Source: Cypionkella sp.
Lineage (GTDB): Bacteria > Pseudomonadota > Alphaproteobacteria > Rhodobacterales > Rhodobacteraceae
Direction of reading: 5' to 3'
Length of the DNA: 64,000 bases
Assembly (NCBI RefSeq): GCF_028290025.1
Contig: NZ_JAQGKQ010000054.1
Location: forward strand, 1 to 64,000
Each line of letters starts with the position of its first letter. Position 1 is the first letter of the stretch. This document shows positions 1 to 64,000 of this stretch, one piece after another. The position numbers were made by a program, and so were the translations under genes. Below the pieces are notes generated by a model. The model saw nothing but the letters and a program-made list of their open reading frames with translations, was not told where the DNA came from and did no database searches.

Positions 1-642
<642 letters not shown>

Positions 643-665
643 GGGCGGGGCAGGGGAGATAACGC

Positions 666-2986
<2,321 letters not shown>

Positions 2987-2995
2987 GGGGGCATT

Positions 2996-3388
2996 ATGGC
3001 TGGAACGCTGCAATTTGATCTCGTGTCACCCGAACGCCGTTTGGCGTCCGTGGTGGCGACCGAGGTGCAAATCCCGGGTGCCGATGGCGACCTGACGGCG
3101 ATGGAGGGGCATTCCCCCACCATCACCACCCTGCGCCCCGGCGTGTTGAAAGTCGTATCGGCAGAGGGCACTAAATCCTTCGTCGTCACTGGTGGCTTCG
3201 CTGAAATCAGCGCGGATAGCGTGTCGGTTCTGGCCGAACGTGCCATCCCGGTCGAGGAATTGACCCCGGTGTTGATGGATCAATTGATCGCTGATGCGTC
3301 TGAAGCCACCGCTATTGGTGTCGAGAAAGATGTGGCCGACAAGGTCATGGCCGATCTGGTCGCGATGCGCACCGCTGCTGGCTTTTGA
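2996..3388 (+). CDS. atpC: ATP synthase F1 subunit epsilon
   Basis: This 130-residue epsilon subunit belongs to the F1 central stalk and can inhibit ATP hydrolysis. It shows the N-terminal beta-barrel pattern ([39 protein letters not shown]) and a short helical C-terminus. The gene begins 9 bp after atpD with a gggg ribosome-binding region in the intergenic gap. A strong terminator follows at 3414-3436, so this is the last gene of the operon. Confidence 0.95.
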
Positions 3389-3413
3389 AGCAGGCTGCCA
3401 AAGAATAGATCAG

Positions 3414-3436
3414 GCCCCGCTTTGTCGGGGCTTTTT
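3414..3436 (+). terminator. Rho-independent terminator of the atp operon
   Basis: A six-pair GC stem (gccccg at 3414-3419, cggggc at 3426-3431) with a six-base loop is followed directly by a run of five T. It lies 26 bp after the atpC stop. Confidence 0.9.
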
Positions 3437-3557
3437 CGTTTATCACGGCGGGGCTATGCGTTTATCGACGCGCCTGAAATGCGCCGCGTATGCGCCGGTT
3501 TTGACCTTTTTTTGTCGGAATTGGCTGCTATCTGTACAGAATAAGTAATGAGTCCCT

Positions 3558-3908
3558 ATGAAACGCATCGTATCCAACACAGTCGGCATTCTGCAGGGCA
3601 GTCGCGTCCTCTTTTCAGACTTCGCGGATGGCGGGGCAATGTGGACAGGGCAGGGCGCGCGCGAAAGCCGTCATGTGGTGGTGTTCAAAGAGCCGTTCAC
3701 CGAGCCGCCAACGGTAATGGCGTCAATCTCGATGTGGGACATTGACCACAAACACACCTCGCGCGCTGACATTACCGCCGAGGACATCACCGTCGCCGGC
3801 TTTCATCTGGTGTTTCGCACTTGGGGCGACACAAGGGTTGCTCGCGTCCGCGCCGACTGGATTGCGATAGGTTCGGCGGATAGTGAAGAAGATTGGCAGC
3901 TTTATTAG
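3558..3908 (+). CDS. H-type lectin domain protein
   Basis: This 116-residue protein matches the short H-type lectin fold known from invertebrate agglutinins and common in Rhodobacterales. The markers are a central F-x-EPFTEPPTVMASISMWD stretch, then a GFHLVFRTWGDTRVARVRADWIAIG strand series. No signal peptide is visible, so the cellular site and ligand are unknown. The start ATG at 3558 begins MKRIVSNTVG. An upstream TTGACC near 3498 could be a -35 element. It is a single-gene unit between the atp terminator and convergent prs. Confidence 0.75.
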   Translation: MKRIVSNTVGILQGSRVLFSDFADGGAMWTGQGARESRHVVVFKEPFTEPPTVMASISMWDIDHKHTSRADITAEDITVAGFHLVFRTWGDTRVARVRADWIAIGSADSEEDWQLY

Positions 3909-4013
3909 GCGGGCTAAAAAGGTGGCGGGCAAAGGTTGAATGAGCCTGCGAAGGGCTAATTTAAGCCGCCAAAGGTTAAATATTTCATAGCAACGCTGTT
4001 CAATTACACGAAT

Positions 4014-4039
4014 AAAAGGTGGTCCACACGTGGACCATC
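4014..4039 (-). terminator. Terminator of prs
   Basis: On the minus strand a stem (gatggtcca / tggaccacc, with one G-T pair) closes a short cgtg loop and is followed by tttt. It begins 15 bp after the prs stop codon. Confidence 0.8.
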
Positions 4040-4053
4040 TTTAACGTGCAATA

Positions 4054-5073
4054 TCAGGGCCGCTGATACATGCCCTCATAAATCGGCACCAGAGTGTCCG
4101 TTTCAAACAGCGACGAAACGCTCGTGCCGTTCCAGATATTCAAAATCGCCTGCGCGAAGATCGGCGCGGTTGGGACGATGCGGATGTTCGGGCAGTTTTT
4201 CACCGCCTCGGTCGCCTCAATCGAATCCGTGATCACCAGCGATTTCATCACCGAGTTGGTGACCCGCTCCACCGCTGGACCCGACAAAACCCCGTGGGTG
4301 ATATAAGAGTGAACCTCAGTCGCGCCGTTTTCCATCAACACCTCAGCCGCCTTGCAAAGCGTGCCTGCGGTGTCGCAAATATCGTCTACAATGATGCACT
4401 TCTTGCCCGCAACAGAGCCGATCACGATCATCTCGGCAATCTCGCCCGCCTTCTCGCGACGTTTATCAACAATCGCCAGCGGCGCGTTGATCCGCTTGGC
4501 CAATTCCCGCGCCCGCGCCACACCACCGACATCAGGCGAGACCACCATGATATCGTGCATCTGGCCTTTGAAGTTGTGCTCGATGTCCAGCGCGAACACC
4601 GGGCTTGCATAAAGGTTGTCCACCGGAATGTCGAAAAACCCCTGGATCTGCGCCGCGTGTAGATCGAGCGTCAAGACCCGATCCACCCCAGCCTCGACCA
4701 ACATATTCGCCACCAGTTTGGCGGTGATCGGAGTGCGCGCCTTGGCGCGGCGATCTTGCCGCGCATAGCCGAAATACGGGATCACCGCGGTGATCCGATC
4801 TGCCGAAGACCGCCGCAGAGCGTCCGTCATAATCAGCAGTTCCATCAGATTATCGTTGGCGGGGTTTGAGGTCGGCTGGATGATATACATATCCTCGCCG
4901 CGCACGTTCTCGAACACCTCTACGAAGATCTCGGCATCGTTGAAGCGTTCAATCCTTGCATCGACCAGATTGACCGACATGCCTCGATGCATCGACATGC
5001 GCCGAGCAATGGATTTCGCAAGCGATAGGTTTGCGTTGCCGGAAATCAGTTTCGGCTCGGTCATTGCGGGCAT
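4054..5073 (-). CDS. prs: Ribose-phosphate pyrophosphokinase
   Basis: This 339-residue PRPP synthetase transfers pyrophosphate from ATP to ribose 5-phosphate for nucleotide, histidine and tryptophan synthesis. Visible motifs are [21 protein letters not shown], the flexible-loop YGYARQDRR equivalent ([14 protein letters not shown]), [11 protein letters not shown] and the PRPP loop [10 protein letters not shown]. Length is slightly above the usual 310-320. GGAG lies seven bases before the first ATG (5073). A second in-frame ATG three codons later is a possible alternative start. Confidence 0.96.
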
Positions 5074-5165
5074 AGGGTCACTCCGGCGACGGGATACAGA
5101 TTGTTGACACCGCTTATCACCCGGCTAGGGTCTTGCAAACCGTGCAAGCCTTGGGGGCGCATAAA

Positions 5166-5759
5166 ATGCCACAGATCGACTACTACTTCGCGCCAATCTC
5201 GCCGTTCTGCTACCTAGCGGGCGACAGACTAGAGACGATTGCCGCCAAATGCGCTGCGACCATTCGTTATATCCCGCTAAACGCTCCGGCATTGTTCCCG
5301 CGCACGGGTGGGCAGGTGTTGGCAGAGCGTCACGAATCCCGCAAAACCTACCGCCTGCAAGAGCTGCAGCGGTGGTCGGCGCGGCTGAATATGCCACTGA
5401 ATTTGCAGCCGGCGTTCTTCCCGGCGAACCCTGCGCCTGCCTCCTATGCGATCATTGCGGCGGCCAAGGTTGGTGGTGATGTGGCAGGCTTGGTGCAAGC
5501 TTTCCTGCGTGCGGTCTGGGCTGAGAACCGCAACATTGCCGAGGATGAGGTGGTGAAAGACATTCTTGCCGCGCACGGTTTCGATCCGAAGATCGCGGAC
5601 AAACACATGCTGATGGCGGCTGAAACCTATATGGCGAACCTCGAAGAAGCCGCCGCGCGCGGAGTGTTTGGGGTGCCGTTCTATATCGTCGGCGATCAGC
5701 GGTTCTGGGGTCAGGATCGGCTGGAAGACCTTGATCTGTATCTGTCTGGGAAGTTGTGA
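5166..5759 (+). CDS. DsbA-family 2-hydroxychromene-2-carboxylate isomerase-like protein
   Basis: The 197-residue product has the thioredoxin-fold signature of the HCCA isomerase/kappa-class GST family. It begins with an IDYYFAPISPFCYLAG strand and ends with the cis-proline region GVFGVPFYIVGDQRFWGQDRLE. Characterised members isomerise hydroxychromene carboxylates in naphthalene catabolism or act as GST kappa, and no aromatic pathway genes lie nearby, so the substrate is unknown. The start at 5166 (MPQIDYYF) was chosen over an upstream in-frame ATG at 5133 because family homology begins there and gggggcgc precedes it. The stop is immediately followed by the next gene. Confidence 0.85.
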   Translation: MPQIDYYFAPISPFCYLAGDRLETIAAKCAATIRYIPLNAPALFPRTGGQVLAERHESRKTYRLQELQRWSARLNMPLNLQPAFFPANPAPASYAIIAAAKVGGDVAGLVQAFLRAVWAENRNIAEDEVVKDILAAHGFDPKIADKHMLMAAETYMANLEEAAARGVFGVPFYIVGDQRFWGQDRLEDLDLYLSGKL

Positions 5760-6581
5760 ATGCCAGAAGATTTGCTGTTTGACACGCTGCCACCGTTCCG
5801 CGTCTGGAATCGGGGCGGCGACCGCGCGGTGCTGGCGCTGCATTGCAGTCTCGCCCATGCTGGGGCGTGGTCGGGGCTGGCGGCGAAGTTGCAGGATGTG
5901 ACGGTCACCGCCACCGACGCGCCGGGGCATGGCCGTGCTGCCAACTGGGTGGCGAGGACGGATATGCACGCGCTGGCCACTGCCCAGTCGATTGCGATGA
6001 TCGAAAGCCTTGGCCAAGGGACTGCGATTGATCTGATTGGCCACAGCTTTGGCGGCACCGTCGCACTGCGCATCGCGGTGGAGCGTCCCGATCTGGTGCG
6101 GAGCCTCACACTGGTGGAGCCGGTGATTTTCGCCGCAGCGAAGGCCGAGGATGCGGCCGTTTTTGCCAGTTTCCGCACCGATCATCTGGGATTCGCGGCT
6201 TTGGTAAAGACCGGTGATCTCGAAGCCGCAGCCGCCTTGTTCCACAGCCATTGGGGATCGGGGGATCGCTTCGCTGACCTGACAGAGCGCACGCGGCAGT
6301 ATATGGTCGAACGTATCCATCTTATCGGGGAGCAAAATCCGACGCTGTTGGACGATGCGGCGGGCATTCTGCGCGGTGGAGGTTTAGAGGCTGTGCGGGT
6401 GCCAGTGTTGCTGATTGAGGGCGCCCAAAGCCCCGCCATCATCGACGCTTTGCACCGCGCGCTTGCCAAGCGCCTGCCGCGAGCCACGCGGTTGGTGGTG
6501 CCGGAAGCCGGGCATATGGTAGCGATCACCCACGCCGCCAAGATTGCTCCGGTGGTGCAGGCGCATCTGAACGAGGCTTAG
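5760..6581 (+). CDS. Alpha/beta-fold hydrolase
   Basis: This 273-residue alpha/beta hydrolase has a nucleophile elbow GHSFGG, an oxyanion region near LALHCSLAHAG and a C-terminal catalytic histidine in PEAGHMVAITH. An aspartate or glutamate in the VLLIEGAQSP region is the likely third member of the triad. It abuts the isomerase gene with no gap, so the two are probably cotranscribed. The C-terminus overlaps the convergent threonine aldolase gene by four bases. The substrate cannot be deduced. Confidence 0.85.
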   Translation: MPEDLLFDTLPPFRVWNRGGDRAVLALHCSLAHAGAWSGLAAKLQDVTVTATDAPGHGRAANWVARTDMHALATAQSIAMIESLGQGTAIDLIGHSFGGTVALRIAVERPDLVRSLTLVEPVIFAAAKAEDAAVFASFRTDHLGFAALVKTGDLEAAAALFHSHWGSGDRFADLTERTRQYMVERIHLIGEQNPTLLDDAAGILRGGGLEAVRVPVLLIEGAQSPAIIDALHRALAKRLPRATRLVVPEAGHMVAITHAAKIAPVVQAHLNEA

Positions 6582-7606
6582 GCGCGCAGCACGCTCAGGA
6601 ACTGATCAACCTCTGCCTCGGTGGTGTTCCATGACGTCACCAACCGGGCCGCTTCAAAACCTGCGCGCGCGGGCATCTGGTAATAGGCGGCACCTGCGGC
6701 TTCCAGCCGTGCATGGGTTCCAAGCGACCATTCCGGAAACATCATATTTGCCTGCGCCGGGTGCTGATGCCGCGCGCCAGCACCTGCAACGCCCTGCGCC
6801 AATCGTGCACCGGTTGCATTGGCCTGCCGCGCCAGCCGAAGCCACAGATCGCCTTCGAGATAAGCCTCCATCTGCGCCGACAGATAGCGGTGTTTCGAGA
6901 CCAAATGCCCGGCGCGTTTGCGGCGCAGTTCAAACTCCCAAGCCTTCGCGGGGTCGAATATCACCACAGCCTCGACGCCAAGACAGCCATTTTTCGTGCC
7001 GCCAAACGACACCACATCAATACCCGCAGCCCAAGTCATCTGTGCAGCACTGGCGTTGCTGGTCACCAGAGAATTGGCAAAACGCGCGCCGTCCAGATGG
7101 CAGGGCAGCCCGTAGGATTTCGCCACCGCCGTCAAAGCGGCAATCTCGGCAGGTGTGTAAACCGTGCCCGCTTCGGTAACATTGGTGATCGAAACCATGC
7201 CGCGCTGCACGCCATGCACGCCAACTTCGCCGATGCGGCCAATGGCTTGCGCCAGACTTTCGGGGTTCATCTTGCCATGATCGCCGGGCACGCCGATCAG
7301 TTTCGCGCCCGAAGTGTAGAACTCCGGCGCGCCGCATTCGTCGGTGGCGATATGGGCATCCGTATGGGCGAACACCGCCGACCACGGCTGGCTGTAGATC
7401 GCCAAGGCCAGCGAATTGGCCGCCGTTCCGGTAGAGACAAGGTAAACGGCGGCATCGGGATGCTCGAACACCTCGCGCACCCGTTCGGTCACCCGCTGCA
7501 TGATGGCATCCGCACCGTAGCTGCGGGCAAAGCCATCATTGGCGCGGGTGAGGGCGGCAAGAATATCGGGATGCGCGCCGGAAGCATTGTCAGAGGTGAA
7601 ATACAT
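6578..7606 (-). CDS. ltaE: Low-specificity L-threonine aldolase (PLP enzyme)
   Basis: The 342-residue fold-type I PLP enzyme cleaves L-threonine or L-allo-threonine to glycine and acetaldehyde. It shows FTSDNASGAHPDIL at the N-terminus, the substrate/PLP region ECGAPEFYTSGAKL, HLDGARFANSL, and the PLP lysine in SFGGTKNGCLG. The C-terminus is complete. The start ATG overlaps by one base the stop of the upstream ycgN-like gene, so the two form an operon. The symbol is by family only. Confidence 0.88.
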   Translation of the reverse strand: MYFTSDNASGAHPDILAALTRANDGFARSYGADAIMQRVTERVREVFEHPDAAVYLVSTGTAANSLALAIYSQPWSAVFAHTDAHIATDECGAPEFYTSGAKLIGVPGDHGKMNPESLAQAIGRIGEVGVHGVQRGMVSITNVTEAGTVYTPAEIAALTAVAKSYGLPCHLDGARFANSLVTSNASAAQMTWAAGIDVVSFGGTKNGCLGVEAVVIFDPAKAWEFELRRKRAGHLVSKHRYLSAQMEAYLEGDLWLRLARQANATGARLAQGVAGAGARHQHPAQANMMFPEWSLGTHARLEAAGAAYYQMPARAGFEAARLVTSWNTTEAEVDQFLSVLRA

Positions 7607-8055
7607 TACAAGTTTTCCTGAATGATAAAATCGTCCCAGTCGTCTTCATCGACGCTGGCTTCGGAGACGGTCTGGCCGCGCATCGAATTGCCAGAACTGT
7701 GGGTGGAATTCGGATCACCGGTGCGTAAAGGATGCCAAGCGGGCAGCGATCTGCCCTGTTGCAAAAGCTTGTAGGCGCAGGTGGCTGGCAGCCAATAACT
7801 GATCTTTTTCAGGGTCTTCGGCGTCAACCGTATACATTCTGGCACAAATTTGAAACGGTTGGCGTAGTTCGAGCACTGGCAGGTTTCATTGTCGAGCAGG
7901 CGGCAAGCGACGCGGGTGTACTCGACTTCGCCGGTGTCTTCATATTCGATTTTGTTCAGACAACATTTGCCGCAGCCGTCACAAAGCGCCTCCCATTCGG
8001 GGGCGGTCATTTTGGCGAGGGGAACGGTTTCCCAGTATTTAGGACGCAAAGTCAT
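7606..8055 (-). CDS. YcgN/UPF0260 family cysteine-cluster protein
   Basis: This 149-residue protein has the conserved cysteine pattern CDGCGKCC, followed by CRLLDNETCQCSNY and PATCAYKLL, typical of the UPF0260 (YcgN) family, which is thought to bind a metal or Fe-S cluster. The acidic C-terminal tail (SVDEDDWDDFIIQENL) is common in members. It lies in an operon with the aldolase gene. Function is not established for the family. Confidence 0.88.
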   Translation of the reverse strand: MTLRPKYWETVPLAKMTAPEWEALCDGCGKCCLNKIEYEDTGEVEYTRVACRLLDNETCQCSNYANRFKFVPECIRLTPKTLKKISYWLPATCAYKLLQQGRSLPAWHPLRTGDPNSTHSSGNSMRGQTVSEASVDEDDWDDFIIQENL

Positions 8056-8102
8056 GCCGCAAACTGACCTGAAGGGCGGGAAAAGGGAAGGGGTTGCGCA
8101 GC

Positions 8103-9026
8103 TTAGAGACCGCTAAGAATTTCGCGCGATTTGACGACATCTTCGGCCATTTGTAAAAGCAAGCCGGGCAGGCCGTCGAACTTCATCTCGGAGCGCAGAT
8201 AGTCGATGAGGCCGATAGAGACGTGCTGACCGTAGAGATCACCTTTGAAATCAAAGATATAGGTCTCAAGATTCGGGGTATTCTCGCCAAACATCGGACG
8301 CACACCAAGGCTCGTGGCACCATGATAGCTGCCGATCTGCGGACCTGTCAGCACGTTCACGAGCGCTGCATAGACGCCAAGTTTCGGCAGATGAAGGCCC
8401 TGAACCGACATATTGGCCGTCGGATAGCCCAGCTCGCGGCCGCGCTTTTCGCCATGGATCACTTCGCCGTCAATGCGGTGCCAATGGCCGAGCATGGCTG
8501 CGGCATCGCGCGGACGACCCTCGGCCAGCGCCATACGGATCGCTGTTGAGGAAATCTCACGGCCGTCGGTTTTCACAAGATCAGCGATGGTGACGCCAAA
8601 TCCATATTTGATACCAAGGGCTTGCAGATCGGCGGCCTTGCCTGCGCGACCTTTTCCAAAGCAGAAATCGCTGCCCACGACGACATGCGCGACACCCAAG
8701 CCTTCGGCGAGCACTTGCCGTGCGAAGTCTTCGGGAGTCAGGCTGGCCATTTCGGCGTTAAAAGACAGTTGAAACAACTGCTTGACGCCCAGCTTGGCAA
8801 GGCGATTGCTGCGGGTTTCGGGGTTCATCAGGCGGAAGGCTGGGCTTTGTGGGGCGAAGTATTCGCGCGGATGCGGCTCAAACGTGACAATGCCAAGCGG
8901 GCCGTGTGGGCGGGCGAGGTCGATCACCGCTTGGTGGCCCAGATGCACGCCATCAAAGTTGCCCATCGCCACCGAAGCGCCGCGCGTTGAAGGGTCAAGC
9001 CCTTGCCAATGCTGGTTTATTTGCAT
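8103..9026 (-). CDS. ribF: Bifunctional riboflavin kinase / FAD synthetase
   Basis: This 307-residue enzyme phosphorylates riboflavin to FMN and adenylates FMN to FAD. The FAD-synthetase nucleotidyltransferase motif GNFDGVHLGH is at the N-terminus, followed by SSTAIRMALAEG. The C-terminal flavokinase domain has GRELGYPTANM and YHGATSLGVRPMFGENTPNLETYIFDF. Length is normal. It is the same strand as MaoC upstream and ycgN downstream, with short gaps. Confidence 0.95.
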   Translation of the reverse strand: MQINQHWQGLDPSTRGASVAMGNFDGVHLGHQAVIDLARPHGPLGIVTFEPHPREYFAPQSPAFRLMNPETRSNRLAKLGVKQLFQLSFNAEMASLTPEDFARQVLAEGLGVAHVVVGSDFCFGKGRAGKAADLQALGIKYGFGVTIADLVKTDGREISSTAIRMALAEGRPRDAAAMLGHWHRIDGEVIHGEKRGRELGYPTANMSVQGLHLPKLGVYAALVNVLTGPQIGSYHGATSLGVRPMFGENTPNLETYIFDFKGDLYGQHVSIGLIDYLRSEMKFDGLPGLLLQMAEDVVKSREILSGL

Positions 9027-9056
9027 CTTACCCCAGAGCGGGGCGGCAACGCGCCC

Positions 9057-9500
9057 CTAGTCGAACTTGCGGCTTGGCGCCAGAACCAGCGCCTCGCCTT
9101 TCAGAACCACGGTATTGCCCACCGCGCAATGGGTTTCAAGGGTCACACGGCGACGGGCATGATCAATCGCCGCGACTTTGACCACCGCTTGCACCGTATC
9201 GCCGGGGCGGACGGGGGCGAGAAACTTCAAAGATTGTCCAATGTAAACAGAACCATGGCCGGGAAGTTGTTCGCCAATCACCGCGGAAATCAGCCCTGCA
9301 ACCAACATGCCATGCGCCACGCGACCGTGAAAAATTGTGTCTTTGGCATAGGTGTCGTCTAGGTGGACAGGGTTACGATCGGTGGAAATTTCCGCAAAAA
9401 GTTCGATATCGCGGTCGGTTATGGTTTTTTGCAAGCTGCGGGTCATACCGATTTCAAGGTCTTCGATGCAGATGGTGCCGCGCGCGTGGTTGTCGAGCAT
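9057..9500 (-). CDS. MaoC-family (R)-hydratase / hot-dog fold protein
   Basis: This 147-residue protein has the MaoC hydratase signature. ITDRDIELFAEISTDRNPVHLDDTYAKDT contains the catalytic D-x4-H pair (DRNPVH), and the FHGRVAHGMLVAGLIS helix follows. Such enzymes hydrate trans-2-enoyl-CoA in PHA or fatty-acid metabolism. No other beta-oxidation gene lies nearby. The gene starts at 9500 and is followed 30 bp later by ribF. Confidence 0.88.
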   Translation of the reverse strand: MLDNHARGTICIEDLEIGMTRSLQKTITDRDIELFAEISTDRNPVHLDDTYAKDTIFHGRVAHGMLVAGLISAVIGEQLPGHGSVYIGQSLKFLAPVRPGDTVQAVVKVAAIDHARRRVTLETHCAVGNTVVLKGEALVLAPSRKFD

Positions 9501-9606
9501 GTGCCGAATCCCTTGAATTTGCTAAAGCAGCATAGCATATGCTGCAGCGCGGCGCAAAGTCAAAGCGACCTAAAGTTGCTGAAAAATATGACGACAAGCA
9601 ACTTAA

Positions 9607-10497
9607 TTACCGAAGGTGGCCGATGCTGTAGTTTGGCGAGAGCATGGTTTCTTGCAGCCAAGCGTCGAGTAAGTCTTTGTTTGGATCGTGAGAATCGGCC
9701 CCAAAGCTTTCACAAGCGATGCCGCCTGTGACAAACAAAGCGTCGAGGCTTTCCCCGATCGCGCCTTGAACGTCGGTGTGAATGCCGTCTCCGATGCAAA
9801 GGATTCGGGCGTCTTCTGCACCCCCCAAAGCGGTTAGGCGGCGTCTGGCGAGGTCGTAGATTGGCGGGTGGGGCTTGCCGAAATAGAGGGCTGTTCCGCC
9901 TAGGTCTTCGTAGAGTTTCGCTAAGGCGCCGGCGCAGTAAAGCAGTTTGTCGCCGAAGTGGACGATGATGTCGGGGTTAGCGCAAAGCATTGGTAAATTT
10001 AGGTTTTTTGCCAAAAGAAGCGCGGAGCGGTAGTCGTCGGGGGTCTCGGTTAAGTCGTCAACCAGACCGGTCACGACAAGACCTTGAGCGTCTTTGACAG
10101 CAACGCGGCTGATCGGGGGATTGGCGGCGGCGACGGCTTGCAGATCGGGCGCGAAATCGGTGAAAAACGACTCATCTTTCGCAGCGCCGATGAAGTGAAC
10201 TTTGTGGCCGACAGCGCCTGTGAGCATGGCATATTGCGCGGCATCGCCCGACGTCACCACATCATCCCAAGCGTCGCGCGGCACGTCCATCTTGTCCAAC
10301 TGTCTGATAATGCTGGCTTTAGGGCGGGGTGCGTTGGTCAGCAGAATGACCCGGCCACCTTTGGCGCGGAAGGCTTGCAAGGCTGCAACCGCAGCGGGGA
10401 AGGGCGTGACACCGTTGTGCAGGCAGCCCCAAAGGTCGCAGAACACCGCATCATACTGGGCGGAAATATCGGCAAGGGAGGCTACGATCTCGGTCAT
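9607..10497 (-). CDS. TIGR01459-type HAD hydrolase
   Basis: The 296-residue product is a HAD-superfamily phosphatase of the NagD-like TIGR01459 group common in Rhodobacterales. Markers are DLWGCLHNG (motif I, with the first aspartate as nucleophile), LLTNAPRP (motif II), and KPHPPIYDLA with CIGDGIHTDVQGA (motifs III/IV). The start MTEIVASLADI at 10497 was preferred to an upstream in-frame ATG because GGAAG lies about ten bases before it. Three 11-bp repeats sit 63-93 bp upstream. Confidence 0.85.
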   Translation of the reverse strand: MTEIVASLADISAQYDAVFCDLWGCLHNGVTPFPAAVAALQAFRAKGGRVILLTNAPRPKASIIRQLDKMDVPRDAWDDVVTSGDAAQYAMLTGAVGHKVHFIGAAKDESFFTDFAPDLQAVAAANPPISRVAVKDAQGLVVTGLVDDLTETPDDYRSALLLAKNLNLPMLCANPDIIVHFGDKLLYCAGALAKLYEDLGGTALYFGKPHPPIYDLARRRLTALGGAEDARILCIGDGIHTDVQGAIGESLDALFVTGGIACESFGADSHDPNKDLLDAWLQETMLSPNYSIGHLR

Positions 10498-10559
10498 CTG
10501 GCGGGCTTCCGGAGTGGGATTTTTGGGTCGGGTTAACGAAACGTGTATGACCCAGAAAG

Positions 10560-10590
10560 CGGCCATATACCGGCCATATAGCGGCCATAT
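10560..10590. repeat. Three tandem copies of an 11-bp-spaced motif cggccatat
   Basis: cggccatat occurs at 10560-10568, 10571-10579 and 10582-10590, exactly 11 bp apart, in the gap between ppaC and the HAD hydrolase gene. Minus-strand reading is atatggccg. A near-identical arrangement is found at 41002-41030 upstream of lpd. The regular spacing of one helical turn suggests a protein-binding array, but no regulator is identified. Confidence 0.6.
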
Positions 10591-10591
10591 G

Positions 10592-10630
10592 AAAAACCCG
10601 CCGGAGCTTTGAAAGTTCCTGCGGGTTTTT
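10592..10630 (-). terminator. Bidirectional-looking terminator after ppaC
   Basis: aaaaacccgc at 10592-10601 pairs with gcgggttttt at 10621-10630, giving a ten-pair stem with A/T runs at both feet. In minus orientation it lies four bases after the ppaC stop. Confidence 0.85.
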
Positions 10631-10633
10631 GGG

Positions 10634-11554
10634 TCAGAACTTCAGCGCCGGGATGATCTGTTTTTTGCGGCTCATCAGGCCGGGGATCACCACGGTATCG
10701 CCTGTGACCGTCACGCCGAAAGAAGCCTCGGCCAGCGATTTCACCAGATCGTTCGGCACCAGCAAGGTGGCCTCCTCGCGCAGGATGTCGATGACGAACA
10801 GCAAGACCTGCTCGGCGCCATCTTCAGAAGCGACACCCGGCATCGCGGCCATCAACGCGGATTTGCGGGCCAGCACGGGTGCCGGCGACGTGGTTTCCAG
10901 CACCGAAACCCGCAGTTCGCGGCCTGCGAGGTTATATTCTTTGCTGTCCATCCGCAGCAGGGCCGCTTCTGAGAACGCCGAGATGTCGGATTTTGCCGCG
11001 AACAGTTCGGCAGCGAAATCGGGGATCGACACACCCAGTTCGGCGGCCAAGGATTCCGCCACGGCGCGGTCGTGCGGCGTGGTCGTCGGTGAGCGAAACT
11101 CCAGCGTGTCCGACAGGATGCAACTGAGCATCGCACCCTTGATCTCACGCGGGGCTTTCGCCATTTCCGTGCCGATCAGATCGTGCATGATCGTGGCAGT
11201 GCAGGCCAGCGGGCGGATGGTGATGTCGATCGGCGTGTTGGTTTTCAAACCGCCGACCAGCATGTGATGGTCAATGATGGCTTCGATTTTGGCCGCATTG
11301 ATTGAGGGCGGCAGCTCGGCCGGGTTGTTGGTGTCGACGATCACCACCTTATCATCAGCGGACACGTCCACGATAATCTCGGGCGTAGCAAAGCCCCAGT
11401 GCCGCAGCATGAAGGCGGCTTCGGTGTTTGGCTGACCCAGCAGCACGGCCTTGGCGGGGGTGTTACGCACTTCGGACAGATACCAAGCCCAGATCAGCGG
11501 CGAGCCAGTGGAATCGGTGTCGGGGGATTTGTGGCCGAAAACGATAGTGGTCAT
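10634..11554 (-). CDS. ppaC: Manganese-dependent inorganic pyrophosphatase (family II)
   Basis: This 306-residue DHH-family enzyme hydrolyses pyrophosphate in the cytoplasm. Metal-binding motifs are visible: FGHKSPDTDS near the N-terminus, VIVDTN, and AIIDHHMLVGG (the DHH motif). The C-terminal DHHA2 domain carries the substrate-binding ALMSRKKQ-like end (GLMSRKKQIIP). Length fits family II exactly. It forms a monocistronic unit followed by a strong terminator. Confidence 0.95.
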   Translation of the reverse strand: MTTIVFGHKSPDTDSTGSPLIWAWYLSEVRNTPAKAVLLGQPNTEAAFMLRHWGFATPEIIVDVSADDKVVIVDTNNPAELPPSINAAKIEAIIDHHMLVGGLKTNTPIDITIRPLACTATIMHDLIGTEMAKAPREIKGAMLSCILSDTLEFRSPTTTPHDRAVAESLAAELGVSIPDFAAELFAAKSDISAFSEAALLRMDSKEYNLAGRELRVSVLETTSPAPVLARKSALMAAMPGVASEDGAEQVLLFVIDILREEATLLVPNDLVKSLAEASFGVTVTGDTVVIPGLMSRKKQIIPALKF

Positions 11555-11656
11555 GGGGCAAGCTTTCGTGTGAGATTTTGCCGCTGTATAAGACGCGCAA
11601 AGCCGTTTGTCACGCGGCGGGGCGGGGGATTGAACGCGGCGTTACGTGCGTCGCGG

Positions 11657-11911
11657 TTATTTCCACTTGGCCGGATCGGTCGCAGACTCGCAACCATAGG
11701 GCGGCAGGGTCTTGGTGCCGAAATTGGCCTTCAACTTACCGCAGCCCCAGTCTTGCACAAAGCCCGGCATCATTTGATGCAGCTCGATGCCAACCTCGTC
11801 AAACGGATCGGTCGCACCGGAGGTGTTGCTGACCCAAGCATTGTAGCGGTAGCCTAGGAAGACGACTGCAGCCAGCGCGATGACAACAAGAAATGTGATC
11901 AGACGTTTCAT
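11657..11911 (-). CDS. Small membrane-anchored hypothetical protein
   Basis: This 84-residue protein has one N-terminal hydrophobic segment (residues 4-20, LITFLVVIALAAVVFLGY) and a polar domain with two cysteines (WGCGKL, YGCESA) that could form a disulfide in the periplasm. I do not recognise a family. It lies 29 bp downstream of the TraB/GumN gene on the same strand, and the two exported products may be cotranscribed. Confidence 0.65.
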   Translation of the reverse strand: MKRLITFLVVIALAAVVFLGYRYNAWVSNTSGATDPFDEVGIELHQMMPGFVQDWGCGKLKANFGTKTLPPYGCESATDPAKWK

Positions 11912-11939
11912 ATCAATCCTTTATGGGGGCGAGCAATAT

Positions 11940-12935
11940 TCAGGGAAGAAGTGATTGGCGTGTGACGGTATAGCCTTGCGCCTTCAGCAAATTCAATACG
12001 CCCTGCTTTCCAGACAGATGCAGCGCACCAAAAGCCACCAGCACCGTACCTTTGGCTGCAGCGGCAGTGATCACCGGAATCCAGGATTGGTTGCGGTCGT
12101 TCATCATCAATTTTTCCATCACCGCGAATTCACGCTCCACCCGCTCGGGGGTAAAACCGGGCATTTGCAGCGATTGCAGCTTGGAGAACTCCCAGATCAG
12201 GCGGCCTTCCTCGGCGAAATAGGCGTCGGCGAGGGTGACCGCCATGTCAGCGGATTTGTCTTCCAGTGCGAGGGCCGAAGTGATCATGTCGATCTGCTCG
12301 GCTTGGCTCATTTGCCCGAAGATCGAGAACAGCGTGTCATAGGGCTCTAACGCTTGGATTGGCAGATCGCGGGCGGTGGCTGCTTTCATCAACTGGGCGT
12401 CCAAGCCTTCGGGTGGCGCGGTGATGTCCATGCTACAGGCGGGCATTGCGAGCAGCACCGAGACATACCATGGCCGGAATTTCGCGACCATGAAGGCGGG
12501 GACGCCGCGATCATTGGCGGCTTTGCTGAGGTGCTGCCAATCGGCGGGGCTAAGCACTTCGGCCAAGGTCGGACCATCGGTGTTGACGATCAGCGATGGA
12601 TCATCGGCCATGCGGGCTTTGAGCGAATCTTCTTCCTTTGGCCCCGCCTCTACCAGCAGGGTTTTGGCTTCGGCCAGCACCGGGGCGAGGGCTGCCATTG
12701 TGGCAGTATGGCGCGGATCGTCGAAGTGATAGGTGCCGATCAGGGTGATTTTCTGCCCCGGCTTGGTGGCAAGCCAATAATTGCCGATGGCGTAGGGCTG
12801 CTTTGCGGCCTCGGCGCGCAGGGCGGTTTGGGCATCTGGCGAAAGTTGGTCTATCAGATTTTGACCCTGACACTCGGCAAGCGCCGGGGTGGAAAAGATC
12901 AATAAGCCTACGAGAATAGCGGAAAATTGGCGCAT
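11940..12935 (-). CDS. TraB/GumN family protein, exported
   Basis: This 331-residue protein has a signal peptide (MRQFSAILVGLLIFSTPALA, then ECQG) and the TraB/GumN fold. Motifs are LIGTYHFDDPRH near the start of the mature domain and the second GALHL motif near the C-terminus. The family is related to Tiki metalloproteases, and bacterial members are mostly uncharacterised. It probably acts in the periplasm. The gene lies divergently from groESL. Confidence 0.85.
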   Translation of the reverse strand: MRQFSAILVGLLIFSTPALAECQGQNLIDQLSPDAQTALRAEAAKQPYAIGNYWLATKPGQKITLIGTYHFDDPRHTATMAALAPVLAEAKTLLVEAGPKEEDSLKARMADDPSLIVNTDGPTLAEVLSPADWQHLSKAANDRGVPAFMVAKFRPWYVSVLLAMPACSMDITAPPEGLDAQLMKAATARDLPIQALEPYDTLFSIFGQMSQAEQIDMITSALALEDKSADMAVTLADAYFAEEGRLIWEFSKLQSLQMPGFTPERVEREFAVMEKLMMNDRNQSWIPVITAAAAKGTVLVAFGALHLSGKQGVLNLLKAQGYTVTRQSLLP

Positions 12936-13066
12936 GGCGTCCTGCTGAATAAGTCGTGGCGCTAGGGTTGCATTTTGACGGGCTCAGGCCAAGCCCGAAG
13001 GCAGAATGGCGGCCCGATCTTGCCCCATTCTTGCCTGCCGTCGTAAAAGTTTCGCGAACAGGGGTG

Positions 13067-13094
13067 TTGACTGTGAGAGGCGCAGCGCCTAATT
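13067..13094 (+). promoter_or_regulatory. Predicted sigma-70-type promoter of groESL
   Basis: TTGACT at 13067-13072 and CTAATT at 13089-13094 are separated by 16 bp. The CIRCE element begins about ten bases downstream, as expected for an HrcA-repressed start site. This is an inference from spacing only. Confidence 0.55.
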
Positions 13095-13103
13095 CAAGCG
13101 TCG

Positions 13104-13130
13104 TTAGCACTCAGCCAATATGAGTGCTAA
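13104..13130. promoter_or_regulatory. CIRCE element (HrcA operator) of groESL
   Basis: ttagcactc at 13104-13112, nine bases, then gagtgctaa at 13122-13130. This is a perfect match to the CIRCE consensus. HrcA, the heat-labile repressor that binds it, is not encoded in this window. Confidence 0.97.
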
Positions 13131-13168
13131 TCTTATTCAAACCTGGAAACTCAAGGGAGTGTACCCAG

Positions 13169-13456
13169 ATGGCATTCACACCACTGCATGACCGCGTATT
13201 GGTCCGTCGCATCGAAGGCGAAGACAAAACCAAGGGCGGCCTTATCATTCCAGATAGCGCCAAAGAAAAACCCGCTGAAGGCGAAATCGTCTCGGCTGGT
13301 CCTGGCGCTCGCAAGGACTCGGGCGAGTTGATCGCTCCTTCCGTCAAAGCTGGCGACAAGATCCTGTTCGGCAAATGGTCGGGCACCGAAGTTAAACTTG
13401 ACGGCGAAGATCTGCTGATCATGAAAGAAAGCGATATCCTCGGGATCATTTCCTGA
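13169..13456 (+). CDS. groES: Co-chaperonin GroES
   Basis: This 95-residue protein forms the seven-fold lid of the GroEL chamber. It shows the family N-terminus (LHDRVLVRR), the mobile-loop region [27 protein letters not shown], and the C-terminal [18 protein letters not shown]. The ATG at 13169 is preceded by gggag. It lies 38 bp downstream of the CIRCE element and 75 bp before groEL. Confidence 0.97.
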
Positions 13457-13516
13457 ATTTGGCCGGGGTGAGCCAAGGCGCACCCTACCGGATCGCTTTA
13501 CTTTTCAACATCTTAG

Positions 13517-15184
<1,668 letters not shown>

Positions 15185-15210
15185 TCCAGAACTCTGGATT
15201 GAGATTGGAG

Positions 15211-15238
15211 GGGGCGTAGCGCAAGTTGCGCCCTTTTC
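15211..15238 (+). terminator. Terminator of groESL
   Basis: gggcgt at about 15212-15217 can pair with gcgccc (15228-15233), followed by tttt. It lies 27 bp after the groEL stop. Confidence 0.7.
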
Positions 15239-15362
15239 TTATGGCGGGTTGGCTGGAGGCGGGTGATCTGATTGAGCGGCTTACGCCGCATTATCTTTGA
15301 GCGCTTACGCGCGGTGGGCGGCCGTTCTGTGGCGTCGGCTTGGGTGGGGATTTGGGTTTTTT

Positions 15363-15386
15363 GGATATTTAAGCAGAGAGGATGAC
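15363..15386. repeat. Rhodobacterales-type intergenic ggatattt repeat, copy A
   Basis: ggatatttaagcagagagga followed by tgac. It has 22 of 24 bases in common with copy C at 52700-52723 and 20 of 24 with copy B, 64 bp further on. The motif lies in gene-free DNA between groEL and the GNAT gene. Confidence 0.65.
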
Positions 15387-15426
15387 CTTAGGCGTTGTGT
15401 CACCTCGCGTGGGGGCGTGGCGTTTT

Positions 15427-15450
15427 GGATATTTGAGTAGAGAGAATGAT
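15427..15450. repeat. Rhodobacterales-type intergenic ggatattt repeat, copy B
   Basis: ggatatttgagtagagagaa followed by tgat, preceded as in copy A by a short T-rich run. It has the same orientation as copy A. The remaining bases of the gene-free stretch 15239-15543 show no gene or RNA that I can support. G/T-rich sequence and short inverted repeats such as agcggcttacgccgc near 15274 are present. Confidence 0.65.
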
Positions 15451-15543
15451 CTGAAGGATTTTATGCATCTCGTTCTCGCTCATTGTCTTTTTTCTTCTAT
15501 CTTCAGCCACTCTTCATAAAATTTCCATTGGATGGGCTCCGTC

Positions 15544-16029
15544 TCAAAACGCTTTGCACAGCCGGTGGAGGTTGTTGCCGGTCTCGGCGCTGATGCGGCT
15601 TATGCCGGTGTCGGTGAAGCCTTCGCGCATCCAGAAGGCGCGGCCTTTGGGGTTGCTGCTGAGCACGCCGAGGAAGATTTCGTGGCAGCCGCGCGAGCGT
15701 GCGAGGTGTTCAATGTGGCGGAGCAAGGTCGCGCCATGGCCTTGGCCGCGTGCCCAAGTGGCGAAGATCATCAGGCCGAGGTAGGCATCGCCGGGTCTGG
15801 GGAAGCCGAAGCTGAGTTCGGCGACGCCTGCGAGGTGGTCGCTTAGAAACAGCCCAAGCCGATGGCTTTGCGCGGGGTCGCAGTTGGGCGGCGCATCGGT
15901 GAAAAACTCATCGGCGACTTCAGCGGGGGTATGCTGCGGGCGGTCCAAGTTCCAATAATCGGCGGCATCTTCGTAGAGCGCCTCGACAATAGCGGTGTCG
16001 TCGCTGGCGTTTAACTCACGGATCAGCAT
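15544..16029 (-). CDS. GNAT-family N-acetyltransferase
   Basis: This 161-residue GNAT protein has motif A (LGLMIFATWARGQGHGATLLRHIE, with the acetyl-CoA loop RGQGHG) and motif B (GCHEIFLGVLSSNPKGRAFWMREGF). The start MLIRELNASD at 16029 fits the fold boundary, and a longer in-frame start exists seven codons upstream. It overlaps the end of the upstream Gre-type gene by 14 bases, so translation may be coupled. The substrate is unknown. Confidence 0.82.
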   Translation of the reverse strand: MLIRELNASDDTAIVEALYEDAADYWNLDRPQHTPAEVADEFFTDAPPNCDPAQSHRLGLFLSDHLAGVAELSFGFPRPGDAYLGLMIFATWARGQGHGATLLRHIEHLARSRGCHEIFLGVLSSNPKGRAFWMREGFTDTGISRISAETGNNLHRLCKAF

Positions 16030-16513
16030 GGGAAATCTGGATGATCTCAAGGCTGACCGGGCCGGAGGGTTTGCGCCAGATCACCTCATCGCCGACCTGA
16101 GCACCAATGAGGGCACGGGCGAGCGGCGATTGCGGGGCGATGCGGTGCAGGGTGGCGTCGGCTTCATCCTCGCCGGTGATCTCATAGCTGGTTTGGCTGC
16201 CATCTTCCGCCCTCACGGTGACGCTTAAGCCGAAGGCGACCTCGCGCAGCAACAGGGTGGTGGGGTCGATCAGGATGGCGGTGCGCAGGCGGGCCTCAAT
16301 ATAGCGGATGTCACGCTCGGCTGCGGCTTCGGGCAGTTTATCCAAGCGTTCGGCGCGGGCTTTCAGGGTGGCGAGCGTGGTTTGCAGATCCCGCAGACGG
16401 GATTGCAAGGCGGCGAGACCTCGCGGAGTGACATAGTTTGGATGCGGCGACAGTGGCAGATCGGGGAGGGGATCGAGGCCGCCGTCGCCCTCTTTAACGA
16501 AAGCCCTACTCAT
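16016..16513 (-). CDS. GreA/GreB-family transcription elongation factor
   Basis: The roughly 165-residue product starts MSRAFVKEGDGG. It has an N-terminal coiled-coil (LAALQSRLRDLQTTLATLKARAERLDKLPE..) followed by the FKBP-like Gre C-terminal domain (DEADATLHRIAPQSPLARALIGAQVGDEV, VSLEIIQI). Gre factors rescue backtracked RNA polymerase. The opening MSRAF is GreB-like. The N-terminal proline-rich linker (DPLPDLPLSPHPNYVTPRG) is family-typical. It overlaps the GNAT gene and follows the Nudix gene by seven bases. Confidence 0.82.
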   Translation of the reverse strand: MSRAFVKEGDGGLDPLPDLPLSPHPNYVTPRGLAALQSRLRDLQTTLATLKARAERLDKLPEAAAERDIRYIEARLRTAILIDPTTLLLREVAFGLSVTVRAEDGSQTSYEITGEDEADATLHRIAPQSPLARALIGAQVGDEVIWRKPSGPVSLEIIQISHADP

Positions 16514-16520
16514 CGAAACC

Positions 16521-16973
16521 TCATCTGACGATGACTTCCAGCGGGTCATAGAGGATGCCGACACCCCATGCGGTTTCGATCAGGCTGTCGGGCTTGAAGC
16601 GGACGCGGCCGGACTCGAGATCAGCGCGCGAGAAGAAGCGGCGTTGGGTGACGACGCCCTCGGGGTCGCGCCAACTGGCGTTGATCGCACCTGCGGTGAC
16701 GGTGCAGCGGAAGAAGATATCGACTTGGTGGAAGCCCGAAATCGGATCGTGGAACTCGTTGATCAAAGCCGGCGCGCCGACGGTCACCGAAAGCCCGGTT
16801 TCCTCATGCACCTCGCGGGCGAGATTGGTTGGCAGCGAGGTGCCGGGTTCGACCCCGCCCCCCGGCGCGCACCACAGATCGGACCGCGCGCCGGGATAGG
16901 CGTTGACCAACAGCAACCGATCTTCATGCAAGATCAGCGCGCGGGTGGCGAGACGGGTCGGACGTTTGGACAT
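16521..16973 (-). CDS. NUDIX hydrolase
   Basis: This 150-residue Nudix enzyme carries a full Nudix box (GGGVEPGTS.., ending REVHEETGL), with the metal-binding glutamates of REVHEE in place. The domain hydrolyses nucleoside diphosphates linked to another moiety, but the specific substrate is not evident. It is first in a tight minus-strand trio with the Gre-type factor and the GNAT gene. Confidence 0.87.
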   Translation of the reverse strand: MSKRPTRLATRALILHEDRLLLVNAYPGARSDLWCAPGGGVEPGTSLPTNLAREVHEETGLSVTVGAPALINEFHDPISGFHQVDIFFRCTVTAGAINASWRDPEGVVTQRRFFSRADLESGRVRFKPDSLIETAWGVGILYDPLEVIVR

Positions 16974-17473
16974 GGCTTCAAGCTGTTGCGCAAGTGCCGC
17001 AAGGTCAAGGGGCTATCCCGTCACCGGAAGGATTTGGCGGCGAGGTTTTTCGCGCAAAACTCATAATTTTGGGAGTGGTGCCACCGGAGTTGCGGCTTAG
17101 GACTGGCAGGTGTTTGCAGCGATCTTGCGGCGTTCGAACCGCCAAACGGCTCGGCGGGATTGCGACTTGGAATGGCTTCGACGTCGTGCGGTTGGAGTTG
17201 CCTGCGCCGGAATGCGCCGTTGGAGCGGAGGCAAAGTCCCAAGCTGCTATATTTGAGCGGTGATTCCCCGACGCGGACGATGGCAGAGGCTTGGTCTTGC
17301 ACACCAGTTTGCCACGGATGGGCAATCAGATTACCCTCGCGCATGACCCAGCATTTTTGATGCGGAACCCGGTTGTAATCTTTGAGGTGATTATCTTTCT
17401 GGACAAAGCCGGCTTTGATCACGCACTGGGATACAGCGCTGCGCTGCGCATCGTTTGAATAAGGATTAACGCT
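16974..17473. other. 500-bp stretch without a convincing gene
   Basis: Several overlapping frames are open on both strands, the longest 133 codons on the minus strand at 17021-17422. Their predicted proteins are rich in Ser, Pro, Arg and His and show no domain, and no ribosome-binding site stands out. A small plus-strand frame, 17318-17458 (46 codons, MGNQITLAHD...), ends 16 bp before the next gene. The sequence may be a degenerate gene or an untranslated element. I see no tRNA or insertion sequence. Confidence 0.4.
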
Positions 17474-17881
17474 ATGGCGGCTCTGGGATACACCGGGCTT
17501 GCAAAAGCCGTCTCGCGCTATTGTGGGCGACCCAGCACATTCATGCTGGCTTGCGGCGTGATCTTGCTTTGGATTGTGACCGGACCTTTGTTCGGCTTTT
17601 CAGACACTTGGCAGTTGGTGATCAACACGGGTACCACGATCATCACCTTTTTGATGGTGTTCCTAATCCAGAACACGCAGAACCGCGACACGCAGGCGAT
17701 GCAGTTGAAACTCGATGAATTGATCCGGGCAACCGAAGGCGCGCATAACGCTTTGCTCGATCTCGAGGAACTGGATGAGCGTGAGTTGAACGCGTTCCGG
17801 CTGCGCTATGAAGCCTTGGCGAATGCGGCACGACGGTTGCTGGAAGCGGGAGAGCGCGACACGGACTCGCCCGAAGCGTAA
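17474..17881 (+). CDS. Low-affinity iron permease family protein
   Basis: This 135-residue protein matches the short bacterial low-affinity iron permease family (PF04120 type). It has two predicted membrane helices (MLACGVILLWIVTGPLFGF; TTIITFLMVFLIQ), then the family signature IQNTQNRDTQAMQLKLDELIRA and an acidic tail with LDLEELDERELNAFRLRYE. Transport activity in bacteria is largely unproven. It stands alone upstream of the caspase-like gene. Confidence 0.85.
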   Translation: MAALGYTGLAKAVSRYCGRPSTFMLACGVILLWIVTGPLFGFSDTWQLVINTGTTIITFLMVFLIQNTQNRDTQAMQLKLDELIRATEGAHNALLDLEELDERELNAFRLRYEALANAARRLLEAGERDTDSPEA

Positions 17882-17978
17882 GGTTTCGGGGACTGCTTTG
17901 CGAAAGAGTCACAGAATACTTTGCTGAAACCGCGTTTTCAGCTAAACTAACCGCATATTTCACGGATGGGTTGTGCTG

Positions 17979-19286
17979 ATGTTTGATCGCTTTTCGCAAT
18001 TTCTGCGGCTTTGCCTGTTTGGCATGGTGGCGCTGGCCTTGCTGCCCGCGCTGGCAGAGGCTGCGGGCCGCAAATTGGCGCTGGTGGTGGGCAATCAGGC
18101 GTACACCGCGCTGCCGGGGCTGAAGACTCCGGTCGAGGATGCGCAAGCGGTGTCGAACGCGCTGCGCAATCTGGGGTTTGAGGTGACGCTGCTGACCGAT
18201 GTGGGGCCAGCGGTGTTTCAAGCTGTTTTGGGCACGTTCACCGCACAAATCGATGAAGCCGATACCGTGTTGTTCTATTATTCCGGCCATGCGTTTCAGA
18301 AAGATGGCGTCAATCATCTGGTTCCGGTGAACGCTCGGCTGGCGGATGCCAAGGCGCTGGATTCGGAAACATGGCGGCTGGATGACATTGCCAAGGCGTT
18401 GAAGGGCAAGACCAGTCAGCTTTTGCTGTTCGTTGACGCTTGCCGCGATAATCCGTTGCCGGAAGCGGTGCGTGGCGCTGCGGATGGAGGCGGCTTGGCG
18501 CAGTTTGACGGCGGGGCGGATACTTTCGTGGCATTTGCGACCGCGCCGGGGCAGGTTGCTTGGGACAAGGTTGACGCGGCTTCGGTCAACAGCCCGTTTA
18601 CCGCAGCTTTGCTGGTGCATATCGCCAAGGCGGGCCAAAATATCTCTGATCTGATGATCGCCGTGCGCAATGATGTTGAAACCGCGACCGGCGGCAAACA
18701 GACCCCGTGGGAGCAATCCTCGCTGCGTGAGCAATTTTATTTTGTGCCTCCAGTCGCCGAGGTGGCAGAGGCGCTGCCGGAGTTTGAGATGGTGGTCAAC
18801 CAAAGCTCCACCCTTGCGCCGCCGCCCGGAATTGCAGTGATTGGCCAGACCGCTGGTGACGATAAACTGGCGCTGCTGGAAAGCGATACGCGCAGTTTGA
18901 ATGCACCGCTGCCCGAGAACTTGGCGCTGGGTGTGCAGACCCAGTTGGACCGGATCGGCTGTTACGGAATGCAGGTTGACGGTGATTGGGGCAATGGCTC
19001 GCGTCGGGCGATGGCGGCCTATTACGAGGCTAAGAAGGCGGCTCCGGGTGAGATGGAGCCTACCGAGGCGGTGTATCGGGCATTGCTCGCCGAGCCTGTA
19101 AACACCTGCGAAAAAGCTGCCGTGGCGGTGAAGGCTCCGACCAAGACCACGCCTAAAAAGTCTACTACTAAGAAGACCAGCACGACGAAGAAGGTGGCTA
19201 CCACGACCAAGAAGGTTGCCCCCGTTGCGCCGGTGAAGAAGAAACCGACGTGCAAGTTCATGGTGATTGCGGTGGTCTGCTCGTGA
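17979..19286 (+). CDS. Secreted caspase-like protein (peptidase C14) with peptidoglycan-binding-like domain
   Basis: The 435-residue product has a signal peptide (LCLFGMVALALLPALAEAA) and a caspase-hemoglobinase domain from about residue 32. The putative catalytic histidine is 104 (YYSGHA) and the cysteine is 155 (DACRDNP). Residues about 310-375 resemble a peptidoglycan-binding domain (LGVQTQLDRIGCYG, VDGDWGNGSRRAM). The tail is Lys/Thr/Pro-rich (repeated KTTPKKSTTKKTS-like units) and ends in a short hydrophobic segment with two cysteines (PTCKFMVIAVVCS). ATG at 17979 was chosen over a GTG two codons upstream. Such proteins are presumed periplasmic. The cleavage target is unknown. Confidence 0.82.
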   Translation: MFDRFSQFLRLCLFGMVALALLPALAEAAGRKLALVVGNQAYTALPGLKTPVEDAQAVSNALRNLGFEVTLLTDVGPAVFQAVLGTFTAQIDEADTVLFYYSGHAFQKDGVNHLVPVNARLADAKALDSETWRLDDIAKALKGKTSQLLLFVDACRDNPLPEAVRGAADGGGLAQFDGGADTFVAFATAPGQVAWDKVDAASVNSPFTAALLVHIAKAGQNISDLMIAVRNDVETATGGKQTPWEQSSLREQFYFVPPVAEVAEALPEFEMVVNQSSTLAPPPGIAVIGQTAGDDKLALLESDTRSLNAPLPENLALGVQTQLDRIGCYGMQVDGDWGNGSRRAMAAYYEAKKAAPGEMEPTEAVYRALLAEPVNTCEKAAVAVKAPTKTTPKKSTTKKTSTTKKVATTTKKVAPVAPVKKKPTCKFMVIAVVCS

Positions 19287-19368
19287 TGAGGTTCGTGCCT
19301 AACAAACTCTCAATATTTTGATAAGTAATTGATCGGAAATAATAAATTAGGCTGGCCACGCGTGGCGC

Positions 19369-20439
19369 TTAACCCTTGCGGATCACGCGGTTGAAATGCC
19401 CCATCTTGCGGCCGGGCCTCGCCTCGGCCTTGCCATAGAGATGGATCGCACAATCATTTTCGCGCAAAAGTTCTGGCAAGCGATCCATATCGTCGCCGAT
19501 CAGGTTCTCCATCACCACATCAGAATGGCGGCCGCCATCGCCTAGCGGCAGGCCAGTGACGGCGCGGATGTGCTGCTCAAACTGATCGACAGCGCAGCCA
19601 TTTTGCGTCCAATGCCCCGAATTATGCACCCGAGGTGCGACCTCATTGACGATCAAACCGTTGGGGGTCACGAACAACTCCACCCCCATCACGCCGACAT
19701 AATCGAGCGCATTCAGGATGCGTGCAGCGAGCAAAATCGCGTCCGAGCGCATCGAGGGCGACAGTTTGGCGGGCAAGGTGGTGGTGTGCAGGATGCCGTC
19801 TCTGTGAACGTTCTGGCCCGGATCATAGCAGGCAACCGAGCCATCAACCCCGCGCGCGGCGATCACTGAAATTTCGAGACTGAAGGTGATGAAACCTTCC
19901 AGAACGCTGGCTGCACCGTTCATGCTGGAGTGGGCCTCAGCGGCATCGCTGGCGGTTTTGATGCGGGCTTGGCCCTTGCCGTCGTAGCCGAGACGGGTGG
20001 TTTTCAGGATTGCAGGCGCGCCGATCTGTTCAATGGCGGCCTCCAAATCTGCGAGGGTCTGCACGGCAACATAGGGCGCGCAGGTCAGGCCGAGGCTGGT
20101 GAGGAAGTCTTTCTCCAAGATACGATCCTGCGAAATCGCCAAAGCGCGGCGATTGGGGCGGATCGGGCGCAGGGCTTCGAGGGCATCCAGCGCGGCGGTT
20201 GGGATGTTCTCAAACTCATAGGTGATGACATCGACCGAGGCAGCGAAGGTTTGCAGCTCCGCGATATTGTCGTAGCTGGCGGTGGTCAGCTTATGAGCGA
20301 CCTCGGCGGCTGGTGGGTTCTTGGCAGGCTCAAAGATGTGGGTTTTGTAGCCGAGACGGGCAGCGGCGACGGAAAGCATCCGGCCCAACTGACCACCGCC
20401 GAGGATGCCAATGGTGGAGCCTAGGGGGAGGCTATTCAT
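19369..20439 (-). CDS. purK: N5-carboxyaminoimidazole ribonucleotide synthase
   Basis: This 356-residue ATP-grasp enzyme converts AIR, bicarbonate and ATP to N5-CAIR in purine synthesis. The N-terminus [13 protein letters not shown] is diagnostic. ATP-grasp elements [13 protein letters not shown] and [13 protein letters not shown] are in place. The ATG at 20439 fits the family start. The gene overlaps the purE stop by eight bases, which suggests translational coupling. Confidence 0.96.
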
Positions 20440-20914
20440 CTTTCGGCTCCTCTGGGATCGAGGCTGACAGTGCATCCCGCCACGCATCAAGCCGGGCCGC
20501 GAGAGCCGGATCATGCAGCGCGAGAATGCCAGCCGCCAGCAGGCCCGCGTTGGCCGCACCGGCGGCACCGATGGCCATAGTGGCGACTGGGTAGCCTTTT
20601 GGCATTTGCACGATGGAATACAGGCTATCGACGCCGGACAAAGCCTTGGTCTGCACCGGCACGCCGATCACCGGAATGCGGGTTTTGGAGGCCATCATAC
20701 CGGGCAAATGCGCCGCACCGCCAGCACCAGCGATTATGACTTGCAGCCGACCCGCCGCTGCTTTGCCGTAAGCCCACAGACGGTCAGGAGTGCGGTGCGC
20801 CGAGACGATTTTGGTTTCATACGAGATGCCAAGCTGGTCCAGCACCAGTGCGGCTTCCTTCATCGTCGGCCAGTCGGACTGGCTTCCCATGATTATTCCG
20901 ACATCAACAGACAT
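20432..20914 (-). CDS. purE: N5-carboxyaminoimidazole ribonucleotide mutase
   Basis: The 160-residue PurE rearranges N5-CAIR to CAIR, the step after PurK. It has [13 protein letters not shown] at the N-terminus, the active-site VSAHRTPDR, and [12 protein letters not shown]. Length is standard. The purEK order and overlap are typical for Rhodobacterales. Confidence 0.97.
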
Positions 20915-21023
20915 TGGCGCCTCCGGCTGCTTCTGGTCGCTTCATAGCAATGCAGGCGGGGGAGGCAAGGAAAAGCCGGTGATCAGCGCGTGGGTGCGTT
21001 ATTCACGCACCATTTTACGCGGT

Positions 21024-21242
21024 TTACGCGATGATATTGGGGATCAGCAGATCTTCGATCCGAACGATCTGGTCCTTCATCTGCAATTTCTGCTTTTTCA
21101 GCCGCCGCAATGTCAGCACGTCGGGACGGCCTGCGGTTTCGAGCGCATAGACCGCCTCATCCAGATCGCGATGCTCACGCTTCAAAACCTCTAGTTTCAC
21201 GCGCAGCATGTCTTCAAAGTTCATTTCCGAAGGGGCATTCAT
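21024..21242 (-). CDS. YdcH family protein (DUF465)
   Basis: This 72-residue helical protein has the DUF465 core LKREHRDLDEAV...RLKKQKLQMKDQI, a predicted antiparallel coiled coil. Function is unknown. It is a single gene oriented away from the Hsp20 gene. Confidence 0.85.
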   Translation of the reverse strand: MNAPSEMNFEDMLRVKLEVLKREHRDLDEAVYALETAGRPDVLTLRRLKKQKLQMKDQIVRIEDLLIPNIIA

Positions 21243-21350
21243 GGCAGGACCGAATCCAGTCTTTTTGGCTTTGTGCTATACTACATTGATTCGGCTGGAC
21301 TCTGTGTGAAATTTCGCGTGGGACTCTAAGTTTTCTTGATCACACCGCAC

Positions 21351-21379
21351 CTTGCAGGCCCGCACGGCTGCCCCCATAT
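21351..21379 (+). promoter_or_regulatory. Candidate RpoH (sigma-32) promoter for the Hsp20 gene
   Basis: CTTGCAG at 21351-21357 and CCCCATAT at 21372-21379 with 14 bp between them resemble the heat-shock consensus CTTGAAA-N11-15-CCCCATNT. The downstream gene encodes a small heat-shock protein, which supports the call. Confidence 0.65.
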
Positions 21380-21444
21380 TCAAACGGTCGGGTGCCGCTG
21401 TCTGGGCCTGACCTATGTGTCGCTTGCTGCAAAGGGCATCGGTA

Positions 21445-21858
21445 ATGACGAAACTTACTTTTGGCTCACACCCTTTTCTATTGGGGTTCGAGCAGTTGGA
21501 ACGGCTGGTGGAACGCACTGCCAAAACCGCCTCGGAGGGCTATCCGCCCTTCAATATAGAGGCGACCTCGGAAAATACCTACCGCATCACCCTCGCAGTG
21601 GCGGGGTTTCGCGATGAAGATCTGGCGATCACGGTTGAGGATCGTCAGTTGGTGGTGCGGGGTCGGCAGAGCGACGATCTGGGCGAGCGGGTGTTCCTGC
21701 ATCGCGGTATCGCGGCGCGGGCGTTTCAACGCTCGTTTGTGCTCGCAGATGGTGTCGAAGTAGCGGGAGCCGATCTGGACCATGGGTTGTTACACATAGA
21801 CCTGCATCGAATGGTGCCTGACACCATCGTGCAGACTATTCGTATTGGCCGCAAATAA
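21445..21858 (+). CDS. Hsp20/alpha-crystallin family small heat-shock protein
   Basis: This 137-residue IbpA-type holdase has an alpha-crystallin domain (PPFNIEATSENTYRITLAVAGF, EDRQLVVRG, IAARAFQRSFVL, with GLLHIDL as the last strand). ATG at 21445 (MTKLTFGSHPF) is the usual start in this group. It is followed by a DUF1150 gene 12 bp downstream, a pairing I know from alphaproteobacteria. Confidence 0.92.
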   Translation: MTKLTFGSHPFLLGFEQLERLVERTAKTASEGYPPFNIEATSENTYRITLAVAGFRDEDLAITVEDRQLVVRGRQSDDLGERVFLHRGIAARAFQRSFVLADGVEVAGADLDHGLLHIDLHRMVPDTIVQTIRIGRK

Positions 21859-21870
21859 GGAGAGACGATC

Positions 21871-22098
21871 ATGGATGTGAAATTCGACGGATTGCCAGAG
21901 GCGGAAGACCGGATTGTTTATGTGCGGCCGATCGCGGTGGAAAGCCTGCCCGAAACGGTGCGGGCGCAGATCAACGGGATGAAAACCGTCTACGCGGTGC
22001 ATGGTGAAGATGGCGAGCAGTTGGCGTTGGTGGCGGATCGGCTGCTGGCGTTCTCGCTGGCGCGTCAACACGATATGGCGCCGGTGAACGCGCACTGA
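21871..22098 (+). CDS. DUF1150 family protein
   Basis: This 75-residue protein contains the DUF1150 pattern RIVYVRPIAVESLP, YAVHGEDGEQLALVADR and a final LAFSLARQHDMAPVNAH. It has no known activity. Its consistent place after an Hsp20 gene suggests a role in the heat response. A clear rho-independent terminator follows. Confidence 0.88.
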   Translation: MDVKFDGLPEAEDRIVYVRPIAVESLPETVRAQINGMKTVYAVHGEDGEQLALVADRLLAFSLARQHDMAPVNAH

Positions 22099-22120
22099 AT
22101 GCGTGTTAAGGGATTAGAAA

Positions 22121-22145
22121 AGCCGCGCAGAGTGCGCGGCTTTTT
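22121..22145 (+). terminator. Terminator of the Hsp20-DUF1150 operon
   Basis: agccgcgca / tgcgcggct stem with a two- to four-base loop, followed by ttttt at 22141-22145. Confidence 0.9.
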
Positions 22146-22168
22146 CGTTTAAATTTGGTCCGCTTCGT

Positions 22169-23137
22169 TTAAAGTATGTCTGCGTGGCCTTCATCTTCAG
22201 CTTTTTCTTGTAACCAACGCTCGGCATCGAGGGCGGCCATGCAGCCCATCCCGGCGGAGGTTACGGCTTGGCGGTAGATGTGATCGGTCAGATCGCCCGC
22301 CGCGAAGACGCCCGGAATGCTGGTGCGGGTGGAGCCTGCTTCGACCTTGACATAGCCACCTTCAAATAGTGGCAGTTGATCTTTCACCAGTTCTGACGCG
22401 GGCGAGTGGCCGATGGCTACGAAGAAGCCGTGGCAGGGGATGTCTTTGACCTCGCCGGTTTTCAGATTGCGGGTGCGGACGCCGGTCACGGAAGCGGGCG
22501 CGTCGGTGCCTAGAACCTCGGTGACTTCGGAGTTCCATAGCATTTCGATCTTGGCGTGTTTGAACAAACGGTCCTGCATGATCTTTTCGGCGCGCAACGT
22601 GTCGCGGCGGTGGATCAGGGTAACTTTGGTGGCGAAGTTGGTCAGGAACAGGGCCTCTTCGACCGCAGTATTGCCGCCGCCGATCACCACGACCTCGCGG
22701 CCGCGATAGAAGAAACCGTCGCAGGTGGCGCAGGCCGATACGCCGAAGCCTTTGAATTTTTCCTCTGACGGCAGGCCCAGCCATTTGGCTTGCGCGCCTG
22801 TCGCGAGGATCACCGCATCGGCGGTGTAGGTGGTGCCGCTATCGGATTGCGCGGTGAACGGGCGGTTTTGCAAATCAAGACTGGTGATGTAGTCGGAGAT
22901 CACCTCCGCGCCCATCGCCTCGGCATGGGCTTGCATGTTGACCATCAAATCCGGGCCTTGGATGTGCTTTTCGCCGGGCCAATTTTCGACCTCGGTGGTG
23001 ATGGTTAGCTGACCGCCGGGTTGCAGACCTTGCACAAGGATCGGTTCCAGCATGGCGCGGGCGGCGTAAACCGCCGCCGTATATCCTGCGGGGCCGGAGC
23101 CAATGATCAGAACTTTGGTGTGACGTGTCGTGGTCAT
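22169..23137 (-). CDS. trxB: Thioredoxin-disulfide reductase
   Basis: This 322-residue flavoprotein transfers electrons from NADPH to thioredoxin. The FAD motif [12 protein letters not shown] is at residues 11-22, the redox-active CATC at 136-139, and the NADPH-binding [10 protein letters not shown] follows. The C-terminal FAD motif is [18 protein letters not shown] at 23137 was chosen because homology begins there. It is divergent from the Lrp-type regulator, with a shared 185-bp control region. Confidence 0.96.
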
Positions 23138-23243
23138 CGCATTCCCCGGAATCGTGTGGGTTTTGATATATGCGTTGCCCGGCTGCTGCGAAAGGGCTGG
23201 CAGACGCATGGCTGAAATGTGCGGGCGCGGGGTGTCTGGCGAA

Positions 23244-23279
23244 AATATCTTGCGCAGTTGTGAAATATTGTTGCGCAAG
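23244..23279. promoter_or_regulatory. Candidate Lrp-family operator in the trxB-lrp intergenic region
   Basis: Two direct copies of aatat-nn-ttgcgca lie 21 bp apart (ttgcgca at 23250-23256 and 23271-23277). The same bases also form an inverted repeat, cttgcgca (23249-23256) and tgcgcaag (23272-23279). Spacing of two helical turns suits dimeric Lrp/AsnC regulators. The likely binder is the adjacent regulator, by inference. Confidence 0.55.
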
Positions 23280-23322
23280 TCGGGGCATAAGCCTAGATAC
23301 TGGCAAAAAAAAGGAGGCCGGT

Positions 23323-23823
23323 ATGGCTGGCACTAAACTTGATCCGATTGACCGCCGTATTCTTGCCGAACTGCAAGCGGATGGCCGGATGACCAATGTG
23401 GAGCTCGCCAGCCGGGTGGGTATTTCAGCGCCGCCGTGTTTGCGTCGGGTGCGCACGCTGGAGGAAGCGGGCTATATCAAGGGCTATCACGCCGATATTG
23501 ACAGCCGCGAGATGGGATTTGAGGTTCAGGTGTTTGCGATGGTGCGGCTGCAAAGCCAAGCTGAGGCGGACCTGTCAACCTTTGAGGGCCGCTGCCGTGC
23601 GTGGCCGTTGGTGCGTGAATGTCATATGCTGAACGGCGAGATTGATTTCATCTTGAAATGCGTCGCACCGGATTTGTCGAGCTTTCAGCTGTTCCTCACC
23701 GAGCAGTTGCTGAAGGCTGAGAACGTCGCGAATGTGAAAACCTCGCTGGTGATCCGTTGCGCCAAAGACGAGCCGGGGCTGCCGTTTGATGTGCTGGAAG
23801 CGCGGTTGGCGAAGCGGCCTTAA
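23323..23823 (+). CDS. Lrp/AsnC family transcriptional regulator
   Basis: This 166-residue regulator has an N-terminal winged helix ([30 protein letters not shown], then [19 protein letters not shown]) and a C-terminal RAM ligand-binding domain ([19 protein letters not shown]). The start has a strong aaggagg ribosome-binding site. Effector and targets are unknown. Divergent trxB is a plausible target besides itself. Confidence 0.92.
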
Positions 23824-23845
23824 ATCTTGATGGCGGAAATGTAGA

Positions 23846-23884
23846 GGCGGCCCCTTGATGGTGCCAGAGAACACCGGGGCCGCC
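23846..23884. terminator. Large hairpin after lrp, possible terminator
   Basis: ggcggcccc (23846-23854) and ggggccgcc (23876-23884) form a nine-pair GC stem, with an inner ggtg/cacc stem. The trailing T run is weak (ttaact), so termination is uncertain. Confidence 0.5.
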
Positions 23885-24189
23885 TTAACTGAGCATCCAC
23901 AGATCGACATGCATCGAACTGGAGCGATGAAGGGGGGGCCGACAGGTGTTACCCCGCTAGGTCTTACCACGCCCGTCACCGCCTGTTTTCACAGAGGGAC
24001 ATCTGTAAGGCCAAACATGGCGGAAACGCGTTCGACTGTCAAAGTTTATTCTTAATTGACATGCGGTTACGGCGTGATCTGCATGTTCATGCATGATTGT
24101 TGATGCTGGCGGCACAATGATGAATTGGCGCGGGATGAACGCAACGAAGCCGGGCTATGTTCCGGCCTTTTGCGCGAATCGGATCGGTT
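23885..24189. other. Gene-free stretch of about 300 bp
   Basis: No protein gene is convincing here. The first half contains short repeats (cgacatgcatcga; cctgt..acagagggacatctgt) that could fold. The middle has an A/T-rich stretch near 24040-24062 with cttaattgaca. A structured RNA is possible, but I cannot match a known family. Confidence 0.3.
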
Positions 24190-24336
24190 TTAGCGCGCGG
24201 CCTGCGCGCGGGTTTTAGCGGGCGCGGCTTTCATTGCCTCGGGGCGACTGCGTTGGCTGCGTGCCCATGGCAGAACTTGTTTCAAATCGGTGCTCACTGC
24301 GATTGCGGATTTGAGCCAGCGGGGTGGTTTTTTCAT
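24190..24336 (-). CDS. Small basic hypothetical protein (48 residues)
   Basis: The frame starts with ATG at 24336, seven bases after a strong ggaggcg ribosome-binding site, and encodes MKKPPRWLKSAIAVSTDLKQ, then VLPWARSQRSRPEAMKAAP and a basic Ala-rich tail ending QAAR. The isoelectric point must be high. The WLKSAIA..LPWARG/S-like pattern resembles small conserved proteins in Rhodobacterales, from memory. No function is known. It lies downstream of convergent lrp and 135 bp after pgeF. Confidence 0.6.
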   Translation of the reverse strand: MKKPPRWLKSAIAVSTDLKQVLPWARSQRSRPEAMKAAPAKTRAQAAR

Positions 24337-24471
24337 AGGTCGCCTCCTTCGCAGGTTATTGGTGCGTTGACGAGGTTTTGCCAGTGGTTTGCGGCGCGGT
24401 TTGGGCCGGAAACGGAGCGGATTAAGGAAAGTTCGTGCGGCTTTGGTTGAATTGTGGCGGGGTGCGCGACT

Positions 24472-25221
24472 TTAGAGCCGGATCACCGATAGCAAGCGGC
24501 CATAATCGGCCTCGCCTGCGTGGGTGGTGCGACGGTAGGAAAAAAACCGCGATGCATCCGAGAACGTGCAGTGGCGCGTCCATTCTGCATGGCCAACGCC
24601 AGCTTCACGCAATCGCCACACGCCAAAGCCGGGCAAGTCAAAGAGCACGCGGTCGCCTTTGCCTTGGGCGAAGAAACGACGGGTTTCGGGCTCGTCATCG
24701 GTGAAGGTTTCAAAAAACTCGGGCCCGACTTCATAGGCGGATTGGCTGATGCAGGGGCCAACCACGGCGGTAATATTTGCGCGCGTGGCCCCTAAAGCCT
24801 CCATCGCGACAACGGTGGCTTCCAGCACACCGTCTTTCGCACCGCGCCAACCAGCATGGGCAGCACCAATCACATGGGCTTTGATATCGGCGAACAGCAC
24901 CGGCTGACAATCGGCGGTCAGGATGGCCAAGCCCAACCCCGGCGTGGCAGTGACCATCGCATCCGCTTGCGGGCGGATCAGCCGGGGCGCAGTGATGGTG
25001 ACGGCATCGGGGGAGTGGACCTGATGCACCGAAACCAGATGATCGGGAGCTAGATCTAAAGCCTCGGCGACGCGGGCGCGATTGATTGCCACTGCCTCGG
25101 CTTGATCGGTAGAACCGGTGCCACAATTCAGGCCAGCGAAAATGCCAGACGAAGCGCCGCCCTTGCGGGTGAAAAACCCGTGGCGGGTGCTAAGGGCGTC
25201 GGAGGTGATGATTTCAAGCAT
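24472..25221 (-). CDS. pgeF: Peptidoglycan editing factor / multicopper laccase-fold purine nucleosidase
   Basis: This 249-residue YfiH/DUF152 protein has the zinc-binding signature HQVHSPD, LTADCQPVLFAD and AHAGWRGAKDG, plus VVGPCISQSAYEV. Family members act as purine nucleoside phosphorylase/adenosine deaminase or edit UDP-MurNAc-peptide misincorporation. ATG at 25221 overlaps the upstream midA stop by one base (TGATG), so translation is probably coupled. Confidence 0.9.
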   Translation of the reverse strand: MLEIITSDALSTRHGFFTRKGGASSGIFAGLNCGTGSTDQAEAVAINRARVAEALDLAPDHLVSVHQVHSPDAVTITAPRLIRPQADAMVTATPGLGLAILTADCQPVLFADIKAHVIGAAHAGWRGAKDGVLEATVVAMEALGATRANITAVVGPCISQSAYEVGPEFFETFTDDEPETRRFFAQGKGDRVLFDLPGFGVWRLREAGVGHAEWTRHCTFSDASRFFSYRRTTHAGEADYGRLLSVIRL

Positions 25222-26270
25222 CAGGCGAATCCGGGGGGCTTGGGACAATCACTTGGGTAAATGGTCAGAACTTTGAACAACTTTCCCATTTCTTCGGGCG
25301 CGGTCAAGCGGTGCGTGGCTGCGTTATGTTGGATGAGGGTGTTCCCGCCGAGTTCCCGCGCGAGATGTGCGGCGCGGTGATGGATGCCAAGGGCTGTCAG
25401 CAATTGGCCTTGGGTCGTGTAGGCGTAAGATTTGGCGTGGGCTGCAAGGGCGGCAAAATCCACATGTGCGGTAAGGTCAGCCTCGCCGGGTTCTGCAAGC
25501 GGATCTGTGAAGCGGTGGGATTTGAGGGCTTGGAAGGTATCGCCGCGTGAGATCCAGTCGCCGTAATCAAGGATAAGGGCGGCACCGCCATGGGTTTCGA
25601 TTCGCGTGGCGATGGTTTGCATAATGCCGCTCGCGGAGGGGCAGATTTCTACGGTGTCCCCCGGCGTCGTATCCGTAACGCGATGATCGAGCATGGAAAT
25701 CGGCATCGGGGCGGATTTGCCAAAGCTCAAGTGGCTTTCTTTGACGCCGACGAGAGTTTCGGCCCAGCCCTGTCTGGCGCGGGTGAATTGCCGGATCGGT
25801 AGGGCGTCAAAGAATTCATTGGCAAGCAGGTAAAGCGGCGTGTCACCTGGCGCAAGATGATCGGCCCATTGCGCCGGGTGGTCGCCAAGCGTGAGGCGCT
25901 GACGGGCGCGTAATGTGGCCGAGGCTTCAACCAACAGCACTTCGGCTGCGGCATGGAACCCCGGTACTGCTTTGGTGGCGCGCAAAACATCCGCCATCAG
26001 GGTGCCGCGACCAGGGCCAAGCTCGGCGAGCGTGAAGCGGGAAGGTGCGCCTTGGTCAAGCCAAGTCTGCGCAAGGCAAAGCCCGAGCAGTTCGCCAAAC
26101 ATCTGGCTGATCTCGGGGGCGGTGGTGAAATCACCGCTTACGCCGAAGGGGTCGCGGGTCGCGTAATAACCGTGCTGAGGGTGCAGCAGACACTCGGCCA
26201 TGTAGTCGGCCAGTGTGATCGGGCCAGTGGCCATGATCCGCCGGATCAGCAGGCCCGCGAGCGGAGTCAC
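25221..26270 (-). CDS. MidA/NDUFAF7-type SAM-dependent methyltransferase
   Basis: This 349-residue DUF185 protein has [24 protein letters not shown], then [14 protein letters not shown] and the SAM motif [17 protein letters not shown]. Its mitochondrial homologue NDUFAF7 methylates an arginine in complex I subunit NDUFS2. The bacterial target is presumed similar. It overlaps lgt by four bases upstream and pgeF by one base downstream. The operon order lgt-midA-pgeF is usual in alphaproteobacteria. Confidence 0.9.
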
Positions 26271-27172
26271 GCGGGTTTTGCTTTGGCGGGTTGGAATGTG
26301 GTCGGTTTGGCTTTGGCAATGAACCAGATGCCAGCCGCAATCATTGGCAGCGTCAGGATTTGCCCCATGGTCAGCCCATAGCCCCCAGCGTGCAGCGCCA
26401 GCCCGAGCGGGTTGCCTTCTGAGACGAATTGCGCGTCGGGTTGCCGGACAAACTCGACCACAAACCGCGCCACGCCGTAGCCCGCGTAAAACAGCCCCGC
26501 GATTTTGCCGGGGGTCTTCAGCCAGCCACGCTGCCAGATCAAGTAGCTGAGCACGATCAGCAGCAGCAGACCCTCAAGCGCGGCCTCATACAACTGGCTG
26601 GGGTGACGGGCGCAGACGGTAAAGACGCCGGGGCAGATCTGTGCAGCTTCTCCCGGGAAGGCAACGCCCCAAGGCAGGCTGGTCGGGCGGCCCCAAAGCT
26701 CGGCATTGATGAAATTGGCAATCCGGCCCAACAGCAGACCGATCGGCACCACGGCGGCCATCAGATCCGCGACTGGCAGCATCGGGATGTTCTCGCGCTT
26801 ACAAAACCAGATGCCCGCAACCATCACGCCAAGAAAGCCGCCGTGGAACGACATGCCGCCTTCCCACACGCGCAGGATTTGCCCTGGGTTTTGCAAAAAA
26901 TGTCCGGGTTGGTAGAAGATCACATAGCCCAAACGCCCGCCCAAAATGACGCCGAAGATCACCCAAGTCAGCAGGCGCTCCACCGCCTCGGCCGTCAGGG
27001 GTGCCGGGCCAGACCATAGTCGGGGCGTGTTGATCATCTGCACGATCAGCTTCCAGCCCGCCAACAGCCCGACGATATAGGCCAAAGCATACCAGCGCAG
27101 CGTCAGCGTCATTGGACCCAATGGGATCGAGAAGATATCCGGCGACAGGTTCGGGAAGGCGATATAGGACAT
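26267..27172 (-). CDS. lgt: Prolipoprotein diacylglyceryl transferase
   Basis: This 301-residue inner-membrane enzyme transfers diacylglycerol to the lipobox cysteine, the first step in lipoprotein maturation. It has several membrane helices. Catalytic motifs include [25 protein letters not shown] and HPSQLYEA. The ATG at 27172 ([20 protein letters not shown]) has caggaag upstream. Confidence 0.95.
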
Positions 27173-27304
27173 TTGGCTTCCTGTAATTTGCCTTGCGTTG
27201 TCGGCAAGCGTGGCTCTGTTGTCAACGTCGCTTCGCGACAGATCGCCATCTTGTGCGTGGGCCTTCGGAGCATCATATAGAACACGAGCGAAAGGAGGCC
27301 CCAA

Positions 27305-27550
27305 ATGACGGCCGGAAACAAATTTTTTGACGATGTATCAAAGCTGATGACCAATGCGATGGGTGTGGCGCAGGGCGCCAAGTCTGAGGCGGAAACCGCG
27401 ATGAAAGGTTTTGTGGATCGCTGGCTTGCAGATCGCGACTTTGTGACCCGCGAAGAGTTCGACGCGGTGCGGCTGATGGCGCAAAAAGCGCGCGAAGAGA
27501 ATGCAGCGCTGTTGGCGCGGATTGTGGCGCTTGAGGGCAAGCAAGGCTAA
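27305..27550 (+). CDS. ubiK: UbiK/YqiC-type accessory factor (BMFP family)
   Basis: This 81-residue protein has the BMFP coiled-coil C-terminus ([24 protein letters not shown]) and an amphipathic N-terminal helix ([20 protein letters not shown]). UbiK helps assemble ubiquinone biosynthesis enzymes at the membrane under aerobic conditions. The start has an aaaggaggccc site. It is divergent from lgt. Confidence 0.85.
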
Positions 27551-27754
27551 CCTGCGGGTTTCGCTTTGTAGGTAGTGTAAGCGGCAGTGCCGTGTTGCTG
27601 TTACGGTTGCCGCGAGCGCGCAACGTTTGTTGTAGCGCGTCGGCATACGTCAAGCCGCCGTTCGTCACGGTCGGCGTGACGCGATGCCCATGGTCACCGG
27701 CACCCGGCGCGACAGGGGGACAGTGCCACGACACCTCTGCGCATTCCCGCAATC

Positions 27755-27779
27755 GAAAGAGCCTCGCGATTGCGAGGCT
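27755..27779 (-). terminator. Original terminator of the tRNA-Ala gene, now separated from it
   Basis: agcctcgc (27760-27767), loop gatt and gcgaggct (27772-27779) form an eight-pair stem, with ctttc on the minus strand after it. It sits 18 bp beyond the left 57-bp repeat, where the tRNA 3' end lay before integration. Confidence 0.75.
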
Positions 27780-27796
27780 ATCTTTCATTAACGCGC

Positions 27797-27853
27797 TGAT
27801 TTGTTTGGTGGAGCCAATGAGGATCGAACTCATGACCTCTTGAATGCCATTCA
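27797..27853. repeat. attL: 57-bp direct repeat of the tRNA-Ala 3' end
   Basis: These 57 bases are identical to 37385-37441. They contain the last 48 bases of tRNA-Ala(GGC) including CCA, and nine bases beyond. This copy lacks the tRNA 5' half, so it is a fragment left by site-specific integration. Confidence 0.95.
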
Positions 27854-27952
27854 GAAAGCGGGCCTAAACTAGGCCTAACATATCAAAACATCATAACAAT
27901 AATTTCCCATTGTTTTTCAGCAATTTATCCATAATGTTATGAGAAGTTATAA

Positions 27953-28008
27953 CGCTTGGGGAACAGTGTCTATCGGGTCGTGTGTTCCCCGGTCTGTTCC
28001 CCCAAGCG
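27953..28008. repeat. Left arm-type site: TGTTCCCC repeats in an inverted arrangement
   Basis: cgcttggggaacag (27953-27966) is mirrored by ctgttcccccaagcg (27994-28008), with one extra C. A further tgttcccc lies at 27983-27990. Two direct copies of tgttcccc also occur near the right end (37317-37335). The placement close to both att cores suggests integrase arm-binding sites, by inference. Confidence 0.55.
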
Positions 28009-28039
28009 ACCTTTTGACTATGCATATGGGCTCCATGAC

Positions 28040-29296
28040 ATGAAATTGACCGCTCCGACCGTAGAGAAACTCAAGCCGACGGATAAGAGGCAGGAAATAT
28101 CTGACACGCTATGTGTCGGCCTTTACCTTGTGGTGCAGACCACTGGCAGCAAAGGCTGGCAGGTTCGATATAGAACGGCTGGCGTTCATCGGCGCATGAC
28201 CCTCGGGCCGTATCCGCTAGTCAGCTTGGCAGAGGCACGGGATAGGGCAAGGGCTGCTCTGTTGGCCGCAACTAGTGGGCTAGATCCGGCAGCAACAGCA
28301 AAGGCGGCAAAAGCGACGCCGGTGGAAATCGATGGGCGCAACTTGGTGAAAAACGTTATCGCCGAATTTTTGAAACGTCATGCAATTCACAATCGCCGGG
28401 CCGATGACGTGGCCGCGATGTTTCGGCGCGAAATCATCCCGATGTGGGGCGATAAGGATATTCACGAGATCGGCAAGCGTGACCTTATCGAGGTGCTTGA
28501 CGCCATAGTTGATCGAGGCAGTCCTATCACGGCAAACAGGCTGCTTGCGCACATTCGCACGGTTTGGACTTGGGCGGTTGGCCGGGGTATCATCGCGGCG
28601 TCTCCGTTCGCCGGGATCAAACCGCCGTCAAAGGAAAAGTCGCGCGATCGCGTTCTCACGGATGAAGAAATCGTGTGGCTATGGCAGGCGTGCGAACGGA
28701 TGGGCCAGCCCTTCGGTGCGCTCTATCGGTTTCTCTTGCTCACTGGCCAGCGGTTGCGTGAGGGTGCCGAAATGACCGAAGGCGAGATGAGGGGCAGTCT
28801 CTGGACCATCCCTGCGGCGCGGGTGAAAAATGAAGACGAACACACTTTGCCGATTTCGGAGGCGGCTGCGGCAGTTCTATCAAGCGTGGACCGCATCAAA
28901 GGCAAGGCCGGGTATATTTTCACTACGACAGGCCTAAGTCCGGTGTCGGGTTTCACGCGGGCAAAAGGGCGGCTGGATAGCCTGATGCAGGAAATCGCAA
29001 ACGCGGGCCGGGTCGAAGGGGCAGAGCCGATCGCTATCCCGCCCTTCACAATCCATGATCTGCGCCGCACCTGTGCCAGCGGGATGGCAGGCCTTCGCTT
29101 TCCGCCGCATGTGGTCGAGGCGGTGTTAAACCATCGCAGCGGCACCCGGCGCGGCGTTGCCGGTGTCTATAACCGATATGACATGGCCGACGAAAAGCAG
29201 CAGGCGCTCGAGGCTTGGGGCCGCTATGTGATCGGTTTGGTCGAGGGCGAAGCAAATAACGTAGTCAAAATACGCGCGGCGACTTCATTGCAATAA
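28040..29296 (+). CDS. int: Tyrosine-type integrase (DUF4102/P4 family)
   Basis: This 418-residue site-specific recombinase has an N-terminal arm-binding DUF4102 domain (LTAPTVEKLKPTDKRQEISD, GWQVRYRTAG, RRMTLGPYPLVSLAEARDRA), a core-binding domain (about 100-190) and a catalytic domain. The tetrad appears complete: Arg238 (TGQRLREG), H339-x2-R342 (HDLRRT), His365 (LNHRSG) and Tyr377 (VYNRYD). ATG at 28040 was taken because the open frame upstream runs through the arm repeats. It inserts the element into the tRNA-Ala 3' end 186 bp away. Confidence 0.93.
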   Translation: MKLTAPTVEKLKPTDKRQEISDTLCVGLYLVVQTTGSKGWQVRYRTAGVHRRMTLGPYPLVSLAEARDRARAALLAATSGLDPAATAKAAKATPVEIDGRNLVKNVIAEFLKRHAIHNRRADDVAAMFRREIIPMWGDKDIHEIGKRDLIEVLDAIVDRGSPITANRLLAHIRTVWTWAVGRGIIAASPFAGIKPPSKEKSRDRVLTDEEIVWLWQACERMGQPFGALYRFLLLTGQRLREGAEMTEGEMRGSLWTIPAARVKNEDEHTLPISEAAAAVLSSVDRIKGKAGYIFTTTGLSPVSGFTRAKGRLDSLMQEIANAGRVEGAEPIAIPPFTIHDLRRTCASGMAGLRFPPHVVEAVLNHRSGTRRGVAGVYNRYDMADEKQQALEAWGRYVIGLVEGEANNVVKIRAATSLQ

Positions 29297-29317
29297 ATCG
29301 TGATGCAAGGTGGAATA

Positions 29318-29428
29318 TCGCTATTAGCGATTAATCAAAAAGGCGCAATCTTTAATATATTAAGGCAAGGCCATGATTTCCTTGTATCGCGCTTGAAAGA
29401 TCACTTGAAACGTCGTCGCTATTAGCGA
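29318..29428. promoter_or_regulatory. Paired palindromes between int and alpA (candidate operators or origin sites)
   Basis: The perfect 13-bp palindrome tcgctattagcga occurs at 29318-29330 and again at 29416-29428. It is followed by tta in both, with 98 bp between the copies. The intervening DNA is A/T-rich and holds no gene. A further small inverted repeat, atcac-ttgcc-gtgat, lies at about 29477-29491. Binding by the AlpA-type protein or the element replication protein is plausible but untested. The rest of the 29297-29544 gap shows nothing else. Confidence 0.5.
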
Positions 29429-29544
29429 TTATATCATTGTTTGCCAAATAGTTATGATGATGGCGCATCGAAAAAATCACTTGCCGTGATATGGGCCGAC
29501 CATAAATAAGGTTCACACGTTCTAACAGGGAATGGATGTGAACC

Positions 29545-29745
29545 ATGGCTTCCAAATTAATTACGGCAACGGTAGTGCGCGAAACGCTTGGTGGTGTTTC
29601 CGATATGACCCTTTGGCGCTGGATACATGATCCGGCGATGAACTTTCCTGCGCCTGTCCGCATTCAGTCCCGACGGTATTGGCATGAAGACGAATTGCGC
29701 TCTTGGATTGAGAGCCGGTCTGTCTCGCAGGTCGCGGCGGAGTGA
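29545..29745 (+). CDS. alpA: AlpA-family helix-turn-helix regulator / excisionase-like
   Basis: This 66-residue MerR-like winged HTH protein shows the AlpA pattern TVVRETLGGVSDMTLWRWIHD, then FPAPVRIQSRRYWHEDELRSWI. In P4-like satellites and PICIs, AlpA activates excision or the element operon. Here it is the second gene, immediately before the replication-type gene (six bases apart). It starts after a gaggttcacacg..ggga leader. Confidence 0.85.
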   Translation: MASKLITATVVRETLGGVSDMTLWRWIHDPAMNFPAPVRIQSRRYWHEDELRSWIESRSVSQVAAE

Positions 29746-29751
29746 TCTGAA

Positions 29752-30492
29752 ATGAGGCACAAAAGCACTCGCCCGCATCGTGACTATGCCGCGATTCCAA
29801 ACGCTGCAGTGCGCGACGAACGCCTATCGATCGAGGCGCGCGGGATGCTGGCCTTGCTGATGACCTACTCCGATGAATGGGAGTTTCATCCTGAGCATCT
29901 TCAAAGAGTTGCGAGAATTGGTCGAGATCAGTTTCGGCGGATCATGGGCGAATTGAAGTGCGCTGGTTATGTCAATCGGGAAACAATGCGAACGGCTGAC
30001 GGTCGAGTAACGGGCTCGCAGTGGGTGTTGTTGGATGTCTCGAACCCGCCGCCTGAAAACCAGTCAGCAGCAGAACTGCCGCCTGAAAAGGCGGCTGCGG
30101 GTAAGCCTATTGTCGGTGAACCCGTCCCTATAAGAAGACCAAAAGAAAAAGAAGAAAAAGAAGAAAAGAATATTGTATCAAACCAATCTCGGAAGGTTTT
30201 CTTTCCAGAAGATTGGGCACCCTCTGATGTTCTCGGCAGATGGGCAGCGGCGCAGGGCTTTGACCAAGATGAGATCGCCAATCAGGTAATTCACTGCATC
30301 GCTCATAACAGTGCTCACGGTCGTCTGTTTAAAGACCTCGATGCCGCGTTCAAGTCTTGGCTGATGAAGGCACTGGAGTTCAGAAGCCATGCTAAGCCGA
30401 AGACACCGCCGCCTGCAAACGGCCCGCTCAACGACCCGCAGATTGCCTCGATAGTTCGGCAACTCGCAGCCAAGAACGGGAGGCGAGCATGA
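29752..30492 (+). CDS. Replication-initiator-like protein with N-terminal HTH
   Basis: The 246-residue product begins with a winged-helix domain of the HTH_36 kind (DYAAIPNAAVRDERLSIEARGMLALLMTY, QRVARIGRDQFRRIMGELKCAGYV). A low-complexity Lys/Glu linker (about residues 125-140) follows. The C-terminus resembles the DnaD/DnaT-like region of phage replication proteins (PEDWAPSDVLGRWAAAQGFDQDEIA, LFKDLDAAFKSWLMKALEF). It may initiate element replication or load helicase. No primase or helicase gene is present in the element. The next frame begins inside its stop (ATGA). Confidence 0.6.
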   Translation: MRHKSTRPHRDYAAIPNAAVRDERLSIEARGMLALLMTYSDEWEFHPEHLQRVARIGRDQFRRIMGELKCAGYVNRETMRTADGRVTGSQWVLLDVSNPPPENQSAAELPPEKAAAGKPIVGEPVPIRRPKEKEEKEEKNIVSNQSRKVFFPEDWAPSDVLGRWAAAQGFDQDEIANQVIHCIAHNSAHGRLFKDLDAAFKSWLMKALEFRSHAKPKTPPPANGPLNDPQIASIVRQLAAKNGRRA

Positions 30493-30596
30493 ACAACGTG
30501 AGCGGTTTGGTCCCAATGCCCCGCGTTTCTGGTGGAGAGGGCGTCGTGGGTCTGGGTTATCTCTTCGCGCTGTGCGGCGATGGGGGTGCAAAATGA
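30489..30596 (+). CDS. 35-codon translationally coupled frame before terL
   Basis: ATG at 30489 overlaps the previous stop (ATGA), and the TGA at 30594-30596 overlaps the terL start in the same way. The predicted 35-residue peptide (MNNVSGLVPMPRVSGGEGVV..CGDGGAK) has no recognised domain. It may only bridge translation between neighbours. It is far too short for a usual small terminase. Confidence 0.4.
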   Translation: MNNVSGLVPMPRVSGGEGVVGLGYLFALCGDGGAK

Positions 30597-32107
30597 ACGC
30601 CGCCACAAAAGCCATCAGGTTCCTTGAAACCCTGACAATCCCAGAGGGGCCGAAATCGGGGCAGGCCATAAAGCTGGCACCGTTCCAAAAGCAATTCGTC
30701 AAGGGTGCCTTGGCTGATGGAATCAACGTCGCGGTTTTGTCGATCGGTAGGGGCAACGCAAAAACCGCACTTTCGGCGGGCATCGCTCTGGGTGCTGTCA
30801 TCGGGGAATGGGACCGGCAGCCGAAGCGAGAAATCATCATCGCGGCGCGGACCCGTGATCAGGGGCGGATTGCCTTTGATTTTGCGGTGGGTTTCATGCG
30901 CGGTCTGCCTGATACGGTGCAGGCACAATTCACGGTAAGGCGCTCTCCCCGACTCGAGATAGAGTATCATGGCGACGGCGGCGGGCACCTGATCCGGGTT
31001 ATCGCGGCTGATGGTAAGTCTGCCTTGGGCGGCGCTCCGACGCTGATTATCATGGATGAACGGGGACATTGGCAGGCTGATCAGGGTGACGCACTCGAGC
31101 AAGCCTTGCTTTCTGGCATGGGCAAGCGTGGCGGGCGGGCGCTGATCATTTCCACCTCGGCTGCGGATGATGCGCATCCGTTTTCGCTTTGGCTCGATCA
31201 GGAACAGGCTGGCGTCTATCGGCAGGAACACCGCCCGCCACCCGGCTTGCCTGCTGATGATGTGGAAAGCCTCAAGCTGGCAAACCCCGGCGCGGCGGCT
31301 GGCATCGGCGCTTCGCTGGAATGGTTGCAGGCGCAGGCTCGGCGGGCGATTGCGCGCGGCGGTTCCACCCTGACCGCCTTCCGACTCTACAACCGCAACG
31401 AACGGGTTTCCGGCGAGACGCGCGACGTTCTGCTGACGGTGGATGAATGGTTGTCCTGCGAAGTCGCAGCACTGCCGCCCCGGCAAGGGTTTGTCGTGAT
31501 CGGCATCGACTTGGGCGGCTCGGCATCCATGACGGCGGCGGCGTTCTATTGGCCGGAAACCGGGCGGCTTGAATGCCTCGGCACCTTCCCTTCGCGACCT
31601 TCCTTGCTGGACCGGGGGCAGAATGACGGTGTGTCGGGCCGCTATGTCGAAATGAAGGATCGGGGCGAACTCTCTACCTTGGGCGATGCGACGGTGCCTG
31701 TTGCGGCTTGGCTGCGGGAAGTGATGGCGCATGTCGAGGGTGAGCCTGTCGCGGCTCTGACTGCCGACCGATACAAGCAAGCGGAACTTGGCGAGGCCAT
31801 TGATAGCGCTGGCATCCGCGCGCCGATCATCTGGCGCGGGCAAGGCTTCAAAGATGGTGGCGAGGATTGCGAACGTTTCCGGCGCGCGGCCTATGACGGC
31901 AAGGTTAAAGCCTCTCCGTCGCTGCTGTTGCGCTCCGCCTTTGCCGATGCTGTCACCCTGCGCGATCCGGCGAACAACCTAAAACTTGCCAAGGCGCGCT
32001 CCACGGGGCGCATCGACGCGGCGGCGGCAACTGTGCTGGCCGTGGCCGAAGGTGCGCGCATGACGGGCCGCCCCGCGAAGAAATCAGGGGGCCTGACATG
32101 GCTTTGA
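30593..32107 (+). CDS. terL: Terminase large subunit
   Basis: This 504-residue packaging motor-nuclease has the ATPase Walker A-like loop GRGNAKT at residues 52-58, a Walker B LIIMDE at 151-156 and a coupling motif ISTSAADDAHP. The C-terminal RNase H-like nuclease begins VIGIDLGGS. It belongs to the HK97-type Terminase_1 group. The ATG at 30593 overlaps the previous stop. The small terminase partner is not recognisable nearby, which is odd for a head-packaging system. Confidence 0.9.
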   Translation: MNAATKAIRFLETLTIPEGPKSGQAIKLAPFQKQFVKGALADGINVAVLSIGRGNAKTALSAGIALGAVIGEWDRQPKREIIIAARTRDQGRIAFDFAVGFMRGLPDTVQAQFTVRRSPRLEIEYHGDGGGHLIRVIAADGKSALGGAPTLIIMDERGHWQADQGDALEQALLSGMGKRGGRALIISTSAADDAHPFSLWLDQEQAGVYRQEHRPPPGLPADDVESLKLANPGAAAGIGASLEWLQAQARRAIARGGSTLTAFRLYNRNERVSGETRDVLLTVDEWLSCEVAALPPRQGFVVIGIDLGGSASMTAAAFYWPETGRLECLGTFPSRPSLLDRGQNDGVSGRYVEMKDRGELSTLGDATVPVAAWLREVMAHVEGEPVAALTADRYKQAELGEAIDSAGIRAPIIWRGQGFKDGGEDCERFRRAAYDGKVKASPSLLLRSAFADAVTLRDPANNLKLAKARSTGRIDAAAATVLAVAEGARMTGRPAKKSGGLTWL

Positions 32108-32439
32108 AAGATTATGCCCGGCATTCAGCCAAGGTTACCAAAACGCAGCGTTGGAAGGCGCTGCGCGTCATGGCGCTCGAGCGTGACGGATGGGTCTGCG
32201 TGCAATGTGGCGAGCGGCGCTGGCTCGAGGTGGATCACATCCAGCCGGTTCGCGAACGTCCCGACCTGTCGTTTGACCTGGCTAATTTGCAGTGCCTTTG
32301 CGGGCGGTGCCATGCCCGGAAAACCCGTATCGAAATCGGCCTCGGCCGACCGAACCCCGCGCGAGAAGCGTGGAAAAAACTGGTCCGCGATTTGGACCGC
32401 AACCCAGAAACGGAAAAGTTAAAATGCTTGATTCAGTGA
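32098..32439 (+). CDS. HNH endonuclease
   Basis: This 113-residue HNH nuclease has a zinc-ribbon cysteine pair (CVQCGERR), the catalytic core LEVDHIQPV and NLQCLCGRCHARKT. HNH proteins next to terminase act with it in DNA packaging in many HK97-like phages. It overlaps terL by ten bases at its start and the capsid gene by 16 bases at its end. Confidence 0.9.
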   Translation: MALKDYARHSAKVTKTQRWKALRVMALERDGWVCVQCGERRWLEVDHIQPVRERPDLSFDLANLQCLCGRCHARKTRIEIGLGRPNPAREAWKKLVRDLDRNPETEKLKCLIQ

Positions 32440-33689
32440 AGATCTCGCGCCGCCAAAGTGAAATCCGGCAAGCGCTTGCCGGTGTGGTCGGGAAGGTTAC
32501 CCCGACCGAAGACGAAACCCGTTCGATGGAAACGATGGACGCGGAGTATCGCACCAACGAAACCCGCTATCGGGCCGCGCTGATTGCCGAAGACGGCGAA
32601 CGTCGCGAGGCTGGTGTGGAACTCGAAACCCGCTCCGAACGTGAATTATCAGAACTGATCGCAGGCTTTGAACTGCGGCAGGTGGCGCTTGCGCTGGACG
32701 AGGGCCGGGCGCTTACAGGACGCACGCTTGAGGTGGTGCAAGAGTTGCGCGCAGCCGGCGGTTTCCGGGGTGTTCCGGTGCCATGGCAAGCGCTCGAGCG
32801 GCGCGCGGGCGAAACCATTGCCAGCGGCACGCCCAACCCGCTGCAAACTCGCCCGATCATTGACCGCATTTTCCCTGACTCGGTAGCGGCGCGGATGGGT
32901 GCGGCAATGATCAGTATTCCTTCGGGCGCGGTTGAATGGCCTGTGACTACCTCGGCAGTCTCTGCCGCGTGGCAGGCAACTGAAACTGGCGGTGTGGGCG
33001 GGCCGACCGCATACGCCACCACCGATAAGGCTCTCGCGCCGAATAATACACTTGGCATCGGGATGAAACTCACCCGCAAGACCCTGCTGCAAAGCGGTGC
33101 TGCGCTCGAGGAAGCCATTCGTCGCGACATGAACGGGGCAATCGGACAGGCGCTTGATCAGGCGGTGTTCCTCGGCACTGGTTCCTCAGGCCAACCTTTG
33201 GGCGTTATTCCGGGTGTTGCGACCTACGGTATCACTAGCACCGCAATCGCAGCGGTTGCCACATGGGCGGTGTTCCGGGCCGCTGTTGCGCGCTTCATGG
33301 CGTCCAATGCCGCAGGGTCGCCCGATGCGGTGAAGCTGCTAATCCGCCCGGAGGTGTGGTCCTACATGGACGGCGTGCTGATCACTAGCACTGCCGTGTC
33401 GGAGTGGGACCGGATGATTGCAAACATCCCAGCGGCGAATATCGCAATGTCACCAAACGCTCTGGCTGCCCCTACCGGCTCGCCATTGGCCTGCACCGCC
33501 TTGCTGGCCACAAACACCGGCGGGGTTGCTCCGATCTTCATAGGGGCTTGGGGAGCGGTCGACCTGATCCGGGATCCGTTCTCGGATGCACAATCGGGAG
33601 GTCTGCGGCTTACGGCGCTGGCGACCATGGACGTAACTGTTGCGCGCGGTGCGCAACTGGAAGTCCTGACCGGCGTGCGGGTGGCCTGA
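32424..33689 (+). CDS. HK97-fold major capsid protein
   Basis: This 421-residue phage capsid protein has an N-terminal helical delta region (about 1-115, Glu/Arg-rich; ETRSERELSELIAG) that the protease would remove. The HK97 core follows (NPLQTRPIIDRIFPDS, SAAWQATETGG, TRKTLLQSGAALEEAIRRDM, FLGTGSSGQPLGV, GAWGAVDLIRDPFSDA). ATG at 32424 was chosen over an upstream in-frame ATG inside the HNH gene. The gene precedes the protease gene, the reverse of the common phage order. Confidence 0.92.
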   Translation: MLDSVKISRRQSEIRQALAGVVGKVTPTEDETRSMETMDAEYRTNETRYRAALIAEDGERREAGVELETRSERELSELIAGFELRQVALALDEGRALTGRTLEVVQELRAAGGFRGVPVPWQALERRAGETIASGTPNPLQTRPIIDRIFPDSVAARMGAAMISIPSGAVEWPVTTSAVSAAWQATETGGVGGPTAYATTDKALAPNNTLGIGMKLTRKTLLQSGAALEEAIRRDMNGAIGQALDQAVFLGTGSSGQPLGVIPGVATYGITSTAIAAVATWAVFRAAVARFMASNAAGSPDAVKLLIRPEVWSYMDGVLITSTAVSEWDRMIANIPAANIAMSPNALAAPTGSPLACTALLATNTGGVAPIFIGAWGAVDLIRDPFSDAQSGGLRLTALATMDVTVARGAQLEVLTGVRVA

Positions 33690-33690
33690 T

Positions 33691-34305
33691 ATGATGTATG
33701 GCGGCGCAGGCATAGACGGGCTCGAACTTCGGACGGCGCGCGATGGTTCGCGCCGCCTCTCTGGTCGCTTTCCTTATGGGAAGCGAGCGGTCCTTTCGGA
33801 CGGCGGCAAGAATGGCCGTCCCCGCAAAGAGCAATTTGCTCCGAAGGCGTTTGCCTATCGGGTCAACAAAGCCGACGAGGATATTCATATCCTTGTCGGT
33901 CACGACTATGACAGACCTCTTGCATCGCGGGGGGCCGGGACACTCGATCTGAAAGACACCGAAGACGCGTTGCTGTTCGATGCGCTGATCAAGCCTGAAA
34001 TGGCGGAAGTGTCCTATGTCCGGGATTTCTTTGCGGCATTCTCAGCTGGTTTGATTGGTGGGATTAGTCCGGGTTTCAGGATACCCCCGGAACAAACGGT
34101 GCCAAATGCGGAACGTGTCGATGAAGAAAATCCGCGCGAGGGCCGCGCCCTGATCCGCACTGTCTTTGCGGCGTTGCTCTACGAAATCTCGATGGTCACT
34201 GTTCCCGCCTACAAGGAAACCCAAGTCGAAGCGCGTAGCTGGACGCCCGATACGGTCTTGTCGGAATCCGGCCTGCATCGCACGCTCAATCGGTGGAGGG
34301 CATGA
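33691..34305 (+). CDS. HK97-family prohead protease
   Basis: This 204-residue peptidase U35-type maturation protease has the catalytic histidine region LVGHDYDRPLASRGAGTL (His71) and the serine in GGISPGFR (Ser126). The conserved YEISMVTVPAY comes near residue 165. It cleaves capsid delta domains during head maturation. It starts one base after the capsid stop. Confidence 0.9.
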   Translation: MMYGGAGIDGLELRTARDGSRRLSGRFPYGKRAVLSDGGKNGRPRKEQFAPKAFAYRVNKADEDIHILVGHDYDRPLASRGAGTLDLKDTEDALLFDALIKPEMAEVSYVRDFFAAFSAGLIGGISPGFRIPPEQTVPNAERVDEENPREGRALIRTVFAALLYEISMVTVPAYKETQVEARSWTPDTVLSESGLHRTLNRWRA

Positions 34306-34844
34306 TGGCTGCCACATTGCAACAGATCGAAGGCGTTCCGGCGGCTTGGCCTACCGTTCCGGCCGGGTTGTCAGTCGAGGCGAACGCCTTGGATCCGGCA
34401 TTTGTTTGGGGGCGAATTGAGCCCTATACAACCTGCCGATTCACCTCTCGATCGGTGGCTTGGGTGGTCGAGGGGCCGGGTGAGTGGATGCCACCTCTGG
34501 CGCCTGCAACCGTTGCCGCGGTCGAGGGGTGGACAGGCATGGCGTGGGCCGCGGTGGTCCTCAATCCCTCTCCCTTGGGTGGCTATGACTTGCCCGCTGT
34601 TGGCCCCTATCGCTTTACTGGCACGGCGGGCGGGGGCGTTGTGCCTGCACCTGTCTCCGAAGCATACCGACGGCTTGCCGAATACTTCGGCGCTCCGAAT
34701 GATTCACCGCCGGGCTCTGCCGATATGCAATCTGCGATCGGACCGATTTCAGAAAATATCTCACGGCAGGCGACTTGGCTTGCGCGGGCAATGATTAACA
34801 GCGGCGCGGCCGATTTGCTTCGCCCTTATCGGAGGGCTGCATAA
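34302..34844 (+). CDS. Head-tail connector-like protein
   Basis: This 180-residue protein contains VEGPGEWMPPLAPATVAAVE and YRFTGTAGGGVVPAPVSEAYRRLAEYFG. The latter recalls the adaptor family of phiE125 gp8/HK97 gp6, in which a short beta region precedes a helix of portal-docking character. The match is weak, so the label is tentative. It overlaps the protease stop (ATGA) and the portal start by one base. Confidence 0.5.
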   Translation: MMAATLQQIEGVPAAWPTVPAGLSVEANALDPAFVWGRIEPYTTCRFTSRSVAWVVEGPGEWMPPLAPATVAAVEGWTGMAWAAVVLNPSPLGGYDLPAVGPYRFTGTAGGGVVPAPVSEAYRRLAEYFGAPNDSPPGSADMQSAIGPISENISRQATWLARAMINSGAADLLRPYRRAA

Positions 34845-35911
34845 TGTGGCCGTTCAAACGAAAAACTGAAACCCGATCGAGCGGTTCGGGCTATACGGCA
34901 GACGTCATGGCGGCGCGGGCGTCCTACATCGCCGGGGCGTCAGGCTTGGGTGAAATGACTGCCACAGAGCAGGCTAGTGTGAGCCTCTGGGAAGCGGCCT
35001 TTGCGGCGGCAACGGTATCCGGCACTGATATGCTTGACCGACGCAGCATGGCCTTGCTTGCGCGATCGGTAGCGTTGCGCGGCGAAGCGGTGTTTCTGAT
35101 CCGTGAAACTGGCCTAGTGGCCTGCGGCGACTGGGACGTATCGACGCGCGACGGCATTCCACGCGCCTATCGGGTGAGCCTGTCGGAAGCTGGCGGCGCA
35201 CAATCGGATATCGTCTTGGCGGCAGAGGTGCTGCATCTGCGGATAGGGTCGGACTCGGTGGCACCTTGGACCGGGACGCCACCTCTGCGCCGATCTTCTT
35301 TGACAGGCGGCCTGTTGCACATACTCGAGGCGGCACTGTCGGAGGTTTACGCGACCGCGCCGCTTGGATCTCAGATCGTCCCATTCCCGGAGTCGTCGGA
35401 GATAGAAAAAGAACAGATTGGCCGTGCTTTTAGAGGAACGCGCGGCAGGGTGATCTTGCGCGACTCCGTGACGGTTTCGGCGGCTGGTGGTCCCGCGCCG
35501 GCACAAGATTGGAGCCCCAATCCGTTGAGTCCTGACATGCAAAAGACTATGGCGCTGCAAACGCTCGAGGCGGCGCGGGATGCAATCTGCATGGCCTTCG
35601 GAGTCCTGCCTTCTCTGGCAAATTCTGCGGCCACGGGTCCAGCGATACGCGAGGGCCAAAGGCATCTGGCGACGTGGGTGTTGCAGCCGATCGCCGCACT
35701 TTTGGCAGAGGAAGCAACTGCAAAGCTGGGCGGGCTGGTGGACATAGATGTGATCATGCCGCTGCAAGCCTTCGATGTCGGCGGCCGGGCGCGCGCGTTT
35801 AGCACCTTTGTTGAGGCGATCGCCAAGGCGAAGGATGCGGGCCTCACTGCCTCTGAAACCGACGCAGCGCTGAAATGGGTCACTCTGGCCGAAAATGATG
35901 GGAAGGCATGA
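34844..35911 (+). CDS. Portal protein (HK97 family, short)
   Basis: This 355-residue portal subunit matches the HK97 family: a basic N-terminus (MWPFKRKTETRS), RSMALLARSVALRGEAVFLI, AEVLHLRIGSDS, the stem/clip-adjacent helix DMQKTMALQTLEAARDAICMAFGVLP, and GPAIREGQRHLATWVLQPIAALL. At 355 residues it is shorter than the usual 400-450, and the N-terminal wing seems reduced. Portal lies after capsid here, whereas in HK97 it lies before. Confidence 0.85.
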   Translation: MWPFKRKTETRSSGSGYTADVMAARASYIAGASGLGEMTATEQASVSLWEAAFAAATVSGTDMLDRRSMALLARSVALRGEAVFLIRETGLVACGDWDVSTRDGIPRAYRVSLSEAGGAQSDIVLAAEVLHLRIGSDSVAPWTGTPPLRRSSLTGGLLHILEAALSEVYATAPLGSQIVPFPESSEIEKEQIGRAFRGTRGRVILRDSVTVSAAGGPAPAQDWSPNPLSPDMQKTMALQTLEAARDAICMAFGVLPSLANSAATGPAIREGQRHLATWVLQPIAALLAEEATAKLGGLVDIDVIMPLQAFDVGGRARAFSTFVEAIAKAKDAGLTASETDAALKWVTLAENDGKA

Positions 35912-36240
35912 CAATGAAAGCGATACGGGAAATCGAGGCGATGCTTAACGAACTGGACCTATTTGGGCGCACGGCCGTTGATCTCACAATCATCTGCTGT
36001 CTGCATGGTAACGTTGCTATGGCAGAGGCGATTGCAGCGGCGGCTCCCGGCTTGGTAAGGCGGCCGGAAGATCCTGACTTACCATTGCCCGATGAGGCCC
36101 CTTGGCAGCGACTCAAGGCCTGTGTGAGTGAAGACGAACATCATGCTTGGGCGCAATTTATGTTCGCGGCGATGAACGCCTGCGATCAGGCCATGACAGA
36201 TCGGGTGCAGGCGCTTGTGGTCCGACGCTGTGCAAACTGA
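35908..36240 (+). CDS. Small phage-type protein, unknown
   Basis: This 110-residue acidic protein is helical, with AIREIEAMLNELDLFGRTAVD and PWQRLKACVSEDEHHAWAQFMFAAMNACDQAM. No domain is recognised. It overlaps the portal stop by four bases, so it belongs to the head operon and might be a head-completion or regulatory protein. Confidence 0.55.
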   Translation: MTMKAIREIEAMLNELDLFGRTAVDLTIICCLHGNVAMAEAIAAAAPGLVRRPEDPDLPLPDEAPWQRLKACVSEDEHHAWAQFMFAAMNACDQAMTDRVQALVVRRCAN

Positions 36241-36440
36241 TGCACGGGGGCGAACGGCGGCTTTGGTTAAGCGTCTTGCTGGGAGGCCTGCGCGATGCGG
36301 CAGAGGGCAAAGATCCGTTTTGGCCGTGGTCCAGCAACTTTGCAGAAGTTTGCGATTTGGCTGATCTGCATCCGGGCCGCGTCCTGCTGACATATGAAAT
36401 CAGCAAGGCTAAGGGCTGGCATTTCAAAGTTAAAGGATAG
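36240..36440 (+). CDS. Small conserved phage-type protein, unknown
   Basis: ATG at 36240 shares a base with the previous stop (TGATG). The 66-residue product (RLWLSVLLGGLRDAAEGK; FAEVCDLADLHPGRVL) recalls short proteins with a GLRDA..W..S.DF..VC..AGLDP pattern that I associate with alphaproteobacterial phages. Function is unknown. It is the last plus-strand gene of the element. Confidence 0.55.
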   Translation: MHGGERRLWLSVLLGGLRDAAEGKDPFWPWSSNFAEVCDLADLHPGRVLLTYEISKAKGWHFKVKG

Positions 36441-36624
36441 GGCGGGTTGCGCCTTGGGTTCTTCCTTATTCCCTAAAGCAGCTGGGTTGGGCGGGTGTGC
36501 CAAAACTCCGCCAAGGCACGGTCTTGGATCGAGATTGGTGTCAGGAATGCCCTGTCACGCGGGATGCTGGCAGAGACAGTAGCGCCGGGGCCGGGATGGT
36601 CCCGGCTGCACCTGTCCTACCGCC

Positions 36625-37230
36625 CTATGGGCCGTTATCTGGCACCGGCTGATCTTGTGCTGGAACCCTAAGTTTATCGCCCCATAAGGCCAGAGAGATG
36701 CTGTTCGACTGCTCTATCGCTTCAGCAATACGTGGCCAAGCTTTCATTGCCTGAATTAACATCTCCTCACGATTCACAAAGCCCCGCGAAACATATCCGT
36801 CGCTCTTGAGCGTATCGGGCGTAACGCCCAGAATATCTAAGGTCTGCGCCATGGCGGCAATAAGCTGGTTTTGGTGGAGGGTCGTTATTTCGTTGTGCTT
36901 TGCAACTTCTGTCGCGTCCATTTCGTCAACTTTAGAATTAACCGTCGCGAGATAAGTCTTGTGTGCGAGCAAAACTTTATCGTTGCCTCTGAACTCAAGT
37001 GGGATCATCGCGATCGCAGTTTGATAGTCTGGGTTGGCGGGAATTAGACGAGTGTTCATGAGCATTCTAAGAAGTCGCTCTTGGAGGTCGCGCCGCGTCT
37101 GTCGACCTGCAATCCACGGGGAAATCCATACCGCTGTTAGAATAGCAAACAACATTCCAAGTGCCGTAACCCCCGCGTTCAACCAATCAGCGGGCGTGAT
37201 TCCAAAAAAGTCGGTCGGGGGCTGCACCAT
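36625..37230 (-). CDS. Membrane-anchored DUF6680-like protein, cargo gene
   Basis: The 201-residue protein has one membrane helix near residues 20-40 (AGVTALGMLFAILTAVWISP). A cytoplasmic region follows with RRDLQERLLRMLMNTRLIPANPDYQTAIAMIPLEF and KVLLAHKTYLATV. That pattern resembles the DUF6680 family, whose role is not known. It is the only gene on the minus strand in the element, placed between the head operon and the attachment site, where satellites usually carry accessory genes. The 36441-36624 gap contains nothing else. Confidence 0.6.
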   Translation of the reverse strand: MVQPPTDFFGITPADWLNAGVTALGMLFAILTAVWISPWIAGRQTRRDLQERLLRMLMNTRLIPANPDYQTAIAMIPLEFRGNDKVLLAHKTYLATVNSKVDEMDATEVAKHNEITTLHQNQLIAAMAQTLDILGVTPDTLKSDGYVSRGFVNREEMLIQAMKAWPRIAEAIEQSNSISLALWGDKLRVPAQDQPVPDNGP

Positions 37231-37316
37231 CTGGTCGACGCTTTCTGCGTTACTTCGGAGTTCGGCTTACCATGGACGGAAAATATTTGTTTTGCCAAGG
37301 GGATCGAAAAATGCGT

Positions 37317-37335
37317 TGTTCCCCCCGTGTTCCCC
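37317..37335. repeat. Right arm-type site: two TGTTCCCC copies
   Basis: tgttcccc begins at 37317 (with two extra C) and at 37328, 11 bp apart, about 50 bp inside the right attachment core. It matches the left-end motif. Confidence 0.5.
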
Positions 37336-37340
37336 AGAAT

Positions 37341-37366
37341 GAAAACAGCCCCGCGACTGCGAGGCT
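37341..37366 (-). terminator. Element-borne terminator now serving tRNA-Ala
   Basis: On the minus strand agcctcgc pairs with gcggggct around an agtc loop, followed by ctgttttc. It is a near-copy of the displaced terminator at 27755-27779, at almost the same distance from the tRNA. Confidence 0.7.
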
Positions 37367-37384
37367 AACTTTCGTGTAAGTCTT

Positions 37385-37469
<85 letters not shown>

Positions 37470-37612
37470 ATCCTTGTCACGACGTTGGGCGCGCCGTGTG
37501 TCTTCGTCGCCGCTGTTTAGGGGAGGGCGCGAGGGCGTGCAAGTGGAAAAATGCAGCCCTCGCACGCGCCTCAAACGGATTGGCCTCGCCTTGAACGGCG
37601 TGGCTCAGTGTC

Positions 37613-37951
37613 TTAAACGTCTTCTTCGTCACCGGCGACATCGGTCAGATCATCGAGTGACACGGTGTCGTCTGCATCATCTTCCAGCAGTTCGTCGTCG
37701 AGTTCTGCATCGTCGGCGACGCCTGCAACCAGCAGATCATCATCAGCTTCCAGATCATCGACCAGAACCGCATCATCATCTTTTTCAGGCTGAACGCGCG
37801 CGATTACAGCGGCGGCCATTTTGCGGCGTGCCGATTCGATGTCTACAACCTCACCCGTGTAGGGGCTGACGATTGGAGTGCGGTTCAGGTCGTAAAAGCG
37901 CTTGCCGGTGGTTGGGCACACGCGCTTGGTTCCCCATTCTGCCAATGGCAT
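37613..37951 (-). CDS. TIGR02300 family protein
   Basis: This 112-residue protein starts WGTKRVCPTTGKRFYDLNRTPIVSPYTGEVV, the diagnostic FYDLN domain, and ends in a very acidic tail (DDLEADDDLL..DDADD). The cysteine-poor zinc-ribbon-like start and acidic tail are family-typical. The role is unknown. It is followed downstream by tRNA-Ala in the same direction. Confidence 0.9.
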   Translation of the reverse strand: MPLAEWGTKRVCPTTGKRFYDLNRTPIVSPYTGEVVDIESARRKMAAAVIARVQPEKDDDAVLVDDLEADDDLLVAGVADDAELDDELLEDDADDTVSLDDLTDVAGDEEDV

Positions 37952-38121
37952 GGTTTTCCCCTTGTTCAGGCTGGCCCTTTCGGGCTGTCAATTCGGAATG
38001 CAGTCGCTTGCCACAGCCTTGGGCGACTGTCAAAGGCTTTTGCAGAGGTTGCAGCTTTTGCAGTGCTTAAGGCCCGTAGCAGCGGTTGCGGCTGGCTTGC
38101 AGATAGGTATGCTGCGAGCCC

Positions 38122-38844
38122 ATGTCCAGAGGTGCCATGCTGCTGTTGCCCGGTCCACCACCCATAGAGATCACATTGCGCCGAAACGCTCGGGCGCGGC
38201 GGTTTTCCTTGCGCGTATCGCAAGTGAATGGTGCGGTGACGTTGTCTTTGCCTAACCGCGCCCGCGAATCTGACGCTGTAGCGTTTGCCCGCGCGCAAGA
38301 GGGCTGGATCAGGGCGGCAGTGGCGCGGATGCCGCCGCTGGTTGGGGTCGGCATTGGCTCGGTTCTTCCGATGGAGGGTCGGCTGTTGCGGTTGGAAATC
38401 GGCGCGGGCCGTTCGGTGCGCATTGAAGGCGATTCGTTGATTGTGCCGGGCGATGCAGCGCGGGCGGCGGCGCGGGTTTCTGCATTTCTGAAGGTTCAGG
38501 CGCGCAATCGGCTGGTGGCTGCGTCAGATCACTATGCCGGGTTAATCGGCCGCAAGCTTGCCCGGGTGACGCTGCGCGATACGCGGTCGCGCTGGGGGTC
38601 TTGCACCTCGGACGGTGCGCTGATGTATTCGTGGCGGCTGATCATGGCACCGCCGCGCGTGCTGAATTATGTGGCGGCGCATGAGGTCGCGCATATGCTG
38701 GAGATGAACCATTCAGATCGGTTCTGGGCGGTGGTGCAGCGGCTGTTTCCGGGCTGGCAGGCCGAGCGGGCTTGGTTAAAGCGTGAGGGTGGCGCGTTGC
38801 AGGCGATCCGGTTTGATGCCGGTTTTGACGCCGATGGGGATTGA
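38122..38844 (+). CDS. SprT/YgjP-type zinc metalloprotease
   Basis: This 240-residue DUF45 protein has the zinc motif AAHEVAHMLEMNHSDRFW (HExxH, with a third histidine ligand further on) and the typical SRWGSCTSDGALMYSWRL before it. The N-terminal part LRRNARARRFSLRVSQV is family-typical. It is probably cytoplasmic. The first ATG at 38122 is uncertain, as another lies five codons on. GntR follows 30 bp later. Confidence 0.87.
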   Translation: MSRGAMLLLPGPPPIEITLRRNARARRFSLRVSQVNGAVTLSLPNRARESDAVAFARAQEGWIRAAVARMPPLVGVGIGSVLPMEGRLLRLEIGAGRSVRIEGDSLIVPGDAARAAARVSAFLKVQARNRLVAASDHYAGLIGRKLARVTLRDTRSRWGSCTSDGALMYSWRLIMAPPRVLNYVAAHEVAHMLEMNHSDRFWAVVQRLFPGWQAERAWLKREGGALQAIRFDAGFDADGD

Positions 38845-38874
38845 CCGTTGGCGCATTGGGGTGCTTGTTTAGGT

Positions 38875-39540
38875 ATGTCGATTGAACCCCGCCCAATATC
38901 GCCGCGACTGGCTGATCCCAATGCCGCGGCGCATGAGCGGGTGTATCGCACGCTGCGCCAGCAGGTTTTGCATGGCGAATTGGCGCCCGGGCAGGCGATG
39001 ACTTTGCGTGGGATTGCGGCGCAATTTGGGGTGTCCATGACGCCCGCGCGTGATGCGGTGCGGCGGTTGGTGGCGGAGGGTGCATTTACCATGTCATCCT
39101 CGGGGCGAATTTCGACGCCGGAACTGACGCCGGAGCGCATTGAAGAACTCGCCGCGATCCGCGCGATGTTGGAGCCGGAGATGGCGGCGCGGGCGCTGCC
39201 TCGGGCGCATTTCGCGCTGATTGATCGGCTTGCTGCAATCAACGCGCTGAACCAAGAGGCGGTGATGAACCAAGATGCGGTGGGCTATGTGCGCACCAAT
39301 CTGGAGTTTCACCGCACGTTGTATCTGCGCGCCCAAACCCCTGCGATGTTGGCTTTGTGTGAGACGGTGTGGCTACAGCTTGGGCCGACGATGCGGGCTT
39401 TATACCAGAAGTTGCGTCGCAGGGACATGCCGCAGCACCACCGGATGATTTTGGCGGCGCTGCGGGCGGGGGATGAGCCGGGATTGCGGCTGGCTGTTCG
39501 CACCGATGTGACGCAGGGATTGCGGCATTTGGCGAGCTAG
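38875..39540 (+). CDS. GntR-family regulator (FCD/FadR subfamily)
   Basis: This 221-residue regulator has an N-terminal winged helix (HERVYRTLRQQVLHGELAPGQAMTLRGIAAQFGVSMTPARDAVRRL) and a C-terminal helical FCD domain (EELAAIRAMLEPEMAARAL; NLEFHRTLY; QHHRMILAALRAGDE), which in relatives binds metal and organic acids. ATG at 38875 was preferred to a TTG nine codons upstream. It converges on lpd. A link to TCA metabolism is possible by position only. Confidence 0.87.
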   Translation: MSIEPRPISPRLADPNAAAHERVYRTLRQQVLHGELAPGQAMTLRGIAAQFGVSMTPARDAVRRLVAEGAFTMSSSGRISTPELTPERIEELAAIRAMLEPEMAARALPRAHFALIDRLAAINALNQEAVMNQDAVGYVRTNLEFHRTLYLRAQTPAMLALCETVWLQLGPTMRALYQKLRRRDMPQHHRMILAALRAGDEPGLRLAVRTDVTQGLRHLAS

Positions 39541-39559
39541 GGTGTTGGACGAAATTGGG

Positions 39560-40948
39560 TCAGGCGTGGATGGCACCGTCACCGCAGGCTAGGGCTGCTT
39601 CGCGCACAGCCTCGCTATATGTAGGGTGAGCGTGGCAAGTTAGGGCTAGGTCTTGTGCCGATGCGCCAAACTCCATTGCTACACAAACCTCGTGGATCAG
39701 GTCGCCTGCGCCGGGGCCGATGATGTGGCAGCCGAGGATACGGTCGGTGGTGGCGTCGGCGAGCATTTTCACGAAACCTTCGGCTTGGAACACCGCTTTT
39801 GCCCGCGCGTTGCCCATGAAGGGGAATTTGCCGACTTTGTAGGCGCGGCCTTGTTCTTTGAGCTGTTCTTCGGTTGCCCCTACGGATGAAACCTCTGGCA
39901 TGGTGTATATCACGCCTGGGATGACGGAATAGTTAACGTGGCCGGCTTTGCCCGCCATGATCTCGGCCAAGGCCATGCCTTCGTCTTCGGCTTTATGCGC
40001 CAGCATTGGGCCTGTGATCGCATCGCCGATAGCATACAAGCCGTTGATATTGGTTGCAAAATGCGCGTCGGTTTTGACTTGGCCGCGTGGTAGCATCTCG
40101 ACCCCCAGCGCCTCTAGCCCCAAGCCTTTGACGTAGGGTTTGCGGCCTGTGGCGACCAGAACGACCTCAGCTTCTAGGCTGGCTTCGGTGTCATTTTTGC
40201 GCAATTTGTAGGTGACTTTGGCGGTTCCGTCTTTGGTTTCAACACCTTGCACGGCGGCACCCAAGATGAACTTAAAGCCTTGTTTCGTCAGGATTTTCTG
40301 GAAGCTTTTCGCGACTTCGGCGTCCATGCCGGGGGTGATCGCGTCAAGATATTCGACCACGGTGACTTCAGTGCCAAGCCGTGCGTAGACCGAGCCCATT
40401 TCCAGACCGATCACGCCAGCGCCGATTACCACCATGGTTTTTGGGATCGAAGGCAGCGTCAAAGCGCCGGTGGAGCTGACCACAATCGTCTCATCCACGG
40501 TGACGCCGGGGAGGGTCGATGGCTCGGAACCCGTTGCAATCACGATGTTTTTCGCCTCGTGCACCTCATCGCCGATCTGCACCTTTCCCGGGGCGGGGAT
40601 GGTGGCCCAGCCTTTCAGCCAAGTGATTTTGTTCTTCTTGAACAGAAACTCGATGCCCTTGGTGTTGCCGTTTACCACGTCTTGTTTGTAGGCTTGCATC
40701 TTGACCCAATCGACGCTCGGAGCACCGCCCATCAGGCCCATTTTCTCAAAGTTTTCATGGACTTCGTGCAAGCTGTGCGTCGCGTGCAGCAGGGCTTTTG
40801 ACGGGATGCAGCCGATGTTCAGGCAGGTGCCGCCAAGGGTTTCGCGGCCCTCAACCACGGCTACATTCAGGCCCAGTTGAGCGGCGCGAATGGCGCAAAC
40901 GTAGCCGCCGGGGCCGGAACCGATGATGATTGCGTCAAAGCTAGCCAT
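39560..40948 (-). CDS. lpdA: Dihydrolipoyl dehydrogenase (E3)
   Basis: This 462-residue flavoprotein reoxidises the lipoyl group of SucB and passes electrons to NAD+. The FAD motif [14 protein letters not shown] is N-terminal. The redox pair is Cys42/Cys47 (GGTCLNIGC), the NAD motif is [14 protein letters not shown], and the base is in [12 protein letters not shown] at 40948 with aggacg upstream was chosen over an earlier in-frame ATG. It completes the 2-oxoglutarate dehydrogenase set with sucA and sucB upstream. Confidence 0.96.
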
Positions 40949-41001
40949 GAATTTCGTCCTTTGGATGGGGCATTTTAACAAGAGGTTAATTATATGGAAA
41001 C

Positions 41002-41030
41002 GGGCCATTAAACGGCCATTTAACGGCCAT
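41002..41030. repeat. Three 11-bp-spaced ggccat motifs upstream of lpd
   Basis: gggccat at 41002-41008, cggccat at 41013-41019 and cggccat at 41024-41030 are spaced exactly 11 bp. They lie 54-82 bp before the lpd start, mirroring the array at 10560-10590, which lies 63-93 bp before another minus-strand gene. Orientation relative to the gene is the same. Confidence 0.6.
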
Positions 41031-41051
41031 ACGATTTAGCTGATCGAAAAC

Positions 41052-41447
41052 TTAGATCAGCGCCGCGATAATCATCGTGATGGTGGCGATAAAGCCCACC
41101 GCCCAGATTGCCGAGCGCCATGGTGCCCAGCCAAACGCGTAGGCCGGGACGTAGAGCACGCGGGCGGCGAGGTAGGCATAGGCGGCGTATTGCGTCACGG
41201 TCGTCGATTGGTTGCCGAGGGTGACGACCAGCACGGCGATGGTGAACAGGGCCAGCGCCTCAAAATGGTTTTGCAGGGCGCGTTGCAGACGACCCGTGGT
41301 GATCGAGAGCGGCCGCGGCGGTGGGGTGTCGCGCGGGCTGGAGGTGTAGGTGCGGCCAAGCTCCATATTGGCGGGCATGGCGAACAGGCCGAACTGCACG
41401 ACTTGCAGCAGGCCAGCGAGGGCGAGGGTGGTGAGTTCTGGGGTCAT
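41052..41447 (-). CDS. MAPEG family membrane protein
   Basis: This 131-residue protein has four predicted membrane helices and MAPEG hallmarks: RLQRALQNHFEALALFTIAVLV (the active loop RAxxNxxE) and YLAARVLYVPAYAFGWAPWRS. Eukaryotic relatives are glutathione- or eicosanoid-related enzymes, and the bacterial role is unclear. It lies between sucB and lpd in the same direction. Confidence 0.85.
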   Translation of the reverse strand: MTPELTTLALAGLLQVVQFGLFAMPANMELGRTYTSSPRDTPPPRPLSITTGRLQRALQNHFEALALFTIAVLVVTLGNQSTTVTQYAAYAYLAARVLYVPAYAFGWAPWRSAIWAVGFIATITMIIAALI

Positions 41448-41493
41448 TGGGTCATCTCGCTATTGAGGGGCGGGTTTTATCCCGCCCATTAAA

Positions 41494-42756
41494 TCACAAA
41501 TCCATCAACAACCGACGCGGATCTTCCAGCGCCTCTTTCACTCGCACCAAGAACGTCACCGCTCCCTTGCCGTCCACCACCCGATGATCGTAGCTCAGAG
41601 CCAGATACATCATCGGGCGGATGACGATTTGGCCTGCGACGACGACCGGGCGGTCTTGGATTTTGTGCATGCCAAGGATGCCTGATTGCGGCGGGTTCAG
41701 GATCGGCGAGGACATCAGCGAGCCGTAGACGCCGCCGTTCGAGATGGTGAACGAGCCGCCCTGCATCTCGGCCATGGAGAGTTTGCCATCGCGGGCGCGC
41801 AGGCCCAGTTCCGAGATTTTCTTCTCAATTGCCGCAAAGCCCATCTGGTCGGCATCGCGCACGACGGGCACCACAAGGCCGTTCGGGGAGCCGACGGCAA
41901 CGCCCATGTGGACGTAGTTTTTGTAGACGACGTCTTGGCCGTCAATCTCGGCGTTGACCTCGGGGATTTCCTTCAAAGCATGGGTGCAGGCTTTGACGAA
42001 AAACGACATGAAGCCGAGTTTAACGCCGTGTTTCTTCTCGAATATGTCTTTGTATTCGTTGCGCAATCCCATGATCGACGACATATCCACTTCGTTGTAA
42101 GTGGTCAGCATCGCGGCGGTGTTTTGCGCATCTTTCAGGCGGCGCGCGATGGTGGCGCGCAGGCGGGTCATCTTGACGCGTTCCTCGCGGGCGGCATCGT
42201 CAGCCGGGATCGGAGCGCGCGGAATTGCAGCAGGCGCGGGGGCGGCGGTGATCGGAGCGGTGGCGGCAGTGCGCGCCACGTCTTCCTTCATCACCCGGCC
42301 ATCGCGGCCAGTGCCTTGGACTTGATCGGGGGTGAGGCCAGCTTCCTCCATCGCCTTCTTGGCGGAAGGCGCGTTTTCGACGTCACGCGGGGTGATGACT
42401 TCGGGGCCATCGCCGGGCGAGCCGACCAATGCAGCGGCGATCGATTTCGGCTCCTCCGCCTTGGCGGGGATCGTCGGGACTGCAGCGGCCGGGGTTGCGG
42501 CGGGCGTGGCTGTGCCAGTCGCACCCTCGGTCACAATCGCCAGCCGCGCGTTGGCAGCGACGGTTGTGCCTTCGGGGGCAAGGATTTCCGCCAGCACGCC
42601 TGCCACCGGCGAGGGCACTTCGACCGAGACTTTATCGGTCTCAAGTTCGCACAGCATCTCATCCAGCTTGACCGTATCGCCCGGCTTTTTGAACCAAGTC
42701 GAAACCGTGGCTTCCGAGACGCTTTCGCCCAAAGAGGGCACCATTACATCCGTCAT
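41494..42756 (-). CDS. sucB: 2-oxoglutarate dehydrogenase E2, dihydrolipoyl succinyltransferase
   Basis: The 420-residue E2 transfers the succinyl group to CoA. The lipoyl domain has Lys42 (ETDKVSVEV). A linker rich in Ala/Pro, a peripheral subunit-binding domain ([33 protein letters not shown]) and a catalytic domain follow. The active site is His391/Asp395 ([13 protein letters not shown]). It sits 36 bp after sucA. Confidence 0.96.
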
Positions 42757-42792
42757 TTCATTCTCCTGTGCGCGTCGGCGCTGGGTATTGGG

Positions 42793-45744
42793 TCAGCCGA
42801 GCGCTTCGTTGACCAGGGTTTGCTGTTCGTATTTATGCTTAGATGCCAAGCCAGTCGCAGGCGAAGCCGAAGCTGCGCGGCCTGCATAGCGGGGCCGGGT
42901 GTTGGTGGCGCCGATGCTGATCAGCAACGATTCCAGTTCCGGCTCAATATGTGACCAAGCGCCCATGTTTTTCGGCTCCTCTTGGCACCAGACCCATTCG
43001 GCAGCTTTGAAGCGCGAGAGTTCAGCCGTCAGCGACTGCTTCGGCACCGGATAAAGCTGCTCAACCCGCAGCAGATAGGTGTCGGTGATGCCGCGCGCGT
43101 CGCGTTCGGCCAGCAGGTCGTAGTAGACCTTGCCCGAGCAGAGCACGACACGTTTGATCTGGTCATCCGCGTTCAGTTTGGTTTCCGAATGGCCCTTCTG
43201 CGCATCATCCCACAAAACGCGGTGGAAATAGCTGCCATCGGTGAAATCGGACGCATCAGACACCGCCATCGGGTGACGCAGCAGCGATTTCGGCGTCATC
43301 AGGATCAGCGGTTTGCGGAAATCGCGGTGCAGCTGGCGGCGCAGGATGTGGAAGTAGTTCGAGGGCGTGGTGCAGTTTGCCACGATCCAGTTGTCATGCG
43401 CCGACATCTGCAAGAAGCGTTCCAACCGCGCCGAGGAGTGTTCCGGGCCTTGGCCTTCATAACCGTGCGGCAAAAGACACACGAGGCCGGACATCCGCAG
43501 CCATTTGCTCTCACCCGAGTTGATGAACTGGTCGAACATGATCTGCGCGCCGTTGGCGAAATCGCCAAATTGGGCTTCCCACATCGTCAGAGCGTTGGGT
43601 TCGGACAGCGAATAGCCGTATTCAAAGCCCAAAACCGCATATTCCGACAGCATCGAGTCGATGACTTCATAGCGCGCTTGGCCGGGGCGGATGTGGTTCA
43701 GCGGGTAGTGCCGTTCCTCGGTGGTCTGGTCGATGAAGGCCGAATGGCGCTGGCTAAAGGTGCCACGGGTGCAATCCTGACCCGATAGGCGCACCGGGAA
43801 GCCTTCGACTTGCAAGGAGCCAAACGCAAGCGCTTCGGCGGTGGACCAATCGAAGCCCGCGCCAGTTTCGAACATTTTCTTTTTGGACTCAAGCTGGCGC
43901 GCGACGGTTTTGTGAATGTCAAAACCTTCGGGAATGCGGGTCAAAGCGGCACCGATTTCGGCCATCGTCTCGGGTTTGATCCAAGTATCGCCGCGTTGAT
44001 AATTGTCGAGGTCTTTGGTTTTCATCGCCTTCCAGCGACCGTCCAGCCAATCGGCTTTGTTGGGCTTGTAGTCTTTGCCGACTTCAAATTCTTCATTCAG
44101 GCGGGCTTGGAATGCCGCCTTCATATCCTCAATCTCGCCTTCCGGGATCAGGCCATCGGCAACCAAACGGTCGGTGTAAAGCTGCAAAGTGGTCTTTTGC
44201 TTGCGGATCGTGGTGTACATCGCCGGGTTGGTGAACATCGGCTCGTCGCCTTCGTTGTGACCAAAGCGGCGGTAGCAGAAGATATCCAACACCACGTCTT
44301 TATGGAAGGTCTGGCGGAACTCGGTGGCAACTTTCGCTGCATGAACAACGGCTTCCGGGTCATCACCATTCACATGGAAGATCGGCGCTTCGACCATCAA
44401 GGCGATATCGGTGGGGTAGGGGCTGGAGCGGCTGTAGGCCGGGGCGGTGGTAAAGCCGATCTGGTTGTTCACGATGATATGCATGGTGCCGCCGGTGCGG
44501 TGGCCTTTCAGCCCCGACAGACCAAAACATTCGGCAATAACGCCTTGGCCCGCAAAGGCCGCATCACCGTGCAGCAGAACCGGCAGCACTTGGCTGCGCT
44601 CGCTATCGCCAAACTGATCTTGCTTGGCGCGCACTTTGCCCAAGACCACTGGGTTCACCGCCTCCAAATGCGAGGGGTTTGCGGTCAGCGAAAGGTGAAC
44701 CGTGTTGCCGTCAAAGGTGCGGTCGCTGGACGCGCCAAGGTGATATTTCACGTCGCCCGAGCCATCGACGTCTTCCGGCTTATAGCTGCCGCCTTGGAAT
44801 TCGTTGAAAATCGCGCGGTAGGGTTTTTGCAGCACGTTCGAGAGCACGTTCAGGCGGCCCCGGTGCGGCATCCCGAAAATCACCTCGCGCACGCCCATCG
44901 CGCCGCCACGTTTGATGATCGCTTCCATCGCCGGGATCAGTGCTTCGGCCCCGTCAAGACCGAACCGTTTGGTGCCCATGTATTTAACATGGAGGAACTT
45001 TTCGTAGCCCTCAGCCTCAACCAGTTTGTTCAAGATGGCCTTGCGACCCTCACGGGTGAACTGGATTTCCTTGCCGTAACCTTCGATGCGCTCTTTGAGC
45101 CACGCCGATTGAGCGGGGTCGGAGATGTGCATGAATTGCAGCGCGAAGGTGCCGCAATAGGTGCGCTTCACGATGTCGATGATCTGGCGCATCGAGGCAA
45201 CGTCTAGCCCCAGCACGTTGTCGATGAAGATCGGGCGATCCATATCGGATTCTTCAAAGCCGTAGGAAATCGGCTCCAACTCGGGGTGATTGCCGCGATC
45301 GGTCATACCCAGCGGGTCAAGATCGGCGGCAAGGTGGCCGCGAATACGGTAGGCGCGGATGATCATGATGGCGCGGATGCTATCTAGCACGGCGCGCTGC
45401 ACCTGCGCATCGGTCAGGCTGACGCCTTTTTCGGCGGCCTTCTCGGCGATTTTCTTGCCAGCGCCTTTGGGTTCAGGAGCCACCGGCCATTCGCCCGTCA
45501 TCGCCCCGGTCATATCATCCGAAGGCGTCGGCGGCCAGTCGGCGCGGCCCCACGACGGCCCGGTGGCCTGCCGTTTGGCATCCATCTCTGGCTCTGCCAG
45601 CGAGCGGAAGAAATCCGCCCATTGCGCATCGACCGACGCCGGGTTGGCGGCGTAGTTCGCTGCGAGTTGGTCGATATAATCCGCATTCGCGCCTTGCAGG
45701 AAGCTAGAGGCGTGGAATTGCGAGTTGGGGGATTGTTCGGTCAT
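42793..45744 (-). CDS. sucA: 2-oxoglutarate dehydrogenase E1 (thiamine-dependent)
   Basis: The 983-residue E1 decarboxylates 2-oxoglutarate and succinylates E2. The N-terminus FLQGANADYIDQLAANYAANP is E1o-specific. The thiamine-diphosphate region contains MPHRGRLNVLSNV and the metal-binding GDAAF..GQGVIAE and NNQIGFTT. Further on lie RRFGHNEGDEP and WEAQFGDFANGAQIMFDQFI. Length is normal. A large antisense open frame over this gene is a coding shadow. Confidence 0.97.
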   Translation of the reverse strand: MTEQSPNSQFHASSFLQGANADYIDQLAANYAANPASVDAQWADFFRSLAEPEMDAKRQATGPSWGRADWPPTPSDDMTGAMTGEWPVAPEPKGAGKKIAEKAAEKGVSLTDAQVQRAVLDSIRAIMIIRAYRIRGHLAADLDPLGMTDRGNHPELEPISYGFEESDMDRPIFIDNVLGLDVASMRQIIDIVKRTYCGTFALQFMHISDPAQSAWLKERIEGYGKEIQFTREGRKAILNKLVEAEGYEKFLHVKYMGTKRFGLDGAEALIPAMEAIIKRGGAMGVREVIFGMPHRGRLNVLSNVLQKPYRAIFNEFQGGSYKPEDVDGSGDVKYHLGASSDRTFDGNTVHLSLTANPSHLEAVNPVVLGKVRAKQDQFGDSERSQVLPVLLHGDAAFAGQGVIAECFGLSGLKGHRTGGTMHIIVNNQIGFTTAPAYSRSSPYPTDIALMVEAPIFHVNGDDPEAVVHAAKVATEFRQTFHKDVVLDIFCYRRFGHNEGDEPMFTNPAMYTTIRKQKTTLQLYTDRLVADGLIPEGEIEDMKAAFQARLNEEFEVGKDYKPNKADWLDGRWKAMKTKDLDNYQRGDTWIKPETMAEIGAALTRIPEGFDIHKTVARQLESKKKMFETGAGFDWSTAEALAFGSLQVEGFPVRLSGQDCTRGTFSQRHSAFIDQTTEERHYPLNHIRPGQARYEVIDSMLSEYAVLGFEYGYSLSEPNALTMWEAQFGDFANGAQIMFDQFINSGESKWLRMSGLVCLLPHGYEGQGPEHSSARLERFLQMSAHDNWIVANCTTPSNYFHILRRQLHRDFRKPLILMTPKSLLRHPMAVSDASDFTDGSYFHRVLWDDAQKGHSETKLNADDQIKRVVLCSGKVYYDLLAERDARGITDTYLLRVEQLYPVPKQSLTAELSRFKAAEWVWCQEEPKNMGAWSHIEPELESLLISIGATNTRPRYAGRAASASPATGLASKHKYEQQTLVNEALG

Positions 45745-45794
45745 TTGGATGCCTCACCTTGAAGGAAGCTTGAAAAAAAATGCAGTGTATGGGT

Positions 45795-46157
45795 TCACTT
45801 GCAGCGCACCATCAGCTTGCGGACACCTGGCATAGTGTCAGGATGCTCCAACGCCTTGTCCTCGGCGGAAACGAGGTTTTTGCCATAGAACGCACAGATG
45901 CGCGCAGGGGCCGCATCAAGCTGGGCGCGGTTTATGTTCTGAGCATAGTAGAAAACGTCATAGAGCATTTGGCCACCGCCGTCCGATATGCCTTGTATTG
46001 CTAGCAGCGCCGACCTGTCGATGCCAGACGCGGCCTCAACGCTGCTGGACACAGTATCAACCTTTGTCTGCGTGGTGGAGGGGGCCGGAACACATGCCGC
46101 CAAGATCGCGGTTGCGAATGCCAGCACACCAGCATGCTTCAGGAAGATTTTTCTCAT
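45795..46157 (-). CDS. Putative lipoprotein of unknown function
   Basis: ATG at 46157 gives a 120-residue protein with a lipoprotein signal (FLKHAGVLAFATAILAAC; lipobox LAAC). The mature part contains SALLAIQGISDGGGQMLYDVFYYAQN and two cysteines (RICAFYG, VRCK). No family is recognised. It lies between sucD and sucA on the same strand, which is unexpected for an envelope protein but could still share the transcript. Confidence 0.65.
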   Translation of the reverse strand: MRKIFLKHAGVLAFATAILAACVPAPSTTQTKVDTVSSSVEAASGIDRSALLAIQGISDGGGQMLYDVFYYAQNINRAQLDAAPARICAFYGKNLVSAEDKALEHPDTMPGVRKLMVRCK

Positions 46158-46220
46158 GGTTACTTTTCTACCTTTCTCAATTGACGCCTCTTTCATAGCT
46201 ACAAGAGAGGTTTCAAAACA

Positions 46221-47105
46221 TTACTTTCCAATCGCCGCCAGCACGGCCTCGCCCAAGGTCGCTGGGCTGTCGGCTACGATGATGCCGGCCATTTTCATCG
46301 CCTCGATCTTCGATTGGGCGTCGCCTTTGCCGCCTGCGACGATGGCTCCTGCGTGGCCCATGCGGCGGCCTTCGGGTGCGGTGCGGCCTGCGATGAAGCC
46401 AGCGGTGGGTTTCCAGCGGCCGCGTTTCTTCTCATCGGCAAGGAACTGGGCTGCGTCTTCTTCCGCAGCGCCGCCAATTTCACCGATCATGATGATCGAA
46501 TGGGTGTCGGGGTCGGCGAGGAACATCTCAAGGATATCAATGTGTTCCGAGCCCTTGATCGGATCGCCGCCGATGCCGACAGCCGAGGATTGGCCTAAGC
46601 CTACGTCGGTGGTCTGCTTGACGGCCTCATAAGTCAGCGTGCCGGAGCGTGACACCACCCCGACCGAGCCCTTCGAGAAAATGCTGCCCGGCATGATGCC
46701 GATTTTGCATTCTCCGGGGGTCATCACACCGGGGCAGTTCGGCCCGATCAGGCGGGATTTCGAGTTGATCAGCGCGCGCTTCACCTTCATCATATCCAGC
46801 ACCGGGATGCCTTCGGTGATGCAAACGATCAATTCCATCTCGGCATCAATCGCCTCAAGAATGCTGTCCGCGGCGAAGGGCGGCGGCACGTAGATCACGC
46901 TGGCATTGGCACCCGTGACCGCGCGGGCCTCGTGAACAGAGTCGAACACCGGCAGGTTGAGGTGGCTGGAACCGCCCTTGCCGGGGGTGACGCCGCCGAC
47001 CATTTTGGTGCCGTAAGCGATGGCTTGTTCAGAGTGGAACGTGCCTTGGCTGCCAGTGAAGCCTTGGCAGATGACGCGGGTGTTCGAGTTTACAAGTACG
47101 GCCAT
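46221..47105 (-). CDS. sucD: Succinyl-CoA synthetase alpha subunit
   Basis: This 294-residue subunit carries the CoA-binding Rossmann part ([32 protein letters not shown]) and the phosphohistidine loop in [11 protein letters not shown]. It makes ATP or GTP by converting succinyl-CoA to succinate. It is separated from sucC by two unrelated small genes, an uncommon arrangement. Confidence 0.96.
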
Positions 47106-47195
47106 TAGCGCGTTCCTTCGATGGTCAATCTTTTGCGGGCGAGGCCGGAGGCGTTGGCCTTGATGAGTTCGGTGGCGGAGGCGGGGCGCAGCGAT

Positions 47196-47729
47196 CTAGG
47201 GTTCGACAAGATAGACCCCCTGCTGGTAGCCGTGTTCGGTTTCGTCGTCGTAGTCGATGCCAGCTTGGGTAAAGCTGGCATGGATGCGTTTGGTGTTGGC
47301 GGGGCAGCCAGCATCTGCGACGGCTTCGGCAAAGTTCAGACCGATGCGGACATGGCCGAGTTCATGGTCGAGCAGGGCGGTCGCCATGCGGTCAAATTCT
47401 TCAGCCTGAACCTCGGTCAGATCGGCGTCGTCGGCGAGTTCGGGCATGGTGATTTCAGCGGTAACACTGGTTTCGCAAGCACCGTTCCAGTTGGCATACC
47501 AATTTGTAAACGCCCAATAGCCCTTAGGCCCACCGGATTCCATCTGCGCCTGCACCTCTGCCAGCGATGATCCGGTGACTTGGTAGGTGGAGACGTCGAT
47601 CTCGGCCTCATCATAGATATCAGCGTGGGCGGGGCTAACGAGGGCCAACGCTGCCAGCACCGCAAAGCCAGCCCGCGCGCGGATAAGGCGCGGGTTAGGT
47701 TGGGGGTGTTGGGTGGCGGTGGAGGTCAT
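47196..47729 (-). CDS. Exported DUF922 putative zinc protease
   Basis: The 177-residue product has a signal peptide (AGFAVLAALALVSPAHA) followed by a DUF922 domain. A metal-binding motif LLDHELGHVRIGLNFAEA (HELGH, then H or E) is present. Cysteine pairs suggest periplasmic folding. ATG at 47729 has aaggacc upstream. It lies between sucD and the next exported protein gene, all on the minus strand. Confidence 0.75.
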   Translation of the reverse strand: MTSTATQHPQPNPRLIRARAGFAVLAALALVSPAHADIYDEAEIDVSTYQVTGSSLAEVQAQMESGGPKGYWAFTNWYANWNGACETSVTAEITMPELADDADLTEVQAEEFDRMATALLDHELGHVRIGLNFAEAVADAGCPANTKRIHASFTQAGIDYDDETEHGYQQGVYLVEP

Positions 47730-47784
47730 GGTGGTCCTTGGAGTGAGGCGGTTGGGTAGTGATCGGCCGGATTCCGCCCGTCGT

Positions 47785-48261
47785 TTATTCTTTCGGTGTC
47801 GCCTCAAACCTCACGCCACTGTCGCTATCAGAGCCGCAGGTCGGGTCGTTGCCAGCCGAGGTGATGGTGGCGCTTACTCCGGTGTCGAAATCAAGCCGAG
47901 TGCAGCCCATGTCATCCTTTGAGTAGACAAACGGCGCGCCTTCTACGCCGCCAAGTGCTGCGGCAAGGATTTCCGACGCGGTGGCGCTGTCAACACTGCC
48001 GCTTTCGACATGGCAGAAAGATCCCTCGGCCATGTAGACAATCGTGTCATTGCCGACACCGGGATAGAAATAGACCAAACCTTCTTCGCCTTCGTCATTG
48101 CGTGTCCAGCTTAGACTGGTCAGCATGGCTTCGGTCAGATCAACTTGGTTGCCGCCCGACATGCACGCCATGTAGCCTTCAACCAATTGGCTGTGCGGAT
48201 CGGCGTCTTGCGCCGCGGCCGAGCCTGCCAACAGCGCAAAAATGGCGGCGCTTCGGATCAT
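47785..48261 (-). CDS. Exported hypothetical protein
   Basis: This 158-residue protein has a signal peptide ([14 protein letters not shown]) and then an acidic domain with four cysteines ([29 protein letters not shown]). It begins inside the sucC stop (ATGA), so its translation is linked to sucC. No family is recognised. Confidence 0.68.
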
Positions 48262-49451
48262 CCCTTCACAGCCTTAACAATCTTCTGCGCGGCGTCGCTC
48301 AGGTTATCCGCAGCGATCACGTTCAGCCCCGAATTGCGGATGATGTCTTTACCCAACTCCACGTTGGTGCCTTCAAGGCGGACCACCAGCGGCACCTTGA
48401 GGCCGACTTCTTTTACCGCGGCTATCACGCCTTCGGCGATGATGTCGCAGCGCATGATGCCGCCGAAGATGTTGACGAGGATGCCTTTGACTTGCGGGTC
48501 AGAGGTGATGATTTTGAATGCCTCGGTGACTTTTTCTTTGGTGGCACCGCCGCCGACGTCGAGGAAGTTGGCAGGCTCGGCACCATACAGCTTGATGATG
48601 TCCATCGTCGCCATCGCGAGGCCAGCGCCGTTGACCATGCAGCCGATTTCGCCATCCAGCGCGATGTAGTTCAGATCGAATTTCGAGGCGGCGAGTTCTT
48701 TCGGATCTTCCTCGGTCTCATCGCGCAGGGCGGCTATATCGGGGTGGCGATACATCGCGTTGCCGTCAAAGCTCATCTTCGCGTCGAGCAGTTTCAGGTT
48801 GCCATCGGTCATCACCACCAGCGGGTTAATCTCTAGCATGTCCATGTCTTTTTCGACGAACAGACGGTAGAGGTTCTTCACGATTCCAACGCATTGCTTG
48901 ACTTGAGCGCCTTCCAGACCCAGCACGAAAGCGACGCGGCGGCCGTGGAAATCGGAATAGCCAGTGGCAGGATCAACGTCGAACGAGATGATCTTGTCGG
49001 GGGTGTTGTGGGCAACGTCTTCGATTGACATGCCGCCTTCGGTCGAGACCACAAACGAAATCCGGCTGGAGTTACGGTCAATCAGCATGGCGAGGTAAAG
49101 CTCGCGGGCAATATCGCTGCCGTCTTCGATATAGATTCGGTTGACCTGTTTGCCCGCAGGACCGGTCTGCTCTGTCACCAACGTGCGGCCAAGCATTTGG
49201 CGCGCAAATTCAGCAGCCTCCCCCACCGAGCGGGCCAGACGGACGCCACCTTTTTCACCAGCCTCAGCTTCCTTGAAGTGGCCCTTACCGCGACCACCCG
49301 CATGGATTTGCGCCTTGACCACCCAGAGCGGGCCGTCGAGTTCGCCCGCCGCAGATTTGGCATCTTCTGCCTTGGTTACGGCGCGGCCATCGGATACCGG
49401 AATGCCGTAGCTGCGCAGCAGGGCCTTGGCCTGGTATTCATGGATGTTCAT
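48258..49451 (-). CDS. sucC: Succinyl-CoA synthetase beta subunit
   Basis: This 397-residue ATP-grasp subunit begins [22 protein letters not shown] and has the nucleotide-binding [16 protein letters not shown]. The interface region [21 protein letters not shown] and [19 protein letters not shown] follow. It is the first gene of the suc cluster here. Two palindromes upstream (49548-49578) are candidate control sites. Confidence 0.97.
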
Positions 49452-49547
49452 GGATCTGTCCCATCAGCTTGGATTTGCAGGTGGTGTGGCATAAATATGG
49501 GCATTAAGAAAACCGGAAAGAACAGGCACTGGCAGAAAACCGACATT

Positions 49548-49578
49548 TGTGATCACACGCAAAAAAATTGTGATCACA
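49548..49578. promoter_or_regulatory. Two perfect TGTGATCACA palindromes upstream of sucC
   Basis: tgtgatcaca occurs at 49548-49557 and 49569-49578, 21 bp apart (two helical turns), each followed by cg. They lie about 100 bp upstream of sucC and 93 bp before the divergent glycosyltransferase gene. The symmetry fits a dimeric repressor of GntR, MarR or Fnr/Crp style, but I cannot assign one. The remaining intergenic bases (49452-49670) show no gene. Confidence 0.6.
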
Positions 49579-49670
49579 CGTATGGAAATGTTAAGAATAT
49601 CAAGGCTTGCCGTTGGCGCTAACGCTCGGCATGTTGTGGTTAAGATATAGTACGGGATGGCAACAGTTCG

Positions 49671-50666
49671 ATGAAACCCAGTTGGGCCGTGGTGACGACG
49701 GCGGATGAACCTGCCGCTCTGGTGGCAACTTTTGCCGCGCATCATCTGGCTCAGGGTGCAGCAGCGGTGCATGTGTTCCTTGATCAGCCCGACCCAGAGG
49801 CGGAGGCGATGCTGGCGCATCTGCCCGCATGTGAGGTGACTGTTTGCGATGCATCCTATTGGGCGGCGAGCAAAAAGCGCAAGCGCCCCGAGGTGCATAC
49901 GGCGCGGCAGATTTATAACGCGCAGCAGGTTTATGCCAAGACCGAGGCCGAATGGGTGCTGCATTGCGACGCCGATGAGTTTCTTCTTGACGGGCTGGCG
50001 GCGCGCAAGGCGTTGGCTGAAGCGCCCGATGCGGCGATGTATATGCGGCTGTTGGTGGCCGAGCGGGCATATCCCGATGGCGTGGTCGGAGCCGATATAT
50101 TCGCGGGTGTATTTCGCTATGCTTTGCGGGATTACAGCCAAACCGGGCCGCAGGTGTATGGCGAAATGGCCGATTTTTTCCATTTTGGGCTGACCGGGCA
50201 TAAGGCCGGCAAGGCTTTTGTGCGGACGGGCGCGGCGCTGAAAATGGGGCTACATGCGCCGAAGGATAAGCCGCCGCATAAGGTGATCCAGACCACGCGG
50301 CTTTTGCATTTCGACGGGCTGACCAAGCTGCATTTCACCCTGAAACTGCTGCGTCGGGCGCATGAGCCTTTGCACAAAACCAATGATCGGCATGGAGTGG
50401 CGCGTAGCACGCAGTTTTCGTCGCTGCGCGAGGCGATAAGCGATGTGCCCCTGAGGGAGACACTGGTGTCAGTGCTGAAAAGTCTAGATCGAGAGCAGAT
50501 CGCGCAGTTGCGCGACTTGGGCAGCTTGGATGAGGCGGGGTTTGACCCCCGCACGATTTTGGCTGCCGCCGGGTTATGCCCGGATTTGTCGGTAGAGGCG
50601 TTTGATGTTGCTTTGCGCCAGCGCTACGGTGGGTTTTTGCAGCAATATGCGCCGGATTTGGCTTGA
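49671..50666 (+). CDS. Family 2-type glycosyltransferase
   Basis: This 331-residue protein belongs to the Glyco_tranf_2_4 type. It has an N-terminal WAVVTTADEPAALVATFAAHHL, a nucleotide-sugar DxD-like motif HCDADEFLLD, and TGHKAGKAFVRTG in the C-terminal half. No signal peptide or membrane segment is seen. Acceptor and sugar are unknown. It starts divergently from sucC. Confidence 0.8.
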   Translation: MKPSWAVVTTADEPAALVATFAAHHLAQGAAAVHVFLDQPDPEAEAMLAHLPACEVTVCDASYWAASKKRKRPEVHTARQIYNAQQVYAKTEAEWVLHCDADEFLLDGLAARKALAEAPDAAMYMRLLVAERAYPDGVVGADIFAGVFRYALRDYSQTGPQVYGEMADFFHFGLTGHKAGKAFVRTGAALKMGLHAPKDKPPHKVIQTTRLLHFDGLTKLHFTLKLLRRAHEPLHKTNDRHGVARSTQFSSLREAISDVPLRETLVSVLKSLDREQIAQLRDLGSLDEAGFDPRTILAAAGLCPDLSVEAFDVALRQRYGGFLQQYAPDLA

Positions 50667-50668
50667 GT

Positions 50669-51865
50669 TTAGTTCAGGTAGAACGACAGCAGCATCGCCT
50701 CGCCGCCCATCATCTGCTCAAAAGCGTTCCAGTTCTGGTCGCTGACGAGCTGGCCTTGCTCGAGATACGGCGTTGCGGCCCAGCCTTGGACCCAGCCTGC
50801 AAGATCGGCGGGGCGTGGATCGCTGAACACTTTGGCAATGTTCACCCCGGCCGCGCCGTCTTGCCGCCAATAGGGTGCGAGTTTGCTGCCGTTGAGCAAA
50901 GCTTCGGCATCGTCCAACACCGCAAGCCACGCCGTACCGGTTCCGGGCGGCAAAGCCACCCCTAACGCGGATTGCTGTTTGTCGTTTGGCAACCATTCGG
51001 CGGCATTGTCGGATTCCATGGCGACCTCGGCCCAGAAACGGCGATTGTCGGCAATCATCGCCAAGAAGTGGCCGTGGGCGGTGGTCATGCGGGCGGCGTC
51101 GGGGGTTTGTTGCAGGGAGGCGATGGCGATGGCGATCACGTCAACCTCGTCCATCCCTTGCGTGCCGGTTCCGGTGAGAAAGCTAGGGGTGACGCCGCCG
51201 AGGCTTTGCAATTTTGCCCTGGCTTGCAGGATGCGGTCGATTGGTTCGGTCGGGTCATAGGCCAGAACGACGTTGCTGATACCTTGCAGAAGGTGGGTGT
51301 AAGCTTGCAGCCAAGCGGCATCGGCTGCGTCGAACTTTACAACCGGGGCGGGGGTGGCGGGATCACGGCCGTCCCATTGCCAACCCATCAGCATCGGGCC
51401 GAGCACCGCCATCGCGTCTTCGCCGGTATCGCGGGTTTTGTTGGCGTTGATGTCAAACCACAGATCGGCGAAGTTGATTTCGACAGTGAAATCAGAATGT
51501 TCTTTGATCTCGGCCAGCGGAGCGCGGGCGGCTTCAAGTTTTTCATCCATGGTGCGGAACAAATCGGAAATCATCGAAGGCTGGAAAGCGACGGGGTTCG
51601 GGTTATCCTCTAGCGGTAAGCGCAGGAATGGCAGCATACCGGTCTGATCTGTTATTCCGGCGCTATAGCGCAGTTGCAGGGCTGCCTCGACGGTGCTCAG
51701 AAAGCGCACCCCACCAAGCGCAAAACGGTCGGCATCGGTGAGGCTGGGCAGGGCCGCGAGGCGCGCCTCGGTGGCGGTGAGACCTTTGCTGCCGATCTCG
51801 ACGCTGAGGGTTTCGGCGTGGACGGGTGCTGCACAACACAGCAGCAGGGGCAGCAGAATACGCAT
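50669..51865 (-). CDS. Exported hypothetical protein
   Basis: This 398-residue protein has a signal peptide (ILLPLLLCCAAPVHA) and a long soluble domain with few landmarks (ADRFALGGVRFLSTVEAALQ; DLWFDINANKTRDTGEDAM, where the NANK..DTGED loop may bind calcium). No family is recognised. ATG at 51865 fits the signal sequence. It converges with the glycosyltransferase, two bases apart. Confidence 0.65.
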   Translation of the reverse strand: MRILLPLLLCCAAPVHAETLSVEIGSKGLTATEARLAALPSLTDADRFALGGVRFLSTVEAALQLRYSAGITDQTGMLPFLRLPLEDNPNPVAFQPSMISDLFRTMDEKLEAARAPLAEIKEHSDFTVEINFADLWFDINANKTRDTGEDAMAVLGPMLMGWQWDGRDPATPAPVVKFDAADAAWLQAYTHLLQGISNVVLAYDPTEPIDRILQARAKLQSLGGVTPSFLTGTGTQGMDEVDVIAIAIASLQQTPDAARMTTAHGHFLAMIADNRRFWAEVAMESDNAAEWLPNDKQQSALGVALPPGTGTAWLAVLDDAEALLNGSKLAPYWRQDGAAGVNIAKVFSDPRPADLAGWVQGWAATPYLEQGQLVSDQNWNAFEQMMGGEAMLLSFYLN

Positions 51866-51979
51866 GGAAGTCTCCAAATTGATTTCGCGCAAAAGCTGCG
51901 CTGGGCTGCACAATGATCTGGCGCAAAATGCGCTTAGCGGGGGTAATGCGCAACTGCGGGATTCCAGACCTACGGCAGG

Positions 51980-52651
51980 TTAAGCGGGGCTGGCGATAAA
52001 CAGCACTTGGCCACGTGGCAGGCGGGTTTGGTGTTGATCGACATCGAAGCCCGAGGCGCGGGTGAGGTAAAGCACGTCGTCCGCCAGCATATGATAGGGC
52101 GCGCGCGTATCATGCGTCACCACGCCGTCGGGCTGCTTCACCGGGAGCAGGCTTTGTGCTGCATCGGGGGCGAGGAAGACGGTGAACAACAGCTTTTGCA
52201 GGCGGGGGAAGCGGGCGCGGGTCTGGATCAGCGCGCGGCGCAGATGGTTGGCGGGCAGGTGAGTGAACACGGCGAAGGCAAGCGCGTGGGTTATAGTGTC
52301 GGGCACGCCGGGGAAGGTGAAATTGGCGTCCTCGATCAAATGGTCGGGGTTTAGGCGGGATTTATCAGTGATTTCGGTGTCATAGCCGCGTTTGAGCAGC
52401 GCGCCAGAAAGGTCGGTTGCCCAGTAATGGCCAGGATTTAGGTAAAGAGCGGCCTTGCAACCGAGACGCAGCGAGCCTGCGCCGATGTCGAGGAAATGGT
52501 GGTCGGGTTGCAGGCCCGCGTCGAGCATTAGCGCCATTTGAATGCGGCCAGTCTCGTCCCAGCGGCCGCCGACGATATCGCGGTGACGGCCTTTGGCGAG
52601 GGCGTCGGTGTAGAAATCGGGCGCGTGATAGGGGGAGATGTGCTGGGTCAT
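51980..52651 (-). CDS. Class I SAM-dependent methyltransferase
   Basis: This 223-residue methyltransferase has motif I LDIGAGSLRLGCKAALYL, an acidic SAM-ribose contact in ATDLSGALLKRG, and HALAFAVFTHLPANHLRRAL. The substrate is not apparent. ATG at 52651 was chosen, and an upstream in-frame extension lies over low-quality sequence and the intergenic repeat. Confidence 0.75.
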   Translation of the reverse strand: MTQHISPYHAPDFYTDALAKGRHRDIVGGRWDETGRIQMALMLDAGLQPDHHFLDIGAGSLRLGCKAALYLNPGHYWATDLSGALLKRGYDTEITDKSRLNPDHLIEDANFTFPGVPDTITHALAFAVFTHLPANHLRRALIQTRARFPRLQKLLFTVFLAPDAAQSLLPVKQPDGVVTHDTRAPYHMLADDVLYLTRASGFDVDQHQTRLPRGQVLFIASPA

Positions 52652-52671
52652 CTGGTCTTTCTGGGCAGGCG

Positions 52672-52723
52672 CCGGGGTTTCACACCCCGGACCCCCTTGG
52701 GATATTTGAGCACAGAGGATGAC
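52672..52723. repeat. Intergenic hairpin plus ggatattt repeat, copy C
   Basis: ccgggg (52672-52677) and ccccgg (52685-52690) form a hairpin, followed by ggatatttgagcacagagga and tgac (52700-52723). This 24-bp part differs from copy A near groEL at only two bases. It lies between the methyltransferase start and the pepT end. Confidence 0.7.
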
Positions 52724-52731
52724 AATTAGAA

Positions 52732-53985
52732 TTAAGTTTTGGCGGTTGCGGCTTGCTGGACGAGGGCGAGGCAGAATTGGGTGGCTTGGCCCATATCCTG
52801 CACGGAAATCCATTCGAGGGGGCCGTGGATGTTTTGCATTCCGGTGAACAGGTTGGGGCAGGGGATGCCCATCTCGGTCAGCCGAGAGCCGTCGGTGCCG
52901 CCGCGGATTGGGACGGAAACTGGTTCGATGCCGATGCTGCGGGCAGCGGTGCGGGCGAGATCGACTGGGGTCATGTCCTTTTCCAGCCAATAGCGCATGT
53001 TGCGGTATTGCGGCTTGATCGTGCAGGTGATTTCGGCGCGTGGTTCGGTTGCGGCGACGGTGGCGCAGACTTGCTGGAGGAGTTGGCCTTTGGTGGCGAG
53101 GCCGTCGAGTTCGAAGTCGCGCAGGATGAATTTCAGCGTCATCTCGGACGAGCCGCCGGTCATTTCGGTGGCGTGGATGAAGCCCTCACGGTCTTCGGTG
53201 GTTTCGGGCGTCAGGGTGGCCTGCGGCAGGGTTTGGATGATTTTCGCGGCGAGGTGGATGGCGTTGACGAGTTTATCTTTGGCGTTGCCGGGGTGGATCG
53301 ACACACCTTGGATGGTGACGGTAGCGCCGTCTGCCGAGAAGCTTTCGTATTCGATCTCACCCACGGCACCACCATCGAAGGTATAGGCGAAGGAGGCGTC
53401 AAGATCGGCGGGCAGGCGGGCGTGGACGCCGCGGCCGATTTCCTCATCCGGGGTGAAGGCGATGCGCAGGGTGGGGTGGGGGATTTCGGGATTGGCGAGC
53501 AGGTGGCGTGCGGCGGTCATAAGGATTGCGACGCCCGCTTTATCGTCGCCGCCCAGCAGGGTGAGGCCGGAAGCGGTGATGATGTCATGGCCACGTTTGG
53601 TGGCGAGATAGGGAGACTGTTCGGGGGTGAGGGTGAGCGCGGGGTTGTCGGGGAAGCTGATCGGGCCGCCGTTGTAGCCTCTGATTACGCGGGGTTTTAC
53701 GCCCGTCGCGTTGAATTGGGGGGTGGTGTCGATATGGGCGAGTAGGGCGATGGTGGGGAGTTTTTCGGCATCAGGAGCGGTGGCGGGGATGGTGGCGATG
53801 ACGGTGCCGTAGTCGGTGAGTGTGACGTCGGTGGCACCGATCTCGCGGAGTTCGGACTCTAGCAGGCGCAGGATATTCCACTGGAAATCGGTGGAGGGCG
53901 AGGTGGGCGAATTGTCGTCGGACTGGCTGTCGATGGCCGCGTAGCGGGTCAGGCGGGTTTCGAGTTCGGCGTGGAAATCGGTCAT
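52732..53985 (-). CDS. pepT: Peptidase T (tripeptide aminopeptidase)
   Basis: This 417-residue M20 metallopeptidase removes the N-terminal residue from tripeptides. Zinc ligand motifs are LLAHIDTTP, GGDDKAGVAILM and FTPDEEIGRGVHA. The substrate-binding end is IPVRGGTDGSRL-like (VSVPIRGGTDGSRLTEMG). ATG at 53985 was chosen over an upstream start. Confidence 0.94.
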   Translation of the reverse strand: MTDFHAELETRLTRYAAIDSQSDDNSPTSPSTDFQWNILRLLESELREIGATDVTLTDYGTVIATIPATAPDAEKLPTIALLAHIDTTPQFNATGVKPRVIRGYNGGPISFPDNPALTLTPEQSPYLATKRGHDIITASGLTLLGGDDKAGVAILMTAARHLLANPEIPHPTLRIAFTPDEEIGRGVHARLPADLDASFAYTFDGGAVGEIEYESFSADGATVTIQGVSIHPGNAKDKLVNAIHLAAKIIQTLPQATLTPETTEDREGFIHATEMTGGSSEMTLKFILRDFELDGLATKGQLLQQVCATVAATEPRAEITCTIKPQYRNMRYWLEKDMTPVDLARTAARSIGIEPVSVPIRGGTDGSRLTEMGIPCPNLFTGMQNIHGPLEWISVQDMGQATQFCLALVQQAATAKT

Positions 53986-54164
53986 TTTGGCCTCCGAAGA
54001 TTTGAGGCGATTTTGGCGGGAGGGAGCGGCGAAAGTCAAGCGGGCTTGGGGTGGTCCCGAATGGGAGTGGCGATAAATGCTTTGTTAATCAACCAGTTGG
54101 GGTTTTTGTTAAGGGTTTGTTGGGGGTTCTTTACTGGCAGTTTGGTTTGGGTTGGGCGGGTGGA

Positions 54165-54202
54165 AGCCTCCGGCGGGAATATTTTTACCAGTATGAAAGG
54201 CA
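54165..54202. repeat. Diverged ggatattt-type intergenic repeat, copy D, in a 349-bp gene-free stretch
   Basis: agcctccggcgggaatattt, then ttaccagtatgaaagg. It shares the gggatattt..atga frame with copies A-C but differs at several bases. The surrounding gap 53986-54334 has no other gene or RNA that I can support. A short G/T-rich stretch near 54095-54150 is the only other unusual composition. Confidence 0.45.
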
Positions 54203-54334
54203 AATTTTAGGTAATTTGTAGAGGCTTTTAGCGGAGTGGTTTGCGCAAGTGTGCAGCGAATTTGACTGTCGGTGGTTTGCCCGTGTGCTTAGGATGCGAG
54301 CGCGGCGGTGAACTGACAGCGGGAGAAGCGGGTT

Positions 54335-54955
54335 ATGGAGTGGATCACCGGGCATGTCATGGCGCTGATTGAGCACTATGGCGCGGCGGCGCTGTTTGTC
54401 TCGCTGACGCTGGAGACATTGGGGCTGCCGTTGCCGGGGGAAAGCGCGTTGATCGTGGCTTCGACACTCGCCGGGGTTGGCAAGATCAGCCTGTGGTCAG
54501 TGGCGATTGCGGCTTGGTGCGGTGCGGTGCTGGGTGACAATATCGCCTATGTCATCGGGCGCAGGTATGGTCGGTCGGCTGTGACGCGGTATGGCGCGCG
54601 GTTTGGCATCACTGAAAGCCGTTATGCGCGGGTCGAGGCGGTATTCGCGCGCTTTGGGCCGCTGATGGTGATTGCGGCGCGGTTTATCGTGTTGTTGCGG
54701 CAGATGAACGGCTTGGTGGCGGGCACGGCCAATATGCATTGGCTAACGTTCGCTGTGTCAAACGTCATTGGTGCGGCGATTTGGGTCGGGTTTTGGACGA
54801 CATTGGCCTATCACTTCGGGCACTCAACGGCGATTTTGCCGTTCATCGGTCGGCATGTTGGGATGGTGGCCTCGGTTTTGATGGCGGGGGTGTTGCTTGG
54901 GTTGCTGCTCGGTTATTTCAGGTCACGGCGGCAGGATCGCGAGGCTAAACTTTAA
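54335..54955 (+). CDS. DedA family membrane protein
   Basis: This 206-residue integral membrane protein has the DedA/SNARE-associated signature: LTLETLGLPLPGESALIVASTLAGVG, GAVLGDNIAYVIGRRYGR, RFGPLMVIAARFIVLLRQMNGLVAG. Relatives act as undecaprenyl- or phospholipid flippases or maintain membrane potential. It is alone in its transcript and ends four bases into the convergent EEP gene. Confidence 0.88.
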   Translation: MEWITGHVMALIEHYGAAALFVSLTLETLGLPLPGESALIVASTLAGVGKISLWSVAIAAWCGAVLGDNIAYVIGRRYGRSAVTRYGARFGITESRYARVEAVFARFGPLMVIAARFIVLLRQMNGLVAGTANMHWLTFAVSNVIGAAIWVGFWTTLAYHFGHSTAILPFIGRHVGMVASVLMAGVLLGLLLGYFRSRRQDREAKL

Positions 54956-55656
54956 GCGGCGGCTTGTAGGGTCAGATTGGCGACCAAGGGCAGGTGATCA
55001 GAGGCGCGTCTCGACTCGGGCGTCAGGGCTGCCGCGATGCTGTGCAAGGTGAATTCGTCGGTCACGGCGATGCGGTCAAGCGCGCCGACCGGGTGACGGG
55101 CGTGAAAGGTCGGCGGGCTGGGCAGCACGGTATATTCGGCGCCAAGCCCCGCCAGATGCGCCACGTCGGACCATTCGTTGAAATCGCCCGCAATCAGCCG
55201 TGCGCTGATGTGGGCATGTTCGGCAAAGTGGCGCAGGGCCGCGAGTTGGCGTCGGCGAGAGGCGCGGATCAGGCCAAGGTGGGTGCCAACCACTCTGATC
55301 ACCCGGCCTTGTACTGCGAGATCGGCCATCACCGCGCCGCGCGGCTCTAGCCCTGGCAGATCGGTGTGAGCAGTGGCCAGCACGTCAATACCGTCACGGA
55401 TCAGGATCGCATTGCCGTGCCTGCCCAAGCTGTCGCGGTCGTCATCGAAGCTGATGGCACGAAACGGCTGGCCTTCAAACAACGCCGCAGGCAGGGCAGA
55501 GGGGCGCTGGCCCAACCGCATATCAGCCTCCTGCAGCAGAATGATATCGGCATCCAGAGCTGCGATGACCCGGAGCGTGCGCTCGGGATCACGGCGACGG
55601 TCGTTGCCGAGCGCCTTGCGGATATTGTAGGTGGCGATGCGCAGAGGAAAATCCAT
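54952..55656 (-). CDS. Endonuclease/exonuclease/phosphatase family protein
   Basis: This 234-residue EEP-fold protein has IATYNIRKALG, the metal-binding LLQEADMRLG, AGDFNEW and ASDHLPLVANL, all motifs in the expected order. It could act on nucleic acids or phospholipid head-groups. It is in an operon with the downstream-coded cardiolipin-synthase-like gene (53 bp upstream). ATG at 55656 fits the fold start. Confidence 0.85.
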   Translation of the reverse strand: MDFPLRIATYNIRKALGNDRRRDPERTLRVIAALDADIILLQEADMRLGQRPSALPAALFEGQPFRAISFDDDRDSLGRHGNAILIRDGIDVLATAHTDLPGLEPRGAVMADLAVQGRVIRVVGTHLGLIRASRRRQLAALRHFAEHAHISARLIAGDFNEWSDVAHLAGLGAEYTVLPSPPTFHARHPVGALDRIAVTDEFTLHSIAAALTPESRRASDHLPLVANLTLQAAA

Positions 55657-55708
55657 TGCGGGTCGGTTTCCTATGTAAGCCGATAGGCGGTGGGTGGCTG
55701 GATTTGTG

Positions 55709-57055
55709 TCATAGCATTGGGGCTCCCAACCGGAAAATGCTTTCGGCACAGCGGCGGGGCAGGCTGGGGATCAGCACGCCAGGCTCGCACAGTGGCGCTA
55801 ACCCGGTGAACCACGCCTGCAGAGTAATCACAGTTGCCGCATCATACAGCATCAGCGCGGTCTCGAAGTTCAGCAGCATAGAGCGGACGTCGAAATTGGC
55901 CGATCCAATCCAAGCCATATCGTCAATCATCCCCGCTTTGGCGTGCAGCATCACCTTGCGCAGCCGCAATATGGTGCAGCCTGCCGCATCAAGATCGCGC
56001 AGATAGGCTCCGCGTGCGAGATCGGTGATCCATTGGTTTGAAGTCTGCGGCAGCATCACCCTTACATCTACTCCACGTCGGGATGCGGTGATCAGTGCCT
56101 GTTGCAGCGCCTCGGTCGGCAGAAAGTACGGGGTGGTGATCCAGACCGAGCGTTCGGCGCGGTGGATGCCATAGACCAACGCATCATGCAGCGCATCGTC
56201 AGGCGTATCGGGGCCCGACGGCACCAGTTGCGCGGTAACGGCTCCATCGGCCGGGCTGTGACTGATCAGCGTGCCGGGCGGGGTGCCGACCACATCCCAA
56301 TCGGCGGCGAACACGTCGATATAGCTTTGCACTGCCGGGCCTTGCAGGGTGAAGCTGAGGTCGATCCAGTCGTGGCCCTCGGCAAGGTAGGCGTCGCCGA
56401 TGTTGCGGCCACCGGCCCAGACCGTGTTGAGATCGGCGACCACCATTTTGCGGTGGTTGCGTAGGTTGAGATGGCCATTGTCGGGGCGGTGCAGGAACGG
56501 CGAGAAATAGCGCAGTTTCGCGCCGGCTGCCAGCAGACGTGCAAGCTCGGCTTTTGGGCGGTGCAGCGCGCCGAGCCTGTCCAATATCAGATGCACCGCG
56601 ACACCGGCTTTGGCGCGGGCAATCAGGGCTTCGACAAAAGCGTGCCCTGTGGCGTCGTTATCAAGCAGGTAAAAGGTGATATCGAGGCGGGTCTGCGCTT
56701 GCAAGATGGTGGCCATCAGCGCCGTCTGCGCTTGCGTTGGGGTGAAGTGCAGCGTGAGGCTGTTGCCTTCCGAGGCGGCGGGGATGCCGAAGGCTTGCAG
56801 GGCTTTGGCGATGGGCTGAGGGTTTGCGGCTGGATGGGTGGCTGGCGAGAACCGAATTGGCGGGAAGCGGCCAGCCTGTTTGCGAAAGCCGAGCGCCAGA
56901 AACAGGGGGATCGCAAGGTAAGGGATCAGCAGGATGAACAGCACCCACGCCGCAGCAGATTGTGGGGTGCGGCGCTGTTGCAGCACGAACAACATCGCGA
57001 CGCCAACCATCGCAATGCTGAGCACAACCAATATATGCGAGGCGAGCCAGATCAT
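55709..57055 (-). CDS. cls: Cardiolipin synthase-like phospholipase D protein
   Basis: This 448-residue protein has two N-terminal membrane helices (LVVLSIAMVGVAMLFVLQ, AAAWVLFILLIPYLAIPLFLALG) and two HKD motifs (HRKMVVAD and HAKAGMID). These belong to phospholipase D-type cardiolipin synthases. It would condense two phosphatidylglycerols at the inner membrane. The symbol is by family. Confidence 0.87.
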   Translation of the reverse strand: MIWLASHILVVLSIAMVGVAMLFVLQQRRTPQSAAAWVLFILLIPYLAIPLFLALGFRKQAGRFPPIRFSPATHPAANPQPIAKALQAFGIPAASEGNSLTLHFTPTQAQTALMATILQAQTRLDITFYLLDNDATGHAFVEALIARAKAGVAVHLILDRLGALHRPKAELARLLAAGAKLRYFSPFLHRPDNGHLNLRNHRKMVVADLNTVWAGGRNIGDAYLAEGHDWIDLSFTLQGPAVQSYIDVFAADWDVVGTPPGTLISHSPADGAVTAQLVPSGPDTPDDALHDALVYGIHRAERSVWITTPYFLPTEALQQALITASRRGVDVRVMLPQTSNQWITDLARGAYLRDLDAAGCTILRLRKVMLHAKAGMIDDMAWIGSANFDVRSMLLNFETALMLYDAATVITLQAWFTGLAPLCEPGVLIPSLPRRCAESIFRLGAPML

Positions 57056-57306
57056 TGCGTTCTCTCATTGTTGGCGGGCATTTAGGGCAGAGGTAGAGCG
57101 CAGCTATAGCGGGATTTGCCTAGCACGTGTTGATCGGAAAACAACTATGCTTCAGCGATGTAGGTGGCCTCTGCACCGAAATCCGATTTAGCGATACGAT
57201 ACGATAAGGTTTGGGATCGGGAGCAGAGACCTCCGTAGCGCGGATGTCATCGCTAACTTGGCCCGCAATCAGCGCTTTGGGGTTGGCACCGCTTCGACGC
57301 TGCCGC

Positions 57307-58530
57307 TTAGCAGTGGGGGCAGGGAGGAGGCGTTTTCGGTTTGTCAGGGGCATTTCGCCTGAGCTGTCGACGGATTGCGCGCACGCGCTCGGCTGCAGCG
57401 ATGATGCGCGCTTCGTTTAGAACGCCGTCGGCAATGGCCTCCCGCACCCAGCCCACGGCTTTTTGAGGCAGGAGAGGATCATATCCAAACAGATTTTTAA
57501 TCATGATCAGATCATTTCCCGCAGCAAGAGCCTGAACGAACGCCTGTTTCCTGCGCATCAGATGGCTGATAGCGTCCATATCAATATCATCTGTCACGAT
57601 AACGCCGCTATAGCCCAGTTTTTCGCGCAAAAGCCCGGTCACGATCGGTGCTGAGAGCGTGGCGGCGCGCCCGTCTGGGGCAAGCGCGTCTAGCCGCAGA
57701 TGGCCCATCATAACCATGCCAGGCGGATGGGACGAGACAAACAACCGCGCGAAGGGCTCCATTTCGACTACGCTCCACCGTGCCGAGATATCCGCTACGC
57801 CGTAATGGCTGTCAGCAGCAGAGTGACCATGGCCGGGAAAATGTTTCGCCGCGCAAAAAACGCCGGCGCTGGCGAATCCCGCCACGAAAGCCTCGGCGTA
57901 GGCAAGGATCTGGCCGGGGTCCGTGCCATAAGATCGCTTTGGGCGGCCAATGGCGGGATTTGCAGGATCATCAAAATCCAAGACCGGACCCAGATTGAGG
58001 TTGAACCCCAAAGCGGCAATCTCGCGGCCCGCGCGCGCATAAGCCTGATGGGCCTGCCGGGGGGAGAGGGTTGCTGCAACGGTGCGGGCGGCTGGCACCC
58101 GTGAGGCGCCATGCACTGGCGTTAGGCGCTGAACAACTCCGCCTTCGTGGTCTATGGCAATCAAGGGCTGATTGTCGGCTGCGCGGAACAACGCGATCAG
58201 CCCTGTCAACTCTTTGAGGGTGCCAATGTTATGGCGGACAAAAAAGACGCCGCCGACCTCGCCGCGCCGCACCTGTCGCGCCAGCAAGCGCCCCGAGAGA
58301 GAGCGAGAGTTCGCACCGTAAAAGCCAACGATCAGCAACTCTGCCACTGCGGCAGCCAAGTCGTCACGGGTCTGGAACAGCCCAAACCAAGCCAGCGGAT
58401 AGGTGAACATTCCGCGCCCGAAGCCGAAAGCCGCCTTTGCGGCGCGGCGCAACTTTTGCGCGCGGGATTGCGGATTTTTCTGTGTTTGGATCGCGCGCCC
58501 GAACAAACCCTTTATGCTTTTTATCGCCAA
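57307..58530 (-). CDS. NagZ-like glycoside hydrolase family 3 protein
   Basis: This 407-residue protein contains the GH3 core with DHEGGVVQRLTPVHG, the catalytic-loop histidine motif KHFPGHGHS, and the nucleophile aspartate in VTDDIDMDAI. NagZ releases GlcNAc from muropeptides in wall recycling. It carries an extra basic N-terminal stretch of about 55 residues and a C-terminal tail ending in CPHC. The start is TTG (one base after the upstream stop), with a later ATG at 58410 as alternative. It is the third gene of the operon with the MurC-NRPS gene. Confidence 0.8.
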   Translation of the reverse strand: MAIKSIKGLFGRAIQTQKNPQSRAQKLRRAAKAAFGFGRGMFTYPLAWFGLFQTRDDLAAAVAELLIVGFYGANSRSLSGRLLARQVRRGEVGGVFFVRHNIGTLKELTGLIALFRAADNQPLIAIDHEGGVVQRLTPVHGASRVPAARTVAATLSPRQAHQAYARAGREIAALGFNLNLGPVLDFDDPANPAIGRPKRSYGTDPGQILAYAEAFVAGFASAGVFCAAKHFPGHGHSAADSHYGVADISARWSVVEMEPFARLFVSSHPPGMVMMGHLRLDALAPDGRAATLSAPIVTGLLREKLGYSGVIVTDDIDMDAISHLMRRKQAFVQALAAGNDLIMIKNLFGYDPLLPQKAVGWVREAIADGVLNEARIIAAAERVRAIRRQLRRNAPDKPKTPPPCPHC

Positions 58531-58531
58531 G

Positions 58532-61500
58532 TCAGACAGCTTCTAGAATGTTTCTTGTCTGCTGCGACGGTGCCGCAGCAAAATCTTTATCTGTGAAACC
58601 TTCGTTACTGCCGCCATGTCCTGACATATGCCGCAAGAGAGCAGCCGCTAGGACAATCACATTCTGCGGAGAGAAATAATGCCCATGCGATCCAGAGATG
58701 ATTTCGACCTGATGGCCCGCCGGATAGGCCGTTCGGAACAGTTGATCTGGAGCACCCATCTGGCCATAGGGATTGAGATAACTGCTTGCCCCAAAAATCA
58801 GCAGCGTTGGTGCGGGATAATGGAAGAACCGCCCCTGTTCCATGAAGATGGTTAAAGCGATCTCACGTCCTTGACGCATCAATTCCAATCCCGCCTCGCG
58901 GATCACCAGACCTCCTTGGCAATTTCCTCCAAGATATAAGACGCCGGTCGGGGCTACGGCGCTGATTTCCTCGGCATAAAGCCGTCCAAGCGCCGCAAGG
59001 TTGTCGGAGGTGTATTCAACGGCGAGATGGCCCGAGCGGAGGCCAAACACCGATGCCTGCCCTTGCATAGCCGCGCTTAGCGCCGACAATTCGTTGCCCG
59101 CTTGGAAACACCAGAATAGCTTGCGGAGGTGCTCTGGTCCGACAGCAATGCGTCTGAGTAATCCAGACTTGCCGCTAGCCTGACCCGGCCAAGTTGCAAG
59201 ATAAGGTACTATTTTGGTCGCCAGCGCATCTTTTAGCTCTGCCGAGGGCAAGACCTGCGGCATGTGTCGCTGCGCGTCCACCAGCAAGGCCAATGCCTCG
59301 ACGTTATCAAGGCCCGCCTCGAATCCGGTATCAATCGTCATCGCAAAGGCGTCTTCGATCGCAAAAAGCAGGTTTGCCATCGCCAATGAGTCGACTCCGC
59401 AGTCGCCCAAGCTATCGCGAATGCCGCTGACAACATTGGCCCCGATCAGGTCGTCGATGAGCAGCATGATCTTCGCCTCGGTCGGCGTACCAACCGTGCG
59501 CGGCTTTGTCGGTTTGGTCAAAGACGGCGGCAGCGGCAAGGCGGTGCGGTCACGTTTGCCATTGGCATTGCGAGGGATCTCTGGGATTGGGAGGAACAGC
59601 TGAGGCACCATGTACGACGGCAGGCGTTGCAGCAGCCGTTCGCGCAGTATTGCGGGATCTGGCGCGGCCATCCCCGGTGCCATGACCAGATGCGCGATCA
59701 AACGATCCGGGGCATGATCAGAGGAAAGCTGTGATACCACCGCGTCGATCACGCCATGCAGGTCACATATAGCGGCCTCAACTTCGCCGGGTTCGATCCG
59801 ATAGCCTTTTAATTTCAGCTGGCTGTCCATGCGCCCAAGATAAACAAACTGACCATCCGGACGACATTTGACCCGATCACCGGTGCGATAGATGCGAACT
59901 GTGCCCAGACCGGGAAGCTGCACCATGGGAAAGCGCGCGACGGTCAGCTCGCGTTGGTCGCGGTAGGCTTTGGCGAGACCGATGCCGAAAAGACAAAGCT
60001 CGCCTTCCTGCCCGGGGGCCACCAAGCCCAGGCTTTCATCCATCACGCAGGCACCCATATTGCGGATCGGCTTGCCGATGGTGACAGGTTCGCCCGGAGT
60101 GCAGACCGCGAACAGCGCCTCAATCGTGGCCTCTGTCGGGCCATAGGCGTTGATGAAACAACGTGTGTGGCCCCAGCGCTCGACCAGCGCCGGCGCACAA
60201 GCCTCGCCTGCGACAATCACATGGGTCAAGGCCGGATAATCTGCCTGCGGGATAATGGTCAGCGCCGACGGGGTACAGGAAACATGCGTCAGTCGGGCCT
60301 GCGCGATAAAGCGGCCGAGGGGAGGGCCGGGCACAGCCATCACATCGGTAGGATAGACAAGGCAAGCGCCGGCGACCAGCGACATCACCATATCCCCCAC
60401 CGAGGTATCAAAGCCAAAGCCGTTGATTTGCGATACGCGCGACTGAGAATTGATCCCAAACTGATCAAGCGCCGCAAGGGCATAGTTAACCATCGCCCCA
60501 CGCGAGATTTCGACCGCTTTCGGCTGTCCCGTGGTGCCCGACGTGAAGATCATGTAGGCGAGGCTGTTGGCACAGGCGGGCGGCGGGTGGACCTCAATAT
60601 GGCGGGCCGCCTCACGCTCGGGCAAAAGGCCACAATTTATAAAGCCAAGCCCCATATCGGGCAGCGCCGGGCTTGCGGCATTGACGATCACCCGGCGCGC
60701 GCCGGCGGTTTGCAACATAAAGCGCAGACGTTCCTCGGGTAGGGCCGGATCAAGCGGTACAAAAACCCCGCCTATCCTTAAAATGGCGAGAAACGAGGTG
60801 ACACGGTCAACACTACGCCCCAGACAAACACCCACACTATCGCCCGCTTTTACGTCGGCGGCGACAAGAACTGCTGAGAGATCTTGGGCGCGGCGTAGAA
60901 GATCGGCATAGCTCAGGCTGCGGTGTCCCATTTCCGCCGCAGGGGCCGTGGGATCTGTCAAAGCTCGTCTGGTAATAACTTCCAGTAAGTCAGGCGGAAC
61001 CGGGTGCTGCTTTCCCATCACGAGGCTGGGTGCGTTAAGAGGCGGGAGCGGGCAACAAAGTGCATCGGCCAGCCACGGGGCGATGCCCGCGCCGCTGGAG
61101 CCTGCCATAACAAGAATGGTGTCGCCCGCTTGGCGAACCTTTTGCAACTGCGCCCATAAATCGGACCGGTCGGAAACATGCTGGCAAGAAAGTCTCTGCG
61201 CAAGACAGGCTTCGCGTAAGGCGATATTGCCGTCTTGCCCATACGCTGTCTCGCCAAGTGCGGCCAGCGGCAGGATAAAGCTATAGTCGGCCGCCGACAG
61301 AGCTTGCGCAAATGCGGCGGCCATCTGGATCACGCGGCTATGTAACTGGGGTTCTAGGACCGTGATCACGCGTCCGGCGGTGGTGCCCCGCACGGCGGCA
61401 ATCGAAGCCGAAATCTCTGCCGGATGATGCGCGAAATCATCAATGAGGTGGATCTGGCTATTGGTTGAGACGCGTTGCAGCCGCCGCGCGATGCCGGGAA

Positions 61501-62416
61501 ACGTGGTTAAGGCTTTTGCCGCCGTGTTGAAATCTACCCCCAATTTTAGCGCCATTCCCAAAGCCGCCAGAGCATTGAGCAGATTGTGGCGTCCCGCAAC
61601 TGTGAGCGTCAGAACACCGAGTTCTGCGCCATTCAAAAAGATCGTGCTATGCCCCTGACCGTGCGGAGCCGCGCGTAGTCTGTTTGCCTCGCCAAAGCCG
61701 TAGGTGAGCGCGTCGCAACCCGTCTCGGTCAAAATCATTCGGATCGCCGGATCATCGCCACAGGCCACCAGCCTAGCCCCTGAGGGCAGGCGGGATGCGA
61801 AAGCGGCGAACGCCTGTTTCAGTCCAGGCAAGCCACCATAATGATCGGCGTGATCGTCATCCACATTGGTCAATATGGCATAATCGGGCCGCCAATGAGC
61901 CAAAGCGCCATACGCCTCGCAGGACTCGGTCACAAAGGGTGCAGCGATCTCGCCAAGACGCGCAGGGGCAATATCGCCCGAGGTAAAGGCGCCGCCCAGC
62001 ATATAGCCGAAATCCCGGCGTCCCGCTGCGTTCAAGAGATGGATGAGCATCGCCGTTGTTGTCGATTTCCCGTGACTGCCCGCCACACAAACCTTTGGCC
62101 GATCGGCAATCAGTTCAGCCAAGACCTCGGCACGCACGCGAAGAGGCACGCCCGCACGACGTGCGGCACGGCGTTCGATATGTGTCTGAGGGATTGCCGG
62201 GCTCACGACGACACAATCTGTCGCTTCGACATGGGCAGCATCCGGGTCTGAATGGGTGGCGATACCAGAAGCCGCCAAAAGAGCGAGACGTTCGGGTGGA
62301 CACAAACTGTCGCTGCCCGTTACTTTATGACCCGCTTGATTGAGCAAAAGCGCCAAGGGCAACATGCCGCTGCCGCCGATGCCGACCAAATGCAGCCGCT
62401 TTTGCTCAGACATCAC
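58532..62416 (-). CDS. MurC-type ligase fused to NRPS adenylation, carrier and thioesterase domains
   Basis: This 1294-residue multidomain protein has four parts. Residues 8-455 are a MurC-like ligase (HLVGIGGSGM; P-loop AGSHGKSTTT at 112-121; TNVDDDHADHYGG; HNLLNAL; DDFAHHPAEI). Residues about 478-960 are an NRPS adenylation domain (FTSGTTGQPKA; INAYGPTEA; YRTGDRVKC; NGKRDR). Residues 975-1050 are a carrier with Ser1010 in GVDSLAM. Residues about 1090-1265 are an alpha/beta thioesterase with G-N-Cys1166-Q-G and His1244/1246 (SHGHYF). No condensation domain is present, so the Mur ligase is a candidate for amide-bond formation. It may use a wall precursor or another acid. Substrates are not identifiable from sequence. 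Confidence 0.85.
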   Translation of the reverse strand: MMSEQKRLHLVGIGGSGMLPLALLLNQAGHKVTGSDSLCPPERLALLAASGIATHSDPDAAHVEATDCVVVSPAIPQTHIERRAARRAGVPLRVRAEVLAELIADRPKVCVAGSHGKSTTTAMLIHLLNAAGRRDFGYMLGGAFTSGDIAPARLGEIAAPFVTESCEAYGALAHWRPDYAILTNVDDDHADHYGGLPGLKQAFAAFASRLPSGARLVACGDDPAIRMILTETGCDALTYGFGEANRLRAAPHGQGHSTIFLNGAELGVLTLTVAGRHNLLNALAALGMALKLGVDFNTAAKALTTFPGIARRLQRVSTNSQIHLIDDFAHHPAEISASIAAVRGTTAGRVITVLEPQLHSRVIQMAAAFAQALSAADYSFILPLAALGETAYGQDGNIALREACLAQRLSCQHVSDRSDLWAQLQKVRQAGDTILVMAGSSGAGIAPWLADALCCPLPPLNAPSLVMGKQHPVPPDLLEVITRRALTDPTAPAAEMGHRSLSYADLLRRAQDLSAVLVAADVKAGDSVGVCLGRSVDRVTSFLAILRIGGVFVPLDPALPEERLRFMLQTAGARRVIVNAASPALPDMGLGFINCGLLPEREAARHIEVHPPPACANSLAYMIFTSGTTGQPKAVEISRGAMVNYALAALDQFGINSQSRVSQINGFGFDTSVGDMVMSLVAGACLVYPTDVMAVPGPPLGRFIAQARLTHVSCTPSALTIIPQADYPALTHVIVAGEACAPALVERWGHTRCFINAYGPTEATIEALFAVCTPGEPVTIGKPIRNMGACVMDESLGLVAPGQEGELCLFGIGLAKAYRDQRELTVARFPMVQLPGLGTVRIYRTGDRVKCRPDGQFVYLGRMDSQLKLKGYRIEPGEVEAAICDLHGVIDAVVSQLSSDHAPDRLIAHLVMAPGMAAPDPAILRERLLQRLPSYMVPQLFLPIPEIPRNANGKRDRTALPLPPSLTKPTKPRTVGTPTEAKIMLLIDDLIGANVVSGIRDSLGDCGVDSLAMANLLFAIEDAFAMTIDTGFEAGLDNVEALALLVDAQRHMPQVLPSAELKDALATKIVPYLATWPGQASGKSGLLRRIAVGPEHLRKLFWCFQAGNELSALSAAMQGQASVFGLRSGHLAVEYTSDNLAALGRLYAEEISAVAPTGVLYLGGNCQGGLVIREAGLELMRQGREIALTIFMEQGRFFHYPAPTLLIFGASSYLNPYGQMGAPDQLFRTAYPAGHQVEIISGSHGHYFSPQNVIVLAAALLRHMSGHGGSNEGFTDKDFAAAPSQQTRNILEAV

Positions 62417-62969
62417 TCAAATCCCCTTTCAGTGCGTATGCGCTGATTTTGCCCAGTTCGGCGAAAATCCGTCTTCGCCCCTCCGGGGTCTGCCACCAGG
62501 TGTCGGCGGCTAGATCGCCCGGATCGCTCGGTGGCTGGGCGACCAACCGCACCTCGGCTGGGATATGTTGACGAAGCGTCATGATCGCGCGGCGCATGTG
62601 AAACGGCTTGGCACATACGGCAATGCTCCGCACGCTCCGCCAGCCAAGTTCTTTTTCGATCATTGCCGCACCAAATGCGGCGTTTTCGAAGGAATTACGC
62701 GCGGTTTTTTCGACAAGTATCGCAGATGCTGGCACGCCTGCCGCAACCGCGTGCGCACGGTAAAGCGACCACTCTGGTGAACCGTCAATGGCTGTGCCTG
62801 CGCCTGTAATCAAAAGTCGCGGGGTCATTCCTGCGTGGTAAAGCGCGATGGCCGGAACAATGCTGCTAAGGGTTGGACTGCAAAACACAAAGGCCAAGTC
62901 CACCGCCTCAACAGGGCTTTTTGCGAACAGAAATGTGCTGATGGCGCTGCGGCTTTCAAATAAATCCAT
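62406..62969 (-). CDS. DUF218 (YdcF/ElyC-like) family protein
   Basis: This 187-residue DUF218 protein contains DLAFVFCSPTLSS, LLITGAGTAIDGSPEWSLY, ILVEKTARNSFENAAFGA and VCAKPFHMRRAIMTLRQ. ElyC-type members affect envelope and undecaprenyl-phosphate metabolism. Here it is the first gene of the MurC-NRPS operon and overlaps that gene by 11 bases. It has no membrane helix, unlike long ElyC, and resembles the short YdcF type. Confidence 0.8.
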   Translation of the reverse strand: MDLFESRSAISTFLFAKSPVEAVDLAFVFCSPTLSSIVPAIALYHAGMTPRLLITGAGTAIDGSPEWSLYRAHAVAAGVPASAILVEKTARNSFENAAFGAAMIEKELGWRSVRSIAVCAKPFHMRRAIMTLRQHIPAEVRLVAQPPSDPGDLAADTWWQTPEGRRRIFAELGKISAYALKGDLSDV

Positions 62970-63225
62970 ACGGCCACAGAAACTTTCCTATGCGGGCATG
63001 ATCGGCTTCGGCGAGTTTACGGCTATGGAAACGATGGTTCGCAAAAGACTTCGACAAAATGCAGCTCATCTGTTCCTTACCACCGATCCTTCCATTGTCG
63101 ATGCAGAGAAACACAACAAACGTCGAGGCGCCGCCCAAAGACAATCAGTAAGGTCCGGTGGACGGGCCGTCGGCAATCCCTGCAAGCGCGCTATGATTTC
63201 TTGCGTTGCCCGCGGCGGCAGGCGA

Positions 63226-64000
63226 TTAGTCGATCGATGCTTTGGTGATCCAAGCGATGACCGCAAGCAGCGAGCGTTTACGCGCCTTGCTGTGTGGGTG
63301 CGCCAGAAAGTACGGATGGCCCAGATCCAGCGTGACGTCGGAGAGCGGAACCAGTAGGCCCGAGGTTACGTCCGAGGCGGCGAGCATGCGTTGGGCCAGC
63401 GCGACCCCCAGACCCCCTCGTGCCATGTCGACGGCGAGGCCGGAGCGGCCGACCTGAATCCCGCCGGTGTCGCTTGGCGGTTTCATTCCGGCTTTCACAT
63501 ACCAGCTGCGCCATGTCGGGTTTGAGCCAAACGCAACGCCCCAACTCGTATGCAAGAGATCGGTCGCAGGCACGGCCAACATGCCCTGATCGCGCACAGA
63601 CGGGTTGCGCGCCAAATAGGACGGGCTGCACATCGGTTGGACGGTGTCGCGTGCGATAAGAATGACCTGCTGATCAGGATACTGACCCGACCCGTAGCCC
63701 AAACGCAGGTCGATGTTGTGGCGGGCAAAATCGACGGGATCGGGTTCGACGCGAAGATCGAAGCGGAACTCTGGATTGATATGGGCGTATCCTGCCAGCC
63801 GTGGCAGCAGCCACTTCTCTGCGACCGATTCAATAGTGCTGATCACGAGTTGTGACCGGGAATGATCCAGCATCAATTCGCCCGTCACGTCAGAGATGAT
63901 CTGCAACGCATCAGCCGTTCCCGCAAACATGGATTGGCCAGCATCGGTCAGGACCACCCGGTTGTTCATCCGCACGAACATTTCCTTGCCCATGAATTCT
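63226..64000 (-). CDS. LysR-family regulator, N-terminal part outside window
   Basis: The frame is open to the window edge. The visible part begins in the winged helix (VRMNNRVVLTDAGQSMF) and continues into the LysR effector domain (STIESVAEKWLLPRLAGYAHINPEFRFDLRVEP, IDLRLGYGSGQYPDQQV, GGLGVALAQRMLA). The GcvA-like subgroup is suggested by RVVLTDAG and DLRLGYG. It lies 256 bp before the DUF218 gene in the same direction. The 62970-63225 gap between them shows no other gene. Regulation of the MurC-NRPS operon is possible. Confidence 0.88.
   Translation of the reverse strand, partial: EFMGKEMFVRMNNRVVLTDAGQSMFAGTADALQIISDVTGELMLDHSRSQLVISTIESVAEKWLLPRLAGYAHINPEFRFDLRVEPDPVDFARHNIDLRLGYGSGQYPDQQVILIARDTVQPMCSPSYLARNPSVRDQGMLAVPATDLLHTSWGVAFGSNPTWRSWYVKAGMKPPSDTGGIQVGRSGLAVDMARGGLGVALAQRMLAASDVTSGLLVPLSDVTLDLGHPYFLAHPHSKARKRSLLAVIAWITKASID

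Follow-up and report, generated by a model that had tools for sequence, protein, structure and literature searches.

The window analysed here, a 64,000-nucleotide stretch of Cypionkella sp. DNA, carries on its minus strand a cassette of three genes. The central one (58532..62416; 1294 codons, probably beginning at the ATG at 62413) is a single intact open reading frame encoding, in this order, a Mur ligase, an adenylation (A) domain, a carrier (T) domain and a thioesterase (TE). The Mur ligase unit occupies residues 1–455 (61052..62416), followed by the A domain at about residues 477–962 (59531..60988) and by the T and TE domains, with approximate boundaries at residues 975–1053 (59258..59494) and 1062–1270 (58607..59233), respectively, all on the minus strand. 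No Pfam match to a condensation (C) domain was obtained in the fusion protein or in the products of its two partner genes. Domain and motif analysis bears out the first-pass annotation, which had read from the letters alone a 1294-codon gene with MurC landmarks, adenylation motifs, a carrier serine, a thioesterase and no condensation domain.

The upstream partner is a gene for a 187-residue DUF218 protein of the YdcF type (62406..62969, minus strand; PF02698, 62.8 bits against a cut-off of 27.6), the end of which overlaps the 5′ end of the fusion gene, counted from its likely ATG, by 8 bases. DUF218 is located directly upstream of, or fused to, the fusion gene in 10 out of 10 distinct loci, and is found fused at its front in 9 of the 113 fusion rows and in one genome locus. 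The accessible text of PMC12176290 describes a conserved Thr-His-Glu triad in DUF218; in the corresponding columns, matched by eye in 19 rows, His and Glu are present in all 19 and Thr in 17, the exceptions being Ser in the window protein and Ile in P0074. The downstream partner, a NagZ-like GH3 gene for a 407-residue protein (57307..58530, minus strand), starts a single base beyond the fusion gene; it scores 155 bits against the NagZ model NF003740, below its cut-off of 207, and, compared with L145, L146, L012 and the canonical L148, L149 and L152, contains the DSH motif and the TDD segment. Such a gene directly follows the fusion in 6 of the 10 loci, one further locus (L013) being uninformative because it ends inside the fusion gene. 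Its place is taken by an integrase-core (transposase-type) gene in L100 and by methyltransferase-domain genes, without a match to one another, in L099 and L182; these three loci rule out GH3 as an obligatory partner. A wider operon was likewise rejected: when open reading frames of at least 120 codons beyond 44 kb of the window contig were compared with nine other loci (L182 not included) at an E-value of 1e-15, essentially none had matches beyond the three cassette genes and their reading-frame shadows. Weak matches (30–31%) outside the cassette link a LysR gene to L095 and one further reading frame to L093. None of the three cassette proteins has a match among the defence systems of PADLOC.

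The Mur-A fusion is common to 113 retrieved protein clusters, namely those with a Mur ligase match among 231 sequences fetched; two of the 113 represent the window protein itself. The family also has metagenomic members and a homologue in Paracoccus aminophilus, whose strain JCM 7686 carries the cassette of three genes. Across the surveyed genomes the fusion is rare and patchy, although the counts may be low, as two candidates were scored per genome. The first-pass suggestion that no protein of this architecture has been characterised agrees with searches of the open-access literature aimed at the Mur-A-T-TE fusion, in which no paper among those listed describes it, but the protein is not a singleton and belongs to a family present in databases. 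A frameshift, an assembly join or a dead gene might be suspected from this rare and patchy occurrence and from one Rhodobacter capsulatus record in which the A domain has been lost after the Mur unit. Such an origin is nevertheless extremely improbable, since 113 rows share the same domain order and conserved catalytic residues, and the same family disposes of the error at the domain junction (near residues 455–480) that had been raised as a concern when the gene was first annotated. Nor is the gene a housekeeping murC copy, because the genome encodes a separate MurC above the model cut-off. Candidate phosphopantetheinyl transferases are also encoded in the genome.

The A domain scores 349.6 bits against TIGR01733, above the cut-off of 317.4. 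At the positions that we take to be those of the ten-residue specificity code, read by motif anchors, the window protein has DTGSIAAIEK, whereas the family consensus is DVGSIAAVEK, a code found in no open-access paper. The ornithine code DVGEIGSIDK, given in the available part of PMC3992020, agrees with the consensus at 5 of 10 positions and with the variant DVGSIAAIEK at 6, and carries Asp where the fusion family carries Glu; this resemblance is insufficient for naming the amino acid. The A domains of the fusions fall into two lineages (28 and 8 rows), yet the Mur units of the smaller lineage nest inside the fusion group in a quick tree search. It thus appears that the A domain was replaced once with Mur and TE left in place, so that a different amino-acid selector would have entered an otherwise retained Mur-TE frame. 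The carrier serine (Ser1010; 59387–59389, minus strand) is kept in 110 of 110 rows, a PF00550 match being obtained in relatives only. The thioesterase has a type I fold with a catalytic triad; its nucleophile is Cys (Cys1166; 58919–58921, minus strand) in 111 of 111 rows and its His is present in 110 of 111, with Glu (105 of 111) or Asp (5 of 111) as the putative acid residue by our own assignment. The model of this domain has no lid helices.

The Mur unit has the three-domain fold of MurC, which gives the nearest solved structures (1p31 and 1p3d, TM about 0.9), and scores 318.1 bits against the MurC model TIGR01082, below the curated cut-off of 335.1. Active-site residues were surveyed in the 113 fusions, 31 MurC and 8 Mpl proteins, all eight of the latter above the mpl cut-off. 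In MurC numbering, Glu173, Glu176 and His198 are each kept in 113 of 113 fusions, the P-loop Lys in all 111 rows with a residue there and the diphosphate residue Asp49 in 109 of 109, along with several glycines of the N-terminal loop; the window protein retains the P-loop Lys, Glu173, His198 and Asp49, covering ATP, metal and diphosphate. The site of the incoming amino acid is different. The accessible part of PMC3060825 assigns it Tyr346, His348, His376, Arg377 and Arg380, where the window protein has Phe, His, Gln, Leu (Leu358; 61343..61345, minus strand) and Arg and so departs from the MurC set. Tyr346 is kept in only 8, His376 in 2 and Arg377 in 3 of the 113 fusions, and all three are lost together in 101, whereas each is kept in 31 of 31 MurC controls; His348 (112 of 113) and Arg380 (109 of 112) persist in the fusions. 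Furthermore, Asp175, Ser177 and Asp178 of MurC are replaced in every fusion, with Cys at position 175 (Cys166 of the window protein; 61919..61921, minus strand) in 113 of 113, and of the 107 columns that are nearly invariant in MurC, no more than 48 are conserved in 90% or more of the fusions. The uracil contact His70 is present in 29 of 31 MurC but in only 29 of the 95 fusion rows that have a residue at this position; because of this variability, UDP-MurNAc is not assured as the substrate. Arg377 is also absent from 10 of 111 unfused Mur ligases among the matches listed. One of these, P0241, shares the CEAY motif of the fusions and yet scores 524 bits to the murC model, above its cut-off, so that the change neither requires a fused carrier nor need abolish a MurC-type role. 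In a quick tree search without bootstrap, the sampled fusion Mur units are set off from the rest by one branch, whose support is only 24, so that a single origin of the fusion is not established by the Mur tree.

The reading that we favour, at somewhat short of an even chance, is that a muramic-type acid, once activated by the Mur unit, is coupled there to the amine of the amino acid held on the carrier, in the role of a condensation domain, and that the TE releases the product. Judging from its conserved motifs, the A domain would charge Ser1010 with a single amino acid that it has activated, and the Mur unit, given its retained residues, would use ATP to convert the carboxylate of UDP-MurNAc, or of a closely related compound, into an acyl phosphate. 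With the site for a free amino acid lost, as it is in Mpl with its peptide nucleophile, this acyl phosphate would be attacked by the amine on the carrier; Cys1166 would then accept the acyl group and set it free as an acid, lactam, ester or amide. Gene order and fusion suggest a role on the substrate or product for DUF218 and, where it is present, for the NagZ-like GH3. The first-pass idea of amide-bond formation by the ligase half in place of a condensation domain is supported in outline only: the retained ATP, metal and diphosphate residues, the altered amino-acid pocket, the apparent exchange of the A domain with Mur and TE retained, and the lack of a C domain speak for it, whereas the unfused ligases without Arg377, one of them above the murC cut-off, speak against. 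More tentatively still, this may be a kind of condensation without precedent among nonribosomal peptide synthetases (NRPS): a Mur ligase that depends on ATP and has an invariant Cys in its active site would build muramyl-amino acids directly on the carrier, and a lidless Cys thioesterase would release them as small molecules of a new, wall-derived class, all encoded by a mobile cassette. If the Mur ligase does replace a condensation domain, this would be a new way of building small peptides.

The retained Arg380 could, however, still hold a free carboxylate, and together with His348 it is in line with a two-step scheme. Here the Mur unit would couple the acid to a free amino acid or some other amine, after which a second amino acid would be attached by the A-T-TE part through transfer catalysed by the TE. 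Modules of A-T-TE that work without a C domain are known, and condensation-free NRPS-like enzymes with TE-catalysed transfer include MysE of mycosporine synthesis; the intact TE active site of the fusions and the unfused protein above the murC cut-off that also lacks Arg377 fit such a scheme as well. The joint loss of Tyr346, His376 and Arg377 in most fusions argues against it, and we regard it as unlikely, while giving it serious weight. The same loss recalls Mpl, the murein peptide ligase, for which the nucleophile is a peptide and in which all three residues are absent from 8 of 8 sequences. The Mur unit might accordingly join a recycled peptide or other amine to UDP-MurNAc, with A-T-TE tethered for co-supply only, and the Ala at 347, the Phe at 346 in most fusions and the recycling-type, NagZ-like enzyme in part of the cassettes are in line with this. 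We nonetheless consider it improbable, because the eight Mpl rows form one tree group (support 100) with the sampled fusions placed outside in the quick search, all 113 fusions have residues other than those of Mpl at positions 175, 177 and 178, and the window protein scores 183.7 bits against TIGR01081 (mpl), far from the cut-off of 388.7 and from the 470–869 bits of the Mpl controls. The acid, finally, may not be a nucleotide sugar at all; an unrelated carboxylate, or anhydro-muramic acid, in whose formation the GH3 partner might assist, would be examples. Variable His70 and the presence of GH3 in six loci favour this; the invariant Asp49, the conserved loop glycines and the loci in which GH3 does not adjoin the fusion gene render it quite improbable.

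The proposed joining of a Mur-activated acid to a carrier-bound amine can be set against several known systems. The order and motifs of A, T and TE are those of NRPS termination modules (C-A-T-TE) and of NRPS-like A-T-TE enzymes, but the position of the C domain is occupied by a Mur ligase, and the thioesterase differs from theirs in its Cys nucleophile and lidless model. BtrJ and BtrI of the butirosin pathway are stand-alone ATP-dependent ligases that acylate a carrier-bound amine. If the mechanism suggested here is right, they would resemble the fusion in that an acid activated by ATP is coupled to an amino acid, through its amine, while the latter sits on a carrier; they are, however, separate proteins of ATP-grasp fold. 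Mpl shares with the fusions the loss of His376 and Arg377, Ala347 and, in most, Phe346, and is set apart by tree group, residues 175, 177 and 178, and model score. MurC itself has the same fold and the same ATP, metal and diphosphate residues, but differs at positions 175, 177 and 178 in all rows and at 376 and 377 in nearly all, and is not joined to A-T-TE. MurC is likewise linked to another enzyme in one chain in MurC-Ddl (NF011171) and, according to the available part of PMC4803751, in the MurB-MurC fusion of Verrucomicrobium; the partners in these two cases are, however, ordinary enzymes of wall synthesis, whereas the partner in the present fusion is an NRPS module.

Two protein searches, one with the whole protein and a second from a distant member, each represented by its best 120 matches, yielded 231 proteins including the query. 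A Mur ligase match was found in 113 of these 231 proteins (two clusters, P0001 and P0002, correspond to the window's own protein), and the domain tables of both searches also contain AMP-binding domains in the entries with a Mur middle domain. The fusions derive from, among others, Paracoccus, Sinirhodobacter, Pararhodobacter, Neotabrizicola, Falsigemmobacter, Xinfangfangia, Parvibaculum, Asticcacaulis, and Candidatus Baltobacteraceae. Because the entries are mutually related clusters at 90% identity, their counts do not equal numbers of independent events. Seven fusion members of 1734-1824 residues carry some 450-500 additional C-terminal residues; in P0045 and P0157 a glycosyltransferase-like profile matches this part with a score under its curated cut-off, and in P0078, P0151, P0049, P0149, and P0155 the domain profile search gave no match. 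Among the matches listed from the open-access literature, outside which most subscription literature lies, no fusion between a Mur ligase and an NRPS module is described, and the same holds for the matches listed for Paracoccus aminophilus.

Full-length fusions are sparsely distributed: within the window's family they are present in 3 of 295 genomes, within the order in 6 of 390, within the class in 1 of 385, which is the window's own genome, and within the phylum, by alignment profile search, in 3 of 398. The genome sets are not mutually exclusive, and scoring covered two candidates in each genome. In the phylum sample, 35 genomes matched the profile, with the other listed matches starting at model position 424 at the earliest, that is, within the adenylation (A) part. 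The fusion is absent from G247, the only genome of the window's own genus among those listed.

In the window, the fusion gene (58532..62416, minus strand) is flanked on the same strand by an upstream DUF218 gene (62406..62969), which overlaps its likely ATG by 8 bases, and a downstream NagZ-like GH3 gene (57307..58530), which starts one base past its stop codon. We compared gene order in ten distinct loci (the window, L011, which is the same place as L101, L012, L013, L093, L095, L096, L099, L100, and L182). DUF218 is immediately upstream of or fused to the ligase in all ten; front fusions occur at L099 (genome G769) and in 9 of the 113 fusion entries (P0072, P0074, P0075, P0079, P0081, P0122, P0123, P0124, and P0127). 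GH3 is immediately downstream in six of the ten, L013 ending within the fusion gene and thus not being scorable; its place is taken by an integrase-core gene at L100 and by methyltransferase-domain genes at L099 and L182, the latter on the opposite strand. Beyond the cassette, flanks are essentially unshared between the window and the other loci (L182 excepted from this comparison). At L093, located on plasmid pAMI4 of Paracoccus aminophilus, the three genes lie among unrelated neighbours, with an IS3 transposase ~1.1 kb past the GH3 gene. In all six genomes examined, a GH3 gene (29-34% identity) is also encoded elsewhere and the cassette DUF218 is the sole match to that of the window. The window GH3 bears the KHFPGHG...DSH and TDD segments, as do NagZ relatives, and scores below the NagZ-type equivalog cut-off. 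The DUF218 proteins SanA and ElyC are reported to affect peptidoglycan or precursor use in Escherichia coli, and YdcF is predicted to be cytosolic, with a fold resembling nucleotide-using enzymes (PMC12176290, PMC3879167); these reports fit, but do not prove, a cassette acting on wall precursors.

The Mur active site was examined in an alignment, numbered through a residue-by-residue match to the Haemophilus MurC chain, of 113 fusion Mur units, 31 MurC (the window genome's own and the 30 top-scoring loci from a search in which 59 of 60 genomes exceeded the murC cut-off), and 8 Mpl (ten loci minus two without a frame carrying the P-loop pattern; all eight exceed the mpl cut-off). For Haemophilus MurC, PMC3060825 assigns Tyr346, His348, His376, Arg377, and Arg380 to the incoming amino acid, Lys129 to ATP, and Glu173 and His198 to the metal; it gives the diphosphate Asp (Asp49 in our numbering) as Mpl Asp31 and as present in almost all Mur enzymes. 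In 107 columns, 30 or more of the 31 MurC share one residue; 48 of these columns retain it in 90% or more of the fusions. Retained are Glu173, Glu176, and His198 (113/113 each), His348 (112/113), and Arg380 (109/112). MurC is invariant (31/31) at the positions that differ: Tyr346 is Phe in 94 fusions, Tyr in 8, and other residues in 11 (Phe in all 8 Mpl); His376 is Gln in 106, His in 2, and others in 5 (Arg in Mpl); and Arg377 is Leu in 97, Met in 11, Arg in 3, and others in 2 (Ser in Mpl), all three being lost in 101 of 113. Ser177 is Ala in every fusion (Tyr in Mpl), and Asp178 is replaced by Phe (51), His (50), or Tyr (12) (Asp in Mpl). Position 175, Asp in all MurC and Mpl, is Cys in 113 of 113 fusions; in the window this residue of the active-site motif is Cys166 (61919-61921), at which a covalent acyl step is conceivable.

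Phylogenies were quick searches without bootstrap. In the Mur tree (78 rows, comprising 37 fusions, 31 MurC, 8 Mpl, and 2 others), the fusions fall apart from MurC (support 96) and from Mpl (support 100), which are also separate from each other; the branch bounding all fusions has a support of 24. In the A-domain tree (36 fusions and 45 of 118 other NRPS proteins), fusions occupy two places: one holds 28 rows (support 99), and the other, of 8 rows (support 100), joins four ordinary NRPS domains (support 98); the Mur units of these same eight lie within a 27-row fusion group (support 99). The ten-residue specificity codes agree with two lineages, DVGSIAAVEK-type versus DAHG-type. The simplest reading would be a single A-domain exchange within the fusion family.

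Domain order, conservation, losses, and retentions are read from the sequences, and each reaction step is inferred. The A domain would load an amino acid onto the carrier (T), the Mur unit would use ATP to activate a muramic-type acid, the amine of the carrier-bound amino acid would attack it, and the Cys-thioesterase would release the product. We hold this best reading tentatively, at slightly short of even chances, our confidence having slipped marginally from an even balance because of P0241, a stand-alone protein recovered by searching with the Mur unit only. Among the best 120 of the 2622 proteins in that search (393-708 residues), nine (P0232-P0240) have Cys175 and Ala177 and seem to be fusions that are truncated or partial; the other 111 have Ser177 with Arg377 (101) or lack both (10), and positions 177 and 377 co-vary in this sample. 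P0241 (464 residues), one of these ten, combines the CEAY motif with Leu377 and scores 524.3 bits with the murC model, over its cut-off. It is possibly an unfused relative; the residue change is therefore not unique to fusions, and a model-named MurC can carry it. P0234, a Rhodobacter capsulatus 'Mur ligase family protein' of 572 aa, has the fusion signature, lacks the A domain, and ends after the Mur unit in unrelated-looking low-complexity sequence, resembling a broken copy. Within the same class, L141 (G306) encodes a divergent 468-residue MurC-like protein with the P-loop GTSGKS and PHGFG in place of MurC's PHR.

Among known systems, Mpl uses a peptide, in which the alpha-carboxylate of the first residue is not free, and Arg377 is missing from Mpl as it is from nearly all fusions; an aminoacyl thioester would likewise present no free carboxylate, a pattern which suggests a parallel with the peptide of Mpl.
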